The notes under the pieces were generated by a model that saw only the letters and a program-made list of their open reading frames with translations, ran no database searches and was not told the origin of the DNA. The position numbers and the translations under genes were made by a program. Positions 1 to 64,000 of a stretch of 64,000 bases of DNA are shown piece by piece. The number at the start of each line of letters is the position of its first letter. Positions within the stretch are counted from its first letter, which is position 1. The stretch is from positions 62,001 to 126,000 of the forward strand of contig JAJFIA010000010.1 in NCBI GenBank assembly GCA_021775255.1. The letters are read 5' to 3'. The DNA comes from Roseovarius sp. GTDB lineage: Bacteria > Pseudomonadota > Alphaproteobacteria > Rhodobacterales > Rhodobacteraceae.

Positions 1-171
1 GGGCAAAAAGAGATCATATTTCTGCCGTTCCGAGGGTCCGTATGAAAGGGCCAATCTGGCCCGGCCGTCCAGTTTGTCGCGAAATGCGGCAGCGGCAAGT
101 TGCCAGCGCGCGGGATAAAACTCGGCCCCCTCAATATAGGGCGCATTGGCATAGGCGTCATCATAATCCAT
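1..171 (-). CDS. alpha/beta hydrolase, 5' part only (runs off window)
   Basis: The first 57 codons are present, starting at the ATG at 171 on the minus strand with an AAGGAAAA ribosome binding site; the rest lies left of the window. The visible peptide (MDYDDAYANAPYIEG..., then LSYGPSERQKYDLFLP) resembles the N-terminus of alphaproteobacterial alpha/beta hydrolases of the kynurenine formamidase/carboxylesterase group, where the DLFLP strand precedes the oxyanion-hole HGG motif. The catalytic Ser, Asp and His are not in view, so substrate cannot be judged. It is divergent from the aldehyde dehydrogenase gene. Confidence 0.6.
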   Translation of the reverse strand, partial: MDYDDAYANAPYIEGAEFYPARWQLAAAAFRDKLDGRARLALSYGPSERQKYDLFLP

Positions 172-255
172 CGCTGTTTTCCTTATCAATCCGCTGGACA
201 AGCCTTACGCAAAATGCTTTGCCAAGGCGATAGTAAAACACCCGGGAGAAAAGCC

Positions 256-1728
256 ATGACCGCCACCAATCTCAAATCCCTTCTGAAAGACCCAAGCCTT
301 CTGGCCGAGAAGGCCTATGCTGGCGGGGAGTGGGTGGATGGAGAGAACGGCACCTATGCGGTGACCAACCCGGCGCGCGGCGATGTGATCGCCAATGTCG
401 CCGATATGTCGCGCGCGCAGGTGTCCAAAACCATTGCGGCGGCGGGCAAGGCGCAAAAGGAATGGGCCAAATGGACCGGCAAGGAACGCGCCGCCGTTTT
501 GCGCCGCTGGTTTGATCTGATGATTGAGAACGCCGATGATCTGGCAACAATCCTGACCGCCGAACAGGGCAAGCCGCTGGCCGAGGCCAAGGGCGAGGTC
601 ATCTACGGCGCGTCTTTCATCGAGTTTTTCGGCGAAGAGGCCAAGCGCATCTACGGCGAGACAATACCGGGCCATCAGCGCGATAAACGCATCACCGTGA
701 TCAAGCAGCCCATCGGCGTGGCCGCGTCAATCACCCCGTGGAATTTTCCCAATGCGATGATCACCCGCAAGGCCGCCCCTGCGCTGGCGGCGGGCTGTGC
801 CTTTGTTGGCCGCCCGGCCTCGGAAACGCCGCTTTCGGCCACGGTTATGGGTGTTCTGGCCGAGCGTGCGGGCATACCTGCAGGGGTGTTCAATATCGTC
901 ACCTCATCGCGCTCGTCGGAAGTGGGCAAGGAGTTTTGTGAAAATCCCATCGTGCGCAAGCTGACATTTACCGGCTCGACCGGGGTGGGCAAAATCCTGT
1001 TGCGGCAAGCGGCGGATCAGGTGATGAAATGCTCGATGGAGCTCGGGGGCAACGCGCCTTTCATTGTGTTTGATGACGCCGATATTGACGCGGCCGTTGA
1101 GGGCGCGATCCTGTGCAAGTTTCGCAATAACGGCCAGACCTGCGTTTGTGCCAACCGCATCTATGTGCAGGCGGGGGTATATGACATCTTTGCCGAGAAG
1201 CTGAAAGCGGCGGTGAGCCAGCTTAAAATGGGTGATGGCCTGGAAGCGGGAACCGCCCTTGGCCCGCTGATCAACGCGGATGCGATTATCAAGGTGCAAG
1301 AGCATGTGGCCGATGCCACGGCCAAAGGCGGAACAGTGATCCTTGGTGGCGGCGAGCCGGTTGAGGGCGCGGGCTATTACCTGCCGCCCACCATTCTGAC
1401 CGGGGCAACGCAGGATATGTCTGTGGCCACCGATGAGACATTCGGGCCGTTTGCAGCACTTTTCAAATTCGGGGATGAGGATGAGGTGATTGCCATGGCC
1501 AATGACACCATTTTTGGCTTGGCCAGCTATTTCTATGCCAAGGATTTATCCCGCGTCTACAAGGTGGCCGAGGCGCTGGAATATGGCATTGTTGGCGTGA
1601 ATACCGGCATCATTTCCACCGAAGTGGCGCCGTTTGGCGGGGTCAAGCAATCGGGCCTTGGCCGCGAGGGCAGCCATCACGGCATCGAGGATTATCTTGA
1701 GATGAAATATATCTGCATGTCGGTCTGA
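256..1728 (+). CDS. gabD: NAD(P)-dependent succinate-semialdehyde dehydrogenase (aldehyde dehydrogenase family)
   Basis: 490 aa, the normal length for GabD-type aldehyde dehydrogenases, which oxidise succinate semialdehyde to succinate in GABA/putrescine breakdown. Catalytic Glu262 lies in MELGGN and nucleophile Cys296 in NNGQTCVCAN; the PWNFP motif is present. The Lys that normally contacts the cofactor in the KPAxxTP motif is Arg here (GRPASETPLSA), which I believe is common in Roseobacter-type SSADHs. I chose the ATG at 256, preceded by GGGAGA, over an in-frame ATG at 100, because the extension has no family similarity. Substrate is inferred from family; other semialdehydes are possible. 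It could serve the polyamine genes near 21-26 kb, but it is not linked to them. Confidence 0.85.
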   Translation: MTATNLKSLLKDPSLLAEKAYAGGEWVDGENGTYAVTNPARGDVIANVADMSRAQVSKTIAAAGKAQKEWAKWTGKERAAVLRRWFDLMIENADDLATILTAEQGKPLAEAKGEVIYGASFIEFFGEEAKRIYGETIPGHQRDKRITVIKQPIGVAASITPWNFPNAMITRKAAPALAAGCAFVGRPASETPLSATVMGVLAERAGIPAGVFNIVTSSRSSEVGKEFCENPIVRKLTFTGSTGVGKILLRQAADQVMKCSMELGGNAPFIVFDDADIDAAVEGAILCKFRNNGQTCVCANRIYVQAGVYDIFAEKLKAAVSQLKMGDGLEAGTALGPLINADAIIKVQEHVADATAKGGTVILGGGEPVEGAGYYLPPTILTGATQDMSVATDETFGPFAALFKFGDEDEVIAMANDTIFGLASYFYAKDLSRVYKVAEALEYGIVGVNTGIISTEVAPFGGVKQSGLGREGSHHGIEDYLEMKYICMSV

Positions 1729-1730
1729 TC

Positions 1731-2402
1731 CTAGCGCTGGTCGGGTGATTGCCTGTCGATTAGCGCATAGGCTTTGGTTCTTTCCTCAAGCGCTTCAAAC
1801 AGCGGTTTGAGCCTGGGCCGGGCCGTGACCTGCGCCAGACAATGATGAATGGCATCAAACCCGGCTACGGCCTTCGGGTCGATGATCGACTTGATCCAGT
1901 AGCTCAGCACCAGATCAACAAGGCTGAAGCATGTGCCCAGATGAAACGGGCCATGGTTCTCAAGCCGCTGATTGATCACGCTGAGAACCGTACAGACATC
2001 CGCCAGTGCGTGTTGCCGGATCATCGCAATATCCGATTGCCGCAGCGCATGACGGTGCGGAAAGAAATACCGTTTTAACGCCGGTTCCAGCTCACCAGCC
2101 AGATAGAAAAGCCCACTCAGGAAAAGGCCGCGCTGAGGGTCGCCCAATGCCGGGGCAAGGCCGCCGGGTTCGTGCCTGTCAATCAGGTAAAGGTTTATCG
2201 CCTGCGTCTCGTAAAGCACCTTCCCCTCGGGGGTGATCAGTGCCGGCACCCATCCCGCCGGGTTGATCTTGAGGTAGTCCGGCGCATGATGCGCGCCTTG
2301 GGTGGTATCAACCTCAACCAATTCATAGGGTTGGCCAATCTCGGCAAAAACCATTTCGGTTATATGGGCGCGGGTAAATCCGCCGCCATAGAGCGTATAC
2401 AT
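1731..2402 (-). CDS. glutathione S-transferase family protein
   Basis: 223 aa with a thioredoxin-fold N-terminus (MYTLYGGGFTRAHITEMVFAE), the cis-Pro region NPAGWVPAL, the ETQAI segment that binds the gamma-glutamyl group, and an all-helical C-terminal domain. Soluble GSTs of this kind conjugate or reduce with glutathione; the substrate is unknown. It is convergent with the aldehyde dehydrogenase, whose stop is only two bases away, so no terminator fits between them. Confidence 0.8.
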   Translation of the reverse strand: MYTLYGGGFTRAHITEMVFAEIGQPYELVEVDTTQGAHHAPDYLKINPAGWVPALITPEGKVLYETQAINLYLIDRHEPGGLAPALGDPQRGLFLSGLFYLAGELEPALKRYFFPHRHALRQSDIAMIRQHALADVCTVLSVINQRLENHGPFHLGTCFSLVDLVLSYWIKSIIDPKAVAGFDAIHHCLAQVTARPRLKPLFEALEERTKAYALIDRQSPDQR

Positions 2403-2593
2403 GAAACCGGCACCTCCGATTTGCCATGAAACCCGATTATGCCCCTTTCAGCAAGGGCTTGGCTTTTGGGGATTTTTGCATAATTGTGCTGCTCGGGTGG
2501 ATTTTGGTATCAAACATGTCGCTTAAGCACAGTGGCGGGATTTTGGAATCGCTAGAATGCGCCTTTGATGAAGCAATGCCCCGGATAGTATCA

Positions 2594-4276
2594 ATGAATA
2601 AATTGGCGCAACAACCCTATAAGAAACGTGATCCCAGCCTGCCTAAAGGCCGACAGGTGGATGATGGCTCACTTGCTGAAGTTGCGGCACTTTTGGGGGA
2701 TTTATCCCTGCGGCGTGACATGCTGATCGAGGCGCTGCATCTGCTTCAGGATGGTGTCGGGCATCTCAAGGCAGGCCATTTGACGGCGCTGGCCGATATT
2801 TTCCGGCTGGCACAGGCCGAGGTTTATGAGGTTGCCAGCTTTTACCATCATTTTGATATCGTCAAGGAAGATCAGGCCCCGCCGCCGCCGCTGACGATCC
2901 GCATCTGTGATGGGTTGTCATGCGAGATGGCCGGGGCCAATGCGCTGATTGAGGGGATGAAAGCCGCCGCCGACCCGGCCCAGATTCGCATTCAGGCAGT
3001 GCCCTGCATCGGCCAATGCGATAGCGCGCCTGCGGCCAATCTGGGCAAACGCAGCGTGAAGCGCGCCACAGTGCCGGATCTGTTGTCGGCGGCTGCGCAG
3101 GATACCGGGCCTGAGATGCCCGAGTATGAGGATTTTGAAGCCTATAAGGCCAAGGGCGGCTATAGCGTTCTGGCCAAGGTTATCGCCGGTGAAATCAAAC
3201 CCGATGATGCCGTGAAAACCATGTCGGACGCGGGCCTGCGCGGCCTTGGCGGCGCGGGGTTTCCCGCAGGTATGAAATGGGGCTTTGTGCGCGGCTACGA
3301 AGGCCCCCGCCTGATGACGGTAAATGGCGATGAGGGCGAGCCGGGCACCTTCAAGGATCGCTGGTGGCTGGAAACCCAACCGCACCGGATGATCGAGGGC
3401 GCGTTGATTGCCGCGCATGTGGTGGGATGCGATGAAATATATGTTTATATGCGTGATGAATACCCGCATATCCTGCAGCTTCTGCTGATTGAATTCGCCA
3501 AGGTCAATGCATCAGGCTTCGCTGATCATGCGCCTTTGAAATTGCGGCGCGGTGCGGGGGCTTATATCTGCGGCGAGGAAAGTGCGATGATCGAAAGCAT
3601 TGAAGGCAAACGCGGGATGCCGCGCCATCGCCCGCCGTTCATCGCCGAAGTGGGCCTTTTTGGCCGCCCGACATTGAACCATAATATTGAAACCGTAAGC
3701 TGGATACCCGATATTCTGGAGCATGGGGCCAAATGGTTTGCGGGTCAGGGCTGGTCTGAGAAAAACAACGGCCTGCGCTCATTCAGTGTGTCGGGCCGTG
3801 TGAAAGAACCCGGCGTGAAACTGGCCCCGGCAGGCATCCCGCTGAACAAACTGATCGAGGAATATTGCGGCGGCATGGCCGAGGGGCACAGCTTCAAGGC
3901 CTTCCTGCCCGGCGGCGCATCGGGTGGCATATTTCCGGCCCATATGGCTGACTTGCCGATGGATTTTGGCACCTTCGAGGCCCATGGCGGGTTTTTGGGT
4001 TCTCACGCGGTTGTGATCCTGTCGGACAAGGACAGCGTCAGGGATGCGGCATTGAATACCATGCGGTTTTTCAAGCATGAAAGCTGTGGCCAATGTACGC
4101 CCTGCCGCGCGGGCACCGATAAAATGGTCATGATGCTGCAAGACCCGGCCACAGATCATCAGCTTTATGAGGATTTGATGCAGGTGATGGGTGACAGCTC
4201 AATCTGCGGGTTGGGGCAGGCGGCCTCAAACTGTGTCAAGCACCTGATGAAATACTTCCCGGAGGAAATGGCATGA
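2594..4276 (+). CDS. fdsB: NAD-dependent formate dehydrogenase, beta subunit (fused NuoE-like and NuoF-like domains)
   Basis: 560 aa from the ATG at 2594; the frame stays open upstream to 2426, and ATGs at 2516 and 2576 are alternatives because no strong ribosome binding site decides it. Residues about 20-160 are a NuoE/FdsG-like thioredoxin-fold domain with four [2Fe-2S] cysteines (C105, C110, C138, C142). The rest is NuoF/FdsB-like, with the FMN/NADH region GLGGAGFPAGMKW, GDEGEPGTFK, CGEESA and a [4Fe-4S] site (C498, C501, C504, C538). It passes electrons from the alpha subunit to NAD+ in the cytoplasm. In Rhodobacter capsulatus FdsG and FdsB are separate; here they are fused. The stop overlaps the next start by four bases. 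Confidence 0.9.
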   Translation: MNKLAQQPYKKRDPSLPKGRQVDDGSLAEVAALLGDLSLRRDMLIEALHLLQDGVGHLKAGHLTALADIFRLAQAEVYEVASFYHHFDIVKEDQAPPPPLTIRICDGLSCEMAGANALIEGMKAAADPAQIRIQAVPCIGQCDSAPAANLGKRSVKRATVPDLLSAAAQDTGPEMPEYEDFEAYKAKGGYSVLAKVIAGEIKPDDAVKTMSDAGLRGLGGAGFPAGMKWGFVRGYEGPRLMTVNGDEGEPGTFKDRWWLETQPHRMIEGALIAAHVVGCDEIYVYMRDEYPHILQLLLIEFAKVNASGFADHAPLKLRRGAGAYICGEESAMIESIEGKRGMPRHRPPFIAEVGLFGRPTLNHNIETVSWIPDILEHGAKWFAGQGWSEKNNGLRSFSVSGRVKEPGVKLAPAGIPLNKLIEEYCGGMAEGHSFKAFLPGGASGGIFPAHMADLPMDFGTFEAHGGFLGSHAVVILSDKDSVRDAALNTMRFFKHESCGQCTPCRAGTDKMVMMLQDPATDHQLYEDLMQVMGDSSICGLGQAASNCVKHLMKYFPEEMA

Positions 4277-7071
4277 GCCTTGACGCGACACCGGTAAAGA
4301 CCGTTACCTTCACGCTGGATGGCGTCGAGGTTACCGCAGATGCGGATCAAACCATCTGGGAAGTGGCCCATGGCAAGGGTATCAAAATCCCGCATCTGTG
4401 TTTCAAACATGATGATGAATACCGTGCGGATGGCAACTGCCGCGCCTGCATGGTCGAGGTTGAGGGCGAACGGGTTCTGGCGGCATCGTGCATTCGCAAA
4501 CCGGCCGAGGGCATGGTTGTCAATACCGCCAGCAAACGCGCCGAGGCCAGCCGCAAAATGGTGTTTGAATTGCTGGCCTCGGATATGCCCGAGCAGGCGC
4601 AAAGCCCTGACCCCGAGGCACATTTCTGGGCGCAGGCCGGGGTTGCCGGGCTGTCAGGTACGCGCTTTCCCGGCGGTCGCCCCGGTGCGCAGAAGAATAT
4701 CCCCGTTGACAGCATTTTTCATGATGCCTCGCATCCCTCGATTGCCGTCAATCTTGATGCCTGCATTTCCTGCGGCCTCTGTGAGCGCGCCTGCCGTGAA
4801 GTGCAGGTAAATGATGTGATCGGCATGGGCAGCCGCGGCATGGGTATGCTGCCGGTGTTTGATCTCGGTGATCCGATGGGCACCTCATCCTGTGTGGGTT
4901 GTGGCGAATGCGTGCAGGCCTGCCCGACGGGGGCCTTGATGGAGAAAACCCTGCTGGATAAGACCGCCACCAAACGCGAGGTAACAGCCGACCGGGTGGT
5001 CGATGGCCTGTGCCCGTTTTGCGGGGTTGGCTGCCTGACCAGCGTTCACATGAAGGGCAATGATATCATCAAGGTTGATGGCAGGCGCGGCGTGGCCAAT
5101 CGCGGCAAGCTCTGCATCAAGGGCCGGTTTGGCATGGATTACGTGATGTCGGAGGAGCGCCTGACCAAACCGATGGTGCGCCGCGATGATGCCCCGAAAT
5201 CGGCGGATGCCCATATGACGCTGGCCAATATCCACGAGGTATTCCGTGAGGTCACATGGGAGGAGGCCCTTGACCGCGCCGCCGCCGGGTTCAAAAAAAT
5301 CTTGAGCGAGAAAAGCGGGCAGGCGCTTGCCGGGTTTGGCTCGGCCAAGGGCAGCAATGAAGAGGCCTATCTGTTTCAAAAGCTGATCCGGCAGGGCTTT
5401 GGCACCAATAACGTCGATCATTGCACGCGCCTGTGCCATGCCTCATCTGTGGCGGCGCTGATGGAGGGCATCGGCTCGGGTGCCGTATCAGCCCCGTTTA
5501 CGGCGGCTGACGACAGCGATTGCATTATCGTCATTGGCGCGCGGCCCGAGCAGAATCATCCGGTGGCCGCCACCTACCTCAAACAGGCGGCCAAACGCGG
5601 CGCGAAACTGATCGTGATGGACCCGCGCAGGCAACGGCTGATGCGCCACGCCACCCATCCGGTGGTGTTCAATCCGGGGCGCGATGTGGCGATGATTAAT
5701 GCGATGCTCAATGTGATCATCGAAGAAAACCTCTATGACGAGCAATATATTCAGGCCAATGTCGATGGCTTTGAAGCGCTGCGCGAAAAGGTCAGGGATT
5801 TCACGCCCGAGGCCATGGCCGAGGTCAGCGGCGTTGAGCCTGATTACCTGCGCGAGATCGCCCGCACCTATGCCAAATCCGAGCGCGCGATCATTTTCTG
5901 GGGCATGGGCATAAGCCAGCATGTGCATGGTACCGATAATGCCCGTGGGCTGATTGCGCTGGCACTGATTACCGGCCATATCGGCCGTCCGGGCACTGGC
6001 CTGCACCCGTTGCGCGGGCAAAACAATGTGCAGGGCGCCTCAGATGCCGGGCTGATCCCGATCGTGTATCCTGATTACCGGTCTGTCACCAATGAGGATG
6101 TGCGGCATCAGTTCGAAGATCTCTGGGGCCGCCCGCTTGACCCGGCCACCGGCCTCACGGTGGTTGAGATCATGCAGGCGGTGCATGCAGGCCGCATCAA
6201 CGGGCTTTATTGTCAGGGTGAAAACCCGGCCATGTCCGACCCCGATCAAGGCCATGTCCGCGAGGCGCTGGCGACATTGGATCATCTGGTGGTGCAGGAT
6301 ATTTTCCTGACGGAAACCGCCTGGTTTGCCGATGTCATTCTGCCCGCTTCGGCACATCCTGAAAAGGCCGGTACCTACACCAATTCCAACCGTCAGGTGC
6401 AGCTTAACCTGCCCGCGCGCACCCCGCCGGGCGAGGCGCGCCAGGATTGGAAACTGATCATGGAAGTGGCCAACCGCATCGGCTGTGGCTGGACGTATAC
6501 CAGCGTGGCCGAGATCTACCGCGAAATGGCCAGTGTGATGAAAAGCCTCGACAATATCACATGGGAGCGGCTCGAACGCGAAGGCACCGTCTGTTATCCG
6601 GTCAAATCCGAGGATGGCCCCGGCGATGAGATCATCTTTTATGATGGCTTTCCCACGGAAAATGGTAAGGGCAGGCTTGTGCCCACCGATCTGATTGCCC
6701 CCGATGAATTGCCCGATGAAGAATTCCCGATGGTGTTGACAACCGGCCGCCTGCTTGAGCACTGGCACACCGGTGCCATGACCCGGCGCGCCACGGCACT
6801 GGAGGCGCAAGAGCCTACGCCGGTTGTTTCCATGCACCCGCGCGATATTGGCCGTCAGGGGCTGACCCGCGGCCAGCAGGTGACGGTTGAAACCCGGCGC
6901 GGGGCCGTTACGCTGACGCTCAGGGCCGACCGCGATGTAACCGAGGGCATGCTGTTCATGCCGTTTTGCTTTAATGAGGCGTCGGCGAATTTCCTGACAA
7001 ATCCGCAGCTTGACCCTTACGGCAAGATCCCCGAGTTCAAATTCTCGGCAGCGCGCATAAGGGCGGTTTGA
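4273..7071 (+). CDS. fdsA: formate dehydrogenase, molybdenum alpha subunit
   Basis: 932 aa, a NAD-linked FDH catalytic subunit (also annotated fdhA or fdhF) oxidising formate to CO2. Visible cofactor sites in order: N-terminal [2Fe-2S] (C43, C56, C59, C73); two ferredoxin-like [4Fe-4S] clusters (C164, C167, C170, C174 and C207, C210, C213, C217); the molybdopterin-oxidoreductase cluster (C247, C250, C254, C281); and Cys388 followed by His, which aligns with the molybdenum ligand (selenocysteine in E. coli FdhF). The C-terminus is the bis-MGD dinucleotide-binding domain. Translationally coupled to the beta subunit. No fdsD- or fdhD-like chaperone gene follows; a ThDP enzyme does instead. Confidence 0.93.
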   Translation: MSLDATPVKTVTFTLDGVEVTADADQTIWEVAHGKGIKIPHLCFKHDDEYRADGNCRACMVEVEGERVLAASCIRKPAEGMVVNTASKRAEASRKMVFELLASDMPEQAQSPDPEAHFWAQAGVAGLSGTRFPGGRPGAQKNIPVDSIFHDASHPSIAVNLDACISCGLCERACREVQVNDVIGMGSRGMGMLPVFDLGDPMGTSSCVGCGECVQACPTGALMEKTLLDKTATKREVTADRVVDGLCPFCGVGCLTSVHMKGNDIIKVDGRRGVANRGKLCIKGRFGMDYVMSEERLTKPMVRRDDAPKSADAHMTLANIHEVFREVTWEEALDRAAAGFKKILSEKSGQALAGFGSAKGSNEEAYLFQKLIRQGFGTNNVDHCTRLCHASSVAALMEGIGSGAVSAPFTAADDSDCIIVIGARPEQNHPVAATYLKQAAKRGAKLIVMDPRRQRLMRHATHPVVFNPGRDVAMINAMLNVIIEENLYDEQYIQANVDGFEALREKVRDFTPEAMAEVSGVEPDYLREIARTYAKSERAIIFWGMGISQHVHGTDNARGLIALALITGHIGRPGTGLHPLRGQNNVQGASDAGLIPIVYPDYRSVTNEDVRHQFEDLWGRPLDPATGLTVVEIMQAVHAGRINGLYCQGENPAMSDPDQGHVREALATLDHLVVQDIFLTETAWFADVILPASAHPEKAGTYTNSNRQVQLNLPARTPPGEARQDWKLIMEVANRIGCGWTYTSVAEIYREMASVMKSLDNITWERLEREGTVCYPVKSEDGPGDEIIFYDGFPTENGKGRLVPTDLIAPDELPDEEFPMVLTTGRLLEHWHTGAMTRRATALEAQEPTPVVSMHPRDIGRQGLTRGQQVTVETRRGAVTLTLRADRDVTEGMLFMPFCFNEASANFLTNPQLDPYGKIPEFKFSAARIRAV

Positions 7072-7077
7072 AAAGTG

Positions 7078-8691
7078 ATGCCTGAGGTGAAGACAAGCGC
7101 ACAGATCATTGCCCGTCATCTTGCGACGATGGGCTGCAAACACGCTTTTGGCATGCCCGGAGGCGAGGTTCTTGTTTTGCTAGACGCCCTGCACGAAGTG
7201 GGCATTGAATTTACCCTGTGCAAGCATGAAAACGCCGCTGGTTTCATGGCCGAAGGTAGCTGGCACGCCACCCATGCACCGGGGATATTGCTGACCACCA
7301 TCGGCCCGGGCCTTGCCAACGGGATCAATTCGGTGGCCAACGCGCTGCAGGAACAGGTGCCGCTGATTGTATTGTCGGGCTGCATTGACAGCGCAGAGGC
7401 CGAGCAGTTCACCCATCAGGTGATGGATCAATCCGCCCTGATGAAGCCGGTGACAAAAGCGCAATACCGGGTTGCGGATGGCACCGCAGCACAGGTGATT
7501 CAAAAGGCGCTGGCCATGGCCATGGCCGATCCGCCCGGTCCGGTGCATGTTGATCTGCCGGTTGGGCTGGCGGCGCAGCCTGCGGAAGATATTGCCATAT
7601 CAGCCCGGGTTGCGGGCGGTGGCGGCTGGCCTGCGGGCACGGCCCTGAGGGATGCAGCCGCACATCTTGCCAAAGCCGAGAAACCGATCATTCTGGCCGG
7701 GCTTGGGGCTTTGCACCACGATGCAGGCGCGGCAATCACGGCGCTGGCGCAGGCCCATGACATTCCGGTTATTACCACCTACAAGGCCAAGGGCGTGATG
7801 GATGAGGCTGATCCGCTTTGCCTTGGCGGGCACGGGCTTTCACCCTTGTCGGATACGCATATCCTGCCGTTACTCAGGGCCTCGGATTGCGTGTTACTGG
7901 CGGGGTATGACCCGATTGAAATGCGCTCGGGCTGGATCAGACCCTGGGCCACGGAAGCGGCGATTGAGCTTTGCCACGCGGATATTGATCACGGCATGCA
8001 TGGCAGTTTTTTGCGGGTTGTGGGCAACATCACCCATTTGATTTCCACGCTGCACAGCGCCTTGCCGGACCCAACCCAAAACTGGCCCAAGGGCGAGGTG
8101 GGCGCGGCCCGTCAGGCGCTGTTATCTGATTTTGCAGGGCCGGATCGCTGGGGCCCGCATGCAGTATTTCGTACGCTTCAGACAGCGGCACCCGAGGGGG
8201 CGGTGATTACCGTCGATAGCGGCGCACACCGGATTTTGCTTAGCCAGATGTGGCAATGCGCGCGCCCCCGCGCATTGCTGCAATCCACGGGCTTTTGCAC
8301 CATGGGCGTGGCGGTTCCGCTGGCCATTGGCCATGCCATTGCCGCACCTGATACCCCGGTTGTGGCGGTGGTGGGCGACGCGGGCTTTGACATGAGCCCC
8401 GGTGATCTGGCCACCTTGCGCGATACCGGCCTGCCGGTGACAATCATCGTGCTGGTGGATGACAGTCTTGCGCTGATTGAAAAGAAGCAAAAGAGCATGC
8501 AACTGCCGCGCCATGGGGTTTTGTTTTCGCCTACGGATATTCCGGCGGTGGCGCGCGCCTATGGCGGCCATGGCACTGAGGTGAGCGATGCGGGCAATCT
8601 TGAAAAAGAACTGGCAGAGGCCCGGATGCGTAACACATTTTCAGTGATCTGCTGCCGCATTGACAAGCAGGATTATAGCGCCGCTTTCTGA
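7078..8691 (+). CDS. thiamine-diphosphate-dependent enzyme, IlvB/benzoylformate-decarboxylase-like
   Basis: 537 aa. The three-domain ThDP fold is clear: catalytic Glu in KHENAAGFMAEG (N-terminal Pyr domain), a middle Rossmann-like domain from about residue 185, and the C-terminal PP domain with the Mg-ThDP motif GDAGFDMSPGDLATL ending in LVDDSLALIEKKQ (Asp where many members have Asn). Such enzymes decarboxylate 2-oxo acids or ligate the product. The conserved Glu argues against glyoxylate carboligase, which has Val there. The gene starts a few bases after the formate dehydrogenase alpha subunit, so it is probably co-transcribed and may feed formate or a 2-oxo acid route, but the substrate is not evident. 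GTG at 7075 is an alternative start. Confidence 0.8.
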   Translation: MPEVKTSAQIIARHLATMGCKHAFGMPGGEVLVLLDALHEVGIEFTLCKHENAAGFMAEGSWHATHAPGILLTTIGPGLANGINSVANALQEQVPLIVLSGCIDSAEAEQFTHQVMDQSALMKPVTKAQYRVADGTAAQVIQKALAMAMADPPGPVHVDLPVGLAAQPAEDIAISARVAGGGGWPAGTALRDAAAHLAKAEKPIILAGLGALHHDAGAAITALAQAHDIPVITTYKAKGVMDEADPLCLGGHGLSPLSDTHILPLLRASDCVLLAGYDPIEMRSGWIRPWATEAAIELCHADIDHGMHGSFLRVVGNITHLISTLHSALPDPTQNWPKGEVGAARQALLSDFAGPDRWGPHAVFRTLQTAAPEGAVITVDSGAHRILLSQMWQCARPRALLQSTGFCTMGVAVPLAIGHAIAAPDTPVVAVVGDAGFDMSPGDLATLRDTGLPVTIIVLVDDSLALIEKKQKSMQLPRHGVLFSPTDIPAVARAYGGHGTEVSDAGNLEKELAEARMRNTFSVICCRIDKQDYSAAF

Positions 8692-8953
8692 TCTGCCACA
8701 TGGCTGGCGGCAAATTTCTGTTGCCGCTAACATTCCCTTGTTTACAGCTTGCGGCATCCATGGCAAGTTGCAATATCAACCCAAGGGATGAAACGACAGG
8801 TAAATGCAATATCAATAACATGTCACATTTATCTGCTAACGGCATATCTGGGTATCTGGCATAACCGGCAGCGCGGAGATGATTGCGGCCTTGGCAATGT
8901 CAAACGGAAAAACTATCAATATTGGCAAAAATGCCATCTAACGGGAGGACAAG

Positions 8954-10267
8954 ATGAAATTATCAACATATGCCTTAAGCGCTGTGGCCGCCGCGGCCCT
9001 GACCGGGCTGAGCACAACCGCTACTGCCCAAACCGAAATTCAGTGGTGGCATGCCATGGGCGGTGCCAATGGCGAGCGGGTTGATAAAATCGCCGCTGAT
9101 TTCAATGCCACGCAATCCGATTATAAGGTCGTACCCGCCTACAAAGGCAATTACACCGAAACCATGACCGCCGCCGTGGCCGCGTTTCGCGCCAATGAGC
9201 AGCCGCATATCGTGCAGGTGTTTGAAGTGGGCACCGCCACGATGATGGCCGCCAAAGGCGCGGTCTATCCGATCACCGAACTGATGGCCGATGCAAACAA
9301 GGATTTTGATCAATCCGTCTATCTGCCCGCTGTGGTCAGCTATTATCAGACCTCGGATGGCGATCTTTTGTCGATGCCGTTCAATTCTTCCACGCCGGTG
9401 CTTTGGTATAACAAGGATGCCTTTGAAAAGGCCGGCATTGGTGCCCCGCCAAAAACCTGGGATGAGCTGAACGCCGCCGCACAAAAGCTGTTGGATAGCG
9501 GCATGACATGCGGCTATTCCTTTGGCTGGCAATCCTGGGTGATGATCGAAAACTATGGTGCCTGGCACAACCTGCCCATGGGCACTGAGGAAAACGGTTT
9601 TGCCGGGCTCGATACCGAGTTTACCTTCAATAACGAGGCCGTGGTCAACCGTCTGCAATCCATCGCTGACAGTCAGGCAAGCGGCCTTTTCAAATATGGC
9701 GGTCGGCGCGGCGATAGCCTGTCGCTGTTCACCTCGGGCGAATGCGGCATGTGGATGAATTCCTCGGCCTATTACGGCTCGATCAAGGATCAGGCCAAGT
9801 TCACCTTTGGCCAGACCATGCTGCCGCTGGATACCGATGTGGCGGATGCGGCGCAAAACTCGATCATTGGCGGGGCCACTTTATGGGTGCTGCGCGGCCA
9901 TGATCAGGGTGATTATGCCGGGGTGGCGGATTTCATGAATTATCTCTCAACCCCCGAGGTTCAGGCCTGGTGGCATCAGGAAACCGGCTATGTGCCGATC
10001 ACCACGGCGGCCTCGACCCTGTCGGCAGAGCAGGGATTTTATGACGCCAATCCCGGTACTGATACGGCAATCAAAGAGCTGAGCCTGAATGCCCCGACGC
10101 CCAATTCGCGCGGGCTGAGGTTTGGCAATTTTGTGCAGGTCCGCGATATCATCAACGAAGAGATGGAGGCGCTTTGGGCCGGGAAAGCAACCGCACAACA
10201 GGCCATGGATACGGCCGTTGAGCGCGGTAATGCGCTGCTCAGGAAGTTTGAAAGCGCCAATAACTAA
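8954..10267 (+). CDS. ugpB: UgpB-like ABC transporter substrate-binding protein
   Basis: 437 aa periplasmic binding protein with a Sec signal peptide (MKLSTYALSAVAAAAL... cleaved near ATAQT). The mature start EIQWWHAMGG, the GNYTETMTA segment and the PEVQAWWHQETGYVPIT segment are typical of the sn-glycerol-3-phosphate binder UgpB. The ribosome binding site is GGGAGGA. First gene of a four-gene importer. Family assignment is firm; actual substrate (glycerol-3-phosphate, a glycerophosphodiester or another small polar compound) is inferred, and the linked DapA-family gene and GntR regulator hint that it could be a sugar-acid-like compound instead. Confidence 0.88.
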   Translation: MKLSTYALSAVAAAALTGLSTTATAQTEIQWWHAMGGANGERVDKIAADFNATQSDYKVVPAYKGNYTETMTAAVAAFRANEQPHIVQVFEVGTATMMAAKGAVYPITELMADANKDFDQSVYLPAVVSYYQTSDGDLLSMPFNSSTPVLWYNKDAFEKAGIGAPPKTWDELNAAAQKLLDSGMTCGYSFGWQSWVMIENYGAWHNLPMGTEENGFAGLDTEFTFNNEAVVNRLQSIADSQASGLFKYGGRRGDSLSLFTSGECGMWMNSSAYYGSIKDQAKFTFGQTMLPLDTDVADAAQNSIIGGATLWVLRGHDQGDYAGVADFMNYLSTPEVQAWWHQETGYVPITTAASTLSAEQGFYDANPGTDTAIKELSLNAPTPNSRGLRFGNFVQVRDIINEEMEALWAGKATAQQAMDTAVERGNALLRKFESANN

Positions 10268-10277
10268 GGCATAACCC

Positions 10278-10308
10278 TTCGGCTCGCGGGCGATGCGCGC
10301 GGGCCGAA
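10278..10308 (+). other. intercistronic hairpin after ugpB
   Basis: An 11-bp stem (TTCGGCTCGCG against CGCGGGCCGAA, one G-T pair) lies between the binding-protein gene and the first permease gene. It has no T-tract. Stem-loops here commonly stabilise the upstream mRNA so that the binding protein is made in excess over the permeases; that role is inferred. Confidence 0.55.
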
Positions 10309-10336
10309 ACCGGGGTTCACGGGGGGGGAGGGCTTC

Positions 10337-11218
10337 ATGCTCAAGCGCGTTCATTTCGGCCCATCATTGCTGCCGTTCCTGCTGGTGGCACCACAGATCA
10401 TCATCACTTTGGTGTTTTTCATGTGGCCCGCCGGGCAGGCGCTTTATCAGTCATTTCTGATCGAGGATGCCTTTGGCCTTTCCACTGAATTTGTCTGGTT
10501 TGATAATTTCAAAGACCTGTGGAACGACAGCTATTACCTTGGCGCGTTCAAACGCACGGCCTTTTTCTCATTCACCGTGGCGGCATTGGCGATGAGCACA
10601 GCACTGTTGCTGGCGGCGATGGTCGACCGGATCATCAAGGGCGTGTTCACCTATCGCACCTTGCTGATCTGGCCATATGCGGTGGCGCCGGTGGTGGCGG
10701 GGGCGCTTTGGGTGTTCATGTTTGACCCGACACTGGGGATATTTGCCTATGCGCTGCATACGGTTGGTTATGACTGGAACCACAAATTAAACGGTAATCA
10801 GGCAATGACGCTGGTTATTCTGGCTGCCACATGGAAGCAGGTTGCCTATAATTTCCTGTTCTTCGTGGCCGCCATTCAATCCATCCCCAAATCCCTGATC
10901 GAGGCGGCGGCCATAGATGGGGCCGGGCCTGTGAAACGGTTCTTCAGCATCATATTCCCGCTGATCACCCCAACGATGTTTTTCCTGCTGGTGGTGAACA
11001 TTGTCTATGCCTTCTTTGACACTTTCGGCATCATCCACGCGATCACCCAGGGCGGGCCATACAAAGCCACCGAAATTCTGGTCTACAAGGTCTGGTATGA
11101 TGGCGCGGTGGGGCTTGATCTGGGGGGATCGGCCGCGCAATCGGTGATCCTGATGGCGATCGTGATCGTGATGACAGTGGTGCAGTTTCGCTATATCGAA
11201 CGCAAGGTGGAATACTGA
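10337..11218 (+). CDS. ugpA: UgpA-like ABC transporter permease
   Basis: 293 aa integral membrane protein with about six transmembrane segments and the permease EAA motif ([20 protein letters not shown]), which docks with the ATPase. The N-terminal hydrophobic segment follows [17 protein letters not shown]. Its stop TGA shares bases with the ATG of the next permease (TGATG), so the two are translationally coupled. Works with UgpE, UgpC and UgpB. Confidence 0.88.
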
Positions 11219-12066
11219 TGATCGAGAACCGCCCCCTCATGACGCTGATTGCGCATCTGTCGCTGGTGCTTGGTGTGGGCATTGTCGCCTTTCCGATCTG
11301 GATCACCTTCGTGGCCTCGACCCATGATGCCCTGCGCATGACCCAGGTGCCCCTGCCGCTTTGGCCCGGGGATCAGTTTTTCGTCAACCTGCACGCGGCC
11401 CTGTTCAAAGGGGTACATGCGGCGGGCGGCATCCCGGTGGGGCTGATGATGCTCAACAGCCTGATCATGGCAATGATGATTGCTGTGGGAAAAATCGCCA
11501 TCTCGCTGCTTTCCGCCTTTGCCATCGTCTATTTCCGCTTTCCCTTTCGCATGGGGTTTTTCTGGATGATCTTCATCACCCTGATGCTGCCGGTCGAGGT
11601 GCGGATCATGCCGACATTTGCGGTGGTGGCCAATCTCAACATGCTCAATTCCTACTGGGGCATGACGGTGCCGCTGATTGCCTCGGCCACGGCCACGTTC
11701 ATGTTCCGGCAGGTGTTCCTGACGATCCCCGACGAGATGCTTGAAGCGGCGCGCGTGGACGGCGCCGGGCCGATGCGGTTTTTTTGGGATATTCTGATGC
11801 CGCTGTCGCGCACCAACATTGCCGCCTTGTTCGTGATCCTGTTCATCTACGGCTGGAATCAATATCTTTGGCCGCTGCTGATCACCACCGATGCCGGCTA
11901 TTACACCGTGGTGATGGGGATCAAGCAAATGCTTGAATCGGCTGAACTTTCGCCGGAATGGCACCTGATCATGATGACCTCGCTGCTGGCGATGCTTCCA
12001 CCAATTATCGTGGTGCTGAGCATGCAGAAGATGTTCGTCAAGGGCCTTACGGAAACTGAGAAATAG
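11218..12066 (+). CDS. ugpE: UgpE-like ABC transporter permease
   Basis: 282 aa, six predicted membrane helices, second permease of the importer. The EAA loop reads EAARVDGAGPMRFFWDI and the C-terminus has the typical MQKMFVKGLTETEK ending of this permease class. Coupled to ugpA by a TGATG overlap and followed nine bases later by ugpC. Confidence 0.88.
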   Translation: MIENRPLMTLIAHLSLVLGVGIVAFPIWITFVASTHDALRMTQVPLPLWPGDQFFVNLHAALFKGVHAAGGIPVGLMMLNSLIMAMMIAVGKIAISLLSAFAIVYFRFPFRMGFFWMIFITLMLPVEVRIMPTFAVVANLNMLNSYWGMTVPLIASATATFMFRQVFLTIPDEMLEAARVDGAGPMRFFWDILMPLSRTNIAALFVILFIYGWNQYLWPLLITTDAGYYTVVMGIKQMLESAELSPEWHLIMMTSLLAMLPPIIVVLSMQKMFVKGLTETEK

Positions 12067-12075
12067 GAATGGGTA

Positions 12076-13149
12076 ATGGCCGATATTGATCTAAAAAATG
12101 TGCAGAAATCTTACGGTAAAACCGATATTATCCATGGCATTGACTGGCATATAAATGACGGCGAATTTGTGGTGATCGTCGGCCCCTCGGGCTGTGGCAA
12201 ATCCACGTTGCTCAGGATGATTGCCGGGCTTGAGAGCATTACCGGCGGTGAGGTTTCCATCGGCGGCCGGGTGGTCAATAATCTGGAACCGGCCCAGCGT
12301 GACATCGCCATGGTGTTCCAGAATTACGCGCTTTACCCGCATATGTCGGTGCGCAAAAACATGGCCTATGGCCTGAAGATCAAGAAAATACCGACCGATG
12401 AGATCAACCGCCGCGTGGCAAAAGCCGCCGAGATTCTGGAATTGAGCGATTATCTTGACCGCTCGCCAAGGCAGCTTTCGGGCGGACAGCGACAGCGGGT
12501 GGCGATGGGCCGCGCGATTGTGCGCGAACCGGCGGTGTTTTTGTTTGATGAGCCATTATCAAATCTTGATGCCAAGCTCAGGGTGCAGATGCGGCTTGAG
12601 ATCAAAAAGCTGCAAGAGGATCTGGGGATTACATCGGTTTACGTCACCCATGATCAGGTTGAGGCGATGACATTGGGCCACCGTCTGGCGGTGCTGAATG
12701 GCGGCACAGTGGAACAGTTGGGCACGCCGATCGAGATTTATGAAAAACCGGCGACAACCTTTGTTGCCGGCTTCATCGGCTCGCCTGCGATGAACATGAT
12801 GGATGTGACGATCAGCATGAATGGCGCGCAGGCATTGCTTGCGGATGGCACCGGTATCAGCCTGCCGCTGCCCCGGCCCGAACTTGCCGGTAAAGCGGTA
12901 GTCTTGGGCATCCGGCCCGAGCATTTTGGCATCGGCAACCGGGAAAACCATCATTTGGCACTATCTGTGGGGGTGGTTGAACAACTGGGCGCAGATACGA
13001 TGGTGCATGGGGCCATTGGCAGTGCCTCGGCTGACATCATCGCGCGGTTTGAAGGCGTGCGGGAATTTACACCGGGCGAGGATTTACTGCTGCAAATACC
13101 TGCCAATGCCGTGCATCTTTTCGATATGGGCAGCCAAAAGCGGCTTTAA
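12076..13149 (+). CDS. ugpC: UgpC/MalK-type ABC transporter ATPase
   Basis: 357 aa ATPase with Walker [10 protein letters not shown], signature [14 protein letters not shown], Walker B VFLFDEP, D-loop SNLDAKLR and switch His in [12 protein letters not shown]. The C-terminal TOBE/OB domain (about residues 240-350) is typical of the CUT1/MalK subfamily. Last gene of the operon; its stop codon overlaps the stop of the convergent GntR gene by four bases. Confidence 0.9.
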
Positions 13150-13844
13150 ACCGCCACGTCAAAATCGTCCAGTTGCCGCGCACCAAGATAGGCGATGAAG
13201 CGTTGCTGCATTTCCAGCGTATGCGCATGGGCAAGGCGCTCGGCCAAATCCTTGTCCCTGGCTTCAATCGCGGCGATCATGCCGTCATGATTGCCGATCA
13301 GCTCATGCGGCAGGCTGTCATCGTAGGATTTGAAATAAAGCCGCAAAAACCGGCGGCCATCATCCAGAAGCCTGGTATAAGCGGCCTCAAGATAGCTGTT
13401 ACAAGCGGCCCTGGCGATGGCGATATGAAAATTACGGTTGCTCAGGATCATCCCCAGAACATCATCCTTTTCCACGCATTTGCGGAAATCTTCCTGCCGG
13501 GCGCGGATGGTTTTCAGGTTTTTATCCGACCGGCACTCTGCCGCAAGCCGGGTTACCGCGCGCTGCATCAGATCAAGCGCATCAACATATTGCGGAAATT
13601 CCTCGATCCTCAAAGGGGCCACGATCGTGCCCTTGTTGGGCAGTGTCGTCAGCAAAGCCTCGGACACCAGCCGCACAAGCGCCTCACGCACCGGCGAGCG
13701 GGATACCCCGAATCGGCGGGCCAGACTGGCCTCATCCACCAACTGCCCGGGTGCGAGTTTGAGCGCTAAAACCTCATCGCGCAGCACCTCGTAAATCGTG
13801 ATGGCCCCGTATCCCCGGGCTTTCTTCTTTGTGTTCAACACCAT
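13146..13844 (-). CDS. GntR family (FadR/FCD) transcriptional regulator
   Basis: 232 aa from the ATG at 13844, which has an AAAGGGG ribosome binding site; a TTG at 13877 in frame is less likely. The winged helix-turn-helix spans about residues 20-80 ([17 protein letters not shown] is the recognition region). The C-terminal FCD ligand domain shows the metal-binding pattern with His in [18 protein letters not shown] and AHAHTLEMQ. It is divergent from the DapA-family gene and convergent with the importer, so it probably controls one or both in response to a carboxylate. Confidence 0.85.
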
Positions 13845-13867
13845 TCTGCCCCTTTGATTATCGGCAC

Positions 13868-13911
13868 TTGTATTCAATACCCCACTTCGCTAACACTATT
13901 CTTGTATACAG
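13868..13911. promoter_or_regulatory. candidate GntR operator pair
   Basis: TTGTATTCAA (13868-13877) and TTGTATACAG (13902-13911) are two near-palindromic copies of the TTGTATACAA kind of site bound by many FCD-type GntR regulators. They are 34 bp apart in the divergent promoter region between the regulator gene and the DapA-family gene. Binding is inferred from sequence form and position. Confidence 0.5.
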
Positions 13912-13962
13912 ATTGTCGGCAAAATTGATGCCAATGGCAAGCACTATTTCTGGAGGGAAACC

Positions 13963-14871
13963 ATGCGGTTTGAAGGGATTTACACGCCTGTCATCACGCC
14001 GTTTTTTGCGGACGGATCAATAGATTGGGACAGCTACGGCGATGTGATCGACTGGCAGATTGAAAACAATATCTCGGGTATAGTTGTAGGCGGCTCGACC
14101 GGCGAGTTTTATGCGCTTACCAAAAAGGACCGCATCAAACAGTTTGAATTTGCCGCCAGGCGCATCAAGGGCCGGTCTGAGTTCATGGCCGGGGTGAATG
14201 CTCTGCGGGTGGAAGAATGCCTTGAGATCAGCGCCGCCGCGCGCGACGCCGGGGCGGATTCCCTGCTGGTGGCTGCCCCGCCTTATTCATTGCCCACCGA
14301 GGCCGAGCTGGCGGCGCATGTCCTGAAGATTGACAGCATCGCCAACCTGCCGATCATGCTTTATAATTATCCCGGCCGCACCGGTGTGGGGATGGGCGAG
14401 GAATTTCTCAGCAGGGTTGCGCAAAGCGGCAATATCTGCGGTATCAAGGAAAGCAGCGGCGATTACAGACGCCTGCCCATGTTGATGCGCAAATACCCCT
14501 CGATCGAGCTTTGTGTCGGGGGTGATGATCAGGTGCTTGAATTTGCCGCCTGGGGGGCCAAGGCCTGGGTCAGTGCGGCGGGTAATTTCTTTCCCAAGGA
14601 ATGTTCGGGGTTGATGGCCGTGTTGGGGAAGAAAGGCGATTTTGAACGCGGCAGGCGTATCATGGCGGCGCTTATGCCGCTGATGAGCGCGCTGGAGCAG
14701 GGCGGCAAATTCATCCAATGCGTCAAATATTGCTGCGAATTGCAAGGCCGCCCCGGTGGCCCTTCTGCGCCGCCGCTGATGCCGATGAAAAAGGAACTGA
14801 AGCGCGAGATGGATGAAATCATCCGCAATGCGCGCCTCACCGTTAATGCAATCCTCAGCGAGTTGGAATGA
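13963..14871 (+). CDS. dihydrodipicolinate synthase (DapA/NanA) family lyase
   Basis: 302 aa, class I aldolase of the DapA/N-acetylneuraminate lyase superfamily. The substrate carboxylate loop is GGSTGEFYALT rather than the GTTGES of true DapA, the Tyr motif is YNYPGRTGV, and the Schiff-base Lys lies in GIKESSGDYRR. The changed loop and the catabolic context (importer, GntR regulator) argue for cleavage of a 2-oxo acid, not lysine synthesis. Ribosome binding site GGAGGG. The gene is followed by a broken aldehyde dehydrogenase, suggesting an original lyase-dehydrogenase pair. Confidence 0.83.
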   Translation: MRFEGIYTPVITPFFADGSIDWDSYGDVIDWQIENNISGIVVGGSTGEFYALTKKDRIKQFEFAARRIKGRSEFMAGVNALRVEECLEISAAARDAGADSLLVAAPPYSLPTEAELAAHVLKIDSIANLPIMLYNYPGRTGVGMGEEFLSRVAQSGNICGIKESSGDYRRLPMLMRKYPSIELCVGGDDQVLEFAAWGAKAWVSAAGNFFPKECSGLMAVLGKKGDFERGRRIMAALMPLMSALEQGGKFIQCVKYCCELQGRPGGPSAPPLMPMKKELKREMDEIIRNARLTVNAILSELE

Positions 14872-14875
14872 TCCA

Positions 14876-15001
14876 TTGCGGGGCCTTCTGACCTTTGATG
14901 AATACAAAGCCATCGCCGCCAATCTCATCTTCCCGGTGAACCCTTAAATCAACGGTGCCTTCCACAAGCCGAAATCCGGCAAGTCGGTTTCAAACGATTG
15001 G
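14876..15001 (+). pseudogene. remnant N-terminus of an aldehyde dehydrogenase
   Basis: The frame from 14876 reads GLLTFDEYKAIAANLIFPVN, then Pro, a stop TAA at 14945, and continues INGAFHKPKSGKS. Joined across the stop this matches the N-terminus of PuuC/BADH-like aldehyde dehydrogenases (DEYxAIA...FPxNAFINGxFxxxxSGK). Nothing of the NAD-binding or catalytic part follows; the sequence runs straight into the hisD leader. I read it as a deletion relic with an additional stop. Family match is from memory of consensus, so confidence is moderate. Confidence 0.5.
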
Positions 15002-15071
15002 AAACAACTTGTCGATACCGGCTTGAGACACATTCCCAAACCTTCTAAAGCAACATGAAGGAGGTAGCATC

Positions 15072-16373
15072 ATGCCGGTATTCCTGAATACCACTGACAA
15101 GGATTTCGAAGCGCAATTCGCGGCCCTTTTGCTGGCCAAGCGCGAAGACAGCCCGGATGTGGATCAGGTGGTTGCCGGGATCCTCGCGGAGGTATACGCC
15201 CATGGCGATGCGGCGCTGATTGATCTGACCGCGAAATTCGACCGGATATTGCTGACCCCGGAGCAGCTCCGCTTTTCTGTCGGTGAAATTGATGCACTTG
15301 TTGCGCAGGTGCCGGATCATGAACGTGAAGCGCTTGAATTGGCGGCAGAGCGGATCCGGGCCTATCACGTCCGGCAGATGCCAAGTGATGAAAGCTGGAT
15401 TGATGCGCAAGGCGCAAGGCTGGGATGGCGCTGGACCCCGGTATCTGCGGCCGGCCTTTATGTGCCCGGCGGCATCGCGTCTTACCCCTCATCGGTGTTG
15501 ATGAATGCCATCCCCGCCCGCGTGGCCGGGGTTCAAAGGCTGGCCATAACCGTGCCCACGCCCGACGGGCAGGCCAATCCGCTGGTCTTGCTGGCGGCGC
15601 GTCTGGCGGGTGTGGAGGAGATTTACCGCATTGGTGGTGCGCAGGCGATTGCGGCGCTGGCATATGGCACGGAAACCATCGCACCGGTGGACAAGATTAC
15701 CGGGCCTGGCAATGCCTTTGTTGCGGCGGCCAAGCGGCGGGTGTTTGGCAAGGTCGGCATTGATATGATCGCCGGGCCGTCGGAAATTCTGGTGATTGCC
15801 GACAAGCAGGCCAATCCCGACTGGATTGCGCTTGATATGCTGTCTCAGGCCGAGCATGACGAAAGCGCGCAGGCGATTTTGATCACCGATGACGCGGCGT
15901 TGGCCAAATCCGTCTCACAGGCCATTGACCGGTATTTGCAAACATTGCAGCGCCGCGCAATCGCCAGTAAAAGTTGGCGCGACTATGGTGCAATTATCAT
16001 CGTGCCTGATCTGGACAAAGCCGCAGAGCTTTCCAACCGTATGGCACCCGAGCATCTGGAGCTTTGCGTTGATGAGGCCGATGCGCTGGCAGAAAAAATC
16101 ACCCATGCGGGCGCGATCTTTCTGGGCCATTGGACCCCTGAGGCCATCGGCGATTACATCGGCGGCCCCAATCATGTGCTGCCCACGGCGCGGTCGGCCC
16201 GGTTCAGTTCCGGCCTGAGTGTGATGGATTTTCTCAAACGTACAACCCTGGCGCGGATGACGCCTGAAGCCCTCAAAGCGATTGGCCCGGCAGCGGAAAC
16301 TCTGGCAAACGCGGAAAGCCTTGAGGCGCATGGTTTGTCGGTTCGCGCCCGGCTGGATCGGATGAACGAATAA
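15072..16373 (+). CDS. hisD: histidinol dehydrogenase
   Basis: 433 aa, standard length. HisD oxidises L-histidinol to histidine in two NAD-dependent steps. All catalytic and zinc positions are recognisable: Gln and His in LSQAEHDES, Glu327-His328 in APEHLEL, Asp and His368 in GDYIGGPNHVLPT, and His in EAHGLSVRAR. The NAD region GLYVPGGIASYPSSV is intact. The ribosome binding site is AAGGAGG. No other his gene is near. Paralogues of this fold (for example HpsN, sulfopropanediol dehydrogenase) occur in Roseobacters, but the full set of histidinol residues favours true HisD. Confidence 0.85.
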   Translation: MPVFLNTTDKDFEAQFAALLLAKREDSPDVDQVVAGILAEVYAHGDAALIDLTAKFDRILLTPEQLRFSVGEIDALVAQVPDHEREALELAAERIRAYHVRQMPSDESWIDAQGARLGWRWTPVSAAGLYVPGGIASYPSSVLMNAIPARVAGVQRLAITVPTPDGQANPLVLLAARLAGVEEIYRIGGAQAIAALAYGTETIAPVDKITGPGNAFVAAAKRRVFGKVGIDMIAGPSEILVIADKQANPDWIALDMLSQAEHDESAQAILITDDAALAKSVSQAIDRYLQTLQRRAIASKSWRDYGAIIIVPDLDKAAELSNRMAPEHLELCVDEADALAEKITHAGAIFLGHWTPEAIGDYIGGPNHVLPTARSARFSSGLSVMDFLKRTTLARMTPEALKAIGPAAETLANAESLEAHGLSVRARLDRMNE

Positions 16374-16608
16374 TCCCGCACCCTCAGAAGGGTAGATAAT
16401 TTGTTCGGGGTTCTTGCAATGTGCCAGACGCCACCACCTCCGACGGTTGAATCCACGCTATTTTATATGGCCTTCGATCCACAGCCGGTTTGTTTCTGAC
16501 TAAAACTGAATCACATGCCCGGTGGGTATGAGCAAACGAGATTATCTTGATACTCAGGGCATGTTTGCGTTACCATTTAATAAATGCCCATTCAGGATTT
16601 GTGCCAAC

Positions 16609-17628
16609 GTGAATACAAGTAACAATCGCCCATTGACCCTCAGGGATGTCTCAGAAGCCTCCGGCGTGTCTGAAATGACGGTAAGCCGGGTATTGCGCAA
16701 CCGTGGCGATGTATCCGAGGCGACCCGCAAACGGGTGCAGGAGGCGGCCAAGCGGCTGGGCTATGTGCCCAACAAAATTGCCGGCGCGCTGGCAAGTCAG
16801 CGGGTTAATCTGGTGGCGGTGATCATTCCGTCGATGTCGAACATGGTATTCCCCGAGGTGATGACCGGCATATCCGAGGTGCTGGATGAAACCGATCTGC
16901 AGCCGGTTGTGGGCATCACCGGCTATAGCCGCGAGAAAGAAGAAAAGGTTTTGTATGAGATGCTGTCCTGGCGTCCTTCGGGCGTGATCATCGCCGGGCT
17001 TGAGCATTCGGATGCCGCGCGCGCCATGCTTGAGGCATCGGGGGTTCCGGTGGTTGAGATCATGGATGTGGACGGCGAGCCGGTTGACAGCGTGGTGGGG
17101 ATTTCGCACCGCCGCGCCGGGCAGCAGATGGCGCAGGCGATCATCAAGGCGGGCTATCGCACGATCGGGTTTCTGGGCACCAAGATGACGCTGGACCACC
17201 GCGCCCGCAAGCGGTTTGAGGGGTTCACCGATACGCTGGCCAAGGCGGGGGTTGAGATTGTCGACAAGGAATTTTATTCCGGCGGCTCGGCGATGCTGAA
17301 AGGCCGCGAGATGACCGAGGCCATTCTGGCGCGCAATGAGGAGCTGGATTTTCTTTATTATTCCAATGATGTGATTGCCGCAGGCGGGCTTTTGTATCTG
17401 CTGGAGAAGGGCATTGATGTGCCCGGACAGATTGGCCTGGCCGGGTTTAACGGCGTTGATCTGATCAAGGGTCTGCCAAAGGAGCTGGCCACGATGGATT
17501 CGTGCCGGGTGGAAATTGGCCGACAGGCGGCACAGGTGATCGTCGGGCAACAGGGCAAAAATGCCGGATCGCAGCGGATCGTGCTGGAGCCAAAGATCAG
17601 TTATGGCCAGACGTTGAAGCGGCGTTGA
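16609..17628 (+). CDS. LacI family transcriptional regulator
   Basis: 339 aa from a GTG at 16609, which puts the helix-turn-helix (TLRDVSEASGVSEMTVSRVLRN) at the N-terminus as in LacI/GntI proteins; the frame is open back to 16522. The hinge helix (NKIAGALASQR) and a periplasmic-binding-protein-like effector domain follow (VAVIIPSMSNMVFPEV to the C-terminus). It resembles GntI-type gluconate regulators, but the effector is not readable from sequence. It stands alone between hisD and the convergent DUF1028 gene. Confidence 0.85.
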   Translation: MNTSNNRPLTLRDVSEASGVSEMTVSRVLRNRGDVSEATRKRVQEAAKRLGYVPNKIAGALASQRVNLVAVIIPSMSNMVFPEVMTGISEVLDETDLQPVVGITGYSREKEEKVLYEMLSWRPSGVIIAGLEHSDAARAMLEASGVPVVEIMDVDGEPVDSVVGISHRRAGQQMAQAIIKAGYRTIGFLGTKMTLDHRARKRFEGFTDTLAKAGVEIVDKEFYSGGSAMLKGREMTEAILARNEELDFLYYSNDVIAAGGLLYLLEKGIDVPGQIGLAGFNGVDLIKGLPKELATMDSCRVEIGRQAAQVIVGQQGKNAGSQRIVLEPKISYGQTLKRR

Positions 17629-17674
17629 AGCGTCTTGCGCCAAACCTCGTGAATCAGGGTTTTCACGAAACGCT

Positions 17675-18349
17675 TTAATCATCACCGGGCACGCCGTAGG
17701 AAGGCGCTTCGCGCGGATCAATGGCGCGCTGAATATAGGCCGAAAGTTGCGGCTTGTAGATGTCCCATGCGGTCGCGATGTTTTCAATCGGGCAGGTCTC
17801 AGACCAGTCGCAGCGCAGATCGGCCACCGGCCAGGCAACCTTATCAACGATCAGCATCCCCGCCGAATGCACCGGGCCGGCCTCGCCCCCTGCCGCAAGC
17901 CCGGCGCGCAGGGCGGCAATCAGGCGATCCCCGATAGGGCCGGTGGCGGATTGGAAGCCGTCAACTATCGCCTGCGGCACGCTGTCATTGGCCAGAAGAT
18001 TGCCGCCTGAAGCCACGTTTTCAGCACTGGCCTGCGTCCAGATACCCAAAGAGTTTGGCCCCGAGTGGATGGCCGTCGCCCCCTGCCTGTCAACCGCCAG
18101 AACCTGCCGATATTCGATGAAGCGCCCGCGCTTTTGCACCTCGGCAATGGCCTGAGCCGCGCTTAGGCCGTCCTGCATCAGATCAAGCGCCAGTGGCCCC
18201 AATGTCGGGTCGGTCACGTTTTGCGAGGCCACGGCCCCCACTCCGGCGCGGGCATAGGAGCAGCGCGCCGCAACGGCAGGCGACGAGGATGAGATGGCCA
18301 CCCCGAACATGCCGGTATCAATGCAGCGGGCAACGAGGGAAAATGTCAT
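17675..18349 (-). CDS. DUF1028 family putative Ntn-hydrolase
   Basis: 224 aa matching the DUF1028 family: an N-terminal TFSLVARCIDTGMFGVAISSSSPAVAARC and the GVGAVASQN segment, as in members with an Ntn-hydrolase fold. Function is not established; such genes often sit beside RidA-type genes and amino-acid or peptide catabolic operons, as here. Stop overlaps nothing; four bases separate it from the upstream RidA gene, so the pair is an operon. Confidence 0.8.
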   Translation of the reverse strand: MTFSLVARCIDTGMFGVAISSSSPAVAARCSYARAGVGAVASQNVTDPTLGPLALDLMQDGLSAAQAIAEVQKRGRFIEYRQVLAVDRQGATAIHSGPNSLGIWTQASAENVASGGNLLANDSVPQAIVDGFQSATGPIGDRLIAALRAGLAAGGEAGPVHSAGMLIVDKVAWPVADLRCDWSETCPIENIATAWDIYKPQLSAYIQRAIDPREAPSYGVPGDD

Positions 18350-18353
18350 GGGC

Positions 18354-18770
18354 TTAATCCGGGATCACGGCAGTGGCATCAATTTCAACCAGCCAGTCGG
18401 GCCGCGCCAGCGCCTGCACCACAAGCCCGGTGGACACGGGATAAACGCCTTTGATATATTCGCCCATGGTGCGGTACACTGCCTCGCGGTGGCGCACATC
18501 GGTGATGTAAACCACCAGTTTGACCAGATGTTGCATGGTGCCGCCCGCCTCTTCGATCAACTGGCGGATATTCTGCATCACCTTATGGGTCTGCTCGGCC
18601 GGGTCATGGCTGTTTATGTTCACCGCATCGTCAAGGTTTTGCGGGCATTGGCCGCGCAGATATACGGTTTTGCCGCCCTGGGTGATCACCGCCTGACACA
18701 GGTCGTTATCAAGGTTTTGCTCTGGATATGTATCGGATGTATTGAACTTGCGCAGGCGGGTATGGGCCAT
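18354..18770 (-). CDS. RidA (YjgF/YER057c/UK114) family protein
   Basis: 138 aa starting at the ATG at 18770 with a GGAG ribosome binding site; an upstream in-frame ATG at 18830 has no such site. RidA proteins deaminate reactive enamine/imine intermediates of amino-acid metabolism or act in pyrimidine and amine catabolism. The central QNIRQLIEEAGGTMQHLVKLVVYITD block and the C-terminal LVEIDATAV are typical; the Arg that binds the carboxylate in RidA (usually in an RP.. VE.. context) appears as ARPDWLVEI. Co-transcribed with DUF1028. Confidence 0.82.
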   Translation of the reverse strand: MAHTRLRKFNTSDTYPEQNLDNDLCQAVITQGGKTVYLRGQCPQNLDDAVNINSHDPAEQTHKVMQNIRQLIEEAGGTMQHLVKLVVYITDVRHREAVYRTMGEYIKGVYPVSTGLVVQALARPDWLVEIDATAVIPD

Positions 18771-18835
18771 TTTTATCTCCGGTTGGTCAGGCGTTGGGAT
18801 ATGGGTACAGGGTGGATTGCACTGCGGCAAATAAA

Positions 18836-18942
18836 GCCTTTTGCATTTTACCTGAACCAGGGAAAATGTAAAAGGCCCACGCCATCTGTAAGTTGTAGGC
18901 GTTTTGCATTTGATCTCTTGTCTGGGATTAAATGCAAAACGC
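18836..18942. repeat. two tandem related inverted repeats
   Basis: Repeat 1: arms GCCTTTTGCATTTT (18836-18849) and AAAATGTAAAAGGC (18863-18876), one mismatch. Repeat 2: perfect arms GCGTTTTGCATTT (18899-18911) and AAATGCAAAACGC (18930-18942). The arms of the two are nearly the same sequence. They lie in the divergent promoter region of the RidA/DUF1028 operon and the flavin monooxygenase, so they may be paired operators for a repressor, or stable stem-loops. Confidence 0.6.
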
Positions 18943-19036
18943 TTTAGTTTCAGCCAAAGCAGGGCTTAGAAAATTCCTGTTTTCAGGGCATGATCAACTC
19001 ATCTAAGGGTGCTGAATACCGTAAAAGGATGTGGAA

Positions 19037-20320
19037 ATGCCGATTGAGAAAACAGATACACTTGTTGTGGGCGGCGGTCAGGCCGGGGTGGCGATGAGCG
19101 AACACCTGAGCAATCAGGGTGTGGAACATCTGGTGCTGGAACGCGCCCGGATTGCCGAACGCTGGCGCACATGGCGTTGGGATTCTCTGGTGGCCAATGG
19201 CCCGGCCTGGCATGATCGGTTTCCGGGGCTGGAATTTGGCGGCATTGATCCCGGCGCTTTTCCCGCCAAGGAACAGGTCGCGGATTATTTTGTGGACTAT
19301 GCCAGGAAGATCAACGCGCCCATTCGCTGCGGGGTTGAGGTTCTGAAGGTACAAAAGAATGCGGGCGGGGCCGGTTTTCGGGTTGAAACATCGCAAGGCG
19401 GGATTGAAGCCCTCAGAATTGTCGCCGCCACCGGGCCGTTTCAGAAGCCGGTTATCCCGGCGATTGCGCCCGAAAATGCCGGGCTGATGCAACTTCATTC
19501 CATCGATTACCGCAACCCGGATCAACTGCCCGAGGGCGCGGTTCTGGTGGTTGGGGCCGGCTCATCCGGTGTGCAGATTGCCGATGAATTGCAACGCGCG
19601 GGCAGGCAGGTTTATCTGTCGGTCGGGCCGCATGACCGCCCGCCGCGCGCCTATCGCGGGCGTGATTTTGTCTGGTGGCTGGGGGTGCTTGGGCTGTGGG
19701 ATGTCGCGGCCCCGGCCCCAGGGACCGAGCATGTGACCATCGCGGTGAGCGGCGCTTACGGCGGCCAGACGATTGATTTCAGGCGGCTTGCGGCAGAGGG
19801 GATGACGCTTGTGGGCCGGACCCGGTCATTTGAGGGGAATGTGGTGAGGTTTGCCCCCGGTCTGGCAGATAATATTGCCCACGGCGATGCCAATTACCTT
19901 TCGGTGCTGGATCAGGCCGATGCCTATATCGCCCGAAACGGGCTTGATCTGCCGCCCGAGCCGGAGGCGCGTGATTTTGCCCCTGACCCGGATTGCGTGA
20001 CCACCCCCCTGCAGGAGCTGGACATGAATAAGGCCGGGATCCGCACGATCATCTGGGCCACCGGATTTGCGCTTGATTTCAAATGGTTGCAGGTGGATGC
20101 CTTTGACGCGGAGGGCAAGCCACAGCATCAGCGCGGGGTGTCGTCAGAGCCAGGTGTGTATTTTCTGGGCCTGCCATGGCTTTCGCGGCGCGGGTCGTCG
20201 TTTATCTGGGGGGTGTGGCATGATGCCAAACATCTGGCGGATCATATTGCCATTCAGCGCAGCTATCTGGCGCATCATCTGGCGGTGCAAAACGCTTTAG
20301 ATTTGCCGGACCCCAAGTAG
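19037..20320 (+). CDS. flavin-containing monooxygenase-like FAD/NAD(P) oxidoreductase
   Basis: 427 aa. FAD-binding GxGxxG at the N-terminus (VVGGGQAGVAMSEHL), a second nucleotide motif in the middle (LVVGAGSSGVQIADELQRAG) and the C-terminal ATGFALDF segment are those of FMO/CzcO-type enzymes (YUCCA-like group). It probably oxygenates a nitrogen- or sulphur-containing or ketone substrate with NADPH. ATG at 19037 is spaced correctly from AAAAGGA; GTG at 19031 is an alternative. The last 24 bases overlap the convergent LuxR-type gene. Confidence 0.8.
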   Translation: MPIEKTDTLVVGGGQAGVAMSEHLSNQGVEHLVLERARIAERWRTWRWDSLVANGPAWHDRFPGLEFGGIDPGAFPAKEQVADYFVDYARKINAPIRCGVEVLKVQKNAGGAGFRVETSQGGIEALRIVAATGPFQKPVIPAIAPENAGLMQLHSIDYRNPDQLPEGAVLVVGAGSSGVQIADELQRAGRQVYLSVGPHDRPPRAYRGRDFVWWLGVLGLWDVAAPAPGTEHVTIAVSGAYGGQTIDFRRLAAEGMTLVGRTRSFEGNVVRFAPGLADNIAHGDANYLSVLDQADAYIARNGLDLPPEPEARDFAPDPDCVTTPLQELDMNKAGIRTIIWATGFALDFKWLQVDAFDAEGKPQHQRGVSSEPGVYFLGLPWLSRRGSSFIWGVWHDAKHLADHIAIQRSYLAHHLAVQNALDLPDPK

Positions 20321-21091
20321 CGGCACAAGAAGGCTGAACAATTCGGCCTGCGATGAGATCAGGCATTTCTTGTAGAGCTGTTTGCGAAAGACCTTGACGG
20401 TTTGCGGGCTGATCCCCAGTTGCAGCCCGATGGAAACCGAAGAATGGCCGCGCAGGATCAAAAGGGCCACTTCGGCCTGTCTTGGGCTGAGGGAAATATC
20501 ACGGGATTTGCGCAGCGCGGTGATCAGGCTGGAAATGGTATCGGTTGTGGTGTGTTCGCCCTCTGACGTCAGATCTTTCCAATGCTCCCGGCTCAGCACA
20601 TCAACAAGCGGCACGATGCTGTGCGCCGCCGTAAGATCACGTTTGCTGAAGCGCTGCCTTGAGCAGGCATCGCGCCCCAGACAGATATGCAATGACACGC
20701 CCTTTGCGGGGTAGCTGACAAAGGCAATCTCGTCCAACATTGTGGTTTTGCTGTAAAAATCGCGGTAATATTCGTTGCGTTTGAACTGATCCGGGGCGAT
20801 ATCGCCCATCCGGTAGAGGCCGGGCGGAGCCTGTTCCACATGCAACCCGTAATATGGATCAAGCAGATAGGCATGGGTCAGGTATAACCTTTTGAAATCA
20901 GCATGCACCACGGGGCTTTTGCCTTTGGTAATCAACCCGACCGGCGCGCGATCGGGAAAATAAGCCAGAGCTGTGATGTTGTCATGATCAACAGATGACG
21001 ACAGCCACGCGCAAAGAGCAGCTTCAAACCCGTCGGTCGACAGGCCGGATATGGCCCCAGCCAAAAGCGTCTCGGTGGATTTTGCTGCCAT
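20297..21091 (-). CDS. LuxR-type helix-turn-helix transcriptional regulator
   Basis: 264 aa. The C-terminal about 65 residues are a LuxR/GerE domain (LSPRQAEVALLILRGHSSVS... LGISPQTVKVFRKQLYKKC). The N-terminal about 180 residues do not show the conserved autoinducer-binding residues clearly and are of unknown ligand. The gene is divergent from potA, with a 16-bp perfect palindrome just upstream of its start, which suggests autoregulation and control of the importer. Its 3' end overlaps the flavin monooxygenase gene. Confidence 0.82.
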   Translation of the reverse strand: MAAKSTETLLAGAISGLSTDGFEAALCAWLSSSVDHDNITALAYFPDRAPVGLITKGKSPVVHADFKRLYLTHAYLLDPYYGLHVEQAPPGLYRMGDIAPDQFKRNEYYRDFYSKTTMLDEIAFVSYPAKGVSLHICLGRDACSRQRFSKRDLTAAHSIVPLVDVLSREHWKDLTSEGEHTTTDTISSLITALRKSRDISLSPRQAEVALLILRGHSSVSIGLQLGISPQTVKVFRKQLYKKCLISSQAELFSLLVPLLGVRQI

Positions 21092-21106
21092 ATGGGATAC
21101 CTCTTT

Positions 21107-21122
21107 GGGGGTATATACCCCC
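21107..21122. promoter_or_regulatory. perfect palindrome, candidate operator
   Basis: GGGGGTATATACCCCC is a perfect 16-bp palindrome 15 bases upstream of the LuxR-type start codon and about 80 bases before potA. Its place between divergent genes fits an operator; the binding protein is not known. Confidence 0.5.
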
Positions 21123-21201
21123 TTAAATGCTAAAACTAAAGTGATAAGCCTGTATTGAGTGGTATATTCAGTGAATGCAACCGGGGGGAGCGCATTAAGA
21201 C

Positions 21202-22269
21202 ATGCGGGATATTGCCGTTGACATACTTGACCTGACCAAGAAATACGGCACGTTCACCGCGTTGAGAAATGTGTCGCTTGATATTCGCGACAATGAGTTT
21301 TTCACCCTGCTTGGCCCCTCGGGCTGTGGCAAGACAACGCTGTTGCGCTGCATTGCGGGGTTTGAGGATGTGACGACCGGAGCGATCCGGCTTTATGGCG
21401 AAGACATTGCCGATCTGCCGCCCAACAAGCGGCCGGTGAATACGGTGTTTCAGAATTACGCGCTGTTTCCGCATATGAACGTGACCCAGAACATCATGTT
21501 CGGGCTGTTGCGGCTTGGCCAAAGCGATGCGCAGGCCAGGGCGCGCGTGGGTGAGGTGCTTGAGATGGTGCAGCTCACGGAATTTGCAACCCGCCTGCCG
21601 GCGCAACTGTCGGGCGGGCAGCAACAAAGGGTTGCTTTGGCGCGCGCCCTTGCGCCCAATCCCAAGGTGCTGCTGCTGGATGAGCCATTGTCAGCGCTTG
21701 ATCTCAAGCTGCGGCAGGCGGTGCGGCTGGAATTGCAGCAGTTGCAGCGCGAAACCGGGATTACTTTCGTGTTTGTCACCCATGATCAGGAAGAGGCGCT
21801 GACCATGTCAGACCGCATCGCGGTGATCGCCGAGGGCCATGTGCAGCAGGTGGGCAATGCCCGCGATATTTATCAGGCGCCGGTCAACAGGTTCGTGGCG
21901 GATTTCATTGGCGAGACCAATCTGATTGATGTCGAGGTGCGCGATGTATCTGGCGGCATGGCCACCTGTGATCTGCCCGGCGGGGCCGCGTTTACCTGCC
22001 CGGCGGCGGCCGGGGCGAAGGCGGGAAAGGGCCATCTTTCGGTGCGGCCCGAGCGGATGACATTTGCCAAAGCCGGGGCGGCGTTGCTGAGCGGCACCGT
22101 GGCCCGGCATGTGTTTTTGGGCACCGATATGCAGGTGGATGTGCGGCTTTCTGATGATGAGCTGCTTACCGTGCGGGTGCAAAATTCCGAAGACAGCCAT
22201 ATCCCCGAACCGGGCGCGGCCATTGGCCTGAATTTCGAGGCAGGTGCCGCGCGCCTGTTGGTTGACTGA
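21202..22269 (+). CDS. potA: spermidine/putrescine-type ABC transporter ATPase
   Basis: 355 aa. Walker A GPSGCGKTT, signature LSGGQQQRVALARAL, Walker B VLLLDEP, D-loop SALDLKLR and switch His VTHDQEEAL, followed by a C-terminal TOBE domain (about 270-350). Energises the permeases PotB and PotC, to which it is coupled by a TGATG overlap. PotA-type ATPases serve polyamine and related small-cation importers; substrate is by family. Confidence 0.88.
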   Translation: MRDIAVDILDLTKKYGTFTALRNVSLDIRDNEFFTLLGPSGCGKTTLLRCIAGFEDVTTGAIRLYGEDIADLPPNKRPVNTVFQNYALFPHMNVTQNIMFGLLRLGQSDAQARARVGEVLEMVQLTEFATRLPAQLSGGQQQRVALARALAPNPKVLLLDEPLSALDLKLRQAVRLELQQLQRETGITFVFVTHDQEEALTMSDRIAVIAEGHVQQVGNARDIYQAPVNRFVADFIGETNLIDVEVRDVSGGMATCDLPGGAAFTCPAAAGAKAGKGHLSVRPERMTFAKAGAALLSGTVARHVFLGTDMQVDVRLSDDELLTVRVQNSEDSHIPEPGAAIGLNFEAGAARLLVD

Positions 22270-23192
22270 TGGCGGGCCTCCTGAAAAAAACCAACAGCCC
22301 GAACAACGCCGTCTATGGCGGGCTTGGCGGCTGGCTGATGCTGCCTGCCTGGGCCGTAATCGGGATTTTTCTGGTGCTGCCGGTTCTGATGATGCTGGTT
22401 TACTCTTTCCTGACCAAGGAATTCAGGGGCGGAGTGATCTGGGAATTTTCCATGGCGGCCTATGATCAGTTTTTCTTTGATCGCGGCCTCTTTGGCGATG
22501 ATCCGCCGGTGATTGAATGGACCTATATCACGATCTTCTGGCGCTCGATCTGGCAGGCGGCACTGGCGACGTTTTTCTGCCTGATCATCGGCTTTCCAAC
22601 CGCCTGGTTCATTGCCACGCGGGCGGGCAAAAACCGCTCTGTCTGGTTGTTTCTGATCACCATTCCCTATTGGGTCAACCTGCTGATCCGCACCATTTCG
22701 ATGAAATTTCTCATTCGCGATACCGGGCCGTTGAATGAATGGCTGATTGCCTCGGGGCTGATCTCCGAGCCGATCCATATGATCAACACCAATTTCGCGG
22801 TGCAACTGGGGCTGTTTTATTCCTATCTGCCCTTCATGGTGCTGCCGATTTATGCCAGTGTGGAGCGCTATAATTTCGCCCTGTCCGAGGCAGCGGCGGA
22901 TCTTTACGCCTCGCGCTGGACCACGCTGCGCCGGATCATCCTGCCAACGGTCAGGCCGGGCATTATCGCGGGCTGTATTCTGGTATTTGTGCCCTCGCTG
23001 GGGGCATTTCTGGCGCCTGACCTGCTGGGCGGCGCCAAAAATTTCATGATCGGCAGCCTGATCGAAGAGCAATTCAAGGGCAATGCCGGCAACTGGCCGT
23101 TTGGCGCGGCGGCGTCGATGATCCTGCTTTCCATGGTGTTGATCGTGCTGACTTTTTATGCCCGCGCCCAGGGCAAAGAGGGGGCGCGCTGA
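22269..23192 (+). CDS. potB: spermidine/putrescine-type ABC transporter permease PotB
   Basis: 307 aa, six or more membrane segments. EAA loop [21 protein letters not shown]. It has the extended N-terminal region typical of PotB/PotH. Both ends are coupled to neighbours by TGATG overlaps, so potABC are one translational unit. Confidence 0.86.
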
Positions 23193-24001
23193 TGGCCCGC
23201 AAAATTGATCTCAGGCGGTTCCCCGGCTTTTTGCCAATGACATATCTGTGTCTTTTCCTGCTCTATGCGCCGCTGATCATCGTGATGATCTATTCCTTCA
23301 ACGAAAGCCAGTCGATCACCAACTGGGGCGGGTTTTCATTGCGCTGGTATGGCGAGGTTTTCTGGGGTGTTGAATCAGAGAAATTCAAGGCGGCGGCAAT
23401 CCATTCCTTCATCATCGCGATCACGGCTGCGACGTGCTCGACCTGCATCGCCACGCTGGCGGCCACCGCGATGCTGCGGGCGGGCCGGTTTCGCGGCAAG
23501 GGGATCAGCTTTGCCCTGATCAATCTGCCGCTGATGGTGCCCGAGATCGTGACGGCGGTGGCCACTTTGATCTTTTTCTCGGCGATCGGCTTTACCACTG
23601 GTATCCTGACCATCCTCTTGTCCCATATCGTGTTTTGCATCCCCTTTGCCTATCTGCCGATTGCGGCGCGGATGCAGGGGATCGAGGAGGTTTATGAACA
23701 GGCGGCGCAGGATCTCTATGCCACCCGGTTTCAGGCTTTCAAGCTTATCCTGCTGCCGCTGATGATGCCGGGCATCATATCTGGATTTTTGCTGGCGTTC
23801 ATCATCTCGCTGGATGATTTCATCATCACCAATTTTGTCAAAGGGGCCGGGATTGAAACCCTGCCCACGGCGATATTCGGATCGGTCAAGCAAGGCATCA
23901 AGCCCAATATCATGGCCATCTCGACCCTGCTTTTGCTGGTGTCGGTGGTTTTTGTAACCCTGTCCTGGCTGGTCGGGCGGATGGGGCAGAACAGGAAATA
24001 A
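23192..24001 (+). CDS. potC: spermidine/putrescine-type ABC transporter permease PotC
   Basis: 269 aa, six membrane segments, EAA loop [21 protein letters not shown] and the conserved [15 protein letters not shown] segment of PotC/PotI permeases. Followed 28 bases later by potD. Confidence 0.87.
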
Positions 24002-24029
24002 CGACCATGACAACAAAAGGAGAAAGAGA

Positions 24030-25064
24030 ATGAATACATTACTGAAAACCTGGGCCTCGGTGCTGGCCCTGACATTGGCCGCGACAGGGGCACAGGCCGA
24101 GGGCAAGCTGTCAATCTATCACTGGTTCGAATATATCCCGCAGGAATTGCTGGATAAGTTTGCCGCAGAATATGATGTCGAGGTGACGATGGATACCTTT
24201 GACAGCAACGAGGCAATGCTCGCCTCATTGAAGGCGGGCAAGATGGGCACTTATGACGTGGCCGTGCCGGGCGATTACATGGTAGAGATCATGGCAGGCG
24301 AAGGTATGCTGGACAGATTCGAGCCCTCCGAGCTTTCAAATTTTGGCAATATCGCGCCGCAATGGCTGGATGTGGGTTTTGATCCCGGGCGGCACAGCTC
24401 GATCCCGTATCAGTGGGGCTCTACCAGTTTTTCGGTCAATCGTGATGTCTATAAGGGTGATATCAATACCAGCGATATTCTGTTCAACCCGCCCGCTGAA
24501 CTTCAGGGCAAGATCAACATGCTTGACAGCCAGGGCGAGGTGCTGGCGCTGGCGTCGATGCATCTTGGCATCCCGCAATGCACCAGCGACCGCGATCAAT
24601 TGAAAGCGCTGAATGCGCTGTTGCAATCGCAAAAACCCAACTGGGCCTCATTCAGCTCGGACGGGGCCAAGGATGTGCTTGTCTCGGGCGATGCCGCCGC
24701 CGGAATGATCTGGAACGGGTTTTCCGCCAAGGCACGCGAGGAGGGGGCGAATATTGAATATGCCTTCCCCAAGGAGGGGTTTGTTGTCTGGATGGATAAT
24801 GTTGTGCTGCTGAAGGATGCGCCCAATCGCGCCAATGCCTTATTGTTCATGAATTTCCTGCTTGAGCCGGAAAACGCCGCTGCCGTGACCAATTATGCGC
24901 AATATACATCGGGTGTTACCGGGGTATTGGTATTTTTGGAGGAATCCGTGGCCAACGCGCCCGAGCTGAGCCCGCCTGACGGGCAAAAGGGTGAGTTTAT
25001 CATGGCCTGCCCGCAAGAAGTTCAGGCGGTTTACGATAAAATCTGGACTGATCTCAAGAAGTAA
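24030..25064 (+). CDS. potD: spermidine/putrescine-type substrate-binding protein PotD
   Basis: 344 aa periplasmic protein with a signal peptide (MNTLLKTWASVLALTLAATGAQA). The mature start KLSIYHWFEYIPQELLDKF and motifs YDVAVPGDYMV, IPYQWGSTSF and FMNFLLEPENAA are typical of PotD/PotF polyamine binders. The aminotransferase immediately downstream supports a polyamine or other amine ligand. Confidence 0.87.
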   Translation: MNTLLKTWASVLALTLAATGAQAEGKLSIYHWFEYIPQELLDKFAAEYDVEVTMDTFDSNEAMLASLKAGKMGTYDVAVPGDYMVEIMAGEGMLDRFEPSELSNFGNIAPQWLDVGFDPGRHSSIPYQWGSTSFSVNRDVYKGDINTSDILFNPPAELQGKINMLDSQGEVLALASMHLGIPQCTSDRDQLKALNALLQSQKPNWASFSSDGAKDVLVSGDAAAGMIWNGFSAKAREEGANIEYAFPKEGFVVWMDNVVLLKDAPNRANALLFMNFLLEPENAAAVTNYAQYTSGVTGVLVFLEESVANAPELSPPDGQKGEFIMACPQEVQAVYDKIWTDLKK

Positions 25065-25072
25065 GGCCCAGG

Positions 25073-25134
25073 GCCCCGGCGCAAGGCCGGGGCAGCCAAT
25101 TCTTGCGCAAACCACCGCCTGAAAAGGGCGGTGG
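25073..25134 (+). terminator. two adjacent hairpins after potD
   Basis: GCCCCGGC/GCCGGGGC (25073-25093, 5-base loop) and CCACCGCC/GGCGGTGG (25112-25134) lie between potD and the aminotransferase. Neither has a T-run, so they may be mRNA-stabilising stems or partial attenuation of the downstream gene more than full terminators. Confidence 0.45.
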
Positions 25135-25176
25135 TACGGGTGAGATCACATGATCACCGGGTTTGAGGAGGATAAA

Positions 25177-26541
25177 ATGAACACGTTCAACACCGATGAA
25201 ATCCTGACACGCGATGCGCATCTCATCCAGTCATTTGCCGATCTTGACGGGCTAAAACAACGCGCCGCGCGCACCGCCATTGTCAGCGCCAAGGGCGCGT
25301 ATGTGACCGACAGCGAAGGCAACCGGATGATAGATGGCATTGGCGGGCTGTGGTGTGTCAATGTGGGGCACGGCCGCGAGGAGATCATTGATGCGATCAC
25401 CAGACAGTTGCAGACGCTGGATTATTATTCGACCTTTTATAACTTCACCCACCCCACCGCTGCGGCGCTGGCGGATAGGCTGGCCGCACTGGCGCCGGGC
25501 AGTTTGAACCGGGTTTATTTTGGCAATTCCGGCTCGGTGGCCAATGATACGGCCATTCGCATCCTGCACCATTACAACAACCGTCTGGGCCGCCCGAACA
25601 AGAAGAAAATCCTGTCGCGGATCGGTGCCTATCACGGCTCGACCCATCTGGCGATGGCGATGACGACGCCCGCCTATAGCGAGGGCTGGGATACCGCCTC
25701 CAAGGGGCTGGTGCATCATCTGCGCGCGCCTTACGCCTACCGCGAAGCTGAGGGTATGAGTGAGGCCGAATTTCTCGAGGCGCTGGCCGAGGATATGCTG
25801 AGCGCGATCCGGGATATTGGCGCGGAAAACATTGCCGCCTTCATCGCCGAGCCGATCATGGGCGCGGGGGGCATTCTTGTGGCCCCGGATGGCTATCACC
25901 AGCGGATGCGCCAGATCACGGCAGAGCATGACATCAAATATATCGCCGATGAGGTTGTTACTGCCTTTGGCCGGTTGGGGCATATGTTTGCCTCAGAGGA
26001 TGTGTTCGGCATGGTGCCGGATATCCTCACGACTGCCAAGGGGCTGACCTCGGGCTATCAGCCGTTGTCGGCCACGATCATATCGGATGAGATTTACGAT
26101 GTCATATCAGAACCCGGTGCGATGTTTTTGCACGGCATGACCTATTCCGGCCATCCGGCAGCGGCGGCGGCGGCGCTGGCGAATATTGACATTCTGGAGC
26201 GCGAGAACATTCCCCTGATGGTGCAGAGCACCGGCAAGGTGTTTGAGGATGCGCTGCGGGGCCTGACGGATTCCGCGATTGTCGGCGAGGTGCGTGGCAG
26301 CCATTTCATGATGGGCATTGAATTTGTGAAAGACAAGGACAGCCGCGAGCCCTTTGCCGATGATATAAATGTGGGCCTTCGGGTGGCGCAGGCGGCGCAA
26401 CAGCGCGGGCTGATTGCGCGGCCTTTGGGCAATATCCTGATCCTGTCACCCACGTTGATCATGGACGGCGCGATGATTGACGAGATCGAGGCGGTATTGA
26501 GCGATAGCATCGGTGCGGTTGCCACGGAATTGGGGCATTAA
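25177..26541 (+). CDS. class III aminotransferase (putrescine/omega-amino acid:pyruvate type)
   Basis: 454 aa PLP enzyme. GNSGSVANDTAIRI binds the PLP phosphate, IADEVVTAFGRLG holds the PLP Asp, and the Schiff-base Lys is in LTTAKGLTSGYQPL. Best fit is the SpuC-like putrescine/polyamine- or beta-alanine:pyruvate group; TPA- and BioA-type assignments are less likely. ATG at 25177 follows GAGGAGG and was chosen over the in-frame ATG at 25150. The position behind potABCD points to removal of the amino group of the imported amine; the aldehyde could go to a GabD-type enzyme. Confidence 0.83.
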   Translation: MNTFNTDEILTRDAHLIQSFADLDGLKQRAARTAIVSAKGAYVTDSEGNRMIDGIGGLWCVNVGHGREEIIDAITRQLQTLDYYSTFYNFTHPTAAALADRLAALAPGSLNRVYFGNSGSVANDTAIRILHHYNNRLGRPNKKKILSRIGAYHGSTHLAMAMTTPAYSEGWDTASKGLVHHLRAPYAYREAEGMSEAEFLEALAEDMLSAIRDIGAENIAAFIAEPIMGAGGILVAPDGYHQRMRQITAEHDIKYIADEVVTAFGRLGHMFASEDVFGMVPDILTTAKGLTSGYQPLSATIISDEIYDVISEPGAMFLHGMTYSGHPAAAAAALANIDILERENIPLMVQSTGKVFEDALRGLTDSAIVGEVRGSHFMMGIEFVKDKDSREPFADDINVGLRVAQAAQQRGLIARPLGNILILSPTLIMDGAMIDEIEAVLSDSIGAVATELGH

Positions 26542-26790
26542 TATTTCCGGCAATGCTGGCACTTTCATCAATCTCTAAAGACATCAGTTCAACTAAGCGC
26601 TTTGTTAAAAATGCAGATTATCTTAGGATTTCTGTATTTTGTAGAGGTATTTGGTATATGCCAAAAGTGAAACTGGTTTTCTTTATGATTAGGTGATTTT
26701 GTTAGCCGTCGTAATGTTTGAAGGCGACTGGCGTTAATTTTTGGAATGCTGGACTTTGCAGCCGCCCGCCACGGTTGCTCGAATGACCGG
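26542..26790. other. AT-rich spacer without a recognisable gene
   Basis: About 250 bases of clearly lower GC than the flanks. I see no convincing coding frame, hairpin with T-tract or repeat. It marks the left edge of the low-GC island that runs to about 29.1 kb. Confidence 0.5.
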
Positions 26791-27342
26791 CTATCCCGAA
26801 AGCAAGAGTGCAACCTGCTTTGTTTCACCGATAACTTCTTTAGCCATGGAGGCTGGTGTGGGCCAGTATGGATATAAGGTCGCGTCAACCACATCCTGGT
26901 CGAAATGTAACTTTGCATTGTGTTTTTCCGCGAGATGCCACATCCGAATGTTCTGCCTCTGGAAAATCAACCGAACCGACCTGACTAATCGGTTCTGCGC
27001 CATTGTGACAATGTGCTCGATCAGAGCATCTCCAATCCCTATGTCTTGCCAATCAGGTTCGACAGAAAAGGCAGCCTCGGCTGTTGAAGTCCACATGGGC
27101 AGAATGCCACGGAGTTCGGCGATCCCCCTCAAATGCCCATTGGCAAATGCGCCACAAACAATGCTGTCATATCGGAGGATACTCCGGATGTATTCCGAGA
27201 GCCATTGGTCACTGACGGTCCCACAAAACCGTGCCCGCCGGGAGTCTTTGTCTAGCTGTCGAAAGTGTCTGCGGATTTCTTCGTGGTCGATGACGTTAAG
27301 GCGATGAACGATCAGATCCTTCATATGAAACTTTTTGTCCAT
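26791..27342 (-). CDS. GNAT family N-acetyltransferase
   Basis: 183 aa from the ATG at 27342; the frame is open back to 27489 but that extension has no family look, and 27324 is another option. The acetyl-CoA region is recognisable in FSVEPDWQDIGIGDALIEHIV (beta4-alpha3, with the Q/RxxGxG/A-type loop degenerate as QDIGIG), and IRMWHLAEKHNAKLHFDQD matches the GNAT C-terminal strand-helix. Substrate unknown. A strong hairpin lies in its leader. Base composition is lower in GC than the neighbours, suggesting transfer. Confidence 0.72.
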   Translation of the reverse strand: MDKKFHMKDLIVHRLNVIDHEEIRRHFRQLDKDSRRARFCGTVSDQWLSEYIRSILRYDSIVCGAFANGHLRGIAELRGILPMWTSTAEAAFSVEPDWQDIGIGDALIEHIVTMAQNRLVRSVRLIFQRQNIRMWHLAEKHNAKLHFDQDVVDATLYPYWPTPASMAKEVIGETKQVALLLSG

Positions 27343-27373
27343 TGCTTTAACATTCTGGTTACAAGAAGGATTT

Positions 27374-27411
27374 GGACCAGCATCTTCGAGAGGAGATGAA
27401 GATGCTGGTCC
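27374..27411 (-). other. perfect 14-bp stem-loop in the GNAT gene leader
   Basis: Arms GGACCAGCATCTTC (27374-27387) and GAAGATGCTGGTCC (27398-27411) with a 10-base loop, 32 bases upstream of the GNAT start. No T-run follows on either strand. It may be an attenuator, an RNA-processing stem or an operator. Confidence 0.55.
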
Positions 27412-27519
27412 GTTGCATTGGCGCTCCCTGCTGGTTTTTTTTCGCCGCTGCTCATGCTGGCTTACTCTGGGAGGAGTGAGTACCAGCAATTCTGATGTGG
27501 TTTGCGCGTGATTTCTGTA

Positions 27520-27795
27520 TCAGACGCGTTCCAGTTGAACTCTTAGAACCGCTGCGTTACCCGCCTGCCAACAGTTGTTCTGCATGTTTCGGAATATTCG
27601 GCCGATCAAGAAGCCCATCCGGGAGAGTTGGGTGTCGTTCATGCTTGAAACAGTCAAAATCATCCGGGCAGTTAGCAGGGGCTTCAATGCGGTCTGAGAA
27701 CTCATCTCAATCCTGACATAGAAACGGGTCAGATGGCTGGATGCTTTCTGCAGTGCCATGGTTAAAACAGCGCTCGTTTGCACGTTATTTGCCAT
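27520..27795 (-). CDS. small protein, possible DUF1127-like
   Basis: 91 aa from the ATG at 27795, preceded by GGAGG eight bases upstream and overlapping the end of the preceding small gene. The start MANNVQTSAVLTMALQ and the C-terminal NDTQLSRMGFLIGRI recall DUF1127 proteins, whose C-terminal motif is roughly LsDxqLxDiGlxRxdI. DUF1127 proteins are small, basic and in some cases RNA- or phosphate-metabolism linked; I cannot assign a function. Middle member of a minus-strand operon with the GNAT gene. Confidence 0.5.
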   Translation of the reverse strand: MANNVQTSAVLTMALQKASSHLTRFYVRIEMSSQTALKPLLTARMILTVSSMNDTQLSRMGFLIGRIFRNMQNNCWQAGNAAVLRVQLERV

Positions 27796-28012
27796 GGGCC
27801 GCCTCCGCCGGTGACAGTCTTCGGATACTGGAGCGGGGAATCCACAGTTCAGCCGGGTCTCGGTGGGTGAGCGCCGGATGTACATGATACGCGTTCCTGC
27901 CAACCGCGCATCGCGCGAGCGAATCGCACACTTGATCGCATTTGCGTTTAAAAAATGTGCGTATCGTATCCTGAATGACATCCAGCACATCTTGTGTTTG
28001 TATTATTGCCAT
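27785..28012 (-). CDS. small protein, possible DUF1127-like, coupled to the next small gene
   Basis: 75 aa from the ATG at 28012 with a good AGGAGAGG ribosome binding site. The C-terminal HRDPAELWIPRSSIRRL looks like the DUF1127 ending (xDxxLxDiGIpRsxIrr). Its stop lies inside the start of the following small gene (11-base overlap), indicating translational coupling. Divergent from the LysR-type regulator, which likely controls it. Confidence 0.5.
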   Translation of the reverse strand: MAIIQTQDVLDVIQDTIRTFFKRKCDQVCDSLARCAVGRNAYHVHPALTHRDPAELWIPRSSIRRLSPAEAAHGK

Positions 28013-28097
28013 TCTTTTGCCTCTCCTGTTGCTGCGATGCGGTATTTATGCTGCACTGCAGAAATAACCGATTCTAGTAGCGCTCACAATTTCACAG

Positions 28098-28128
28098 TTT
28101 GGCACAACACCCGTGCCCATTTGGCACA
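28098..28128. promoter_or_regulatory. candidate LysR-binding region
   Basis: TTTGGCACA occurs twice, at 28098-28106 and 28120-28128, exactly 22 bp (about two helical turns) apart. Within it GGCAC-N7-GTGCC (28101-28117) forms an inverted repeat of the LysR T-N11-A type. It sits between the divergent LysR gene and the small-protein operon. Confidence 0.5.
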
Positions 28129-28142
28129 GTTGGATGATGTAA

Positions 28143-29072
28143 ATGGATATTTCTGCACAAATGTTGATCTTTGCGACTGTTGTCGAGCAGGGAAGCATCT
28201 CAGCTGCCGCGCGGTCGATGGGGCAGACGCCATCGGCGGTCAGCAAGCAAATCGGGTTACTTGAGGATCACGTTCATTATCGGCTGCTCAACCGGACTAG
28301 AATTGGTGTTACCCCGACACAAGAAGGCCAAGACTTATATGAAAAATGCAAGGCAATGGCTGACAAGTTCAAAGAAGCAGAAGCGCTTATCCTGAACCTC
28401 GATGGAACCCCCCGTGGCAAGCTCAGGATCGCATCCACTGTGGCCTTTGGGAAATCACAATTGACCCCGGCACTGCCAGTATTCATGGAAGAAAACCCGG
28501 AGGTAGAGGTCTCATTGGACCTGACGGATCGGGATGTTGACCTGCAAGCCGAAGGCTTTGATGCCGCCGTCTGCTTTGCCGAGCAGCGCAAGCACCCCGA
28601 TACTATGGTTCGTCGCATCATGCAGAGCCGACGGGTCTTGTGCGCAGCCCCCGTGTATATTGAACGCAATGGAGCTCCGAAGGACTTCACAGAAATGGCG
28701 GCGCACAATTGCCTCAGGGTCTCTGGCAACAGTGGGCGCAATTTATGGCAAAGCCTCGAGGGCAACCATGAGCAATGCTTTGAGGCGCAAGGGAACTTTG
28801 AAGGAAATAGTACAGACGTTGTCTTTCGCGCTGCTCTTGCCGGCTTGGGGATTGCACGCCTGCCTTATTACATGGCAGAGCAAAAATTCATGACTGGTGA
28901 ATTGATTCACGTCATGCCCGAATACGCACCGGCAAGCACCGAAATTGTCGTGATGTTTGCTGACAGGCGCAACCTCGCGCCGAAAACCCGCGCATTCATC
29001 GATTTTCTTGTTCGGCGGTTCAATAATAACCTCGAAAGACCGAGCAACAAGATCATCGTCGCTGAGCGATAA
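28143..29072 (+). CDS. LysR family transcriptional regulator
   Basis: 309 aa. N-terminal winged helix-turn-helix (FATVVEQGSISAAARSMGQTPSAVSKQIGLLE) and a C-terminal LysR substrate-binding domain (PRGKLRIASTVAFGKSQLTPALP to VLCAAPVYIERNGAP). It resembles the CrgA/aaeR-like subgroup. Divergent from the two-small-gene plus GNAT operon, the likely target. Effector unknown. It belongs to the lower-GC island. Confidence 0.85.
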   Translation: MDISAQMLIFATVVEQGSISAAARSMGQTPSAVSKQIGLLEDHVHYRLLNRTRIGVTPTQEGQDLYEKCKAMADKFKEAEALILNLDGTPRGKLRIASTVAFGKSQLTPALPVFMEENPEVEVSLDLTDRDVDLQAEGFDAAVCFAEQRKHPDTMVRRIMQSRRVLCAAPVYIERNGAPKDFTEMAAHNCLRVSGNSGRNLWQSLEGNHEQCFEAQGNFEGNSTDVVFRAALAGLGIARLPYYMAEQKFMTGELIHVMPEYAPASTEIVVMFADRRNLAPKTRAFIDFLVRRFNNNLERPSNKIIVAER

Positions 29073-29150
29073 GCCCGCACGCGAAATCTGCAGTTCATCC
29101 GCTGCGCAGCATTCAGCAATAAGGATTCAGAAGTGACATTTATCAACGAA

Positions 29151-29182
29151 AAAGCCCCGCCTGAATGAACGGGCGGGGCTTT
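29151..29182. terminator. bidirectional rho-independent terminator
   Basis: AAAGCCCCGCC (29151-29161) and GGGCGGGGCTTT (29171-29182) form a GC-rich stem with A/T flanks on both sides. It lies between the convergent LysR and petC genes and can serve both. Confidence 0.8.
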
Positions 29183-29206
29183 GAATATGAGATTCTTACA
29201 AAAAAC

Positions 29207-30124
29207 TCAGCCTGCCTTGTGGCCCTTGCCTTTCAGTGGTGCCCAGATGCGTTTGTTGGTCAGGTAAAGCAATACAGAAAGCAATGTCAGAAACAGAACC
29301 CCTACAAGCCCGGCCTGTTTGCGCGCCATCATCTTGGGCTCGGCTGTCCACATCAGGAAAGCGGCGATATCTTCGGCCTCGTGATGCAATTCATTGCTGT
29401 GGCCATTGGCAAATTCAACATCCTCGCCAAACAGGGGCTGAGGCATGCCAATCCAGCTACCGGGCGCCATGCGGCCAATCTCGCGTTTTTCAATCTTGGT
29501 CTTGATGCTGCCATCTTCCTGGACAACCTCGATCTCGGTTTCCTCGTAGATCTTGCATTCATCAGGGTATCCGCCCGGTGCAAAGGCGGTGTTGTAATTG
29601 CCATCAAAATCTTCGGGCGCACATTCCGGTGGCTCTTCATAGCCTGTGAGAATTGCCACGATATATTCCGGGCCACCCATGCCGCGGAAAAGCTGGCTCA
29701 TCCCGGTGCCGTATGGCCCGTGGAAACCGGCGCGCTTTTTGGCCATCAGGCTCAGGTCCGGCGCGTTTTCATCGCCCGATACCGGGAAGTGATCGGTGGG
29801 CTTGCCCGGGCGGGTATCATCCAGCTCGGGGTCGAACACCTCGATATTCTGCTCGGCATAGGCGCGCATCTGATCCTCCGAGAGCTGCGGCCCTCCGGCA
29901 TCACTTAGCGTGCGCAGCGGCACATATTGCATGCCGTGACAGCTTGCGCAGACCTCGGTATAGATCTGCAGCCCGCGTTGCAGTTGATTTTGGTCAAACT
30001 TGCCAAATGGCCCTTCAAATGAGAACGGCACATCGTGGATTTTGCCACTTTCAGATGCCATGGCCCCAGCCGCTGAAAGGGTCAGGGCGGTGAGTGTGGC
30101 AATGCTAAATTTCTTGAACATCAT
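29207..30124 (-). CDS. petC: cytochrome c1 of the bc1 complex
   Basis: 305 aa from the ATG at 30124 (AGGA six bases upstream). Signal peptide [23 protein letters not shown]; haem c attached at CASCHG; a C-terminal membrane anchor ([19 protein letters not shown]). The insertion with Cys (PPECAPEDF and PDECKIYEE) matches the disulphide loop known in Rhodobacter cytochrome c1. Transfers electrons from the Rieske protein to cytochrome c in the periplasm. Third gene of petABC. Confidence 0.95.
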
Positions 30125-30137
30125 CCCGTTTCCTACT

Positions 30138-31460
30138 CTATTCAGCCGGTGTTTCAGAGGGGCCGTAATGCGCATTGAAATCATCTTCAATGGTTTCGGG
30201 CTGTGGGTCAGGTTTCTCGAACACCCCAAGCAGCGGCAGGATGACGAGGAAGTAGGCAAACCAATAGGCCGACGCGATCAGCGAAATGATCGAATAAGGC
30301 GGCTCGGCCGGTTGTGCGCCACACCATGTGAGCACGACAAAATCAATGGCCAGAAGGGCAAACCACCATTTGAACATTGGCCGAAAGCGGCCCGAGCGCA
30401 CCCGTGATGTATCAAGCCATGGCACCAGGGCCATTACTGCAATCGCGCCGAACATCGCCAATACACCAAAGAACTTGGCGTTGATGATGCCGCCGGTGAT
30501 CCAACTGGCAACCATCACCACCCAGACATCCGCCGTGAAGGCGCGCAGGATGGCGTAGAACGGCAGGAAATACCATTCCGGCACGATATGGGCAGGTGTG
30601 ACCAGCGGATTGGCTTCGATATAATTATCGGGATGGCCCAGATAATTGGGCATGAAGCCGACAATTGCAAAGAACACCACCAGGATCACCGCCAGGGCAA
30701 ACAGATCCTTGACCACGAAATAGGGCCAGAAGGATACGGTATCTTTTTGCGCCTCAGCCTTGGAGCCGCGCCGCACTTCAACACCGGTTGGGTTGGAATT
30801 GCCGGTGGTGTGGAAGGCCCAGATATGCAGCGCCACAAGGGCGGCAATCACGAATGGCAGCAGGTAATGCAGCGAGAAGAAGCGGTTCAGCGTGGCATTA
30901 TCCACCGCCGGACCACCCAAAAGCCATGTCTGGATCGATTCGCCAATAAAAGGGATCGCGCCGAACAGACCGGTGATCACCGTGGCCCCCCAGAATGACA
31001 TCTGCCCCCAGGGCAGCACATAGCCCATGAAGGCGGTACCCATCATCATCAGATAGATCAGCATGCCGATGATCCAGGTGATCTCACGCGGGGCCTTGTA
31101 AGAGCCGTAATACAGGCCGCGAAAGATATGCAGATAAACCGCAAAGAAGAACAAGGATCCGCCATTCATATGCAGATACCGCAGGAAATGGCCGCCATTC
31201 ACATCGCGCATGATATGTTCGATCGAGGCGAAGGCCTGATCAACATGCGGGGTGTAATGCATTGCCAAAACGATGCCGGTAACGATTTGCAGAACCAGAC
31301 AGAAGGCCAGAACGATGCCCCAGATCCACATCCAGTTAAGATTTCTTGGTGTTGGGATCATCAGGGTGCTGTACATCAGGCCTACGATGGGCAGACGCTC
31401 ATCCAGCCATTTTTCAAGGCCTGATTTTGGCTCATAGTGGTCGTGTGGAATTCCGGACAT
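30138..31460 (-). CDS. petB: cytochrome b of the bc1 complex
   Basis: 440 aa, eight membrane helices, haem-ligand His in the second and fourth helices, and the Qo-site PEW motif ([15 protein letters not shown]). Holds haems bL and bH and both quinone sites. Thirteen bases separate it from petC and twelve from petA. Confidence 0.95.
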
Positions 31461-31472
31461 AATGGCGTTTCC

Positions 31473-32045
31473 CTATCCCAGTTTGATCGTCGTATCATCG
31501 ACGAATTCCGTTTGAGGTATATGCAGATTTTCAGGTGCCGGGCCTTTGCGGATACGGCCTGCACTATCATAATGCGAGCCATGACACGGGCAGAACCAGC
31601 CGCCAAAATCACCGGCAACATTGCCCAAAGGCACACAGCCCAGATGGGTGCAAACCCCCATCATGACCAGCCATTCACCAGCTTCATCCATAGTGCGGTC
31701 CTGATCGGTGGCGGGCGCGTTTGGTTCAAGGTTTTGGTTGCGCGCCAGGGGATCGGGCAGATCCGCAAGAGGAACCGAACGGGCCAGATCAATATCCTCC
31801 TGGGTGCGGCGGCGGATGAACACCGGCTTGCCGCGCCATTTAACGGTAAGCTGCGTGCCGGTCTCAACCCCGCTGATATCAACGCGGATTGAGCTGAGCG
31901 CCTGTACATCGGCCGAGGGGTTCATCTGATTGACCAATGGCCAGACGGCGGCACCGATCCCCACTGCACCGGTACTGGCGGTAGCATAGTAGAGGAAATC
32001 TCTGCGGGTACCTTCGTGTTCTTCTGCATGGGACACGGGGGGCAT
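31473..32045 (-). CDS. petA: Rieske iron-sulphur subunit of the bc1 complex
   Basis: 190 aa. Twin-arginine-like start ([20 protein letters not shown]) acting as uncleaved anchor, and the [2Fe-2S] motifs CTHLGC and CPCHGS with the second Cys of each forming the stabilising disulphide. First gene of the operon; carries electrons from ubiquinol to cytochrome c1. Confidence 0.95.
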
Positions 32046-32219
32046 ACTCCATTTTCATTACCGCCGGGGCGGCTCATACGATTCTGGGCTGTGGACAAGC
32101 CGCAGCCTTTATATTCCGATGTTTAGCGGGGCTTTGCAGGCCCGTCCAGACCACAATGCCGCAGAATTGTACAAGGTGCGCTTGTGCCACGCCTGAAAAT
32201 GACGGTTTTGCGGCCTTTT

Positions 32220-32822
32220 TTACTCGGGCGCAGTCGATTTCATGCTGTCGCGCTCGGAAAAGACCGCGAACCAGTCATCCAGCGCATCATTGCCCTTGCG
32301 CCAGCCCCGCCCGTCATGGCGGAAATCGAGATAGCCCAACGCACAGCCAATGGCGATATGGCTCATGTCCAGCGGCCCGGCAAGGTGGCTCATCCAGCGT
32401 GCATTCACCGCTGCCACAGCATTGGCGATCTTGCCCCACTGGGCATCAACCCAGCCGTCAAACTGCTTTTCCTCCGGTCGCACCCGGGCCTCATAGACCA
32501 TCAGCACACCGGCATCCATGATCCCGTCGGCAGTGGCTTCAAGTGTCAGCACGTCCCAAAGGCGGGCCTCGGGATAGAGCCCTGATCCGGCGCGCGCATC
32601 GAGATAGCGGGTGATCACCCGGCTGTCATAAAGCGCCGGGCCATCGTCACGGATCAGCGCCGGAATTTTACCCAGCGGATTGGCCGCCGCCAGGGTTGGA
32701 TGGGTATTGACCGGGGTTGACGCCGCCGGAACAACCTCAACACCCTCCGTTTGGCCGGTTTCATGCAGTAACACCCGGACCTTGCGGGCAAAAGGCGAGG
32801 CATCGGCGGATACAAGTTTCAT
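32220..32822 (-). CDS. glutathione S-transferase family protein
   Basis: 200 aa. MKLVSADASPFARKVRVLL with the N-terminal Ser-Pro-Phe start of the beta/theta-like class, the cis-Pro GKIPALI, and the glutathione-binding DSRVI segment. Helical C-terminal domain follows. Substrate unknown. Lies alone between petA and the PaiB-like gene. Confidence 0.83.
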   Translation of the reverse strand: MKLVSADASPFARKVRVLLHETGQTEGVEVVPAASTPVNTHPTLAAANPLGKIPALIRDDGPALYDSRVITRYLDARAGSGLYPEARLWDVLTLEATADGIMDAGVLMVYEARVRPEEKQFDGWVDAQWGKIANAVAAVNARWMSHLAGPLDMSHIAIGCALGYLDFRHDGRGWRKGNDALDDWFAVFSERDSMKSTAPE

Positions 32823-32879
32823 CTCATGGCTCCTGATCTGATTTCAGCGCAGGATAATCCGGGCTGAGGCGACTGTCCA

Positions 32880-33503
32880 TCACTCCGCGAGGGGTAGATT
32901 GCGCATCATCGCCGCCAACAAGGCGGTTTCCGATCCAAGCCCGGCTGCCTCAATATTCTGCGCCGCACTCAGGCGCACGTCATCGGGTTTGTTCTGGTTC
33001 ATTTTCCAGGTGCCTTCGATTTTCGACACATGCATCCGGCAAGGCACGATCTGACGCATCATCCGGTCCAGCACATCGGGCGTCATCTTGGCCGCCTTCC
33101 AGGGCGTTTTTGGTTTCAGACGATCCTCGAACCATGCCGATTGCCGATCCAGCAAATCGCGCAACTCGTCTGCCGGGCGCAGCTCAACCTCGCCTGCCAG
33201 ATGCACGGCGATGTAATTCCATGTCGGCACCTGATCGTTGATCCCGTACCAGTCGGGCGAGACATAGCCATGCGCGCCCTGCACCGCGAGACGGGCACGC
33301 AAGGGCGCGGCGAGCCGCGCGATAGGATTCGAGCGCACCAGATGGAATTCTGCCCTTGTGCCATCGTCCGACAACAAAAACGGGATATGGCTGATCAATG
33401 GCGCTTCAGAGCCGTTCACAGCCAGTATTCCAAAGCTTTGTGCGTGGGCAAAGCTGATATTTTCTGCGCGGCTGGCTTTGCGGTAAATCGGATTGGGGTG
33501 CAT
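32880..33503 (-). CDS. PaiB-like FMN-binding negative transcriptional regulator
   Basis: 207 aa from the ATG at 33503. The split-barrel flavin-binding family of Bacillus PaiB: MHPNPIYR start, HIPFLL, the WYGINDQVPTWNYIAVHLAG core and the conserved KIEGTWKMNQNK near the C-terminus. Function beyond FMN binding is not established. Eleven bases after the GST upstream in the same direction, so probably one operon. Confidence 0.82.
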   Translation of the reverse strand: MHPNPIYRKASRAENISFAHAQSFGILAVNGSEAPLISHIPFLLSDDGTRAEFHLVRSNPIARLAAPLRARLAVQGAHGYVSPDWYGINDQVPTWNYIAVHLAGEVELRPADELRDLLDRQSAWFEDRLKPKTPWKAAKMTPDVLDRMMRQIVPCRMHVSKIEGTWKMNQNKPDDVRLSAAQNIEAAGLGSETALLAAMMRNLPLAE

Positions 33504-33514
33504 CGGGGCTTCCT

Positions 33515-34171
33515 TTATTTCTGACCTGCAGGAAAGATAACGGGGGCATCCCCGGCTTGCCATTGCGGATATTTTGTCATGATGGCGGTGAAGCGGGGGC
33601 TGGATTTGAACGCCTCAAGCCAGCCGATCACATGCGGCCAGGGCTGCGCGGCAAACCACGCCAGATCAACATGGGCAAATTGCCGGACAAAGGGCAGAAT
33701 CGCCATATCGGCAAGGCGCGGCTCAGGGCCATAAAGCCAGCCGTGATCTGCCAGCAAAGCCTCAAGCCGGTGCAGGAAAACACCCGCCTTCCGGCGCTCA
33801 ATGACAATATCAACATCCCCATGGCGGGACCCATATTTATACCGGTCGAGCGCGGTTTTGAAATCACCATCACATTCTTCAATCAACGCCTGCCCCCCTT
33901 CGGGCATATCCAGCCAGCCCTCGGGATCGTTTTGGCCGAGCGCCCAGAGCATGATGTCAAAGCTTTCATCAATGCACTGCGCGCCCACCTGCAAACACGG
34001 CACCGTGGCCGAGGGCGAGGCGGCCAGAAACGCATCCGGCTTATCACGCAGCACGACCTCGCGCAGTTCAACTTTTGTACCGGAGCTCATGAACGCCAGC
34101 CTTGCGCGCATGGCATAGGGGCAGCGGCGAAAAGACCAGAAAACCGGCTCAGGCGACAAGCTGTGTGCCAT
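33515..34171 (-). CDS. glutathione S-transferase/glutaredoxin-2-like protein
   Basis: 218 aa from the ATG at 34171, overlapping the end of mtaB by 23 bases; the frame is open to 34225. The N-terminus has a CPYAMRARLA motif typical of Grx2-like and omega-type GSTs, so Cys is the likely active residue. The GST helical domain follows. Probably co-transcribed with mtaB. Confidence 0.78.
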   Translation of the reverse strand: MAHSLSPEPVFWSFRRCPYAMRARLAFMSSGTKVELREVVLRDKPDAFLAASPSATVPCLQVGAQCIDESFDIMLWALGQNDPEGWLDMPEGGQALIEECDGDFKTALDRYKYGSRHGDVDIVIERRKAGVFLHRLEALLADHGWLYGPEPRLADMAILPFVRQFAHVDLAWFAAQPWPHVIGWLEAFKSSPRFTAIMTKYPQWQAGDAPVIFPAGQK

Positions 34172-35405
34172 TTTGATCCAGAATTCTGGCCGTGATGATC
34201 TGCCCCTCAGGCTGATCACGGGCAAAGCTGACTTCGGTAAACTGCCTGGTCCGGCCCATGATGGGGCTTTCCATCAAAATGCTGTGCTCATGGCCAATCT
34301 GCGCCTTCAGGTGGCGTTCAACCTGTGCCGCCCCCGCCGCGCGCAGGCGGGCGGCGCGGGTTTTGATGTCTTCGCCTTTTACCTGCGGCATCCGCGCGGC
34401 TGGTGTGCCGGGGCGCGGGGAATAGGGGAAGACGTGCAGCCAGGTCAGATCGCATTCCGCCACCAGACTGAGCGAATTTTCAAAATGTGTCTCGGTCTCG
34501 GTGGGAAAGCCGGCGATGATATCAGCCCCGAATGTCATGTCCGGGCGCAGTTTTCTGGCCTCTTGGGCAAAGCGGATGGCATCCTCGCGCAGGTGCCTGC
34601 GTTTCATCCGCTTGAGGATCAGGTCATCGCCATGTTGCAGGCTGAGATGCAGATGCGGCATAAGGCGTGGCTCGGTCGCGATGGCCCGCATCAGGTTGTC
34701 GTCCACTTCGATGGAATCAATCGAGCTGATCCTGAGCCGCGCCAGATCCGGCACCAGCCGCAGGATGCGCATCACCAGATCGCCAAGCCGTGGCGCGGAT
34801 GGCAGATCCGCGCCCCAGCTTGTCAGATCAACCCCCGTCAGCACCACCTCATGATAGCCCTTGTCCACCAGCCGCCTGATCTGATCCACCACCACCCCCG
34901 CAGGCACCGAGCGCGAATTGCCACGACCGTAAGGGATGATGCAGAAGGTACAGCGGTGATCACAGCCGTTTTGCACCTGCACATAGGCGCGGCTGCGGCT
35001 GCCGAAGCCGTCAATCAGATGGCCTGCGGTCTGGGTGACGCTCATGATGTCATCCACCTGAAGCGCCTCGGTTTTGCCGATGAAATTCGCGGCCAGCCCG
35101 GCCCATGTTTTGGGCTGCATCTTCTCAGAATTGCCGATCACCGCATCCACCTCGGGCATCGCCGTAAAGGTTTCAGGCTCGGTCTGGGCGGCGCATCCGG
35201 TCACGACCAGGCGCGCATTGGGATGGGCGCGGCGGAGTTTGCGGATCTCCTGTCGTGCCTTGCGCACGGCTTGGGATGTCACCGCGCAGGTGTTGACCAC
35301 CACGGCATTCTCCAGCCCGGCGGCGGCGGATAATTCTTTCATCGCCTCGGTCTCATAGGTGTTGAGACGGCAGCCCAATGTGGTGAAAACCGGCGCGTGT
35401 TTCAT
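34149..35405 (-). CDS. mtaB: tRNA t6A37 methylthiotransferase
   Basis: 418 aa radical-SAM enzyme that converts t6A to ms2t6A at tRNA position 37. N-terminal UPF0004 domain with cluster Cys (TLGCRLNTYE, NTCAVT, VTGCAAQ), radical-SAM motif CDHRCTFC, and the FGADIIAGFP segment. A C-terminal TRAM-like stretch is present. One-base contact with dapF upstream. Confidence 0.92.
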   Translation of the reverse strand: MKHAPVFTTLGCRLNTYETEAMKELSAAAGLENAVVVNTCAVTSQAVRKARQEIRKLRRAHPNARLVVTGCAAQTEPETFTAMPEVDAVIGNSEKMQPKTWAGLAANFIGKTEALQVDDIMSVTQTAGHLIDGFGSRSRAYVQVQNGCDHRCTFCIIPYGRGNSRSVPAGVVVDQIRRLVDKGYHEVVLTGVDLTSWGADLPSAPRLGDLVMRILRLVPDLARLRISSIDSIEVDDNLMRAIATEPRLMPHLHLSLQHGDDLILKRMKRRHLREDAIRFAQEARKLRPDMTFGADIIAGFPTETETHFENSLSLVAECDLTWLHVFPYSPRPGTPAARMPQVKGEDIKTRAARLRAAGAAQVERHLKAQIGHEHSILMESPIMGRTRQFTEVSFARDQPEGQIITARILDQNGTQLVA

Positions 35406-36217
35406 CAGATCCGGCCCAGAAATTCAGGCGTGAGAATGCCGTTGCAGACATGCATTGTTGGCCCTGTCATCCAGACGCCATCGTCGCGCCAGTCAATTTC
35501 CAATCTGCCGCCATCAAGATCAACCCGCACCTTGCGCCCGGTAAGACCGCGCCGCGCTGCCGCCACCGCCACGGCGCATGACGAGGATCCGGATGCAAGC
35601 GTGACCCCAACTCCGCGCTCCCACACCCGCATACGGATGTGATCAGGGCCGATTACCGAGGCCACCTGCACATTGGTCCGCTTGGGAAACAGCGGGTGGT
35701 TCTCATAGCAGGGGCCGAAATCCTCTAATCGGATTGCCAGGGCGTCGGTCACAAAGAAGGTACAATGCGGATTGCCCATGCCGGTGGCCGTGGGGCCGCC
35801 TTCTATCGGCAGTTCAAGCGTATCCATCCTGGTGGACAGGGGGATATCGGCCCAGTCAAGCTGTGGCGCGCCCATATTCACCGATGTCAGGCCGTGCCCC
35901 GCGTCTTTGGCATGAATATCGCCGCGTTCCGTGGTAAGATGCAGGGCCTGAACACCGGCCTCGTCCATCAGGAACCGCGCGATACAGCGGGTGGCATTGC
36001 CACAGGCCGCCGAGGTGGTGCCATCGGCATTCCAGAATGTAAGATGGGCATCCTGCGCGCCCGCAGTGATCACCGCCAGTTGATCAAATCCGATGCCGGT
36101 TTGACGGTTGGCAATGGCGATGGCCATGGCCGGGGTGATCTCATGGGTCTGCACACGCTGATCCATCACGACAAAATCGTTTCCCAGCCCGTGCATCTTC
36201 ATAAAGGGCAGATTCAT
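35405..36217 (-). CDS. dapF: diaminopimelate epimerase (second catalytic Cys replaced by Ser)
   Basis: 270 aa from the ATG at 36217 with a GAGAA site; 36235 is an alternative. DapF interconverts LL- and meso-diaminopimelate for lysine and peptidoglycan. The first catalytic Cys is present in SAACGNATRC. The second motif, normally GxTxACGxGACA, reads VGVTLASGSSSCAVAV: Ser occupies the catalytic Cys position and Val the conserved Glu. A Cys remains four residues later. The rest (MKMHGLGNDF, GMGNPHCTFF, NVQVA) is standard. Activity of this variant is uncertain from sequence; it may be a clade trait. Confidence 0.88.
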   Translation of the reverse strand: MNLPFMKMHGLGNDFVVMDQRVQTHEITPAMAIAIANRQTGIGFDQLAVITAGAQDAHLTFWNADGTTSAACGNATRCIARFLMDEAGVQALHLTTERGDIHAKDAGHGLTSVNMGAPQLDWADIPLSTRMDTLELPIEGGPTATGMGNPHCTFFVTDALAIRLEDFGPCYENHPLFPKRTNVQVASVIGPDHIRMRVWERGVGVTLASGSSSCAVAVAAARRGLTGRKVRVDLDGGRLEIDWRDDGVWMTGPTMHVCNGILTPEFLGRI

Positions 36218-36343
36218 ATCATTCTCATGCGTCATCAAGGGCGCATATACCCCCACAAGTTTGATGAATCCAGCGTTGCAGTGAAATCCCATGTTTTTGG
36301 GGGTTGACCCTGTGCCCGCAGCTTTCTAGATAGGCCGCTTAGT

Positions 36344-36419
36344 GGGCCGGTAGCTCAGTTGGTAGAGCAACTGACTTTTAATCAGTAGGTCTCGGGTTCG
36401 GATCCCGACCGGCTCACCA
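36344..36419 (+). tRNA. tRNA-Lys (anticodon TTT)
   Basis: 76 bases with acceptor stem GGGCCGG/CCGGCTC, D arm TAGCTCAGTTGGTAGAGCA, anticodon loop CTTTTAA (anticodon TTT), TpsiC arm GGGTTCGGATCCC and a genomically encoded CCA. Confidence 0.95.
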
Positions 36420-36764
36420 CTTAAATCAAAGACTTAGATAAAGAATACGCACCGATTTTCTTTTTCGTGCAAATAAAGCGGCGTTATCCAACCGGTTTTT
36501 ATTTGCCAGGGAGCATTCTGAATTCAAGATGATTCCTGTTTTAACAGGGCACAATCAGCCACATCAGTTCCGGGGCTATACATCTTAGTTAAGGGGCCTG
36601 ACGATGATGCTGTATCAACTGCTACTTTTTAAAGCCAACTCAAACCCTGCTGCCCCGTGTCATGTTTGCCTTGAACCTGAAGGTCATAACAAAACGGACT
36701 GCCGAACAGCAAAACAATCCTGCCAATCACGGCCATTGCAGATATGAGCTGAGGGAATTTATGG
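36420..36764. other. spacer between two tRNA genes
   Basis: About 345 bases of lower GC with no believable ORF. It holds a loose inverted repeat GCAAATAAA / TTTATTTGC (about 36470-36509) and a short CCTGTT-TT-AACAGG hairpin near 36536. No known RNA or mobile element recognised. Confidence 0.4.
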
Positions 36765-36850
36765 TGGTGCCCAGGAGAGGACTCGAACCTCCACGTCCAT
36801 ACGGACACTAGCACCTGAAGCTAGCGCGTCTACCATTCCGCCACCTGGGC
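36765..36850 (-). tRNA. tRNA-Leu (anticodon CAG)
   Basis: 86 bases, class II tRNA with a long variable arm. Acceptor GCCCAGG/CCTGGGC, anticodon stem-loop CTAGC-TTCAGGT-GCTAG giving CAG, TpsiC GGTTCGAGTCC, encoded CCA at 36765-36767. Confidence 0.95.
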
Positions 36851-36998
36851 CAAGTGTCGTGAAACAGCCCAATATCCCCGGCCCGGGCCGGTGTCAACGA
36901 GGATTTATCAACTTACCAATATTGCCAATATGCCTTGTCCAGGCACGTCGCAAAAGGTAGGAACTACGCATAAACAGCTCAAGCCCGGAGGCCATATC

Positions 36999-37979
36999 AT
37001 GTCAAAGCTTGTCACAATCTACGGCGGATCAGGATTTTTGGGGCGCAATATCGTGCAGCATCTGGCGCGGGCCGGTTGGCGGGTACGGGTGGCGGTGCGT
37101 CGGCCCAATGAAGCGATGCAGATAAAAACCTGCGGCGCGGTGGGGCAGGTTGAGATCGTGCAATGCAATATCCGCGATGATGCAAGCGTGCGCGCGGTGC
37201 TGCAAAGCGCCGATGTGGTGGTGAATTGCGTGGGCACGTTTGACCGCAAGGGGCGCAACAATTTCAACGCGGTGCAGCATGAAGGGGCCGAGCGCATTGC
37301 CCGCATTGCAGCCGTTGATGGCATCAAACGGATGGTGCATATCTCGGCGATTGGCGCGGATGTCGATTCTGACAGTGACTATGCCCGCACCAAGGCGTTG
37401 GGAGAGGCGGCGATTCTGGCGGCATTCCCACGGGCCGTTATCCTGCGGCCTTCGGTGATTTTTGGGGCCGATGACCAGTTTTTCAACCGCTTTGCCGGGA
37501 TGGCGCGATTCGGGCCTGTGCTGCCGCTTGTGGGCGCCGAAGCAAAATTCCAGCCGGTCTGGGTGGATGATGTGGCCAAGGTGGCGGCGATGGGTGTGGA
37601 AGGCACGGCCAAGTCGGGGATTTATGAGCTGGGCGGGCCGGAAATCCATAGCCTGCGCGCGTGGGTGCAGCAGATGCTGAATGTGATCCACCGCCGCCGT
37701 CTGATTGTGAACATTCCCTTCGGGATTGCCGGCCTGATGGGGCGTATGATTGAGCTGGCCAATACCCTGTCTTTGGGCATGGTCCCGAAACTGCTCACCC
37801 GCGATCAGGTGACAATGCTGAAGGCGGATAATGTGGTATCCGAAGGCGCGCGCGGTTTTGATGATCTGGGGATCACGCCGGTTTCAGCCGGGGCTGTGAT
37901 CCCCGGCTATCTGTGGCGGTTCCGCCCGGCGGGGCAATATGAGGCGCTCAGGGATTCGGCCAGCAACCTCAGGCCCTAA
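36999..37979 (+). CDS. complex I NDUFA9-like NAD(P)-binding protein
   Basis: 326 aa short-chain reductase-like (extended/atypical SDR) protein starting at the ATG at 36999 after GGAGG. Rossmann motif TIYGGSGFLGRNI, then VVNCVGTFDRKG and VHISAIGAD. Matches the alphaproteobacterial homologue of mitochondrial NDUFA9, thought to act with complex I, or ubiquinone-related proteins of that fold. No complex I gene is near. Confidence 0.8.
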   Translation: MSKLVTIYGGSGFLGRNIVQHLARAGWRVRVAVRRPNEAMQIKTCGAVGQVEIVQCNIRDDASVRAVLQSADVVVNCVGTFDRKGRNNFNAVQHEGAERIARIAAVDGIKRMVHISAIGADVDSDSDYARTKALGEAAILAAFPRAVILRPSVIFGADDQFFNRFAGMARFGPVLPLVGAEAKFQPVWVDDVAKVAAMGVEGTAKSGIYELGGPEIHSLRAWVQQMLNVIHRRRLIVNIPFGIAGLMGRMIELANTLSLGMVPKLLTRDQVTMLKADNVVSEGARGFDDLGITPVSAGAVIPGYLWRFRPAGQYEALRDSASNLRP

Positions 37980-38008
37980 GAGCTGTATTTCCTCTATAAT
38001 ACTGTCCC

Positions 38009-38028
38009 GCCCGGCGGTAACGCCGGGC
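38009..38028 (+). terminator. GC-rich hairpin after the NDUFA9-like gene
   Basis: GCCCGGCG-GTAA-CGCCGGGC, an 8-bp stem with a tetraloop, 30 bases after the stop. No T-run follows, so termination is only probable. Confidence 0.45.
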
Positions 38029-38206
38029 CGCGCCTGCCCCTGCCCATGGGAGGGCGCGTCTGCTGTGATTTCAAATCGCACTATCGTTAATTTTGATTGG
38101 GCTGCACTGCCATAAAATTCCGTTGTTGCGCCCACCCCAGGGTCAGGCGCGGCCATTGTTTTTCCGAACACGCGCCAGTGTTGTGCTGAATATGAAGATG
38201 CGGCCC

Positions 38207-39172
38207 TTAGAAATCCATCTCGGTTGCCACGCCTTTTTCCACCGCCAGATCAACCACGGCCGAGGCCACGGCCAGATCCTGAAGGCCCACGCCGGTGCCG
38301 TCAAACAGGGTGATCTCATCGCCGGATGTCCGCCCCGGATGGGTGCCGTTGATCACCGCGCCCAGCTCGGTGATGTCGGCCTCTTGCAATGATCCATCGG
38401 CAATGGCGTGCTGACATTCGCCGATGCTGATCGCCTGCGCCACCTCATCGGTGAACACGCTGGCGCGCGCCACAAGCGCCGCCTCGACCTCCTGCTTGCC
38501 TTTGGTGTCGGTGCCCATGCAGGCAATATGGGTGGGGCCGGTGACATGCGCATCCATCAGACTGGGCGCAAAGGCCGAGGTGATCGAGATGATCACATCC
38601 GCCTCAGCCCCAAGCTGATCCAGCTCAACCGCTTCAAAAGGCAGGCCCAGTTCCGCCGCCAGATCGGCCAGCCTTGAGAGCATCTCAGGATGATAATTCC
38701 AGCCGATCACCTTTTCAAAATCGCGCTGCTCGACCGCCGCGCGCATCTGGAAGGTGGATTGGTGGCCCGCGCCGATCATGCCCAGCACTTTGGCATCCTT
38801 GGGGGCCAGATGTTTGATCGACACCGATGAGGCCGCCGCCGTGCGCAGAGCCGTGAGCAAATTGCCCCCCACCAGCGCCTTGACCCTGCCGGTATCGGCA
38901 TCAAACAGGATCACCGTGCTTTGGTGATTGGTCAGACCCTTTTCCTCATTCCCCGGCCAATAGCCGCCGGATTTCAGGCCCAGCGCCAGGGATTTACGAT
39001 CAAACCCCGACTTGAAGCCGTAAAGCGCGTCGGCATGGCCAATGGCCTCACGGATCACCGGGAAATTATAGGCGTCACCGCTGGCCATGGCGGCAAACAC
39101 CGCCTCAACCGCATTAAAGGCTGTGGCGCGGTCCATCAGACCCGCGATTACACTTTCAGGAACAATGATCAT
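38207..39172 (-). CDS. bhcD: iminosuccinate reductase (beta-hydroxyaspartate cycle)
   Basis: 321 aa from the ATG at 39172, two bases after the bhcC stop. Member of the ornithine cyclodeaminase/mu-crystallin family with the NAD-binding segment VLGMIGAGHQSTFQ. In the beta-hydroxyaspartate cycle BhcD reduces iminosuccinate to L-aspartate with NADH, closing the cycle. The assignment rests on family plus the exact bhcABCD order and divergent IclR gene; alone it would be called ornithine cyclodeaminase-like. Confidence 0.9.
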   Translation of the reverse strand: MIIVPESVIAGLMDRATAFNAVEAVFAAMASGDAYNFPVIREAIGHADALYGFKSGFDRKSLALGLKSGGYWPGNEEKGLTNHQSTVILFDADTGRVKALVGGNLLTALRTAAASSVSIKHLAPKDAKVLGMIGAGHQSTFQMRAAVEQRDFEKVIGWNYHPEMLSRLADLAAELGLPFEAVELDQLGAEADVIISITSAFAPSLMDAHVTGPTHIACMGTDTKGKQEVEAALVARASVFTDEVAQAISIGECQHAIADGSLQEADITELGAVINGTHPGRTSGDEITLFDGTGVGLQDLAVASAVVDLAVEKGVATEMDF

Positions 39173-39174
39173 GA

Positions 39175-40329
39175 TCAATAGGCCTTTCCGCGCGCCGACA
39201 CCGGCCAGACGCTTTCAACCTTGCCATTACGCACGCCCACATACCAGTCATGCACGTTGCAGGTCGGGTCGCAATGGCCCGGAACAAGCCGCAATTTATC
39301 ATTGACCTTGAGCACACCGTTCGGGTCTTCGACCACGCCGTGCTCATCAGAACATTTGATATATGTAACATCATCGCGGCCATAAACCACCGGCAGGCCA
39401 CTATCCACCGATTGCGCTTTCAAACCGGCGTCAACGATGGCCTTGTCAGCCTTGGAATGGCTCATCACCGAGGTCAGAATGAATAATGAATTTTCCCATT
39501 CACCCTGATCAATCCGCTTGCCATCCTTATCCAGAATACGGCCATAATCGGCATCCATGAAGGCATAGGAGCCGCATTGCAGTTCATTATAAACCCCTGA
39601 ATTACCTTCAAAATAATACGATCCGGTGCCGCCACCACCAACGATGTCACAGTCAAGCCCCTGCGATTTCAACGCCGTGACCGCATCGGCCACCATCGCC
39701 ACCGCAATATCAATCTTGGCCTCGCGGTCTTTATACAGATCCATATGCTGCATCGCGCCCTGATAGGCCTGAATGCCGGCGAATTTGAGGTTGTCGGCGG
39801 CATCAATAAGCTTGGCAATATTGACCACATCCTGAGAGGTGGTCACCCCGCAACGCCCCGCGCCGCAGTCGATCTCAACCAGACATTCCAGCGTCGTGCC
39901 ATGCCTTGCAGCCGCCGCTTGCAGATCGGCCACATTATCGGGGTCATCGACACAAACCAGAATGCGCGCGCCCAGTTTGGGCATTTTCGCCAGACGGTCA
40001 ATCTTGGCCGGATCGCGCACCTGATTGGATACCATCACATCCTTGATCCCGCCGCGCACGAACACCTCGGCCTCGGACACTTTCTGACAGCACACGCCAA
40101 CAGACGCGCCCAGACGCTCCTGCAATTTGGCCACGTCAACGGATTTGTGCATCTTGCCATGGGCGCGGTGGCGCACGCCCATCTTTTTGCACAGATCACC
40201 CATCTTTTTCACATTTCGGTCCAGTGCGTCGAGATCCAGCACCAGGCAGGGCGTCTGAATATCGGCCTCATCCATGCCCGGCTTGGCGGGGATGTCGAAG
40301 CCCACATCATATTGGTTCAAATCTTTCAT
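39175..40329 (-). CDS. bhcC: beta-hydroxyaspartate aldolase
   Basis: 384 aa, D-threonine aldolase/DSD1 fold. PLP Lys in RAHGKMHKS, glycine-rich phosphate site IVGGGGTGSYYFE, and the metal-binding PGHCDPTCN near the C-terminus. BhcC condenses glycine and glyoxylate to (2R,3S)-beta-hydroxyaspartate. Start ATG overlaps the bhcB stop (ATGA), so the two are translationally coupled. Confidence 0.92.
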   Translation of the reverse strand: MKDLNQYDVGFDIPAKPGMDEADIQTPCLVLDLDALDRNVKKMGDLCKKMGVRHRAHGKMHKSVDVAKLQERLGASVGVCCQKVSEAEVFVRGGIKDVMVSNQVRDPAKIDRLAKMPKLGARILVCVDDPDNVADLQAAAARHGTTLECLVEIDCGAGRCGVTTSQDVVNIAKLIDAADNLKFAGIQAYQGAMQHMDLYKDREAKIDIAVAMVADAVTALKSQGLDCDIVGGGGTGSYYFEGNSGVYNELQCGSYAFMDADYGRILDKDGKRIDQGEWENSLFILTSVMSHSKADKAIVDAGLKAQSVDSGLPVVYGRDDVTYIKCSDEHGVVEDPNGVLKVNDKLRLVPGHCDPTCNVHDWYVGVRNGKVESVWPVSARGKAY

Positions 40330-41288
40330 TTTCCATCTCCATTCATCCAGGGCAGCGCGTCAAGATCGACATTGCCGCCGGTGATTATCACGCCTACGCG
40401 CTTGCCCGCGAAGGTGTTTTTGTTTTTCAGTATCGTTGCCAGCGGCACGGCGCTGCTTGGCTCCATCACGATCTTCATCCGCTTCCAGATCAGCTTCATC
40501 GCGTCGATAATCTCCTGCTCCGAGGCTGTCAGGATGTCACTCACATGGGTGGATACAAAATGCCATGTCAGCTCTTTCAGCGGCACTTTCAAACCATCCG
40601 CCACCGTCACCGGCGCGTCATCGGCGATGATGTGCCCGGCGCGAAAACTGCGAGCGGCGTCATCGGCCTGCTCGGGTTCGGCGGCGTAAATCTTAACAGC
40701 AGGTGCGAGATTTGACAGCGTGAGGCACGTGCCCGAAATCATCCCGCCACCGCCGATAGGGGCAATAACCGCCTGCAACCCCTCAACCTGTTCGATCAGT
40801 TCCGCCGAACAGGTGCCTTGCCCGGCAATCACCCGCGGATCATTATAGGGATGCACGAAATCGGCGCCGGTCTCGGCGGCCACCTTGGCAAACACCTCTT
40901 CGCGGCTGCTGGTTGACGGCTCACATTCGGTGATGATCCCGCCATAGCCCTTGACCGCATCCTTTTTGGCCTGTGGCGCAGTGCGCGGCATCACCACATG
41001 GCACGGGATTCCCCGCCGCCCGGCGGCATAAGACAGGCTCAGCGCATGATTGCCCGAGCTGTGGGTGGCCACGCCCTTGGCCAGCTTATCGTCGGGCAGG
41101 CCAAACACCGCGTTAGAGGCTCCCCGCACCTTGAACGCCCCGGCCTTTTGAAAGTTTTCACATTTGAAAAACAGCTCGGCCCCGGTCAGATCATTGAGAT
41201 AGGTTGAGGTCAGCACCGGCGTGCGGTGAATATAGGGGGCAATCCGCGCGCGGGCGGCCTGCATGTCATTCAGATCAGGGATATACAT
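40326..41288 (-). CDS. bhcB: beta-hydroxyaspartate dehydratase
   Basis: 320 aa from the ATG at 41288. Fold-type II PLP enzyme like threonine dehydratase/serine racemase: PLP Lys in GAFKVRGA, SSGNHA, and the phosphate loop GGGGMISG. BhcB removes water and gives iminosuccinate. No C-terminal ACT regulatory domain, as expected for this group and unlike biosynthetic IlvA. Confidence 0.92.
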   Translation of the reverse strand: MYIPDLNDMQAARARIAPYIHRTPVLTSTYLNDLTGAELFFKCENFQKAGAFKVRGASNAVFGLPDDKLAKGVATHSSGNHALSLSYAAGRRGIPCHVVMPRTAPQAKKDAVKGYGGIITECEPSTSSREEVFAKVAAETGADFVHPYNDPRVIAGQGTCSAELIEQVEGLQAVIAPIGGGGMISGTCLTLSNLAPAVKIYAAEPEQADDAARSFRAGHIIADDAPVTVADGLKVPLKELTWHFVSTHVSDILTASEQEIIDAMKLIWKRMKIVMEPSSAVPLATILKNKNTFAGKRVGVIITGGNVDLDALPWMNGDGK

Positions 41289-41299
41289 TGCAACTCCTC

Positions 41300-42463
41300 T
41301 CATGCGGTCCGGTAATGTTCTTGCGCTGCGGCCACGCCCGAGCCCAGGCTGATGTCCAGCCCCAGATCTTTCATGCACATCTCAACCGTGGCAATGCCCG
41401 ATAAGGCCATGACATCGGTAAGACTGCCCAGATGACCGATGCGGAATACCTTGCCCGCAACCTCACCCAGCCCCGCGCCATATGAAACGCCGTATTTGGT
41501 GGATGCATGGGTCACAATTTTATTGGCGTCAAACCCCTCGGGCGTTTTGATTGCACTGACCGAGTTTGAATATAAATCAGGCGACACCGCACAAAGATCA
41601 AGCCCCCAAGCCACCACGGCTTTGCGCACGCCTATGGCAATCCGCGCGTGGCGGGCGAATACATTCTCAAGCCCTTCCGCCAGCAGCATGTCACAGGCCA
41701 TCTTCAAGCCGTTGAGCAGGCCCACCGGCGGTGTATAGGGATAGCCATTGGCGGCATAGCCCACCTGCATATCGCGCACATCAAAAAACCAGCGCGGCAG
41801 GGTGGCGGTTTTGATCGCCGCCATCGCCTTGGGGCTGAAGGCGCAAATCGCCAGTCCGGCGGGCAGCATGAACCCCTTTTGCGAGCCGGTCACGGCCACA
41901 TCAACGCGCCATTCGTCCATGCGAAAATCCATCGACCCGATCGAGCTGACCCCATCCACCAGCAAAAGCGCCGGATGATCCGACGCATCCATCGCCACCC
42001 GCACAGCGGCAATATCCGAGACAACACCGGTGGCGGTTTCATTATGGGTGGCCAGCACCGCCTTGATCCGGTGGCCGGTATCGGCGGCAAGGATTTCAGC
42101 AAACCGATCCGCCGGGATGCCTTCGCCCCATGGGACAGGCACCACCTCAACTTCCAGCCCGTGACGCTGACACATATCAATCCATTTCTTGCTGAACATG
42201 CCGTTGCGCGCCGCCAGAACCTTATCGCCCGCGCTGAGAGTGTTGGAGATTGCGGTTTCCCAGCCGCCCGAGCCGGTGGAGGGAAAGATGAACACCTCGC
42301 CCGTTTTGGTTTTCACCACCTGCTTCACACCTTTGAGCGCCGGGTGCAGGATGTCGGCAAACGCCGCCGACCGGTGATCCAGCGTCGGCATGTCAACCGC
42401 GCGGCGCAACACCTCGGGCATATTTGTCGGGCCGGGAATGAAAACGGGATTTTGAAAGCTCAT
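41300..42463 (-). CDS. bhcA: aspartate--glyoxylate aminotransferase
   Basis: 387 aa from the ATG at 42463 (the frame opens at 42508). Class V aminotransferase like alanine/serine-glyoxylate aminotransferases: PGPTNMPEVLRRA start, LLVDGVSSIGSMDFRMD with the PLP Asp, and Schiff-base Lys in VTGSQKGFMLPAG. BhcA makes glycine from glyoxylate using aspartate as donor, which couples the cycle's output to its first step. First gene of the leftward bhcABCD operon. Confidence 0.92.
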   Translation of the reverse strand: MSFQNPVFIPGPTNMPEVLRRAVDMPTLDHRSAAFADILHPALKGVKQVVKTKTGEVFIFPSTGSGGWETAISNTLSAGDKVLAARNGMFSKKWIDMCQRHGLEVEVVPVPWGEGIPADRFAEILAADTGHRIKAVLATHNETATGVVSDIAAVRVAMDASDHPALLLVDGVSSIGSMDFRMDEWRVDVAVTGSQKGFMLPAGLAICAFSPKAMAAIKTATLPRWFFDVRDMQVGYAANGYPYTPPVGLLNGLKMACDMLLAEGLENVFARHARIAIGVRKAVVAWGLDLCAVSPDLYSNSVSAIKTPEGFDANKIVTHASTKYGVSYGAGLGEVAGKVFRIGHLGSLTDVMALSGIATVEMCMKDLGLDISLGSGVAAAQEHYRTA

Positions 42464-42529
42464 GATCTTGCCTTTTTGAGAATCGACAGGATCAAATGTA
42501 GCGCGCATCTGAACAAAAGTATATTTTTT

Positions 42530-42544
42530 TGAAATATTATTTCA
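42530..42544. promoter_or_regulatory. candidate BhcR operator
   Basis: TGAAATATTATTTCA has perfect 6-bp arms in the AT-rich divergent region between bhcA and bhcR. Its form is that of IclR-family sites. A second, looser inverted repeat ACATG...CATGT lies near 42581-42601. Binding is inferred. Confidence 0.5.
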
Positions 42545-42636
42545 TTTATTGCATAAATATGTTTATACGTTAAAAATCAACATGTTCCATTTTTTCATGT
42601 GGCAAGAGACGAAAAATATAAGTGAGGTTAAATCTG

Positions 42637-43449
42637 ATGGAAAAGGCAAAACGCAAGCGTGGCAGGCCCAAAAGCACATCGCTCAAACCTGGCGAGACCA
42701 AAATCCAGTCGCTTGATCGCGCGATTGATATTTTAGAGTATATCGCGCAAGGCAATGGGCTGACCTTATCGGAAATAACTGAGAAATCCGGGCAATCACC
42801 GGCCACCATCTACCGCATTCTGGCCACCTGCGCGGCGCGGCATCTGGTTGAGATGGATCCGATCAGTCAGGAATGGCATATCGGGCCGGAAAGCTTTCGC
42901 ATCGGTTCGGGGTTCTTGCAGCGCAGCGGCATTGTTGAGCGCGCCCGCCCAATGATGCGCGCCTTGATGCATGAAACCGGGGAAACCGCCAATCTGGGTG
43001 TGGAAAGCAACCGGCAGGTTCTGTTCCTGTCGCAGGTCGAAACCCCGGAAAATATCCGGGCGTTTTTCCCGCCCGGTGCCCAATCGCCGATGCACGCCTC
43101 GGGAATTGGCAAGGTATTGCTGGCCTTTTCTGATAGAAAAGCCATTGAGAGCTATCTTAAAACCGGCCAGTTTGAAGCCTTCACGGAAAACACCATCCAC
43201 CGCAAGGATGATCTGCAAGCCGAGCTGGCCCGCATCCGCGCACAGGGCTATGCCTTTGATAACGAGGAGAAAAACATGGGCATGCGCTGTGTCGCAGCAC
43301 CCATCCTCAACAGTTATGGCGAGGTTATCGCGGGAATATCCGTCTCCGGCCCCACCGCGCGCATGACGCTCGACCGGATTGATGAAATATGCCAGTCCGT
43401 GATGAAGCAGGCTGAAGCTTTGTCATTCGGACTTGGGTATCACTTATGA
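42637..43449 (+). CDS. bhcR: IclR family regulator of the beta-hydroxyaspartate cycle
   Basis: 270 aa from the ATG at 42637 (GAGG nine bases before; a GTG at 42622 is possible). A basic N-terminal tail (KAKRKRGRPKS), winged helix-turn-helix (TLSEITEKSGQSPATIYRIL) and C-terminal IclR effector domain (ESNRQVLFLSQV, GMRCVAAPILNSYGEVIAGISVSG). Divergent from bhcABCD exactly as in Paracoccus denitrificans, where BhcR senses glyoxylate. Confidence 0.9.
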   Translation: MEKAKRKRGRPKSTSLKPGETKIQSLDRAIDILEYIAQGNGLTLSEITEKSGQSPATIYRILATCAARHLVEMDPISQEWHIGPESFRIGSGFLQRSGIVERARPMMRALMHETGETANLGVESNRQVLFLSQVETPENIRAFFPPGAQSPMHASGIGKVLLAFSDRKAIESYLKTGQFEAFTENTIHRKDDLQAELARIRAQGYAFDNEEKNMGMRCVAAPILNSYGEVIAGISVSGPTARMTLDRIDEICQSVMKQAEALSFGLGYHL

Positions 43450-43539
43450 TGCAAATGGCCTTGATACGATACCGGCCAGGCAGTTTATCAACCGCTTATT
43501 CGAACAGGGGCCGGGTCACGATCAAACAAGGCAAACCGA

Positions 43540-45195
43540 TCAAAAGCCTCGGAACAATTTAACTTTAGGGGGGGGATCGCGTGGTTGCACCACGCTTAGA
43601 ACAAGCCGGGAAATACCTAATGCTGACACCAGATAATCCCTTGTTTCCAAATATATCTCAGTATTAGGTTCAAGCGTTTTCCCATCAATTGACACTGGCG
43701 TTTCGGATATAAGCCGATAAGTACCAGAGAGCAGAATGCGCATGGTTTCATTGTCAGGGCTTATCGTCTTTCCCGGAACGTAGATTGGGCCCCAAAAATG
43801 CACATAATTGTCCTTCAGGGTGGCCATATCAGCGGCCAGCAGGCCCAAAGGCAGGGCCTCGGACTGAGTTGGGGATATTTTATCCATTTGAAGTAGCCAC
43901 GTGTTGACCAAGACAAACTGCGGCTGATCGGTTTGAATAATCTCAGCCATGACCGGCCGCCCAATGCGTCTGTAATCCGTCATTCCCCACGCACTCATGA
44001 ACAGACCGCGTTTTGGGAGGGACGAAACCATGTTGCGCCCATCGATATAGGTTGGCCTGCCTGGAAAAAGGCGGTGGATCACACTCAGGGTTAGGCGCTG
44101 TGTTGTGATCGATATTTGTGCATTTTTAAAAGTTACAATCGCAGCACTGAGACTGACGGCAGTTGCGATTACCATTACAGTTTTGCAACCGTATCGACGG
44201 GATATATCATCCCAGGCAAATCCCGCCAAAATCATCACCGGTGCCAGAATGAATGGATAATAATAAGGATAGGTGTCGCGGTACACCAACACAGACAGGA
44301 GCGGGGTGAGCAAGGCAAGCCCAATCAGCGCTGCCGCCCTGTCTTTGCCATGATGCAGGCGCATAAGCAGCCCACCCAATCCGACAATGATCACTAAAGC
44401 AAGTATGACATTTTGCACGAATGCCCTTGGTAGGTATCCCATCAGAATGGAGAAATCCTGCGCACCCAAAGTGCTGTCAGTTGTTCGCCCCAGAAATGCC
44501 AGGGGTGATGCGAAATCCGGAAGCGTCATTGCGTGCAGGGCGGTCAGCCCGATGAAACATGTCAAGGCTGCAATGCCAGCCAGACCAATCAGCCAAATGC
44601 CGCGCGGCACAGACCCGATGCCGACAACACGTATCAGAAAAACGATAATGAGTGCCGGAACATAAAAAATCGCCTTGATCGTGAAAAACCCGGCTAAACC
44701 AGCCAATACACCAGCCAAAAGCACCACACGCACCGTTGGCGGCCGGGATACCACCATCCACAAGGCGCACATCATGGCACTTGCCGCCAAAGGGTCTGTT
44801 CTTAGAGTAACACCATGTACGAGAGTATAGCTAAAGGCCCAATAGGACAGGACGGTGAAATAGGCGGCCTCGGTCGAGACAAGCGTGCGTGCGATCTTCC
44901 AAATGGCCACGGATGTGACAATCCCCACACCGAAAAACAGTAAACGCGCCGCGATGATCTGGTTTGCTTCATTGTCAGAGACCAGTTGTACCCAGCTTAA
45001 TAAATGGACAAAGCCGGTTTGCAATACTTCGCGCAGTTCCCCGCGCTGATAGTCATAAATCATGGATAGGTTAAGGTATTCATCCCAATTTGCCTCATGC
45101 ACAAAGACCAAAACCAACTGCATGAGCGCCACAGCAGCAAGCATGACAATCAACGCCATTCGCAGCCTGGACCGCTCTGTTTGGCTTATTCGCAT
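43540..45195 (-). CDS. ArnT/PMT-like membrane glycosyltransferase
   Basis: 551 aa from the ATG at 45195. About ten or more membrane helices with a periplasmic C-terminal part. The early acidic segment VFVHEANWDEYLNL resembles the catalytic Asp/Glu-containing first loop of GT39/GT83 polyprenyl-phosphate-sugar transferases. Predicted to move a lipid-linked sugar to a glycan or lipid at the outer face of the inner membrane. Last gene of the leftward polysaccharide block, five bases after the GtrA-like gene. Confidence 0.75.
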   Translation of the reverse strand: MRISQTERSRLRMALIVMLAAVALMQLVLVFVHEANWDEYLNLSMIYDYQRGELREVLQTGFVHLLSWVQLVSDNEANQIIAARLLFFGVGIVTSVAIWKIARTLVSTEAAYFTVLSYWAFSYTLVHGVTLRTDPLAASAMMCALWMVVSRPPTVRVVLLAGVLAGLAGFFTIKAIFYVPALIIVFLIRVVGIGSVPRGIWLIGLAGIAALTCFIGLTALHAMTLPDFASPLAFLGRTTDSTLGAQDFSILMGYLPRAFVQNVILALVIIVGLGGLLMRLHHGKDRAAALIGLALLTPLLSVLVYRDTYPYYYPFILAPVMILAGFAWDDISRRYGCKTVMVIATAVSLSAAIVTFKNAQISITTQRLTLSVIHRLFPGRPTYIDGRNMVSSLPKRGLFMSAWGMTDYRRIGRPVMAEIIQTDQPQFVLVNTWLLQMDKISPTQSEALPLGLLAADMATLKDNYVHFWGPIYVPGKTISPDNETMRILLSGTYRLISETPVSIDGKTLEPNTEIYLETRDYLVSALGISRLVLSVVQPRDPPPKVKLFRGF

Positions 45196-45200
45196 ACCTT

Positions 45201-45587
45201 CTATCCTTTGAATATGATGAATTTCTGCAGGATAAATGAGGCGGCGACCACTGGAAAAGCCGCTATCAGCCCGGCGGTATAATAGTTCATGCCAAATTCT
45301 ACCATCAGCCTGATAGCGCCGATGTTCATAAGATAAAGCAGGCCCCACATGACGACAAACGCTGGAAAACGCCCCTTGAGCTGTGCCCCAAAGACGATTT
45401 TGCCTTGGGTGAAAAAACTCACAATGATGCCGAAAACCAAGGCGGCAAAACTGGCTATGTAATATGCCAGACCAACATATATCCCCAATGCGTAGACCGC
45501 GTAGCTGAAGGCGGTATTCATGCCGCCGACAACGCCAAACCGAACGACCTGGTTTTGCAACAGGATTGCAATTTTAGGAGGTGTCAT
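45201..45587 (-). CDS. GtrA family membrane protein
   Basis: 128 aa from the ATG at 45587, which forms an ATGA overlap with the upstream glycosyltransferase stop; 45596 is also possible. Four membrane helices with the GtrA motifs FGVVGGMNTAFSYAVY and SFILQKFIIFKG. GtrA proteins are proposed to flip polyprenyl-phosphate sugars, here probably with the GtrB/DPM1-like enzyme at the other end of the block. Confidence 0.83.
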   Translation of the reverse strand: MTPPKIAILLQNQVVRFGVVGGMNTAFSYAVYALGIYVGLAYYIASFAALVFGIIVSFFTQGKIVFGAQLKGRFPAFVVMWGLLYLMNIGAIRLMVEFGMNYYTAGLIAAFPVVAASFILQKFIIFKG

Positions 45588-46393
45588 CCGCGCCATGAGA
45601 CCAGCACTTGATACAGACCGAACAGCCGTTTTTGTTGCCCGACAAGAAAATTGACAACGCGCAGCCGCAAATGGTCAACCGGCCCCATCGTAATGCCGTA
45701 TTTTTGGGCAAGCCCCACGTATTCATCCCGCGCCTTTGACAGCAACGCCCAGGTCATATTCATATCCCCATAGCGGTTTGCAATAAGTGGCTTGGGTATG
45801 TGTAACACGTCCTGATGGCGCGACAGTGCCCAGGATATATCGACATCCATGGCATAGTGAAATCTGGGGTCGTATCGCAGATCACCCAAACTGGCTCGTC
45901 TAATACCTATGGGAATTCCGAATTGATTGCGCGCAGTACTGAGTGAGCGCGCCCCTGCCTGATCGGCAGAAAACAGATGCCCCCTTCGAAAACTCCGCTG
46001 TGCCAGTTGGCGGCGCTGTGGCGTGACATAAAGCAGATCACAGTAAACCGCCGCAATATCAGGCGCCCTGATTAATGCGTCTCGTGCGAGCCGTAATGCA
46101 TCGGGGTCAGCCAGGTAGTCGTCATGGCATAGCAGCATATAAAACTCGGTTTCGACCAGGTCCAGAACGGCATTGAAATGCGCCTGCATAGGCAGCGTTT
46201 CTTGCTGCGTGATGATCCGCAGGTTAAGCCGGGACTGCCAATTTTCCAATATCTGTGCTGTTCCGTCAGTTGATGCGTTATCACTGACCACGATTTGAAC
46301 ATCGTCCAGCGTTTGATCCGCTATGGATTGCAGCGCTTCAGCCAGGAAGTTTGCACCATTGTAAACCGGAATCAGTACGGAAAACTGGGCCAT
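45584..46393 (-). CDS. family 2 glycosyltransferase
   Basis: 269 aa. GT-A fold: FSVLIPVYNGANFLAEALQS, VSDNASTDGT, and the catalytic LCHDDYL (DxD equivalent). Cytoplasmic enzyme adding a sugar during surface glycan assembly; donor and acceptor unknown. Confidence 0.85.
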   Translation of the reverse strand: MAQFSVLIPVYNGANFLAEALQSIADQTLDDVQIVVSDNASTDGTAQILENWQSRLNLRIITQQETLPMQAHFNAVLDLVETEFYMLLCHDDYLADPDALRLARDALIRAPDIAAVYCDLLYVTPQRRQLAQRSFRRGHLFSADQAGARSLSTARNQFGIPIGIRRASLGDLRYDPRFHYAMDVDISWALSRHQDVLHIPKPLIANRYGDMNMTWALLSKARDEYVGLAQKYGITMGPVDHLRLRVVNFLVGQQKRLFGLYQVLVSWRG

Positions 46394-46397
46394 GACC

Positions 46398-47144
46398 TTA
46401 ACGGATACACTTCAGAAAGCCATTTTTAGCGACTGTAATCTGAAGTTTCGTATGTCGGGCGGTATCAATCTCGAACCTGTCAACTTCCTGCATGTAAGCG
46501 TGGATTGCTGTCAACGGATTGTCACCGGGCCCCCAGGGGCGTTCGCCGATTGCCACCTCGGGCAAATCCTCAATGAGCGTGTCAAAAACAACTGCATAGC
46601 TGTCTTTGGTAACCAATGGGGCATAGGCGCGCAACTCGTCCAGCACATGGGTATGGGTGTGATTGGAATCAAGGCAAACCATGACCGATTTACGCCCCGC
46701 TGCCCGCGCTTTGACTTGTGCGACAACGGCGCTGTCGATACTGGAACCTTCGATCATATGCAGCCGCTTTGCCATGGGATGCGCCTCAATCGCCTGGCGG
46801 TTGTGGTCGCGTATATCAATATCAATCGCCACAACCTCGGCATTTTCCGGCCCGCCGCACATCGCGTTCAGCTCAATCAGGGAAGCATAGAAAATCGCAG
46901 AGCCGCCCCGCGCGATACCGGTTTCGATAATCAGGTCAGGCTTGATGCTCCAGACCAGCTCCTGCATCGCCACGATGTCTTGTGGGTACTGGATAATTGG
47001 AAGGCCCATCCAGTCAAATTGATATGAGTATTTGCGTTCCTGCGCATGGCCGAGCCAATCATTTGTTTTAGCGTTGAATTCGGTGTCATGGCCCATGGCA
47101 ATGATGTTGGCATTACGCTCTTTTTCGAAAATGTTGTCTACCAT
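46398..47144 (-). CDS. CmcI/rhamnosyl O-methyltransferase family protein
   Basis: 248 aa matching the cephalosporin hydroxylase CmcI family (PF04989), which are SAM-dependent O-methyltransferases: SYQFDWMGLPIIQYPQD, the SAM-binding IIETGIARGGSAIFYAS, EVVAIDIDIRDHNR and VCLDSNHTHTHVLDEL. In a glycan cluster it likely methylates a sugar hydroxyl. Confidence 0.83.
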   Translation of the reverse strand: MVDNIFEKERNANIIAMGHDTEFNAKTNDWLGHAQERKYSYQFDWMGLPIIQYPQDIVAMQELVWSIKPDLIIETGIARGGSAIFYASLIELNAMCGGPENAEVVAIDIDIRDHNRQAIEAHPMAKRLHMIEGSSIDSAVVAQVKARAAGRKSVMVCLDSNHTHTHVLDELRAYAPLVTKDSYAVVFDTLIEDLPEVAIGERPWGPGDNPLTAIHAYMQEVDRFEIDTARHTKLQITVAKNGFLKCIR

Positions 47145-47159
47145 GCCTGGCCCTTTGTT

Positions 47160-48089
47160 CTATTCGTTTCGCGGCTGAGACGTGTTTGCCAAATCGTCAA
47201 TAGCCATTTGTTTTGTCCACCAACGGTAAGCATCATTCATCCCGTCGTTTATGGCAATTTTCGGAGCAAATCTCAATTCATTGGTTTGTCGGCGCAGATC
47301 TGGGATCAGTACGGCCGGTTCCCCGGCGCGGTCTGGTAACGCGCCCAAGCGGATCAGATCAGTACGCCCTGCAATCTGTCCAAGCATCATCGCCACATCG
47401 CCCAACCTGTGAGACGCAGTGTGCCCAATGTTGATCGGGCCTTCCAGCCGATGATCTGCAAGCTTAGCAATGGCAGCGCCCAGGTCCCGTACATCCATGA
47501 AGTTCCTCAGTTGCACCCCGGATGAACATTTTGCCAACTGTCCATGCAGCAGGGACCGGCAAATGGACGGCACAAACCGGGCGGCATCTTCGCCGGGGCC
47601 GTAAGGGTAAAAGATGCGTGCCCATGCAAAGGACACAGGCATTTCGCGCAGGGCCTGTAAAAGATCACGTTTCGCCCGCCCATAAAGCGACGGGGGCACA
47701 GGATCATCGTCTTCCTCCCGGAGCGGGGCGGATGAACCCGCGTATTCAGCACATGTACCACAACCGACAATCCGCTGACCGCCCTGGGAACAGAATTCCG
47801 AATAAAGGGCCTTGCCTGCATCCAGCCAGGCCAGATTACTGTCTGCTTCCCAAAATGTGCCATGGGCTGTTTCCCAGGCGCTATGGATCAAATGGCTGGG
47901 CCGGACATCGCGGATAATTGCCGCACAGGTAGCGGGATCAAGAAGGTCAGCCTGATGCCAGGTAGCACCGCTGGCATCTGCTTGCGTGCGGGTAACCGCA
48001 TGCACATCATATCTCTCATCTAAGCACGCCAAAATCCGGGAGCCCACAAACCCACGCGCACCAGTGATCAAGATCCGGGGTTTGCTCAT
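47160..48089 (-). CDS. NAD-dependent sugar-nucleotide epimerase/reductase
   Basis: 309 aa extended SDR. Rossmann motif ILITGARGFVGSRIL, catalytic YxxxK in SLYGRAKRD, and the C-terminal substrate domain. It follows the rfbC-like gene with an ATGA overlap, and is the candidate 4-ketoreductase that finishes the CDP-deoxysugar. Confidence 0.82.
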   Translation of the reverse strand: MSKPRILITGARGFVGSRILACLDERYDVHAVTRTQADASGATWHQADLLDPATCAAIIRDVRPSHLIHSAWETAHGTFWEADSNLAWLDAGKALYSEFCSQGGQRIVGCGTCAEYAGSSAPLREEDDDPVPPSLYGRAKRDLLQALREMPVSFAWARIFYPYGPGEDAARFVPSICRSLLHGQLAKCSSGVQLRNFMDVRDLGAAIAKLADHRLEGPINIGHTASHRLGDVAMMLGQIAGRTDLIRLGALPDRAGEPAVLIPDLRRQTNELRFAPKIAINDGMNDAYRWWTKQMAIDDLANTSQPRNE

Positions 48090-48631
48090 GTCAGTGATGC
48101 AATCTGTGACAAAGGTGGCAGCGCTTTGTCCCGGTCTGACATAACGGTGGGTGAAATTGGCCAGATCACTGAGATATCCGGATCATCCCAAGCCACACCC
48201 CTTTCAAGGCCGGGGCGATGCGGTTCACTGAACTGATAGAGAATATCGGTATCATCCGACAGGGTCACAAAGCCATGCGCGACACCGCGCGGGATAAAAA
48301 GCGCATCCATGTTTTCTGCACTCAACTCAAGGCCAATCCAATGCCGAAAGGTCGGAGATCCCGGGCGCAGATCGACGGCAACATCAAAAACCGAGCCACG
48401 GATGCAGCGCACAAGTTTGGCTTCGCCTTCTGCGGCCGGTATGAAATGCAATCCCCTCAGCGTGCCTTGCCTGTTATTGTGAGACAATGCCATTTGGGCC
48501 GTTGGTATTTCCAATCCTGCCTGTGCGAATGCCTGACTGCAGAAGGTACGGGCAAAATGCCCGCGCGCATCCCGGTGCGGTGCCACCTTGAGCCTCATGA
48601 CATCAGGAATGGCGGTTTCGACAAATTCCAT
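48086..48631 (-). CDS. rfbC: dTDP-4-dehydrorhamnose 3,5-epimerase family protein
   Basis: 181 aa from the ATG at 48631, which shares a base with the upstream stop. RmlC-like cupin with catalytic His in LRGLHFIPAAEGEAKLVRCI and Asp in DVAVDLRPG, plus FIPRGVAHGFVTLS. In this cluster it likely epimerises a CDP-4-keto-6-deoxy sugar, not a dTDP sugar, because rmlA/rmlB/rmlD are not present. Confidence 0.85.
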   Translation of the reverse strand: MEFVETAIPDVMRLKVAPHRDARGHFARTFCSQAFAQAGLEIPTAQMALSHNNRQGTLRGLHFIPAAEGEAKLVRCIRGSVFDVAVDLRPGSPTFRHWIGLELSAENMDALFIPRGVAHGFVTLSDDTDILYQFSEPHRPGLERGVAWDDPDISVIWPISPTVMSDRDKALPPLSQIASLT

Positions 48632-49872
48632 CAAAATATCTCAAGCTCTGGGACGGCAACGACAAATTGCCCCCCCCAATTTCGAATATCCGCCATTTGC
48701 AGCACGATTTCATCGCGCAGATTCCAGGGCAGGATCAATACATAATCCGGGCATCTTTGCCTGATCACGCCGGGATCATGTACGGGGATATTGACACCGG
48801 GCAGAAGCTTGCCTTGTTTTTGCGGGTTAAGATCCGTTGTATAGGGTAACAGTTCAGGCCCGATGCCACAGTAGTTTAACATGGTATTGCCCTTTGCCGG
48901 CGCGCCATAGCCGCAAATTGTTTTCCCTTGCCGCCGGGCCTCAATCAGGAAGCTCAGAAGATCTGTTTTGCATGTTGCAGGCCGCTGCGAAAATTCCAGA
49001 TATCCTGTCAGGCTATCCAGCCCAAAATTGGCTTCGTCACGCCGCACCTTTGCATGGCTCGCAGCCAGAGCGGGATCATTTACATCACTATCCTTGTGCC
49101 TGGCAAAGACCCGCAATGATCCACCATGTGTTGACAGCTCCTCTACCCCATAGACAGTTAACCCATGCGCCCCCAGAACCTTTTCAACCGATAGCAGGGA
49201 TAGATATGAAAAATGTTCGTGATAAACCGTATCAAACTGCCCCAAATCCAGCATGCGTAACACATGTGGAAATTCGAATGTGACGGTGCCATCAGGCGCA
49301 AGAACCAGCCCGATACCTGCAACAAAATCGTTTATATCGGGGACATGCGCCAGAACATTGTTGCAGACAATCAAATCAGCCGAGATGCCTTTTTGCTGCA
49401 ATTTCCTGCCCAGGGCCTTGCCGAAAAAATCGACAATACTCTCAACACCGAAATGTTCCTTCGCATAACCGGCCACATTGGCAGAGGGCTCTACCCCCAG
49501 GACCCTGATCCCCATATTCCTGAAATATTGCAGCAAATAGCCATCGTTGCTGGCAATTTCGAGCACGAAGGCATCCGGCCCGAGATCAAGCCTGTCCTGC
49601 ATCTGCAGTGCATAGCGTTCCGCATGGGCCAGCCACGAGGCCGAGAATGAGGAAAAATAGGCGTAATCTTCATCAAAATGCGGCGGTGTCCTGACCTCGG
49701 TTAACTGGACAAGCCAGCACCCGTGGCAGACCATCGCCTTGAGCGGAAAAAATGTTTGTCCCTCATGGTCAATACCTTCGGGATCACGGAAATGATTTGA
49801 AACCGGGCTTAGCCCAAGATCAACAACCACATGTTTCAGCGGCATCCTGCAGAACCGACATTTACTGGCCAT
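48631..49872 (-). CDS. sugar-nucleotide C-methyltransferase (TylCIII type)
   Basis: 413 aa from the ATG at 49872. Three-part family: an N-terminal zinc-binding domain (CRFCRMPL ... MVCHGCWL), a central SAM methyltransferase (VLEIASNDGYLLQYF, GVEPSAN) and the C-terminal sugar-binding domain (ICGYGAPAKGNTMLNYCGI). Known members add a methyl group to C-3 of NDP-4-keto sugars (mycarose, virenose). Overlaps rfbG by 11 bases. Confidence 0.87.
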   Translation of the reverse strand: MASKCRFCRMPLKHVVVDLGLSPVSNHFRDPEGIDHEGQTFFPLKAMVCHGCWLVQLTEVRTPPHFDEDYAYFSSFSASWLAHAERYALQMQDRLDLGPDAFVLEIASNDGYLLQYFRNMGIRVLGVEPSANVAGYAKEHFGVESIVDFFGKALGRKLQQKGISADLIVCNNVLAHVPDINDFVAGIGLVLAPDGTVTFEFPHVLRMLDLGQFDTVYHEHFSYLSLLSVEKVLGAHGLTVYGVEELSTHGGSLRVFARHKDSDVNDPALAASHAKVRRDEANFGLDSLTGYLEFSQRPATCKTDLLSFLIEARRQGKTICGYGAPAKGNTMLNYCGIGPELLPYTTDLNPQKQGKLLPGVNIPVHDPGVIRQRCPDYVLILPWNLRDEIVLQMADIRNWGGQFVVAVPELEIF

Positions 49873-50929
49873 GTTGAGCGCTCTTTTTTTCAAATCGGGC
49901 AATTTGTGCTTGTGTCACGGCCCACATATCCGCATTTTCCGCATGTGATTTATACCATTCCACCGAAGCGAAGATCGCATCACTGAGATGCCATTTAGGG
50001 GCCCAGCCAAGCTCGGCGCGGGATTTTGCACTTTCGAGTGAAAGCAACTTCTCTTCAAATATCCCTGATTTCCGTTCAACCCGCACTTCGGCCTCCTCTC
50101 CCCAGGCCTGTACCAACTGGCGGGCGACATTTTCAACAGGCTGGCAATCTTCTGCTGCCGGTCCAAAATTCCACCCCCCCGGACAGGTTGTTCCCTCTTC
50201 TGCAAGGCGCTTTGCCAGAGTCAGATATCCGGGCAATGGATCAAGAACATGCTGCCATGGCCGGGTGGATTGTGGGTTGCGCAAGATTAGCGGCGCGCCT
50301 GCTGCAAAACTGCGGATGGCATCCGGCAACAAGCGGTTGGCAGCCCAGTCACCTCCACCGATGATATTGCCCACACGCAGGGCTGCGATCCCAAGGTCAG
50401 GAAAATAGCTGTTGGCATAGGCGGTAATTACGTGCTCGCTTGCAGCTTTGCTTGCGCTGTAGGGCTCTTGCCCACCCAATGGATCATTTTCGCGGTATGG
50501 CCAATGCCAGTTGTTGTTTTGGTAAACCTTGTCGGTGGTGACCAGCAACATCGCCATCAGGCCTTCCAGTTTCCGGGCTGCCTGCATGACATTGACGGTG
50601 CCCATCACATTGGTTTCAAAAGTCTCGATTGGATCAGCATAGGCAGTTAAAACCAATGGCTGCGCCGCCAGATGAAAAATCACTTCAGGCCGTGCATCGG
50701 ACATAGCCGCAGATAAGGCAGGAAGATTTCGGACATCCCCAATGGTTGACGCAAACAGCCTTTTGCCCAGAGAAACCGCTTCAAAAAAGGAGGGTTTGGT
50801 CGGTGGGGTTGTTGCATAGCCTGATACGATCGCACCTTTGGTCAACAGATAGCTGCACAGCCAGCCCCCCATGAAACCCGTGTGCCCAGTGACGAATACG
50901 CGCCGATTTTGCCACCAGTTATCTGCCAT
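49862..50929 (-). CDS. rfbG: CDP-glucose 4,6-dehydratase
   Basis: 355 aa from the ATG at 50929, whose A is the last base of the rfbF stop. RfbG fold: WWQNRRVFVTGHTGFMGGWL, DVRN, FHLAAQPLVLTAYADP, active-site DKVYQN and YSASKAASE, and RPWQHVLDPLPGYL. Makes CDP-4-keto-6-deoxyglucose from CDP-glucose. Confidence 0.93.
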   Translation of the reverse strand: MADNWWQNRRVFVTGHTGFMGGWLCSYLLTKGAIVSGYATTPPTKPSFFEAVSLGKRLFASTIGDVRNLPALSAAMSDARPEVIFHLAAQPLVLTAYADPIETFETNVMGTVNVMQAARKLEGLMAMLLVTTDKVYQNNNWHWPYRENDPLGGQEPYSASKAASEHVITAYANSYFPDLGIAALRVGNIIGGGDWAANRLLPDAIRSFAAGAPLILRNPQSTRPWQHVLDPLPGYLTLAKRLAEEGTTCPGGWNFGPAAEDCQPVENVARQLVQAWGEEAEVRVERKSGIFEEKLLSLESAKSRAELGWAPKWHLSDAIFASVEWYKSHAENADMWAVTQAQIARFEKKSAQHGQ

Positions 50930-51705
50930 TACCAGAGTTTCCATGGCGCGTTGCCGGATTGCCAATAGCCTTCCAGCAGGTTCATTTCTCGCTGTGTATC
51001 CATGCATTGCCAGAAGCCGGTATGGCGATAGACGCTCAGCTCTCCGGCTTCGGAAAGCTGTTGCAGGACACCTTCCTCAAGGGGGATGTCTTGGGCATCT
51101 GACAGGGATTCGAATATGCTCTTGCTGAAAACAAAAAAACCGCCGTTGATCCAGCCGGCTCCTGTCTGGGGTTTTTCCGTAAACGAGGAAACCACATCCC
51201 CATCAAGGGCAAGCTCGCCAAAACGCGAGGACGGGCGCACAGCAACCACGGTGGCAAGCTTGCCGGCATCATGGTGATGCGCGATTACCGCATTGATATC
51301 GACATTGCCGACACCATCGCCATAGGTAGCCAGAAATATATCGTCATCAATATGGCGGATCGCCCGTTTCAGGCGTGATCCTGTCAGGGTCCGGACGCCC
51401 GTATCCTGAATACGGATTTTCCAGGGCAAGAGTTCTTCGGTTGTCTCCAGGCGTGAAACCGTGGCTGTTTTCAGATCAATTTCAATATCCTGGCTGTTGT
51501 TATGGTAGTTCAGGAAATACTGCTTGATCACATCACCCTTGTAGCCGGTACAGAGGACAAAATCATTATGGCCGAATTGACTGTACCCTCTCATGATGTG
51601 CCACAGGATCGGTTTGTGCCCGATCTCGACCATGGGCTTTGGCTTCAGTTCGGTTTCTTCCCGAATACGTGTACCCAACCCGCCACAAAGGATTGCAACT
51701 TGCAT
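50929..51705 (-). CDS. rfbF: glucose-1-phosphate cytidylyltransferase
   Basis: 258 aa from the ATG at 51705. Nucleotidyltransferase: AILCGGLGTRIREETELKPKPMVEIG, catalytic metal Asp in YGDGVGNVD, and the typical FWQCMDTQREMNLLE ending. Makes CDP-glucose, the first step of the CDP-hexose branch. Confidence 0.93.
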   Translation of the reverse strand: MQVAILCGGLGTRIREETELKPKPMVEIGHKPILWHIMRGYSQFGHNDFVLCTGYKGDVIKQYFLNYHNNSQDIEIDLKTATVSRLETTEELLPWKIRIQDTGVRTLTGSRLKRAIRHIDDDIFLATYGDGVGNVDINAVIAHHHDAGKLATVVAVRPSSRFGELALDGDVVSSFTEKPQTGAGWINGGFFVFSKSIFESLSDAQDIPLEEGVLQQLSEAGELSVYRHTGFWQCMDTQREMNLLEGYWQSGNAPWKLW

Positions 51706-51736
51706 GTATTTTTGCCCTCTCGCCGTCTTGCCGCCG

Positions 51737-52732
51737 TTAATGCTGGTGCTTGGCGACCTGTTCATCATTCACGCCACTGGCTTCCATATCGCGATCCTGA
51801 TCAGGATCAATCAGATAAAGCGGCCGGCCCTTTGCTTCATTATATATGCGCCCGACATAGAGCCCGACGATTCCGAGGGTCAAAAGCTGCACACCACTCA
51901 GGAAGGATAAGAACAGCATGGTTGAAGCCCAGCCCGAAACCATGGAACCGCCAAGCAACCACCCTACAAAGACAAAAATTGCTGCAGCAAATGACCCTAA
52001 TGCAACCGTCAGGCCAAACCAAAGGGCCATGCGCAACGGCACATCTGAAAACCCAAGTATACCGTTGGCAGCAAGCCTGAGCATTGCCGCCATGGGATAT
52101 TTCGTGGTGCCGGCGGCCCGCTCCTGCCGTTCAAACATGACCTGGGTCTGGCGAAAACCAACCCAGCTTACCATGCCCCGGAAATAACGATCCTGCTCGG
52201 GCATGGCATTAAGAACATCTGCAACTTTGCGGTCAATCAAACGGAAATCGCCAACATCACGCGGAATATCTATCGGTGTCATCTTTGACAGGATACGGTA
52301 ATAAAGGCTTGCGGTGAACCGCTTGAAAAGACCTTCCCCTTTGCGCCGCACACGTTTGGCGGACACCACATCATAACCTTCCCGCCATTTTGTGATCATA
52401 TCAAGCGCCACTTCCGGCGGATCCTGCAAATCAGCATCCATGATAATGATGGCGTCTCCTCTTGCTTGTGCAACACCGGCGGTGATCGCGATCTGGTGGC
52501 CAAAATTGCGTGACAGGTTGATCAGATGATAGGGCCTGCTCGCCGCGTTTTTGGTAATCAACTGTGATGTGCGATCAGTGCTTCCATCATTGACAAAAAC
52601 CACATTGGTATCTGCATCGATATGTTCGAAAATCGCATCGAGCCGTGCAACGAGCTGCGGAATGACCGCCTCCTCGTTGTAGACAGGGATCACAAAGCTT
52701 ATAGAGTTTTTGCCTGGCCGCTCAGAAGTCAT
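51737..52732 (-). CDS. GtrB/DPM1-like polyprenyl-phosphate glycosyltransferase
   Basis: 331 aa. GT2 domain at residues about 10-230 (SFVIPVYNEEAVIPQLVARL, DADLQDPPE as the metal motif), then two C-terminal membrane helices. This arrangement is that of GtrB/ArnC-like enzymes that load a sugar on undecaprenyl phosphate. First gene of the long leftward block, a probable partner for the GtrA-like and ArnT-like genes at its end. Confidence 0.88.
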   Translation of the reverse strand: MTSERPGKNSISFVIPVYNEEAVIPQLVARLDAIFEHIDADTNVVFVNDGSTDRTSQLITKNAASRPYHLINLSRNFGHQIAITAGVAQARGDAIIIMDADLQDPPEVALDMITKWREGYDVVSAKRVRRKGEGLFKRFTASLYYRILSKMTPIDIPRDVGDFRLIDRKVADVLNAMPEQDRYFRGMVSWVGFRQTQVMFERQERAAGTTKYPMAAMLRLAANGILGFSDVPLRMALWFGLTVALGSFAAAIFVFVGWLLGGSMVSGWASTMLFLSFLSGVQLLTLGIVGLYVGRIYNEAKGRPLYLIDPDQDRDMEASGVNDEQVAKHQH

Positions 52733-52969
52733 TAAGCCCCTATAAATTATCTATAATGATTAGTTTCATTTGCTGCTACATCGGTATGAGTAGCCAAAAA
52801 TCGTGGGTGTAGCTACTACTTATTGGCCGACTTATTGGCCAATAATACCAAAAATGCATGATACGCGGAGGGTCATGCCAATCTGAATGACACGTCTTTG
52901 TCATAAGGCTATGAAAAGGCATGAAGAATAAATACGCACAGCATTCCCGCATTTCTGACAAGAAAACCC

Positions 52970-53232
52970 CATGAGATTGTCAGCTATTTTGCCACCGTTC
53001 TGACAGTGCTCGAGACGGATAAGTTTTCCGGATTAAATCGCACTATTGTCAACTATTGCATGGCAGCGCATGTTTACATGCTCAGGAGGGCGTTTTACCG
53101 CGCCTTTTCGGGTGCGGAACCTATGGCAAAACCGTTATCTTCGGTGTGTTCAAACTGATGACACAACTGAGCGGTGATAAAATGGTGGCTTACTTTGCTG
53201 ATATGTTGGCCAAAAATCATCCTATGACATGA
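52970..53232 (+). pseudogene. decayed IS1595-type transposase fragment
   Basis: One frame reads DKFSGLNRTIVNYCMAAHVY (about 53016 onward), which resembles the helix-turn-helix of IS1595/ISXO2 transposases (KLSGLNRNTVNRY). About 60 bases later another frame reads GCGTYGKTVIFGVFK, matching their RGRGAxGKTxVFGxxKR segment, so a frameshift separates the two. The catalytic DDE/N residues and inverted ends are not found. It lies next to tRNA-Arg at the edge of the polysaccharide block. Confidence 0.6.
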
Positions 53233-53256
53233 TAACAAAGGAGAATAAGTAATGCC

Positions 53257-53333
53257 TGGCGATCCCGGGAGGACTCGAACCCCCAACATCCTGCTTAGAA
53301 GGCAGGTGCTCTATCCAGTTGAGCTACGGGACC
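53257..53333 (-). tRNA. tRNA-Arg (anticodon TCT)
   Basis: 77 bases. Acceptor GGTCCCG/CGGGATC, D arm TAGCTCAACTGGATAGAGCA, anticodon loop CTTCTAA (TCT), TpsiC GGGTTCGAGTCC and encoded CCA. Confidence 0.93.
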
Positions 53334-53370
53334 GCTTGGATGCGCTCTTTACCCTGCACATGAGGCAAGA

Positions 53371-54150
53371 TCAAAGCAAATTCGCAGCAAACGGATCCTC
53401 AGGATACCCCACCCCAGCCAGATAAAGCCCCTGCGGTGGACAGACCGGGCCACAGGCGGCGCGATCCCTGGCTTGCAGGGCGGTTTTCACATCATCGGGT
53501 GCCCAGGCACCGGTGCCCACGCGCTCCAACGTGCCGATAAAACTGCGCACCTGATTGTGCAGGAACGAGCGCGCCCTGATATGAAAATGCGCCTCAGGCC
53601 CCCAGCAGGTTTCAACCGCTTCAATTTCCAGCGCATCCAAGGTTTTCACCGGGCTTGCCGCCTGACAGATCGACGAGCGGAAAGTAGTGAAATCATGCTT
53701 GCCTATCAGGTGTTGTGCACCTTCGCGCATCGCCGCCAAATCCAATTCATGCGGCACCTGCCAGACCAGCCCGCGCTGATGCGTGGCCGGGGCGCGCCGC
53801 ATCAACAGGCGAAAGAAATAGCGCCGCTCAAGGGCGGAAAAACGCGCGTGCCAGTCATCTTCCACCTGCGCGCAGGCCATGATCGCCACTGGATCAGGCT
53901 TGAGATGATAATTCAGCGCCTCTGACAGGCGAAACGCATCCCAGTCTTTTGCCAGATCACACTGCGCCACCTGCCCCAAAGCATGCACGCCTGTATCGGT
54001 GCGCCCGGCGGCGGCAATGCTGTGGTCGCCGGGCTCAAGCTTTACCAAAGCTGCCTCAATCGCGCCCTGCACCGTGGGCAGATCAACCTGCCGCTGCCAG
54101 CCGCGAAACGGCGCGCCGTGGTATTCAACTTTGAGGGCATATCTGGGCAT
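53371..54150 (-). CDS. truA: tRNA pseudouridine(38-40) synthase
   Basis: 259 aa, normal length. N-terminal [18 protein letters not shown], catalytic Asp in [14 protein letters not shown], and C-terminal [17 protein letters not shown]. Modifies the anticodon arm of tRNAs in the cytoplasm. Confidence 0.93.
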
Positions 54151-54261
54151 ATCCAGCCCATAAACTTTTGCAGGCAGGGGAACAATCCCCCAAAGCTCCC
54201 CTCTGGCAAGTGGGCGGCTGCATGTCTATCATGAGGCTAGAAGCATTGAAGGGGCCATATT

Positions 54262-55677
54262 TTGGCGATTGTTAATCTGGCTGACGGGCTGACGCGGGGG
54301 ATTGAAACCGCAGGAAACGCTATCTCGAAAGCGCTGTTTGAGCCGGTGATCCGTTTGGGCGTGACCGGTCTTGCGCGCTCGGGCAAGACGGTGTTCATCA
54401 CTTCGCTGGTGGCCAATCTGCTTGAGCGGGGCCGAATGCCGGGGCTTCTGGCCGCCTCTGAAGGACGTATTGAGGCGGCGTATCTGCAACCACAGCCCGA
54501 TGATACTGTGCCGCGGTTTGAGTATGAGGCGCATCTTGGCGCGTTGACAGGCCCCACGCCGCATTGGCCCGAAAGCACCCGCGCCGTTTCGCAATTACGG
54601 CTGTCGCTTCGGGTCCGCCCTGCGGGGTTGCTTTCAGGTCTGACCGGCCCGCGCACCCTTCATCTTGATATTGTGGATTACCCCGGTGAATGGCTTCTGG
54701 ATCTGGGGCTTTTGGATAAATCCTTTACTGAGTGGTCGGCGCAGGTGCTTGAGCGCATCGCCCATCGCCCGCAAGCCGCTGATTATCTGGAACAGGTGGA
54801 AAACACAGACCCGGCAGCCCGGCTTGACGAACCGGTTGCGCAATCTTTGGCGCAAGGTTTCACCGCTTATCTGCATGCTGCCCGCGATGCCGGGTTTTAT
54901 GATTGCACCCCCGGTCGGTTCCTACTGCCCGGTGATCTGGCGGGTTCACCGGTGCTGACATTCGCGCCTTTGCCATCTGTTGATATGCCTTCCCGAAGAT
55001 CCCTCTGGCGTGAGATGCAGCGCCGGTATGAGGCTTATAAAGCCAAGGTTATAAGGCCGTTTTTCAAGGATCATTTTGCCCGGATAGACCGGCAGGTCGT
55101 GCTGGTGGATGTGTTGGATGCCCTGCATCAGGGGCCGCAGGCGTTTGATGATATGCGCCGTGCCATGGCGGATCTTCTGTCGGTGTTCCGCCCCGGCCGC
55201 AATGCGTTTCTGACCCGTCTTTTGCAAGGCCGCCGGGTGGATAAAATCCTTTTTGCCGCCACCAAGGCCGATCATTTGCACCATTCTCAACACGACCGGC
55301 TTACGGCGATCATCACAGCCCTGACACGGGATGCAAAAGAACGCGCGCTCTTTGCCGGGGCAGGCACCCATGCCATGGCCATTGCCGCCCTGCGCACCAC
55401 CGTCGAGGAAACCATGACGTATCAGGGGCGGGTGCTTGATTGTGTGCGCGGCACGGTTCTGGAAACCGGGGCACAGGCAGCGTTTCATGCCGGTGAGTTG
55501 CCGAACGATCCGCAAACATTGCTGTCAGCGGCGCAAGATGCCGGGCAAAACTGGCCCGATATGCAATTTCAGGCAACGGCATTTGCCCCGGCAAAACTTG
55601 CCCTCAAACCGGGCGACGGCCCGCCGCATATCCGGCTAGATCAGGCGGCGCAATTTCTGATCGGAGACCGGCTGTGA
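54262..55677 (+). CDS. YcjX family GTPase-like protein
   Basis: 471 aa from a TTG at 54262; no in-frame ATG precedes it. DUF463/YcjX family with a Walker A-like GVTGLARSGKTVFIT and the switch-like LDIVDYPGEWLLDL. YcjX is stress induced in E. coli; role unclear. Followed 25 bases later by the YcjF-like gene, the usual pair. Confidence 0.85.
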   Translation: MAIVNLADGLTRGIETAGNAISKALFEPVIRLGVTGLARSGKTVFITSLVANLLERGRMPGLLAASEGRIEAAYLQPQPDDTVPRFEYEAHLGALTGPTPHWPESTRAVSQLRLSLRVRPAGLLSGLTGPRTLHLDIVDYPGEWLLDLGLLDKSFTEWSAQVLERIAHRPQAADYLEQVENTDPAARLDEPVAQSLAQGFTAYLHAARDAGFYDCTPGRFLLPGDLAGSPVLTFAPLPSVDMPSRRSLWREMQRRYEAYKAKVIRPFFKDHFARIDRQVVLVDVLDALHQGPQAFDDMRRAMADLLSVFRPGRNAFLTRLLQGRRVDKILFAATKADHLHHSQHDRLTAIITALTRDAKERALFAGAGTHAMAIAALRTTVEETMTYQGRVLDCVRGTVLETGAQAAFHAGELPNDPQTLLSAAQDAGQNWPDMQFQATAFAPAKLALKPGDGPPHIRLDQAAQFLIGDRL

Positions 55678-55702
55678 GGGTTTTGAACAATGAGGTAAGG
55701 AT

Positions 55703-56698
55703 ATGACAAAAGGCCCGGTTTTGATTGATCTGGAAGGTGCCACCCCGGCTGCAACACCCGATCAGGCCCCGCCGGTGCCCGATAGCACTATGGCCCCGCC
55801 CCCCGAAGGCCGCGCGATGCTTGTGCTTGCCCGGCTGGCGGCGCGAAAACCATCACTTCTGGCGCGGCTTTTCTGGTCTTTGCTGGGGGCGCTTGTTGGC
55901 GTGGCCGTGTCGGTCATGGCATGGGATTTTGTCACCGGCCTGATCCAGCGGTCGCTGGTGCTTGGCTATCTGGTCACTGGCCTGATGGCTGTTTTTGGTC
56001 TGGTTTTGCTGGTGATTATCCTGCGTGAGCTAGCGGCATTCGCCCGCCTTGAGCGGATTGACAGCCTGCACCATGCCGCATCCGAGGCACTGGCGGGGCA
56101 GGATATTGACGCCGCCCGTGGCGTCATGGCGCGCCTCACCCGGCTTTATCGCCGCCGCGATGATATGAAATGGAGCCTTGAACGCTTGGCAGAGATGGCT
56201 CCGGATCAGTTTGACGCCCCGGCCCTGCTGGGCCTTGCCGAAGCTGAGCTATTGGGGCCGCTGGATGCGGCGGCCACCCAAGAGGTTGAGGCTGCCGCAC
56301 GTCAGGTGGCCACGGTAACGGCGCTGGTGCCATTGGCGCTGGCGGATGTGGTGGCGGCCCTCACGGCCAATATCCGCATGATCCGCCGCGTGGCAATGAT
56401 TTACGGCGGGCGTTCCGGCACGCTTGGAAGCTGGCGGCTGATCCGTGCGGTGATGGCGCATCTGGTGGCCACGGGGGCGGTGGCAATTGGCGATGATCTC
56501 ATTGGCTCGGTCGCGGGGGGCAGCGTGTTATCCAAACTCTCACGCCGGTTCGGCGAAGGCGTGGTCAACGGCGCATTGACTGCGCGCGTTGGTGTGGCGG
56601 CAATGGAGGTTTGCCGACCCTTGCCGTTTACGCGGTTAAAACGGCCTTCGGTTACAGGGCTGGTCAAGCGGGCATTGACCGGGTTGTTTAATAAGTAG
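55703..56698 (+). CDS. YcjF-like (TIGR01620/DUF697) membrane protein
   Basis: 331 aa. Two membrane helices at about 50-115 (SLLGALVGVAVSVMAWDF, LVTGLMAVFGLVLLVIILR) and a C-terminal DUF697 region (IYGGRSGTLGSWRLIRAVMAHL). Pairs with YcjX; function unknown. Confidence 0.83.
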   Translation: MTKGPVLIDLEGATPAATPDQAPPVPDSTMAPPPEGRAMLVLARLAARKPSLLARLFWSLLGALVGVAVSVMAWDFVTGLIQRSLVLGYLVTGLMAVFGLVLLVIILRELAAFARLERIDSLHHAASEALAGQDIDAARGVMARLTRLYRRRDDMKWSLERLAEMAPDQFDAPALLGLAEAELLGPLDAAATQEVEAAARQVATVTALVPLALADVVAALTANIRMIRRVAMIYGGRSGTLGSWRLIRAVMAHLVATGAVAIGDDLIGSVAGGSVLSKLSRRFGEGVVNGALTARVGVAAMEVCRPLPFTRLKRPSVTGLVKRALTGLFNK

Positions 56699-56755
56699 GG
56701 TGGGTGAAACCCACGCGCCTTAATCTCAAAAACCTAAACTTAACGAGGAAAGAAT

Positions 56756-57271
56756 ATGTTCATCAAAGACTATGCAACTTTAATGGCCAAATATAATCTT
56801 TGGCAAAACGAAAACCTTCTCACGGCAACAGATACCCTGACCGATGCAGAGCGCCAAAAAGACAGGGGTTCATTTTTCGGCTCTATTCAGAACACCTTTT
56901 CACATATCTTCTGGGGTGACCAGATTTGGCTTAGCCGGTTTGCCGGCACAACCGCACCGTCGGGAGGAATTGCCGAATCCCTGGCTCTTGCAGAAGATTG
57001 GCCCGCCTACCGTAGCGCGCGAAAAACTTTTGATCAGCGTATTTTACAATGGGCGAATGAGGTCTCACCGGACTGGTTTGAAGGCGATTTGAAATGGTAT
57101 TCCGGCGCGATTGGCCGCGATATTACCAAGCCCAAAAACATGCTTGTGGTGCAGCTTTTCAACCACCAGACCCACCACCGCGGACAAATTCATGCCATGC
57201 TCACCGCAGCGGGGGCGAAGCCCGACGATACCGACGTGCCCTTCATGCCCGAGAGTTATTTAAATATGTGA
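56756..57271 (+). CDS. DinB family protein
   Basis: 171 aa four-helix bundle. The metal-binding His pattern is visible: HIFWGDQIW near residue 45 and NHQTHHRGQIHAM near 135. DinB-fold proteins include thiol-dependent transferases; the exact role is not known. Own ribosome binding site GAGGAAAG. Confidence 0.83.
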   Translation: MFIKDYATLMAKYNLWQNENLLTATDTLTDAERQKDRGSFFGSIQNTFSHIFWGDQIWLSRFAGTTAPSGGIAESLALAEDWPAYRSARKTFDQRILQWANEVSPDWFEGDLKWYSGAIGRDITKPKNMLVVQLFNHQTHHRGQIHAMLTAAGAKPDDTDVPFMPESYLNM

Positions 57272-57301
57272 TGATGGGCACGCCGCAAATGGGCCGGGGC
57301 A

Positions 57302-57712
57302 TCAGCTCAGTTTCGGCACCCCGCCAGGCAGGGTATTCCTATCAACCACCCCCGCCCTGAGAGAGCGCCCGATGCGGTGCGCCAGTTCCGACCACGCGCG
57401 CGCCTGATCCGGCCTCAACCCCGCTTTCAGCACCGTATCGAACAAATCAAGCCAGACCGAAAACATTCCCGGCCGCACATTGCCTGCCTGGATATGCACT
57501 GCCATCGGATTGCCGTCATAACTGCGCTCATGCAAGATTGCACTGGCCCAGAACCGCGCGATTTTCGCCTCATGCGCAGGCCAATCGGTGATATGTTTGG
57601 CAAATACAGGCCCCAGAACGCCATGCGCGCGGATTTGCGCATAAAACGCGGCCACAACCCGTTCGATCTCGGGGCGGGTGATGTCAAACTTGGGGGGCAA
57701 GGCGTTGCTCAT
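57302..57712 (-). CDS. group III truncated haemoglobin
   Basis: 136 aa from the ATG at 57712. PPKFDITRPEIERVVAAFYAQIR, then FWASAILHERSYDGNPMAVHI with the proximal His region of trHbO/P-type (group III) globins. Likely binds O2 or NO. The open frame upstream is not homologous. Confidence 0.8.
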   Translation of the reverse strand: MSNALPPKFDITRPEIERVVAAFYAQIRAHGVLGPVFAKHITDWPAHEAKIARFWASAILHERSYDGNPMAVHIQAGNVRPGMFSVWLDLFDTVLKAGLRPDQARAWSELAHRIGRSLRAGVVDRNTLPGGVPKLS

Positions 57713-57953
57713 GCCCTCTATTTGGCCCGGTCTGCGCACCCATGCAAGCCCGCCTTTTGCTGCACCCCCGGATTGTCCTCTGGACGCGGGCAAAACCCCG
57801 GCTTATAACGCGCGGCATGACACGCATATTGGCGATCATTATTCGAATTATATGCCCGACGCTCTGATAAATCCGAGCCGTCGGGACAAGGCGTATGAAT
57901 GTCCGCGCCGCCCCAGCAAATTCATCTGAACCGCATGATAAAGGACGCCTCCT

Positions 57954-60908
57954 ATGTGCGCCGAAACGCCCGATTACAAAGACACCCTGACCCTGCCGGT
58001 CACCGATTTTCCGATGCGCGCGGGCCTGCCCAAACGCGAGCCTGAATGGCTGGAGCGTTGGAACCGCATCGGCATCTATGACCGTCTGCGGGAAAAACCA
58101 ACCCGCAAAAGCTTTACCCTGCATGACGGCCCGCCCTATGCCAATGGTCATCTGCATATTGGTCATGCCTTGAATAAAATCCTCAAGGATATGGTGGTGC
58201 GCAGCCAACAGATGATGGGCCGCGATTCGCGCTATATCCCCGGCTGGGATTGTCACGGGTTGCCGATTGAATGGAAGATCGAAGAGCAATACCGTGGGAA
58301 GGGCAAAGACAAGGATAGCGTGCCGATCAATGAGCTGCGCGGCGAGTGCCGCAAATTCGCCGAGGGCTGGGTGGATATTCAGCGCGAGGAATTCAAGCGG
58401 CTGGGGGTGACCGGCAACTGGGACAATCCGTATAAAACGATGGATTATACCTCCGAGGCGGTGATTGCCGAGGAATTCATGAAGTTCGTGATGAATGGCA
58501 GCCTCTATCGCGGCTCCAAGCCGGTGATGTGGTCGCCGGTTGAGAAAACCGCTTTGGCCGAGGCGGAAGTGGAATATCACGACAAGGAAAGTTTCACGAT
58601 TTGGGTGAAGTTTGCTGTCAGGCGCCCCGGACCCCGATCCGGGGCCTCGACCAGTGTGGAGATCCCGGGTCAGGCCCGGGATGGGGAGGATGATCTTCAG
58701 GGTGCCTATGTTGTCATCTGGACAACCACCCCTTGGACTCTCCCATCAAACAAAGCTGTCGTTTACGGCGAAAACTTTGCTTACGGCCTCTACGAAGTCA
58801 CTTCCACACCTGATGAAAGCTGGGCCAATGTCGGCGACAGGTTCATTTTGGCGGACAAGCTGGCGGGGGGCGTCATGACCCGCGCCCGGCTTGAGAGCGG
58901 CATGTATAAACGGGTGCGCGATGTGACGGTGGAGGAGCTTTCAAGCCTCTCGCTGCAACATCCCCTTGCGGGTGCTGAAGGCGGCAACGGCGAATGGGAC
59001 GACCTGCGTGATTTCCGGGCCGCCGATTTCGTCACCGACGAGGAAGGCACAGGCTTCGTGCATTGCGCGCCCTCCCACGGCATGGAGGAGTTTGAGCTTT
59101 ACCGCGATCTGGGCATGCTCAAGCAGGTGATCACCTATAATGTCATGGAAGATGGCTCTTTCCGCGAAAGCCTGCCGTTTTTTGGCGGCAAAATGATCCT
59201 CAAGCCCAACGGCAAGGAGGGCGATGCCAACAAGGCCGTGATTGACAAGCTGGCCGAGGTGGGCGGCCTTCTGGCGCGCGGCAAGATCAAGCACAGCTAC
59301 CCGCATTCATGGCGCTCCAAGGCACCGGTGATCTACCGCAACACCCCGCAATGGTTTGTCGAGATTGACCGCGAATTGCAGGACGGTATGGATCAGCACG
59401 GCAAAACCATCCGGGAGCGGGCGTTGAATGAGATTGACCGTGTGAAATGGACGCCGAAAACCGGCCGTAACCGTTTGTATTCGATGATTGAATCACGCCC
59501 CGATTGGGTGATGAGTCGGCAACGCGCCTGGGGTGTGCCTTTGACCTGTTTCATCCGCGATGCGGGCGAGGGGCAGGTAGAGCTTTTGCGCGATAAGGCT
59601 GTGAATGCCCGGATTGCCGAGGTGTTTCGCGTCGAGGGTGCCGATGCGTGGTTTGCGAAAGGCGCGCGCGAGCGGTTTTTGGGGGCTGAACTGGCCAAAG
59701 AAGACTGGCAGCTTGTCAGTGACATCCTTGATGTGTGGTTTGATTCAGGTTCAACCCACGCCTTTGTGCTGCGCGACCGCCCGGATGGGGCCGAAGACGG
59801 TATCGCCGATCTTTACCTTGAAGGCACCGATCAGCATCGCGGCTGGTTTCATTCAAGCCTGCTGCAAAGCTGCGGCACCAATGGCCGCGCGCCCTATCGG
59901 GGTGTTTTGACCCATGGGTTTACGCTTGATGCCAAGGGCAACAAGATGTCGAAATCTCTGGGCAATACCATCGTGCCCGCCGAGGTGACCAAGCAATATG
60001 GTGCCGATATTCTGCGGCTTTGGGTGGCGCAGGTTGATTTCACCGCTGATCAGCGCATCGGGCCGGAAATCCTCAAGAATGTCGCCGACAGTTACCGGCG
60101 TTTGCGCAATACCATGCGCTTCATGCTGGGGTCTTTGGCGCATTTCGATGCGGCAGACCGGGTGGCTCCTTCTGAGATGCCCGAGCTGGAACGCTGGGTG
60201 CTGCACCGTCTGGCGGAACTCGACCACAAAGTGCGCACCGGCTATGCGGCTTATGATTTTCAGGGCGTGTTTCAGGCGCTCTTCCAGTTTGCCACGGTGG
60301 ACCTTTCGGCGTTCTATTTCGATATCCGCAAGGATGCGCTTTATTGCGACAAGGGCAGCCTCAACCAACGCGCGGCTTTGACTGTGCTGGACATGCTGCA
60401 TGAGAGGCTGACCGCATGGCTTGCGCCCATTCTGGTGTTCACCATGGAGGAGGTCTGGCTTGAGCGCCATCCCGGTGCGGATAACTCGCTGCATCTTGGG
60501 GATTTCCCCGACACCCCCGCCGATTGGCTGGATGAGCCACTTGCGGCCAAATGGGCGCAGGTGCGGCAGGCGCGGCGCGCGGTTACGGCGGCGCTGGAAG
60601 TGCAGCGCATTGACAAGGTGATCGGGGCCTCGCTTGAGGCGGCCCCGGTGGTGCATGTGCGCGAAAAGGATCTGTTGGTTATTCTAAAATCAGTGGATTT
60701 TGACGATATCTGCATCACCTCCAGCGTCTCTTTAACCGGTGATCCAAGCCCTGATGAGGCCTTTCGCCTGCCCGAAGTGGATGGCATTGGCGTGGTATTC
60801 GAGGTGGCAGAGGGCGCAAAATGTCAGCGCTGCTGGAAAATTCTGCCCGATGTGGGCACGCATAAGCACGCAAGCACTTGCGCCCGCTGCGATGAGGCGC
60901 TTGGATAG
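57954..60908 (+). CDS. ileS: isoleucyl-tRNA synthetase
   Basis: 984 aa class I synthetase. HIGH motif in ANGHLHIGHAL, KMSKS at residue 664, the CP1 editing domain between (WTTTPWTLPSNKAV), and a C-terminal zinc finger (CQRCWKI ... CARCDE). Slightly long: residues about 220-246 are encoded by an inserted palindromic repeat and look unlike the family. Standalone gene. Confidence 0.93.
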   Translation: MCAETPDYKDTLTLPVTDFPMRAGLPKREPEWLERWNRIGIYDRLREKPTRKSFTLHDGPPYANGHLHIGHALNKILKDMVVRSQQMMGRDSRYIPGWDCHGLPIEWKIEEQYRGKGKDKDSVPINELRGECRKFAEGWVDIQREEFKRLGVTGNWDNPYKTMDYTSEAVIAEEFMKFVMNGSLYRGSKPVMWSPVEKTALAEAEVEYHDKESFTIWVKFAVRRPGPRSGASTSVEIPGQARDGEDDLQGAYVVIWTTTPWTLPSNKAVVYGENFAYGLYEVTSTPDESWANVGDRFILADKLAGGVMTRARLESGMYKRVRDVTVEELSSLSLQHPLAGAEGGNGEWDDLRDFRAADFVTDEEGTGFVHCAPSHGMEEFELYRDLGMLKQVITYNVMEDGSFRESLPFFGGKMILKPNGKEGDANKAVIDKLAEVGGLLARGKIKHSYPHSWRSKAPVIYRNTPQWFVEIDRELQDGMDQHGKTIRERALNEIDRVKWTPKTGRNRLYSMIESRPDWVMSRQRAWGVPLTCFIRDAGEGQVELLRDKAVNARIAEVFRVEGADAWFAKGARERFLGAELAKEDWQLVSDILDVWFDSGSTHAFVLRDRPDGAEDGIADLYLEGTDQHRGWFHSSLLQSCGTNGRAPYRGVLTHGFTLDAKGNKMSKSLGNTIVPAEVTKQYGADILRLWVAQVDFTADQRIGPEILKNVADSYRRLRNTMRFMLGSLAHFDAADRVAPSEMPELERWVLHRLAELDHKVRTGYAAYDFQGVFQALFQFATVDLSAFYFDIRKDALYCDKGSLNQRAALTVLDMLHERLTAWLAPILVFTMEEVWLERHPGADNSLHLGDFPDTPADWLDEPLAAKWAQVRQARRAVTAALEVQRIDKVIGASLEAAPVVHVREKDLLVILKSVDFDDICITSSVSLTGDPSPDEAFRLPEVDGIGVVFEVAEGAKCQRCWKILPDVGTHKHASTCARCDEALG
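58623..58682 (+). repeat. palindromic repeat inserted in frame in ileS
   Basis: Two adjacent stem-loops: CCCCGGA/TCCGGGG (58625-58631, 58638-58644) and TCCCGGG/CCCGGGA (58663-58669, 58675-58681). Translated as low-complexity sequence near PGPRSGASTS and IPGQARDGE, in the CP1 domain at the surface. The first half is nearly identical to the element at 63800. Typical of small palindromic repeats that invade alphaproteobacterial genes. Confidence 0.7.
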
Positions 60909-60952
60909 GCGCGCAGGGGCCGCCCTGCGCTTAACCGGCAGGGAGGCCCGCC

Positions 60953-62113
60953 ATGTCTGATCTGAGCAACCGCAAGCTTTCGCTGACCACCCGCGTAGCG
61001 CAGGCGCTGCATTTTCTTGACGCGGATACCGGCGCGGTGATCCCGCCGATTCAGCCCACCTCCACCTATGCACGCGACGCCGATTATGCGCCGCGCCAAA
61101 GTTACATTTACCGGCGTGACAGCAATCAGACCACAGAACTGGCCGAGCGGATCATAGCCGAGCTTGAAGGCGCTGAAAGCGCGCTTCTTTTTGCCTCGGG
61201 CATGTCGGCGGCCACGGCGGTGATTGATCAGTTGCCAGCGGGCGCGCATGTGGTGGTGCCGGATGTGATGTATCACGGGGTTTTGCAGCAATTTCAGATG
61301 TATGCGGCCAGAAACCGGCTGGATGTCAGCACTTATGCCGCGGGCAATCTTGATGATATGGCCGCCGCCTTGCGCAAAGGCGAAACCGCGCTGGTCTGGG
61401 TTGAGACGCCGAATAATCCTGACTGGACGGTCACCGATATTCGCGCCGCCGCTGACATTACGCACGCCGCAGGTGCGCGGCTTTTGACCGATTGCACCGG
61501 CACGCCGCCCTGCGCCACGAAGGCGCTGGAGCATGGCGCGGATATATCATTTCATTCCGCCACCAAATATCTCAACGGCCACTCGGATGTGACCGCCGGG
61601 GTCTTGTCCAGCAACGACACCGGCCCGCTATGGGAGGCGATATACGAGCGCCGCAAATTGCAGGGCACGGTGCTGCACTCCTTCGATGCCTGGCTGCTCA
61701 TTCGCGGCATGCGCACGCTTTTCCTGCGGGTTGAGAAGGCGACGCAGAATGCGTTGGCGATTGCCCGGCATTTTGAGGGCCACAAGGGGCTTGAGGCGGT
61801 GCTCTATCCCGGCCTGCCTTCGCATCCCGGCCATGCAATCGCCAAAAAGCAGACCGGCGGGCTTTATGGCGGCATGATGTCGATCATCGTTGCGGGTACG
61901 GAACAAACGGCGATTGATGTCACGCGCCATGCCAAGGTGTTTTATCCGGCCACATCTTTGGGCGGGGTTGAAAGCCTGATCGAGCACCGCAAGACCGTCT
62001 CGGGCGAGGGGTTTCCGGTGCACCCCAGGCTGTTGCGCCTGTCGATCGGGATCGAGGATGCGGATGATCTGATCTATGATCTGGAACAGGCGCTTGCCCA
62101 TGCGCAGGGCTGA
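60953..62113 (+). CDS. Cys/Met metabolism PLP enzyme (cystathionine gamma-synthase family)
   Basis: 386 aa. PIQPTSTYARD start, PLP-phosphate region LFASGMSAATAV, VWVETPNNP and Schiff-base Lys in FHSATKYLNGHSDVTAG. The family covers cystathionine gamma-synthase, beta- and gamma-lyases and homocysteine synthases; sequence alone does not fix which. Starts 44 bases after ileS. Confidence 0.83.
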   Translation: MSDLSNRKLSLTTRVAQALHFLDADTGAVIPPIQPTSTYARDADYAPRQSYIYRRDSNQTTELAERIIAELEGAESALLFASGMSAATAVIDQLPAGAHVVVPDVMYHGVLQQFQMYAARNRLDVSTYAAGNLDDMAAALRKGETALVWVETPNNPDWTVTDIRAAADITHAAGARLLTDCTGTPPCATKALEHGADISFHSATKYLNGHSDVTAGVLSSNDTGPLWEAIYERRKLQGTVLHSFDAWLLIRGMRTLFLRVEKATQNALAIARHFEGHKGLEAVLYPGLPSHPGHAIAKKQTGGLYGGMMSIIVAGTEQTAIDVTRHAKVFYPATSLGGVESLIEHRKTVSGEGFPVHPRLLRLSIGIEDADDLIYDLEQALAHAQG

Positions 62114-62164
62114 TCCACAAGCGATGCAACCTCAGATCACGCCTCAGCCCGGCTCTGATAGGCC

Positions 62165-63787
62165 CTAATCCGATGATCGAAGCCTTGAGCGCTGAACCAT
62201 GAACACCATGATCAGCGGCAGGCCAACGGTAAACGCTGTCACGGCCAGCAAAAGCCATCCAAGATGCGCGTAATCCGCGGCTACGTTGATGCTGCCGCTG
62301 GCCACATCGCGCACTTCGCGGGTGATCTCGAATATCTGGTTGAGGTATTTGGTCAAAAGTGCGCTGGCCGATAATGCCAGATTGGTGAACGAGGCCATGA
62401 CCGCAAAAAACGTGGCCTTGAGATGCGTCGGCGCATTGCGGGCAATCCAGGCCAGCATCGGGATCATCGCCACCTGCCCCAGAGGCGATTCAACCGCCGT
62501 ATCAATAATGGCGATAAAGCGCGCATCCACAATGCCGCCGGTCAGCGGCGCGGTCCAGTTCTGGATACCGTAATACAGCCCGATATTTGGCAGGGATAAA
62601 ATACCGGCCGCCAATGTCAGCATCACCACGATCCAGATGATCGAATGCCGCGCCATCATCGGCCGCAGGATCACCATGCCTATGAGCGTCAGCACCGCCA
62701 CGATCAGTGACAGCACTGACAGAAACTGCTGATCAAATCCCAGCACATCAATTTCAAACCACGTCAGGCCCGGGCCGGGCAGGGGCGTGGCGCGAAAGGC
62801 AAAGATGATCAAAGCCGTGCCCACCAGGCTGCGCGCCTGCGCCGGTGTGAGGGCGGCAATCAACTGTCGCATCATCAGCAGGACAATCGCCATCGAGCCG
62901 GTGAAGATAATTTCCTGGCCAAAGCGGATATCCGACAGCCCGATCATGAGCGTCAGGGCAACAAATCCGGCACCGCCAATGAAATACCATGGGTTGAGTA
63001 CGGTCTTTTCATCGGTTTGTCCGGAGATCGCAATGTCCAGCCCACGCCGCCGTAAATCCCTCAGAACCTTGCGCTTTTGCACCCCGGCCAGCACGATGCC
63101 CGAAACCGACAAGAGCGGAATGCCAAGCGCCAGCAGATAAATCCGCGCATAGATATGCGCCTTGTCGGCCTCCCCCATGCTTTCAATACCCGAAAACATA
63201 TAGATATTCAGCAACGCCACCATGACCGAGCCACTGATCAGGGCGATCCGGCCAAGGGTTTGCATGGTGGTATGCATGGCTTTTTGCGTGTCTTCCGGTA
63301 ATGGCGCGCCGGAGCGGTCAATCTTTGGCACTGCCTCAACCGACATGGCATCCGCCACGGCATCCTGAATCACCAGCCCGCTGGGGGCGATCAGAAGGGA
63401 GGCGATATACCAGCTGTTGGCCGACATAATGCCTTCCATCATCGCGCGCTGCATCACCAGCAGATACATGATGAACATGCTAAGCCCCACCATCGCGGCC
63501 CCAAGCCAGACCAGAAGCCATTTCCAGCGCCAGATGATATCAACCAGATGCCCCAGTGGCATTTTCAGCGCCCAGGGAATCCCGGCCCAAAACGCCAGCC
63601 CGGCAAGGGTGGCGGCGGACAGATCAAGGTAATCCTTCACGAAAAATGTGCCGACAATCGCCGTCAGCCCGGAAAACCCAAAGGCAAAATAGATCATCAA
63701 GGGCGGCAGAAAGGACCAGCGTACCTGCCGCGCCAGATCAAAGATGATGGCATCAATCCAGCGGTTGAGACGACTATTGAGCGTCAT
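62165..63787 (-). CDS. BT1/PucC-like major facilitator family transporter
   Basis: 540 aa from the ATG at 63787; the frame reads on to 63946 but only through the palindromic repeat. About twelve to thirteen membrane helices, beginning WSFLPPLMIYFAFGFSGL, and resembling the folate-biopterin transporter (BT1) branch. Substrate unknown. The ribosome binding site is weak (GGGCG). Confidence 0.68.
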   Translation of the reverse strand: MTLNSRLNRWIDAIIFDLARQVRWSFLPPLMIYFAFGFSGLTAIVGTFFVKDYLDLSAATLAGLAFWAGIPWALKMPLGHLVDIIWRWKWLLVWLGAAMVGLSMFIMYLLVMQRAMMEGIMSANSWYIASLLIAPSGLVIQDAVADAMSVEAVPKIDRSGAPLPEDTQKAMHTTMQTLGRIALISGSVMVALLNIYMFSGIESMGEADKAHIYARIYLLALGIPLLSVSGIVLAGVQKRKVLRDLRRRGLDIAISGQTDEKTVLNPWYFIGGAGFVALTLMIGLSDIRFGQEIIFTGSMAIVLLMMRQLIAALTPAQARSLVGTALIIFAFRATPLPGPGLTWFEIDVLGFDQQFLSVLSLIVAVLTLIGMVILRPMMARHSIIWIVVMLTLAAGILSLPNIGLYYGIQNWTAPLTGGIVDARFIAIIDTAVESPLGQVAMIPMLAWIARNAPTHLKATFFAVMASFTNLALSASALLTKYLNQIFEITREVRDVASGSINVAADYAHLGWLLLAVTAFTVGLPLIMVFMVQRSRLRSSD

Positions 63788-63799
63788 GCCATACGCCCA

Positions 63800-63863
63800 C
63801 GCCCCGGCCCCCGAGCCGGGGCCTCTTGGCCGGGCGGGAGGCCCCGGCTCGGGGGCCGGGGCG
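63800..63863 (-). repeat. 26-bp perfect inverted repeat
   Basis: Arms 63800-63825 and 63838-63863 pair perfectly around a 12-base loop. The arms contain GCCCCGGCCCCCGAGCCGG and continue GGCCT, close to the first arm of the ileS insert. It lies between the arsC stop and the transporter start, 13 bases upstream of the latter. As RNA it would be a very stable stem-loop able to act as terminator or block the start. Confidence 0.85.
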
Positions 63864-63881
63864 CGGGGGTGTTTGCCGCCT

Positions 63882-64000
63882 TCACAAGATATCCAAAACC
63901 GCCGCGGGCGGGCGGCCCAATGCGGCGCGGCCATGGGCAAAGACAATCGGGCGCTCGATCAAAATCGGGTGCGCGGCCATGGCGGCAATCAGCGCGTCGT
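63882..64000 (-). CDS. arsC: arsenate reductase (glutaredoxin-type), 3' part only
   Basis: The last 38 residues, cut by the window edge. They read DALIAAMAAHPILIERPIV followed by FAHGRAALGRPPAAVLDIL, the C-terminal signature of ArsC/YffB-type glutaredoxin-like arsenate reductases (LIERPIV ... GRPPE). The catalytic Cys is outside. Its stop lies about 20 bases from the 26-bp inverted repeat. Confidence 0.8.
   Translation of the reverse strand, partial: DALIAAMAAHPILIERPIVFAHGRAALGRPPAAVLDIL

Follow-up and report, generated by a model that had tools for sequence, protein, structure and literature searches.

The isoleucyl-tRNA synthetase gene (ileS; positions 57954–60908, + strand) of Roseovarius sp. 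encodes a protein of 984 amino acids with the Pfam domains tRNA-synt_1, Anticodon_1 and zf-FPG_IleRS. Its nearest named IleS records, at most about 80% identical, come from Roseovarius and other roseobacters. Within this open reading frame, 60 bases (58623–58682), exactly 20 codons, fold into two hairpins and are translated as RPGPRSGASTSVEIPGQARD (residues 224–243). The locus thus raises the question of how a palindromic repeat came to be in frame in an essential enzyme, and whether it entered this gene once or repeatedly. We addressed the question from the 64,000-nt stretch of DNA that contains the gene (hereafter the window), the rest of the genome, and the genomes of relatives.

Both hairpins are inverted repeats with 8-bp arms. 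Hairpin 1 (GCCCCGGA/TCCGGGGC; 58624–58645) has a loop of 6 nt (type B), hairpin 2 (ATCCCGGG/CCCGGGAT; 58662–58682) has one of 5 nt (type A), and the spacer between the two is 16 nt long (58646–58661). The window holds a second copy, a B-B dimer at 63793–63870 just upstream of a BT1/MFS gene (minus strand), with its hairpins at 63801–63822 and 63841–63862. Hairpin 1 and the hairpin at 63801–63822 are identical at 20 of 22 bases, with both differences on one stem pair, in agreement with the resemblance pointed out in the initial annotation. A covariance model, R1, was built from 16 aligned copies of the own genome, with the copy at 63793–63870 (53.4 bits) among them and the ileS copy excluded; the hairpin arms covary among these copies, 5 of the 20 consensus pairs having changes at both bases in one copy or another. 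The ileS element matched R1 with 70 bits on the + strand and 61.4 bits on the − strand (E of 7.5e-11 in the genome and 1.5e-12 in the window). A weak single-hairpin match to R1 was also noticed at 25073–25093 (19.9 bits, E 0.015), and no Rfam family matched over the element when the window from 50000 to 64000 was searched at E ≤ 1. The folding energy of the ileS stretch is not unusual for a stretch so rich in GC (+ strand: z of −1.05, equalled by 30 of 200 shuffles), so that the case rests on the family match, not on the stability of the hairpins. Chance hairpins were considered and ruled out by the match to R1 together with the control outside the loops: in 103 ileS genes, no pair of 8-bp hairpins within 45 nt was found in the 297,156 bases that lie outside the loop, nor was one found in 54,125 bases of valS flanks, and the same scan inside the loops found two pairs in ileS and four in valS.

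A BLAST search with the ileS insert yielded 44 matches in the own genome. R1 detected at least 42 distinct places at E ≤ 0.001 and at least 51 at E ≤ 0.1 (strands merged), both being lower bounds, as the best 150 of 4037 first-look candidates were scored. The ileS element is a real, amplified, REP-like palindrome residing in frame in an essential enzyme, and the initial annotation, which took it for a mobile or amplified repeat family, was largely right. The stem measures 8 bp in 73 of 83 units, the loop 5 nt (type A) in 48 and 6 nt (type B) in 28, and the hairpins, 21–22 nt long, carry CTC tails and face inward in dimers. Among 50 dimers of the own genome, the ileS copy excluded, 15 were AA, 12 AB, 7 BB and 16 not classed. 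Based on gene calls with codon scores trained on 27 open reading frames of the window, 25 of 51 copies lie between co-directional genes, 17 between convergent and 2 between divergent ones, 1 at a contig end and 6 in a called reading frame (adjacent gene pairs of the window, a rough background, are co-directional in 32 cases, convergent in 9 and divergent in 8). A flanking gene 3′ end was available for 42 copies: 31 were located 8–39 nt from it, 5 overlapped the called end and 6 were further off. The family extends beyond this genome, with matches to R1 at E ≤ 0.001 under stricter filters in at least 30 of 60 genomes, own included. In a relative (G012:C36:73920-74091), three matches 45 nt apart form a small tandem cluster. 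As for a protein that could move such repeats, the Y1 (RAYT-type) transposase domain PF01797 had no match in the own genome, and the search of 12 genomes, own included, retrieved a single broken fragment.

The six copies in called reading frames were those in ileS, valS, ftsY and a pdhB-like gene, the copy at 63.8 kb, which was likely counted through an over-long start of the reading frame, and one in a doubtful frame of 84 amino acids. The valS copy (E 0.0024 with R1) was accepted on account of two perfect family hairpins and not on its score, and the candidate copy in ftsY (E 0.068) consists of two hairpin-like halves in the N-terminal linker. The linker of the pdhB-like gene contains two perfect hairpins in the own genome, and its length of 59 is within the 54–69 of the 11 relative loci, of 29, that were readable; thus, insertion is unproven there. 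A half element in nrdJ (L030) was examined as a recent insertion in the own lineage and rejected, because 6 of the 18 readable relatives share the length of 47 and similar residues; the linker was readable in 19 of 27 loci, own included, and has 36–47 residues there, and a perfect 8-bp hairpin was found in none of the readable loci, own included. During this survey, we also came across two class II ribonucleotide reductase genes (G011:C8:199917-203312 and G015:C24:9368-12556) that seem to be interrupted in frame after query residue 199 by about 1.1 kb, with open frames of 1222 and 1183 amino acids; judged by sequence, the interruption looks like an intein.

Whether copies move was assessed with 40 stretches of the closely related genomes G012, G006 and G035, which were chosen around copies and hence lean to shared ones. 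We used 46 of 55 distinct places, the remaining 9 being weak (E of 1.1e-5 to 8.9e-4). For 12 of the 25 elements of G012, both flanks were located in a stretch of a sister; 10 of these elements were shared and 2 were missing from the sister. One missing case is a second copy adjoining a shared copy. In the other, the two sites differ in length by about 113 nt, which exceeds the element; no target duplication was seen, and the difference could represent a deletion in G006. Copy number thus changes between near relatives, and the copies probably spread by a transposition-like process. The initial annotation called the element mobile; presence and absence between near relatives speak for this part of the description, but neither a transposase nor a target-site duplication was found to go with it.

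We then compared IleS across relatives. The stretch after EYHD and before WTTTPW spans 24–63 residues and was readable in 107 of 110 loci (L116, L052 and L130 were dropped for unreadable loops). The insert is absent from the IleS of close relatives, and the reverse pattern, all relatives bearing the same residues on non-repetitive DNA, was looked for and did not appear. Five of the 107 loci have the element, and these belong to three species, namely the own genome, G012 (with the same loop as Roseovarius sp. MMSF_3350) and G008 (whose loop is that of uncultured Roseovarius sp. 1064-G). In 394 genomes of the family (393 genera; a draw containing neither G008 nor G012), a strict pattern, which would miss decayed hairpins, had 3 matches: the own genome, G151 and G433. 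Altogether, the carriers amount to five species (G000, which is the own genome, G008, G012, G151 and G433). Each of the five inserts is a B-A dimer, and all have the same orientation and frame, encode peptides of the form PGxxxG[AV]S...E[VI]P[GD]Q[AV]RD, and keep their hairpins paired with at most 1 mismatch per 8 pairs of a hairpin. Their spacers are 16, 16, 16, 13 and 13 nt long; in the 12 other B-A copies of the own genome, the spacer is 18 nt in 11 and 42 nt in the pdhB-like gene. The three frames of these own B-A dimers are open in 11, 10 and 11 of 12, respectively, so the single frame in ileS was not forced by stop codons and may reflect selection at the protein level.

Loops of other kinds occur at the same place. 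That of G024:C1:704544-707556 reads VVTPRPGLED and is perhaps a remnant of a deleted element; a further match to R1 begins 14 nt past the ileS match in this genome. Long loops without resemblance to the element are common to distant genera (L054, L055, L129, L032 and L042; L086, L101 and L081; L114, L138 and L123), and the DPxxGxG...NRDL type is likewise patchy and found in distant genera. The patchy distribution of such non-palindromic types suggests that exchange or repeated loss takes place at the ileS loop besides palindrome insertion.

Valyl-tRNA synthetase offers a second series. We examined a variable loop in 21 valS loci, one from the own genome and 20 from relatives: hairpins of at least 7 bp occur there in pairs in five loci and singly in two. 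Hairpins of the own family were identified in the loops of L197, L220 and L225. The loop of L217 combines an own-type hairpin with a TCCTCGGG hairpin preceded by CGTCA, and that of L223 has two TCCTCGGG hairpins. The loop of L209 (G006) harbors a third kind of palindrome, the sisters G012 and G035 having a short loop, and the one hairpin of L214 matched no named kind. We note that the second palindrome family in L217 and L223, TCCTCGGGCTCGACCCGAGGA preceded by CGTCA, is coded as SSSGSTRGP and DPRVEPED. A valS pattern matched 7 of the 394 genomes (1 of 394 in the reversed control), and five of the matches are in the valS loop (own genome, G151, G250, G385 and G405); those of G274 and G410 lie outside the loop and were set aside. 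The five loops present three dimer orders, A-B, B-A and A-A. The frame in which the first hairpin is read varies among valS loops, and the arm of the second type is always read as xPxQxxx. For the four rows with an own-type hairpin, no more than two changes are required by the starred branches of the valS tree; thus, independence in valS rests on the different orders and families. In all, at least three kinds of palindrome, in varying order, occupy this loop. With ileS and valS together, the proposal of the initial annotation that the repeat tolerates insertion inside proteins holds for two enzymes.

To place the family among described repeats, we consulted PMC3733652, PMC3767692, PMC2229807 and PMC12306157. 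The CGTC REPs described by Di Nocera et al. (2013; PMC3733652) are alike in forming dimers that include hetero-pairs, and in being mostly alphaproteobacterial, near gene 3′ ends and with no dedicated transposase. The present family shares the location of dimers near gene 3′ ends and the lack of a transposase (Y1 being the type sought). It differs in the tag, with 0 CGTC, 0 TGTC and 2 CCTC in 75 own units; the three sister genomes have 6 CGTC and 2 TGTC in 71 units, all eight on AT stems. It differs also in that AT at the stem foot, a CGTC-REP trait, was seen in 3 of 75 own units. In stems and loops the picture is mixed: CGTC REPs have stems of 8–9 bp and loops of 4–5 nt (8-bp stems and 5-nt loops in most units), which fits the stem in 73 and the loop in 48 of our 83 units, but the 6-nt loop of type B is found in 28. 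None of the seven Rhodobacterales name stems looked for occurs in the main text of PMC3733652. The same article reports some CGTC REPs inside genes, including those for tRNA synthetases, and, in Xanthomonas, a case of two recB genes with a REP at roughly the same position. The GTAG REPs with a RAYT transposase likewise consist of short palindromes, paired head to head and located close to the ends of genes (PMC3733652), but no PF01797 protein is present in the own genome, and GTAG is absent among the 14 commonest foot tetramers listed. The CIR (CerM-associated) repeats of Caulobacter and Brucella are alphaproteobacterial with two stem loops; in contrast to our element, they are described in PMC2229807 as having stops in all six frames and as not found inside genes. 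The Rickettsia palindromic elements, to which the initial annotation likened the repeat, similarly lie in frame within conserved genes, where they occupy exposed parts and, in some cases, the same place in orthologues (PMC3767692), but they are 100–150 bp long and their hosts are intracellular (PMC3767692, PMC2229807). As an analogy the comparison fits, through the in-frame copies in ileS and valS. Our literature search, in main texts, turned up no report of elements of this kind in the ileS or valS of roseobacters. Intragenic REPs as such have been described; what is new here is the host group, the single frame in ileS and, in each of two enzymes, the repeated use of a single loop.

We consider it probable that non-autonomous REP-like dimers were inserted repeatedly into two permissive loops, one in IleRS and one in ValRS. 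The reading draws directly on family membership, in-frame insertion, absence from a near sister, scattered occurrence and the several families in the valS loop, and it takes the five ileS cases as separate insertions. It is weighed down by the uniformity of these cases, since one orientation, one frame and spacers of 16 or 13 nt (18 in 11 of the 12 other own B-A copies) are not what free random insertion predicts; the missing Y1 transposase, the empty site that is shorter by about 113 nt, the patchy loops of other types, the valS tree and the nrdJ half element were counted against it as well. The shared frame and order would follow simply if all five inserts were inherited from one old insertion in ileS, either ancestral and lost many times or spread by short-tract recombination among roseobacters, and the patchiness of loops such as the DPxxGxG...NRDL type in distant genera fits this rival. 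We nevertheless regard a single old insertion as unlikely. In a quick tree built from 105 IleS proteins after excision of the loop, in which the own row sits on a long branch, the five carriers are scattered and the starred branches force at least 5 changes; a tree with the carriers as one clade was rejected (log-likelihood lower by 316, p-AU 0.000193). The IleS of G012 is 97% identical to that of G035, a sister lacking the insert. The left flank of the G012 insert is that of the insert-free sisters up to the junction (89/90 identical bases to G006 and 88/90 to G035; 80/90 and 84/90 on the right), and 75 nt separate the flanks in G012 versus 9 nt in G006 and G035. Moreover, the residues at both junctions differ among inserts, and one insertion would not give the different dimer orders and palindrome families of the valS loop. 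Similarity among the elements does not decide between one and many, because the ileS inserts are not clearly nearer to intergenic copies: against 96 copies from four genomes, a set without the genomic copies of G008, G151 and G433, the inserts of G433 and G151 were nearest to intergenic copies, those of G000 and G008 were tied, and that of G012 was nearest to the insert of G433.

The left junction of the G012 insert (L033) bears an 11-bp perfect native palindrome, TCGCCGTGGCC/GGCCACGGCGA, which is shorter and imperfect in the sisters and probably arose by template switching. It is scarcely credible that the hairpins themselves arose, or were kept, in place by such switching during replication (palindrome correction) with no arriving copy: they match a dispersed family in tails and loops, and local switching gives no family consensus. 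Selection for a function, such as a pair of mRNA hairpins tuning ileS expression or a peptide tuning editing or tRNA binding, would account for the intact pairing of all five inserts and their one frame; yet 102 of the 107 ileS loci do without the element, and the loop varies widely in length and content. Structure was counted against this explanation as well. The solved IleRS 8c9e has 18 residues fewer at the place of the insert in the alignment. An AlphaFold model puts the insert between strands 214–223 and 252–257, with pLDDT below 50 at residues 227–245; the model is poor (mean pLDDT 63, rmsd of about 17 Å to the solved IleRS) and was used for the loop only. We thus find a selected function quite improbable, if not to the same degree as in-place origin, and the loop is presumably exposed and neutral, with the enzyme working despite the insert.

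Under repeated insertion, one copy of the palindromic dimer, which is amplified in this Roseovarius-like genome chiefly just past gene ends, would have landed in IleRS where the CP1 editing domain begins, in a hypervariable loop. With hydrophilic residues encoded by the open frames of the element, and with a loop in which nearly any sequence is tolerated, the copy would have survived in a working enzyme, and separate insertions would have followed in other lineages, at the same loop of IleRS and at the variable loop of ValRS. For same-site palindromes in Rickettsia, the choice between a hotspot and a common origin was left open (PMC3767692); the question of hotspot or old insertion is testable here, since near-identical sisters differ in whether they have the insert and one loop is used by multiple families. 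The two editing enzymes provide a natural insertion series, and essential proteins may go on gaining new segments from repeats of this sort. As a tentative extension, which we put at somewhat less than even, the loops of IleRS and ValRS, two related essential enzymes, may throughout a bacterial family be recurrent landing sites for several kinds of palindrome, with a filter at IleRS that passes one orientation and frame and so yields convergent peptides of 18–20 residues. If so, selfish DNA would repeatedly supply proteins with new sequence, subject to a filter that can be measured.
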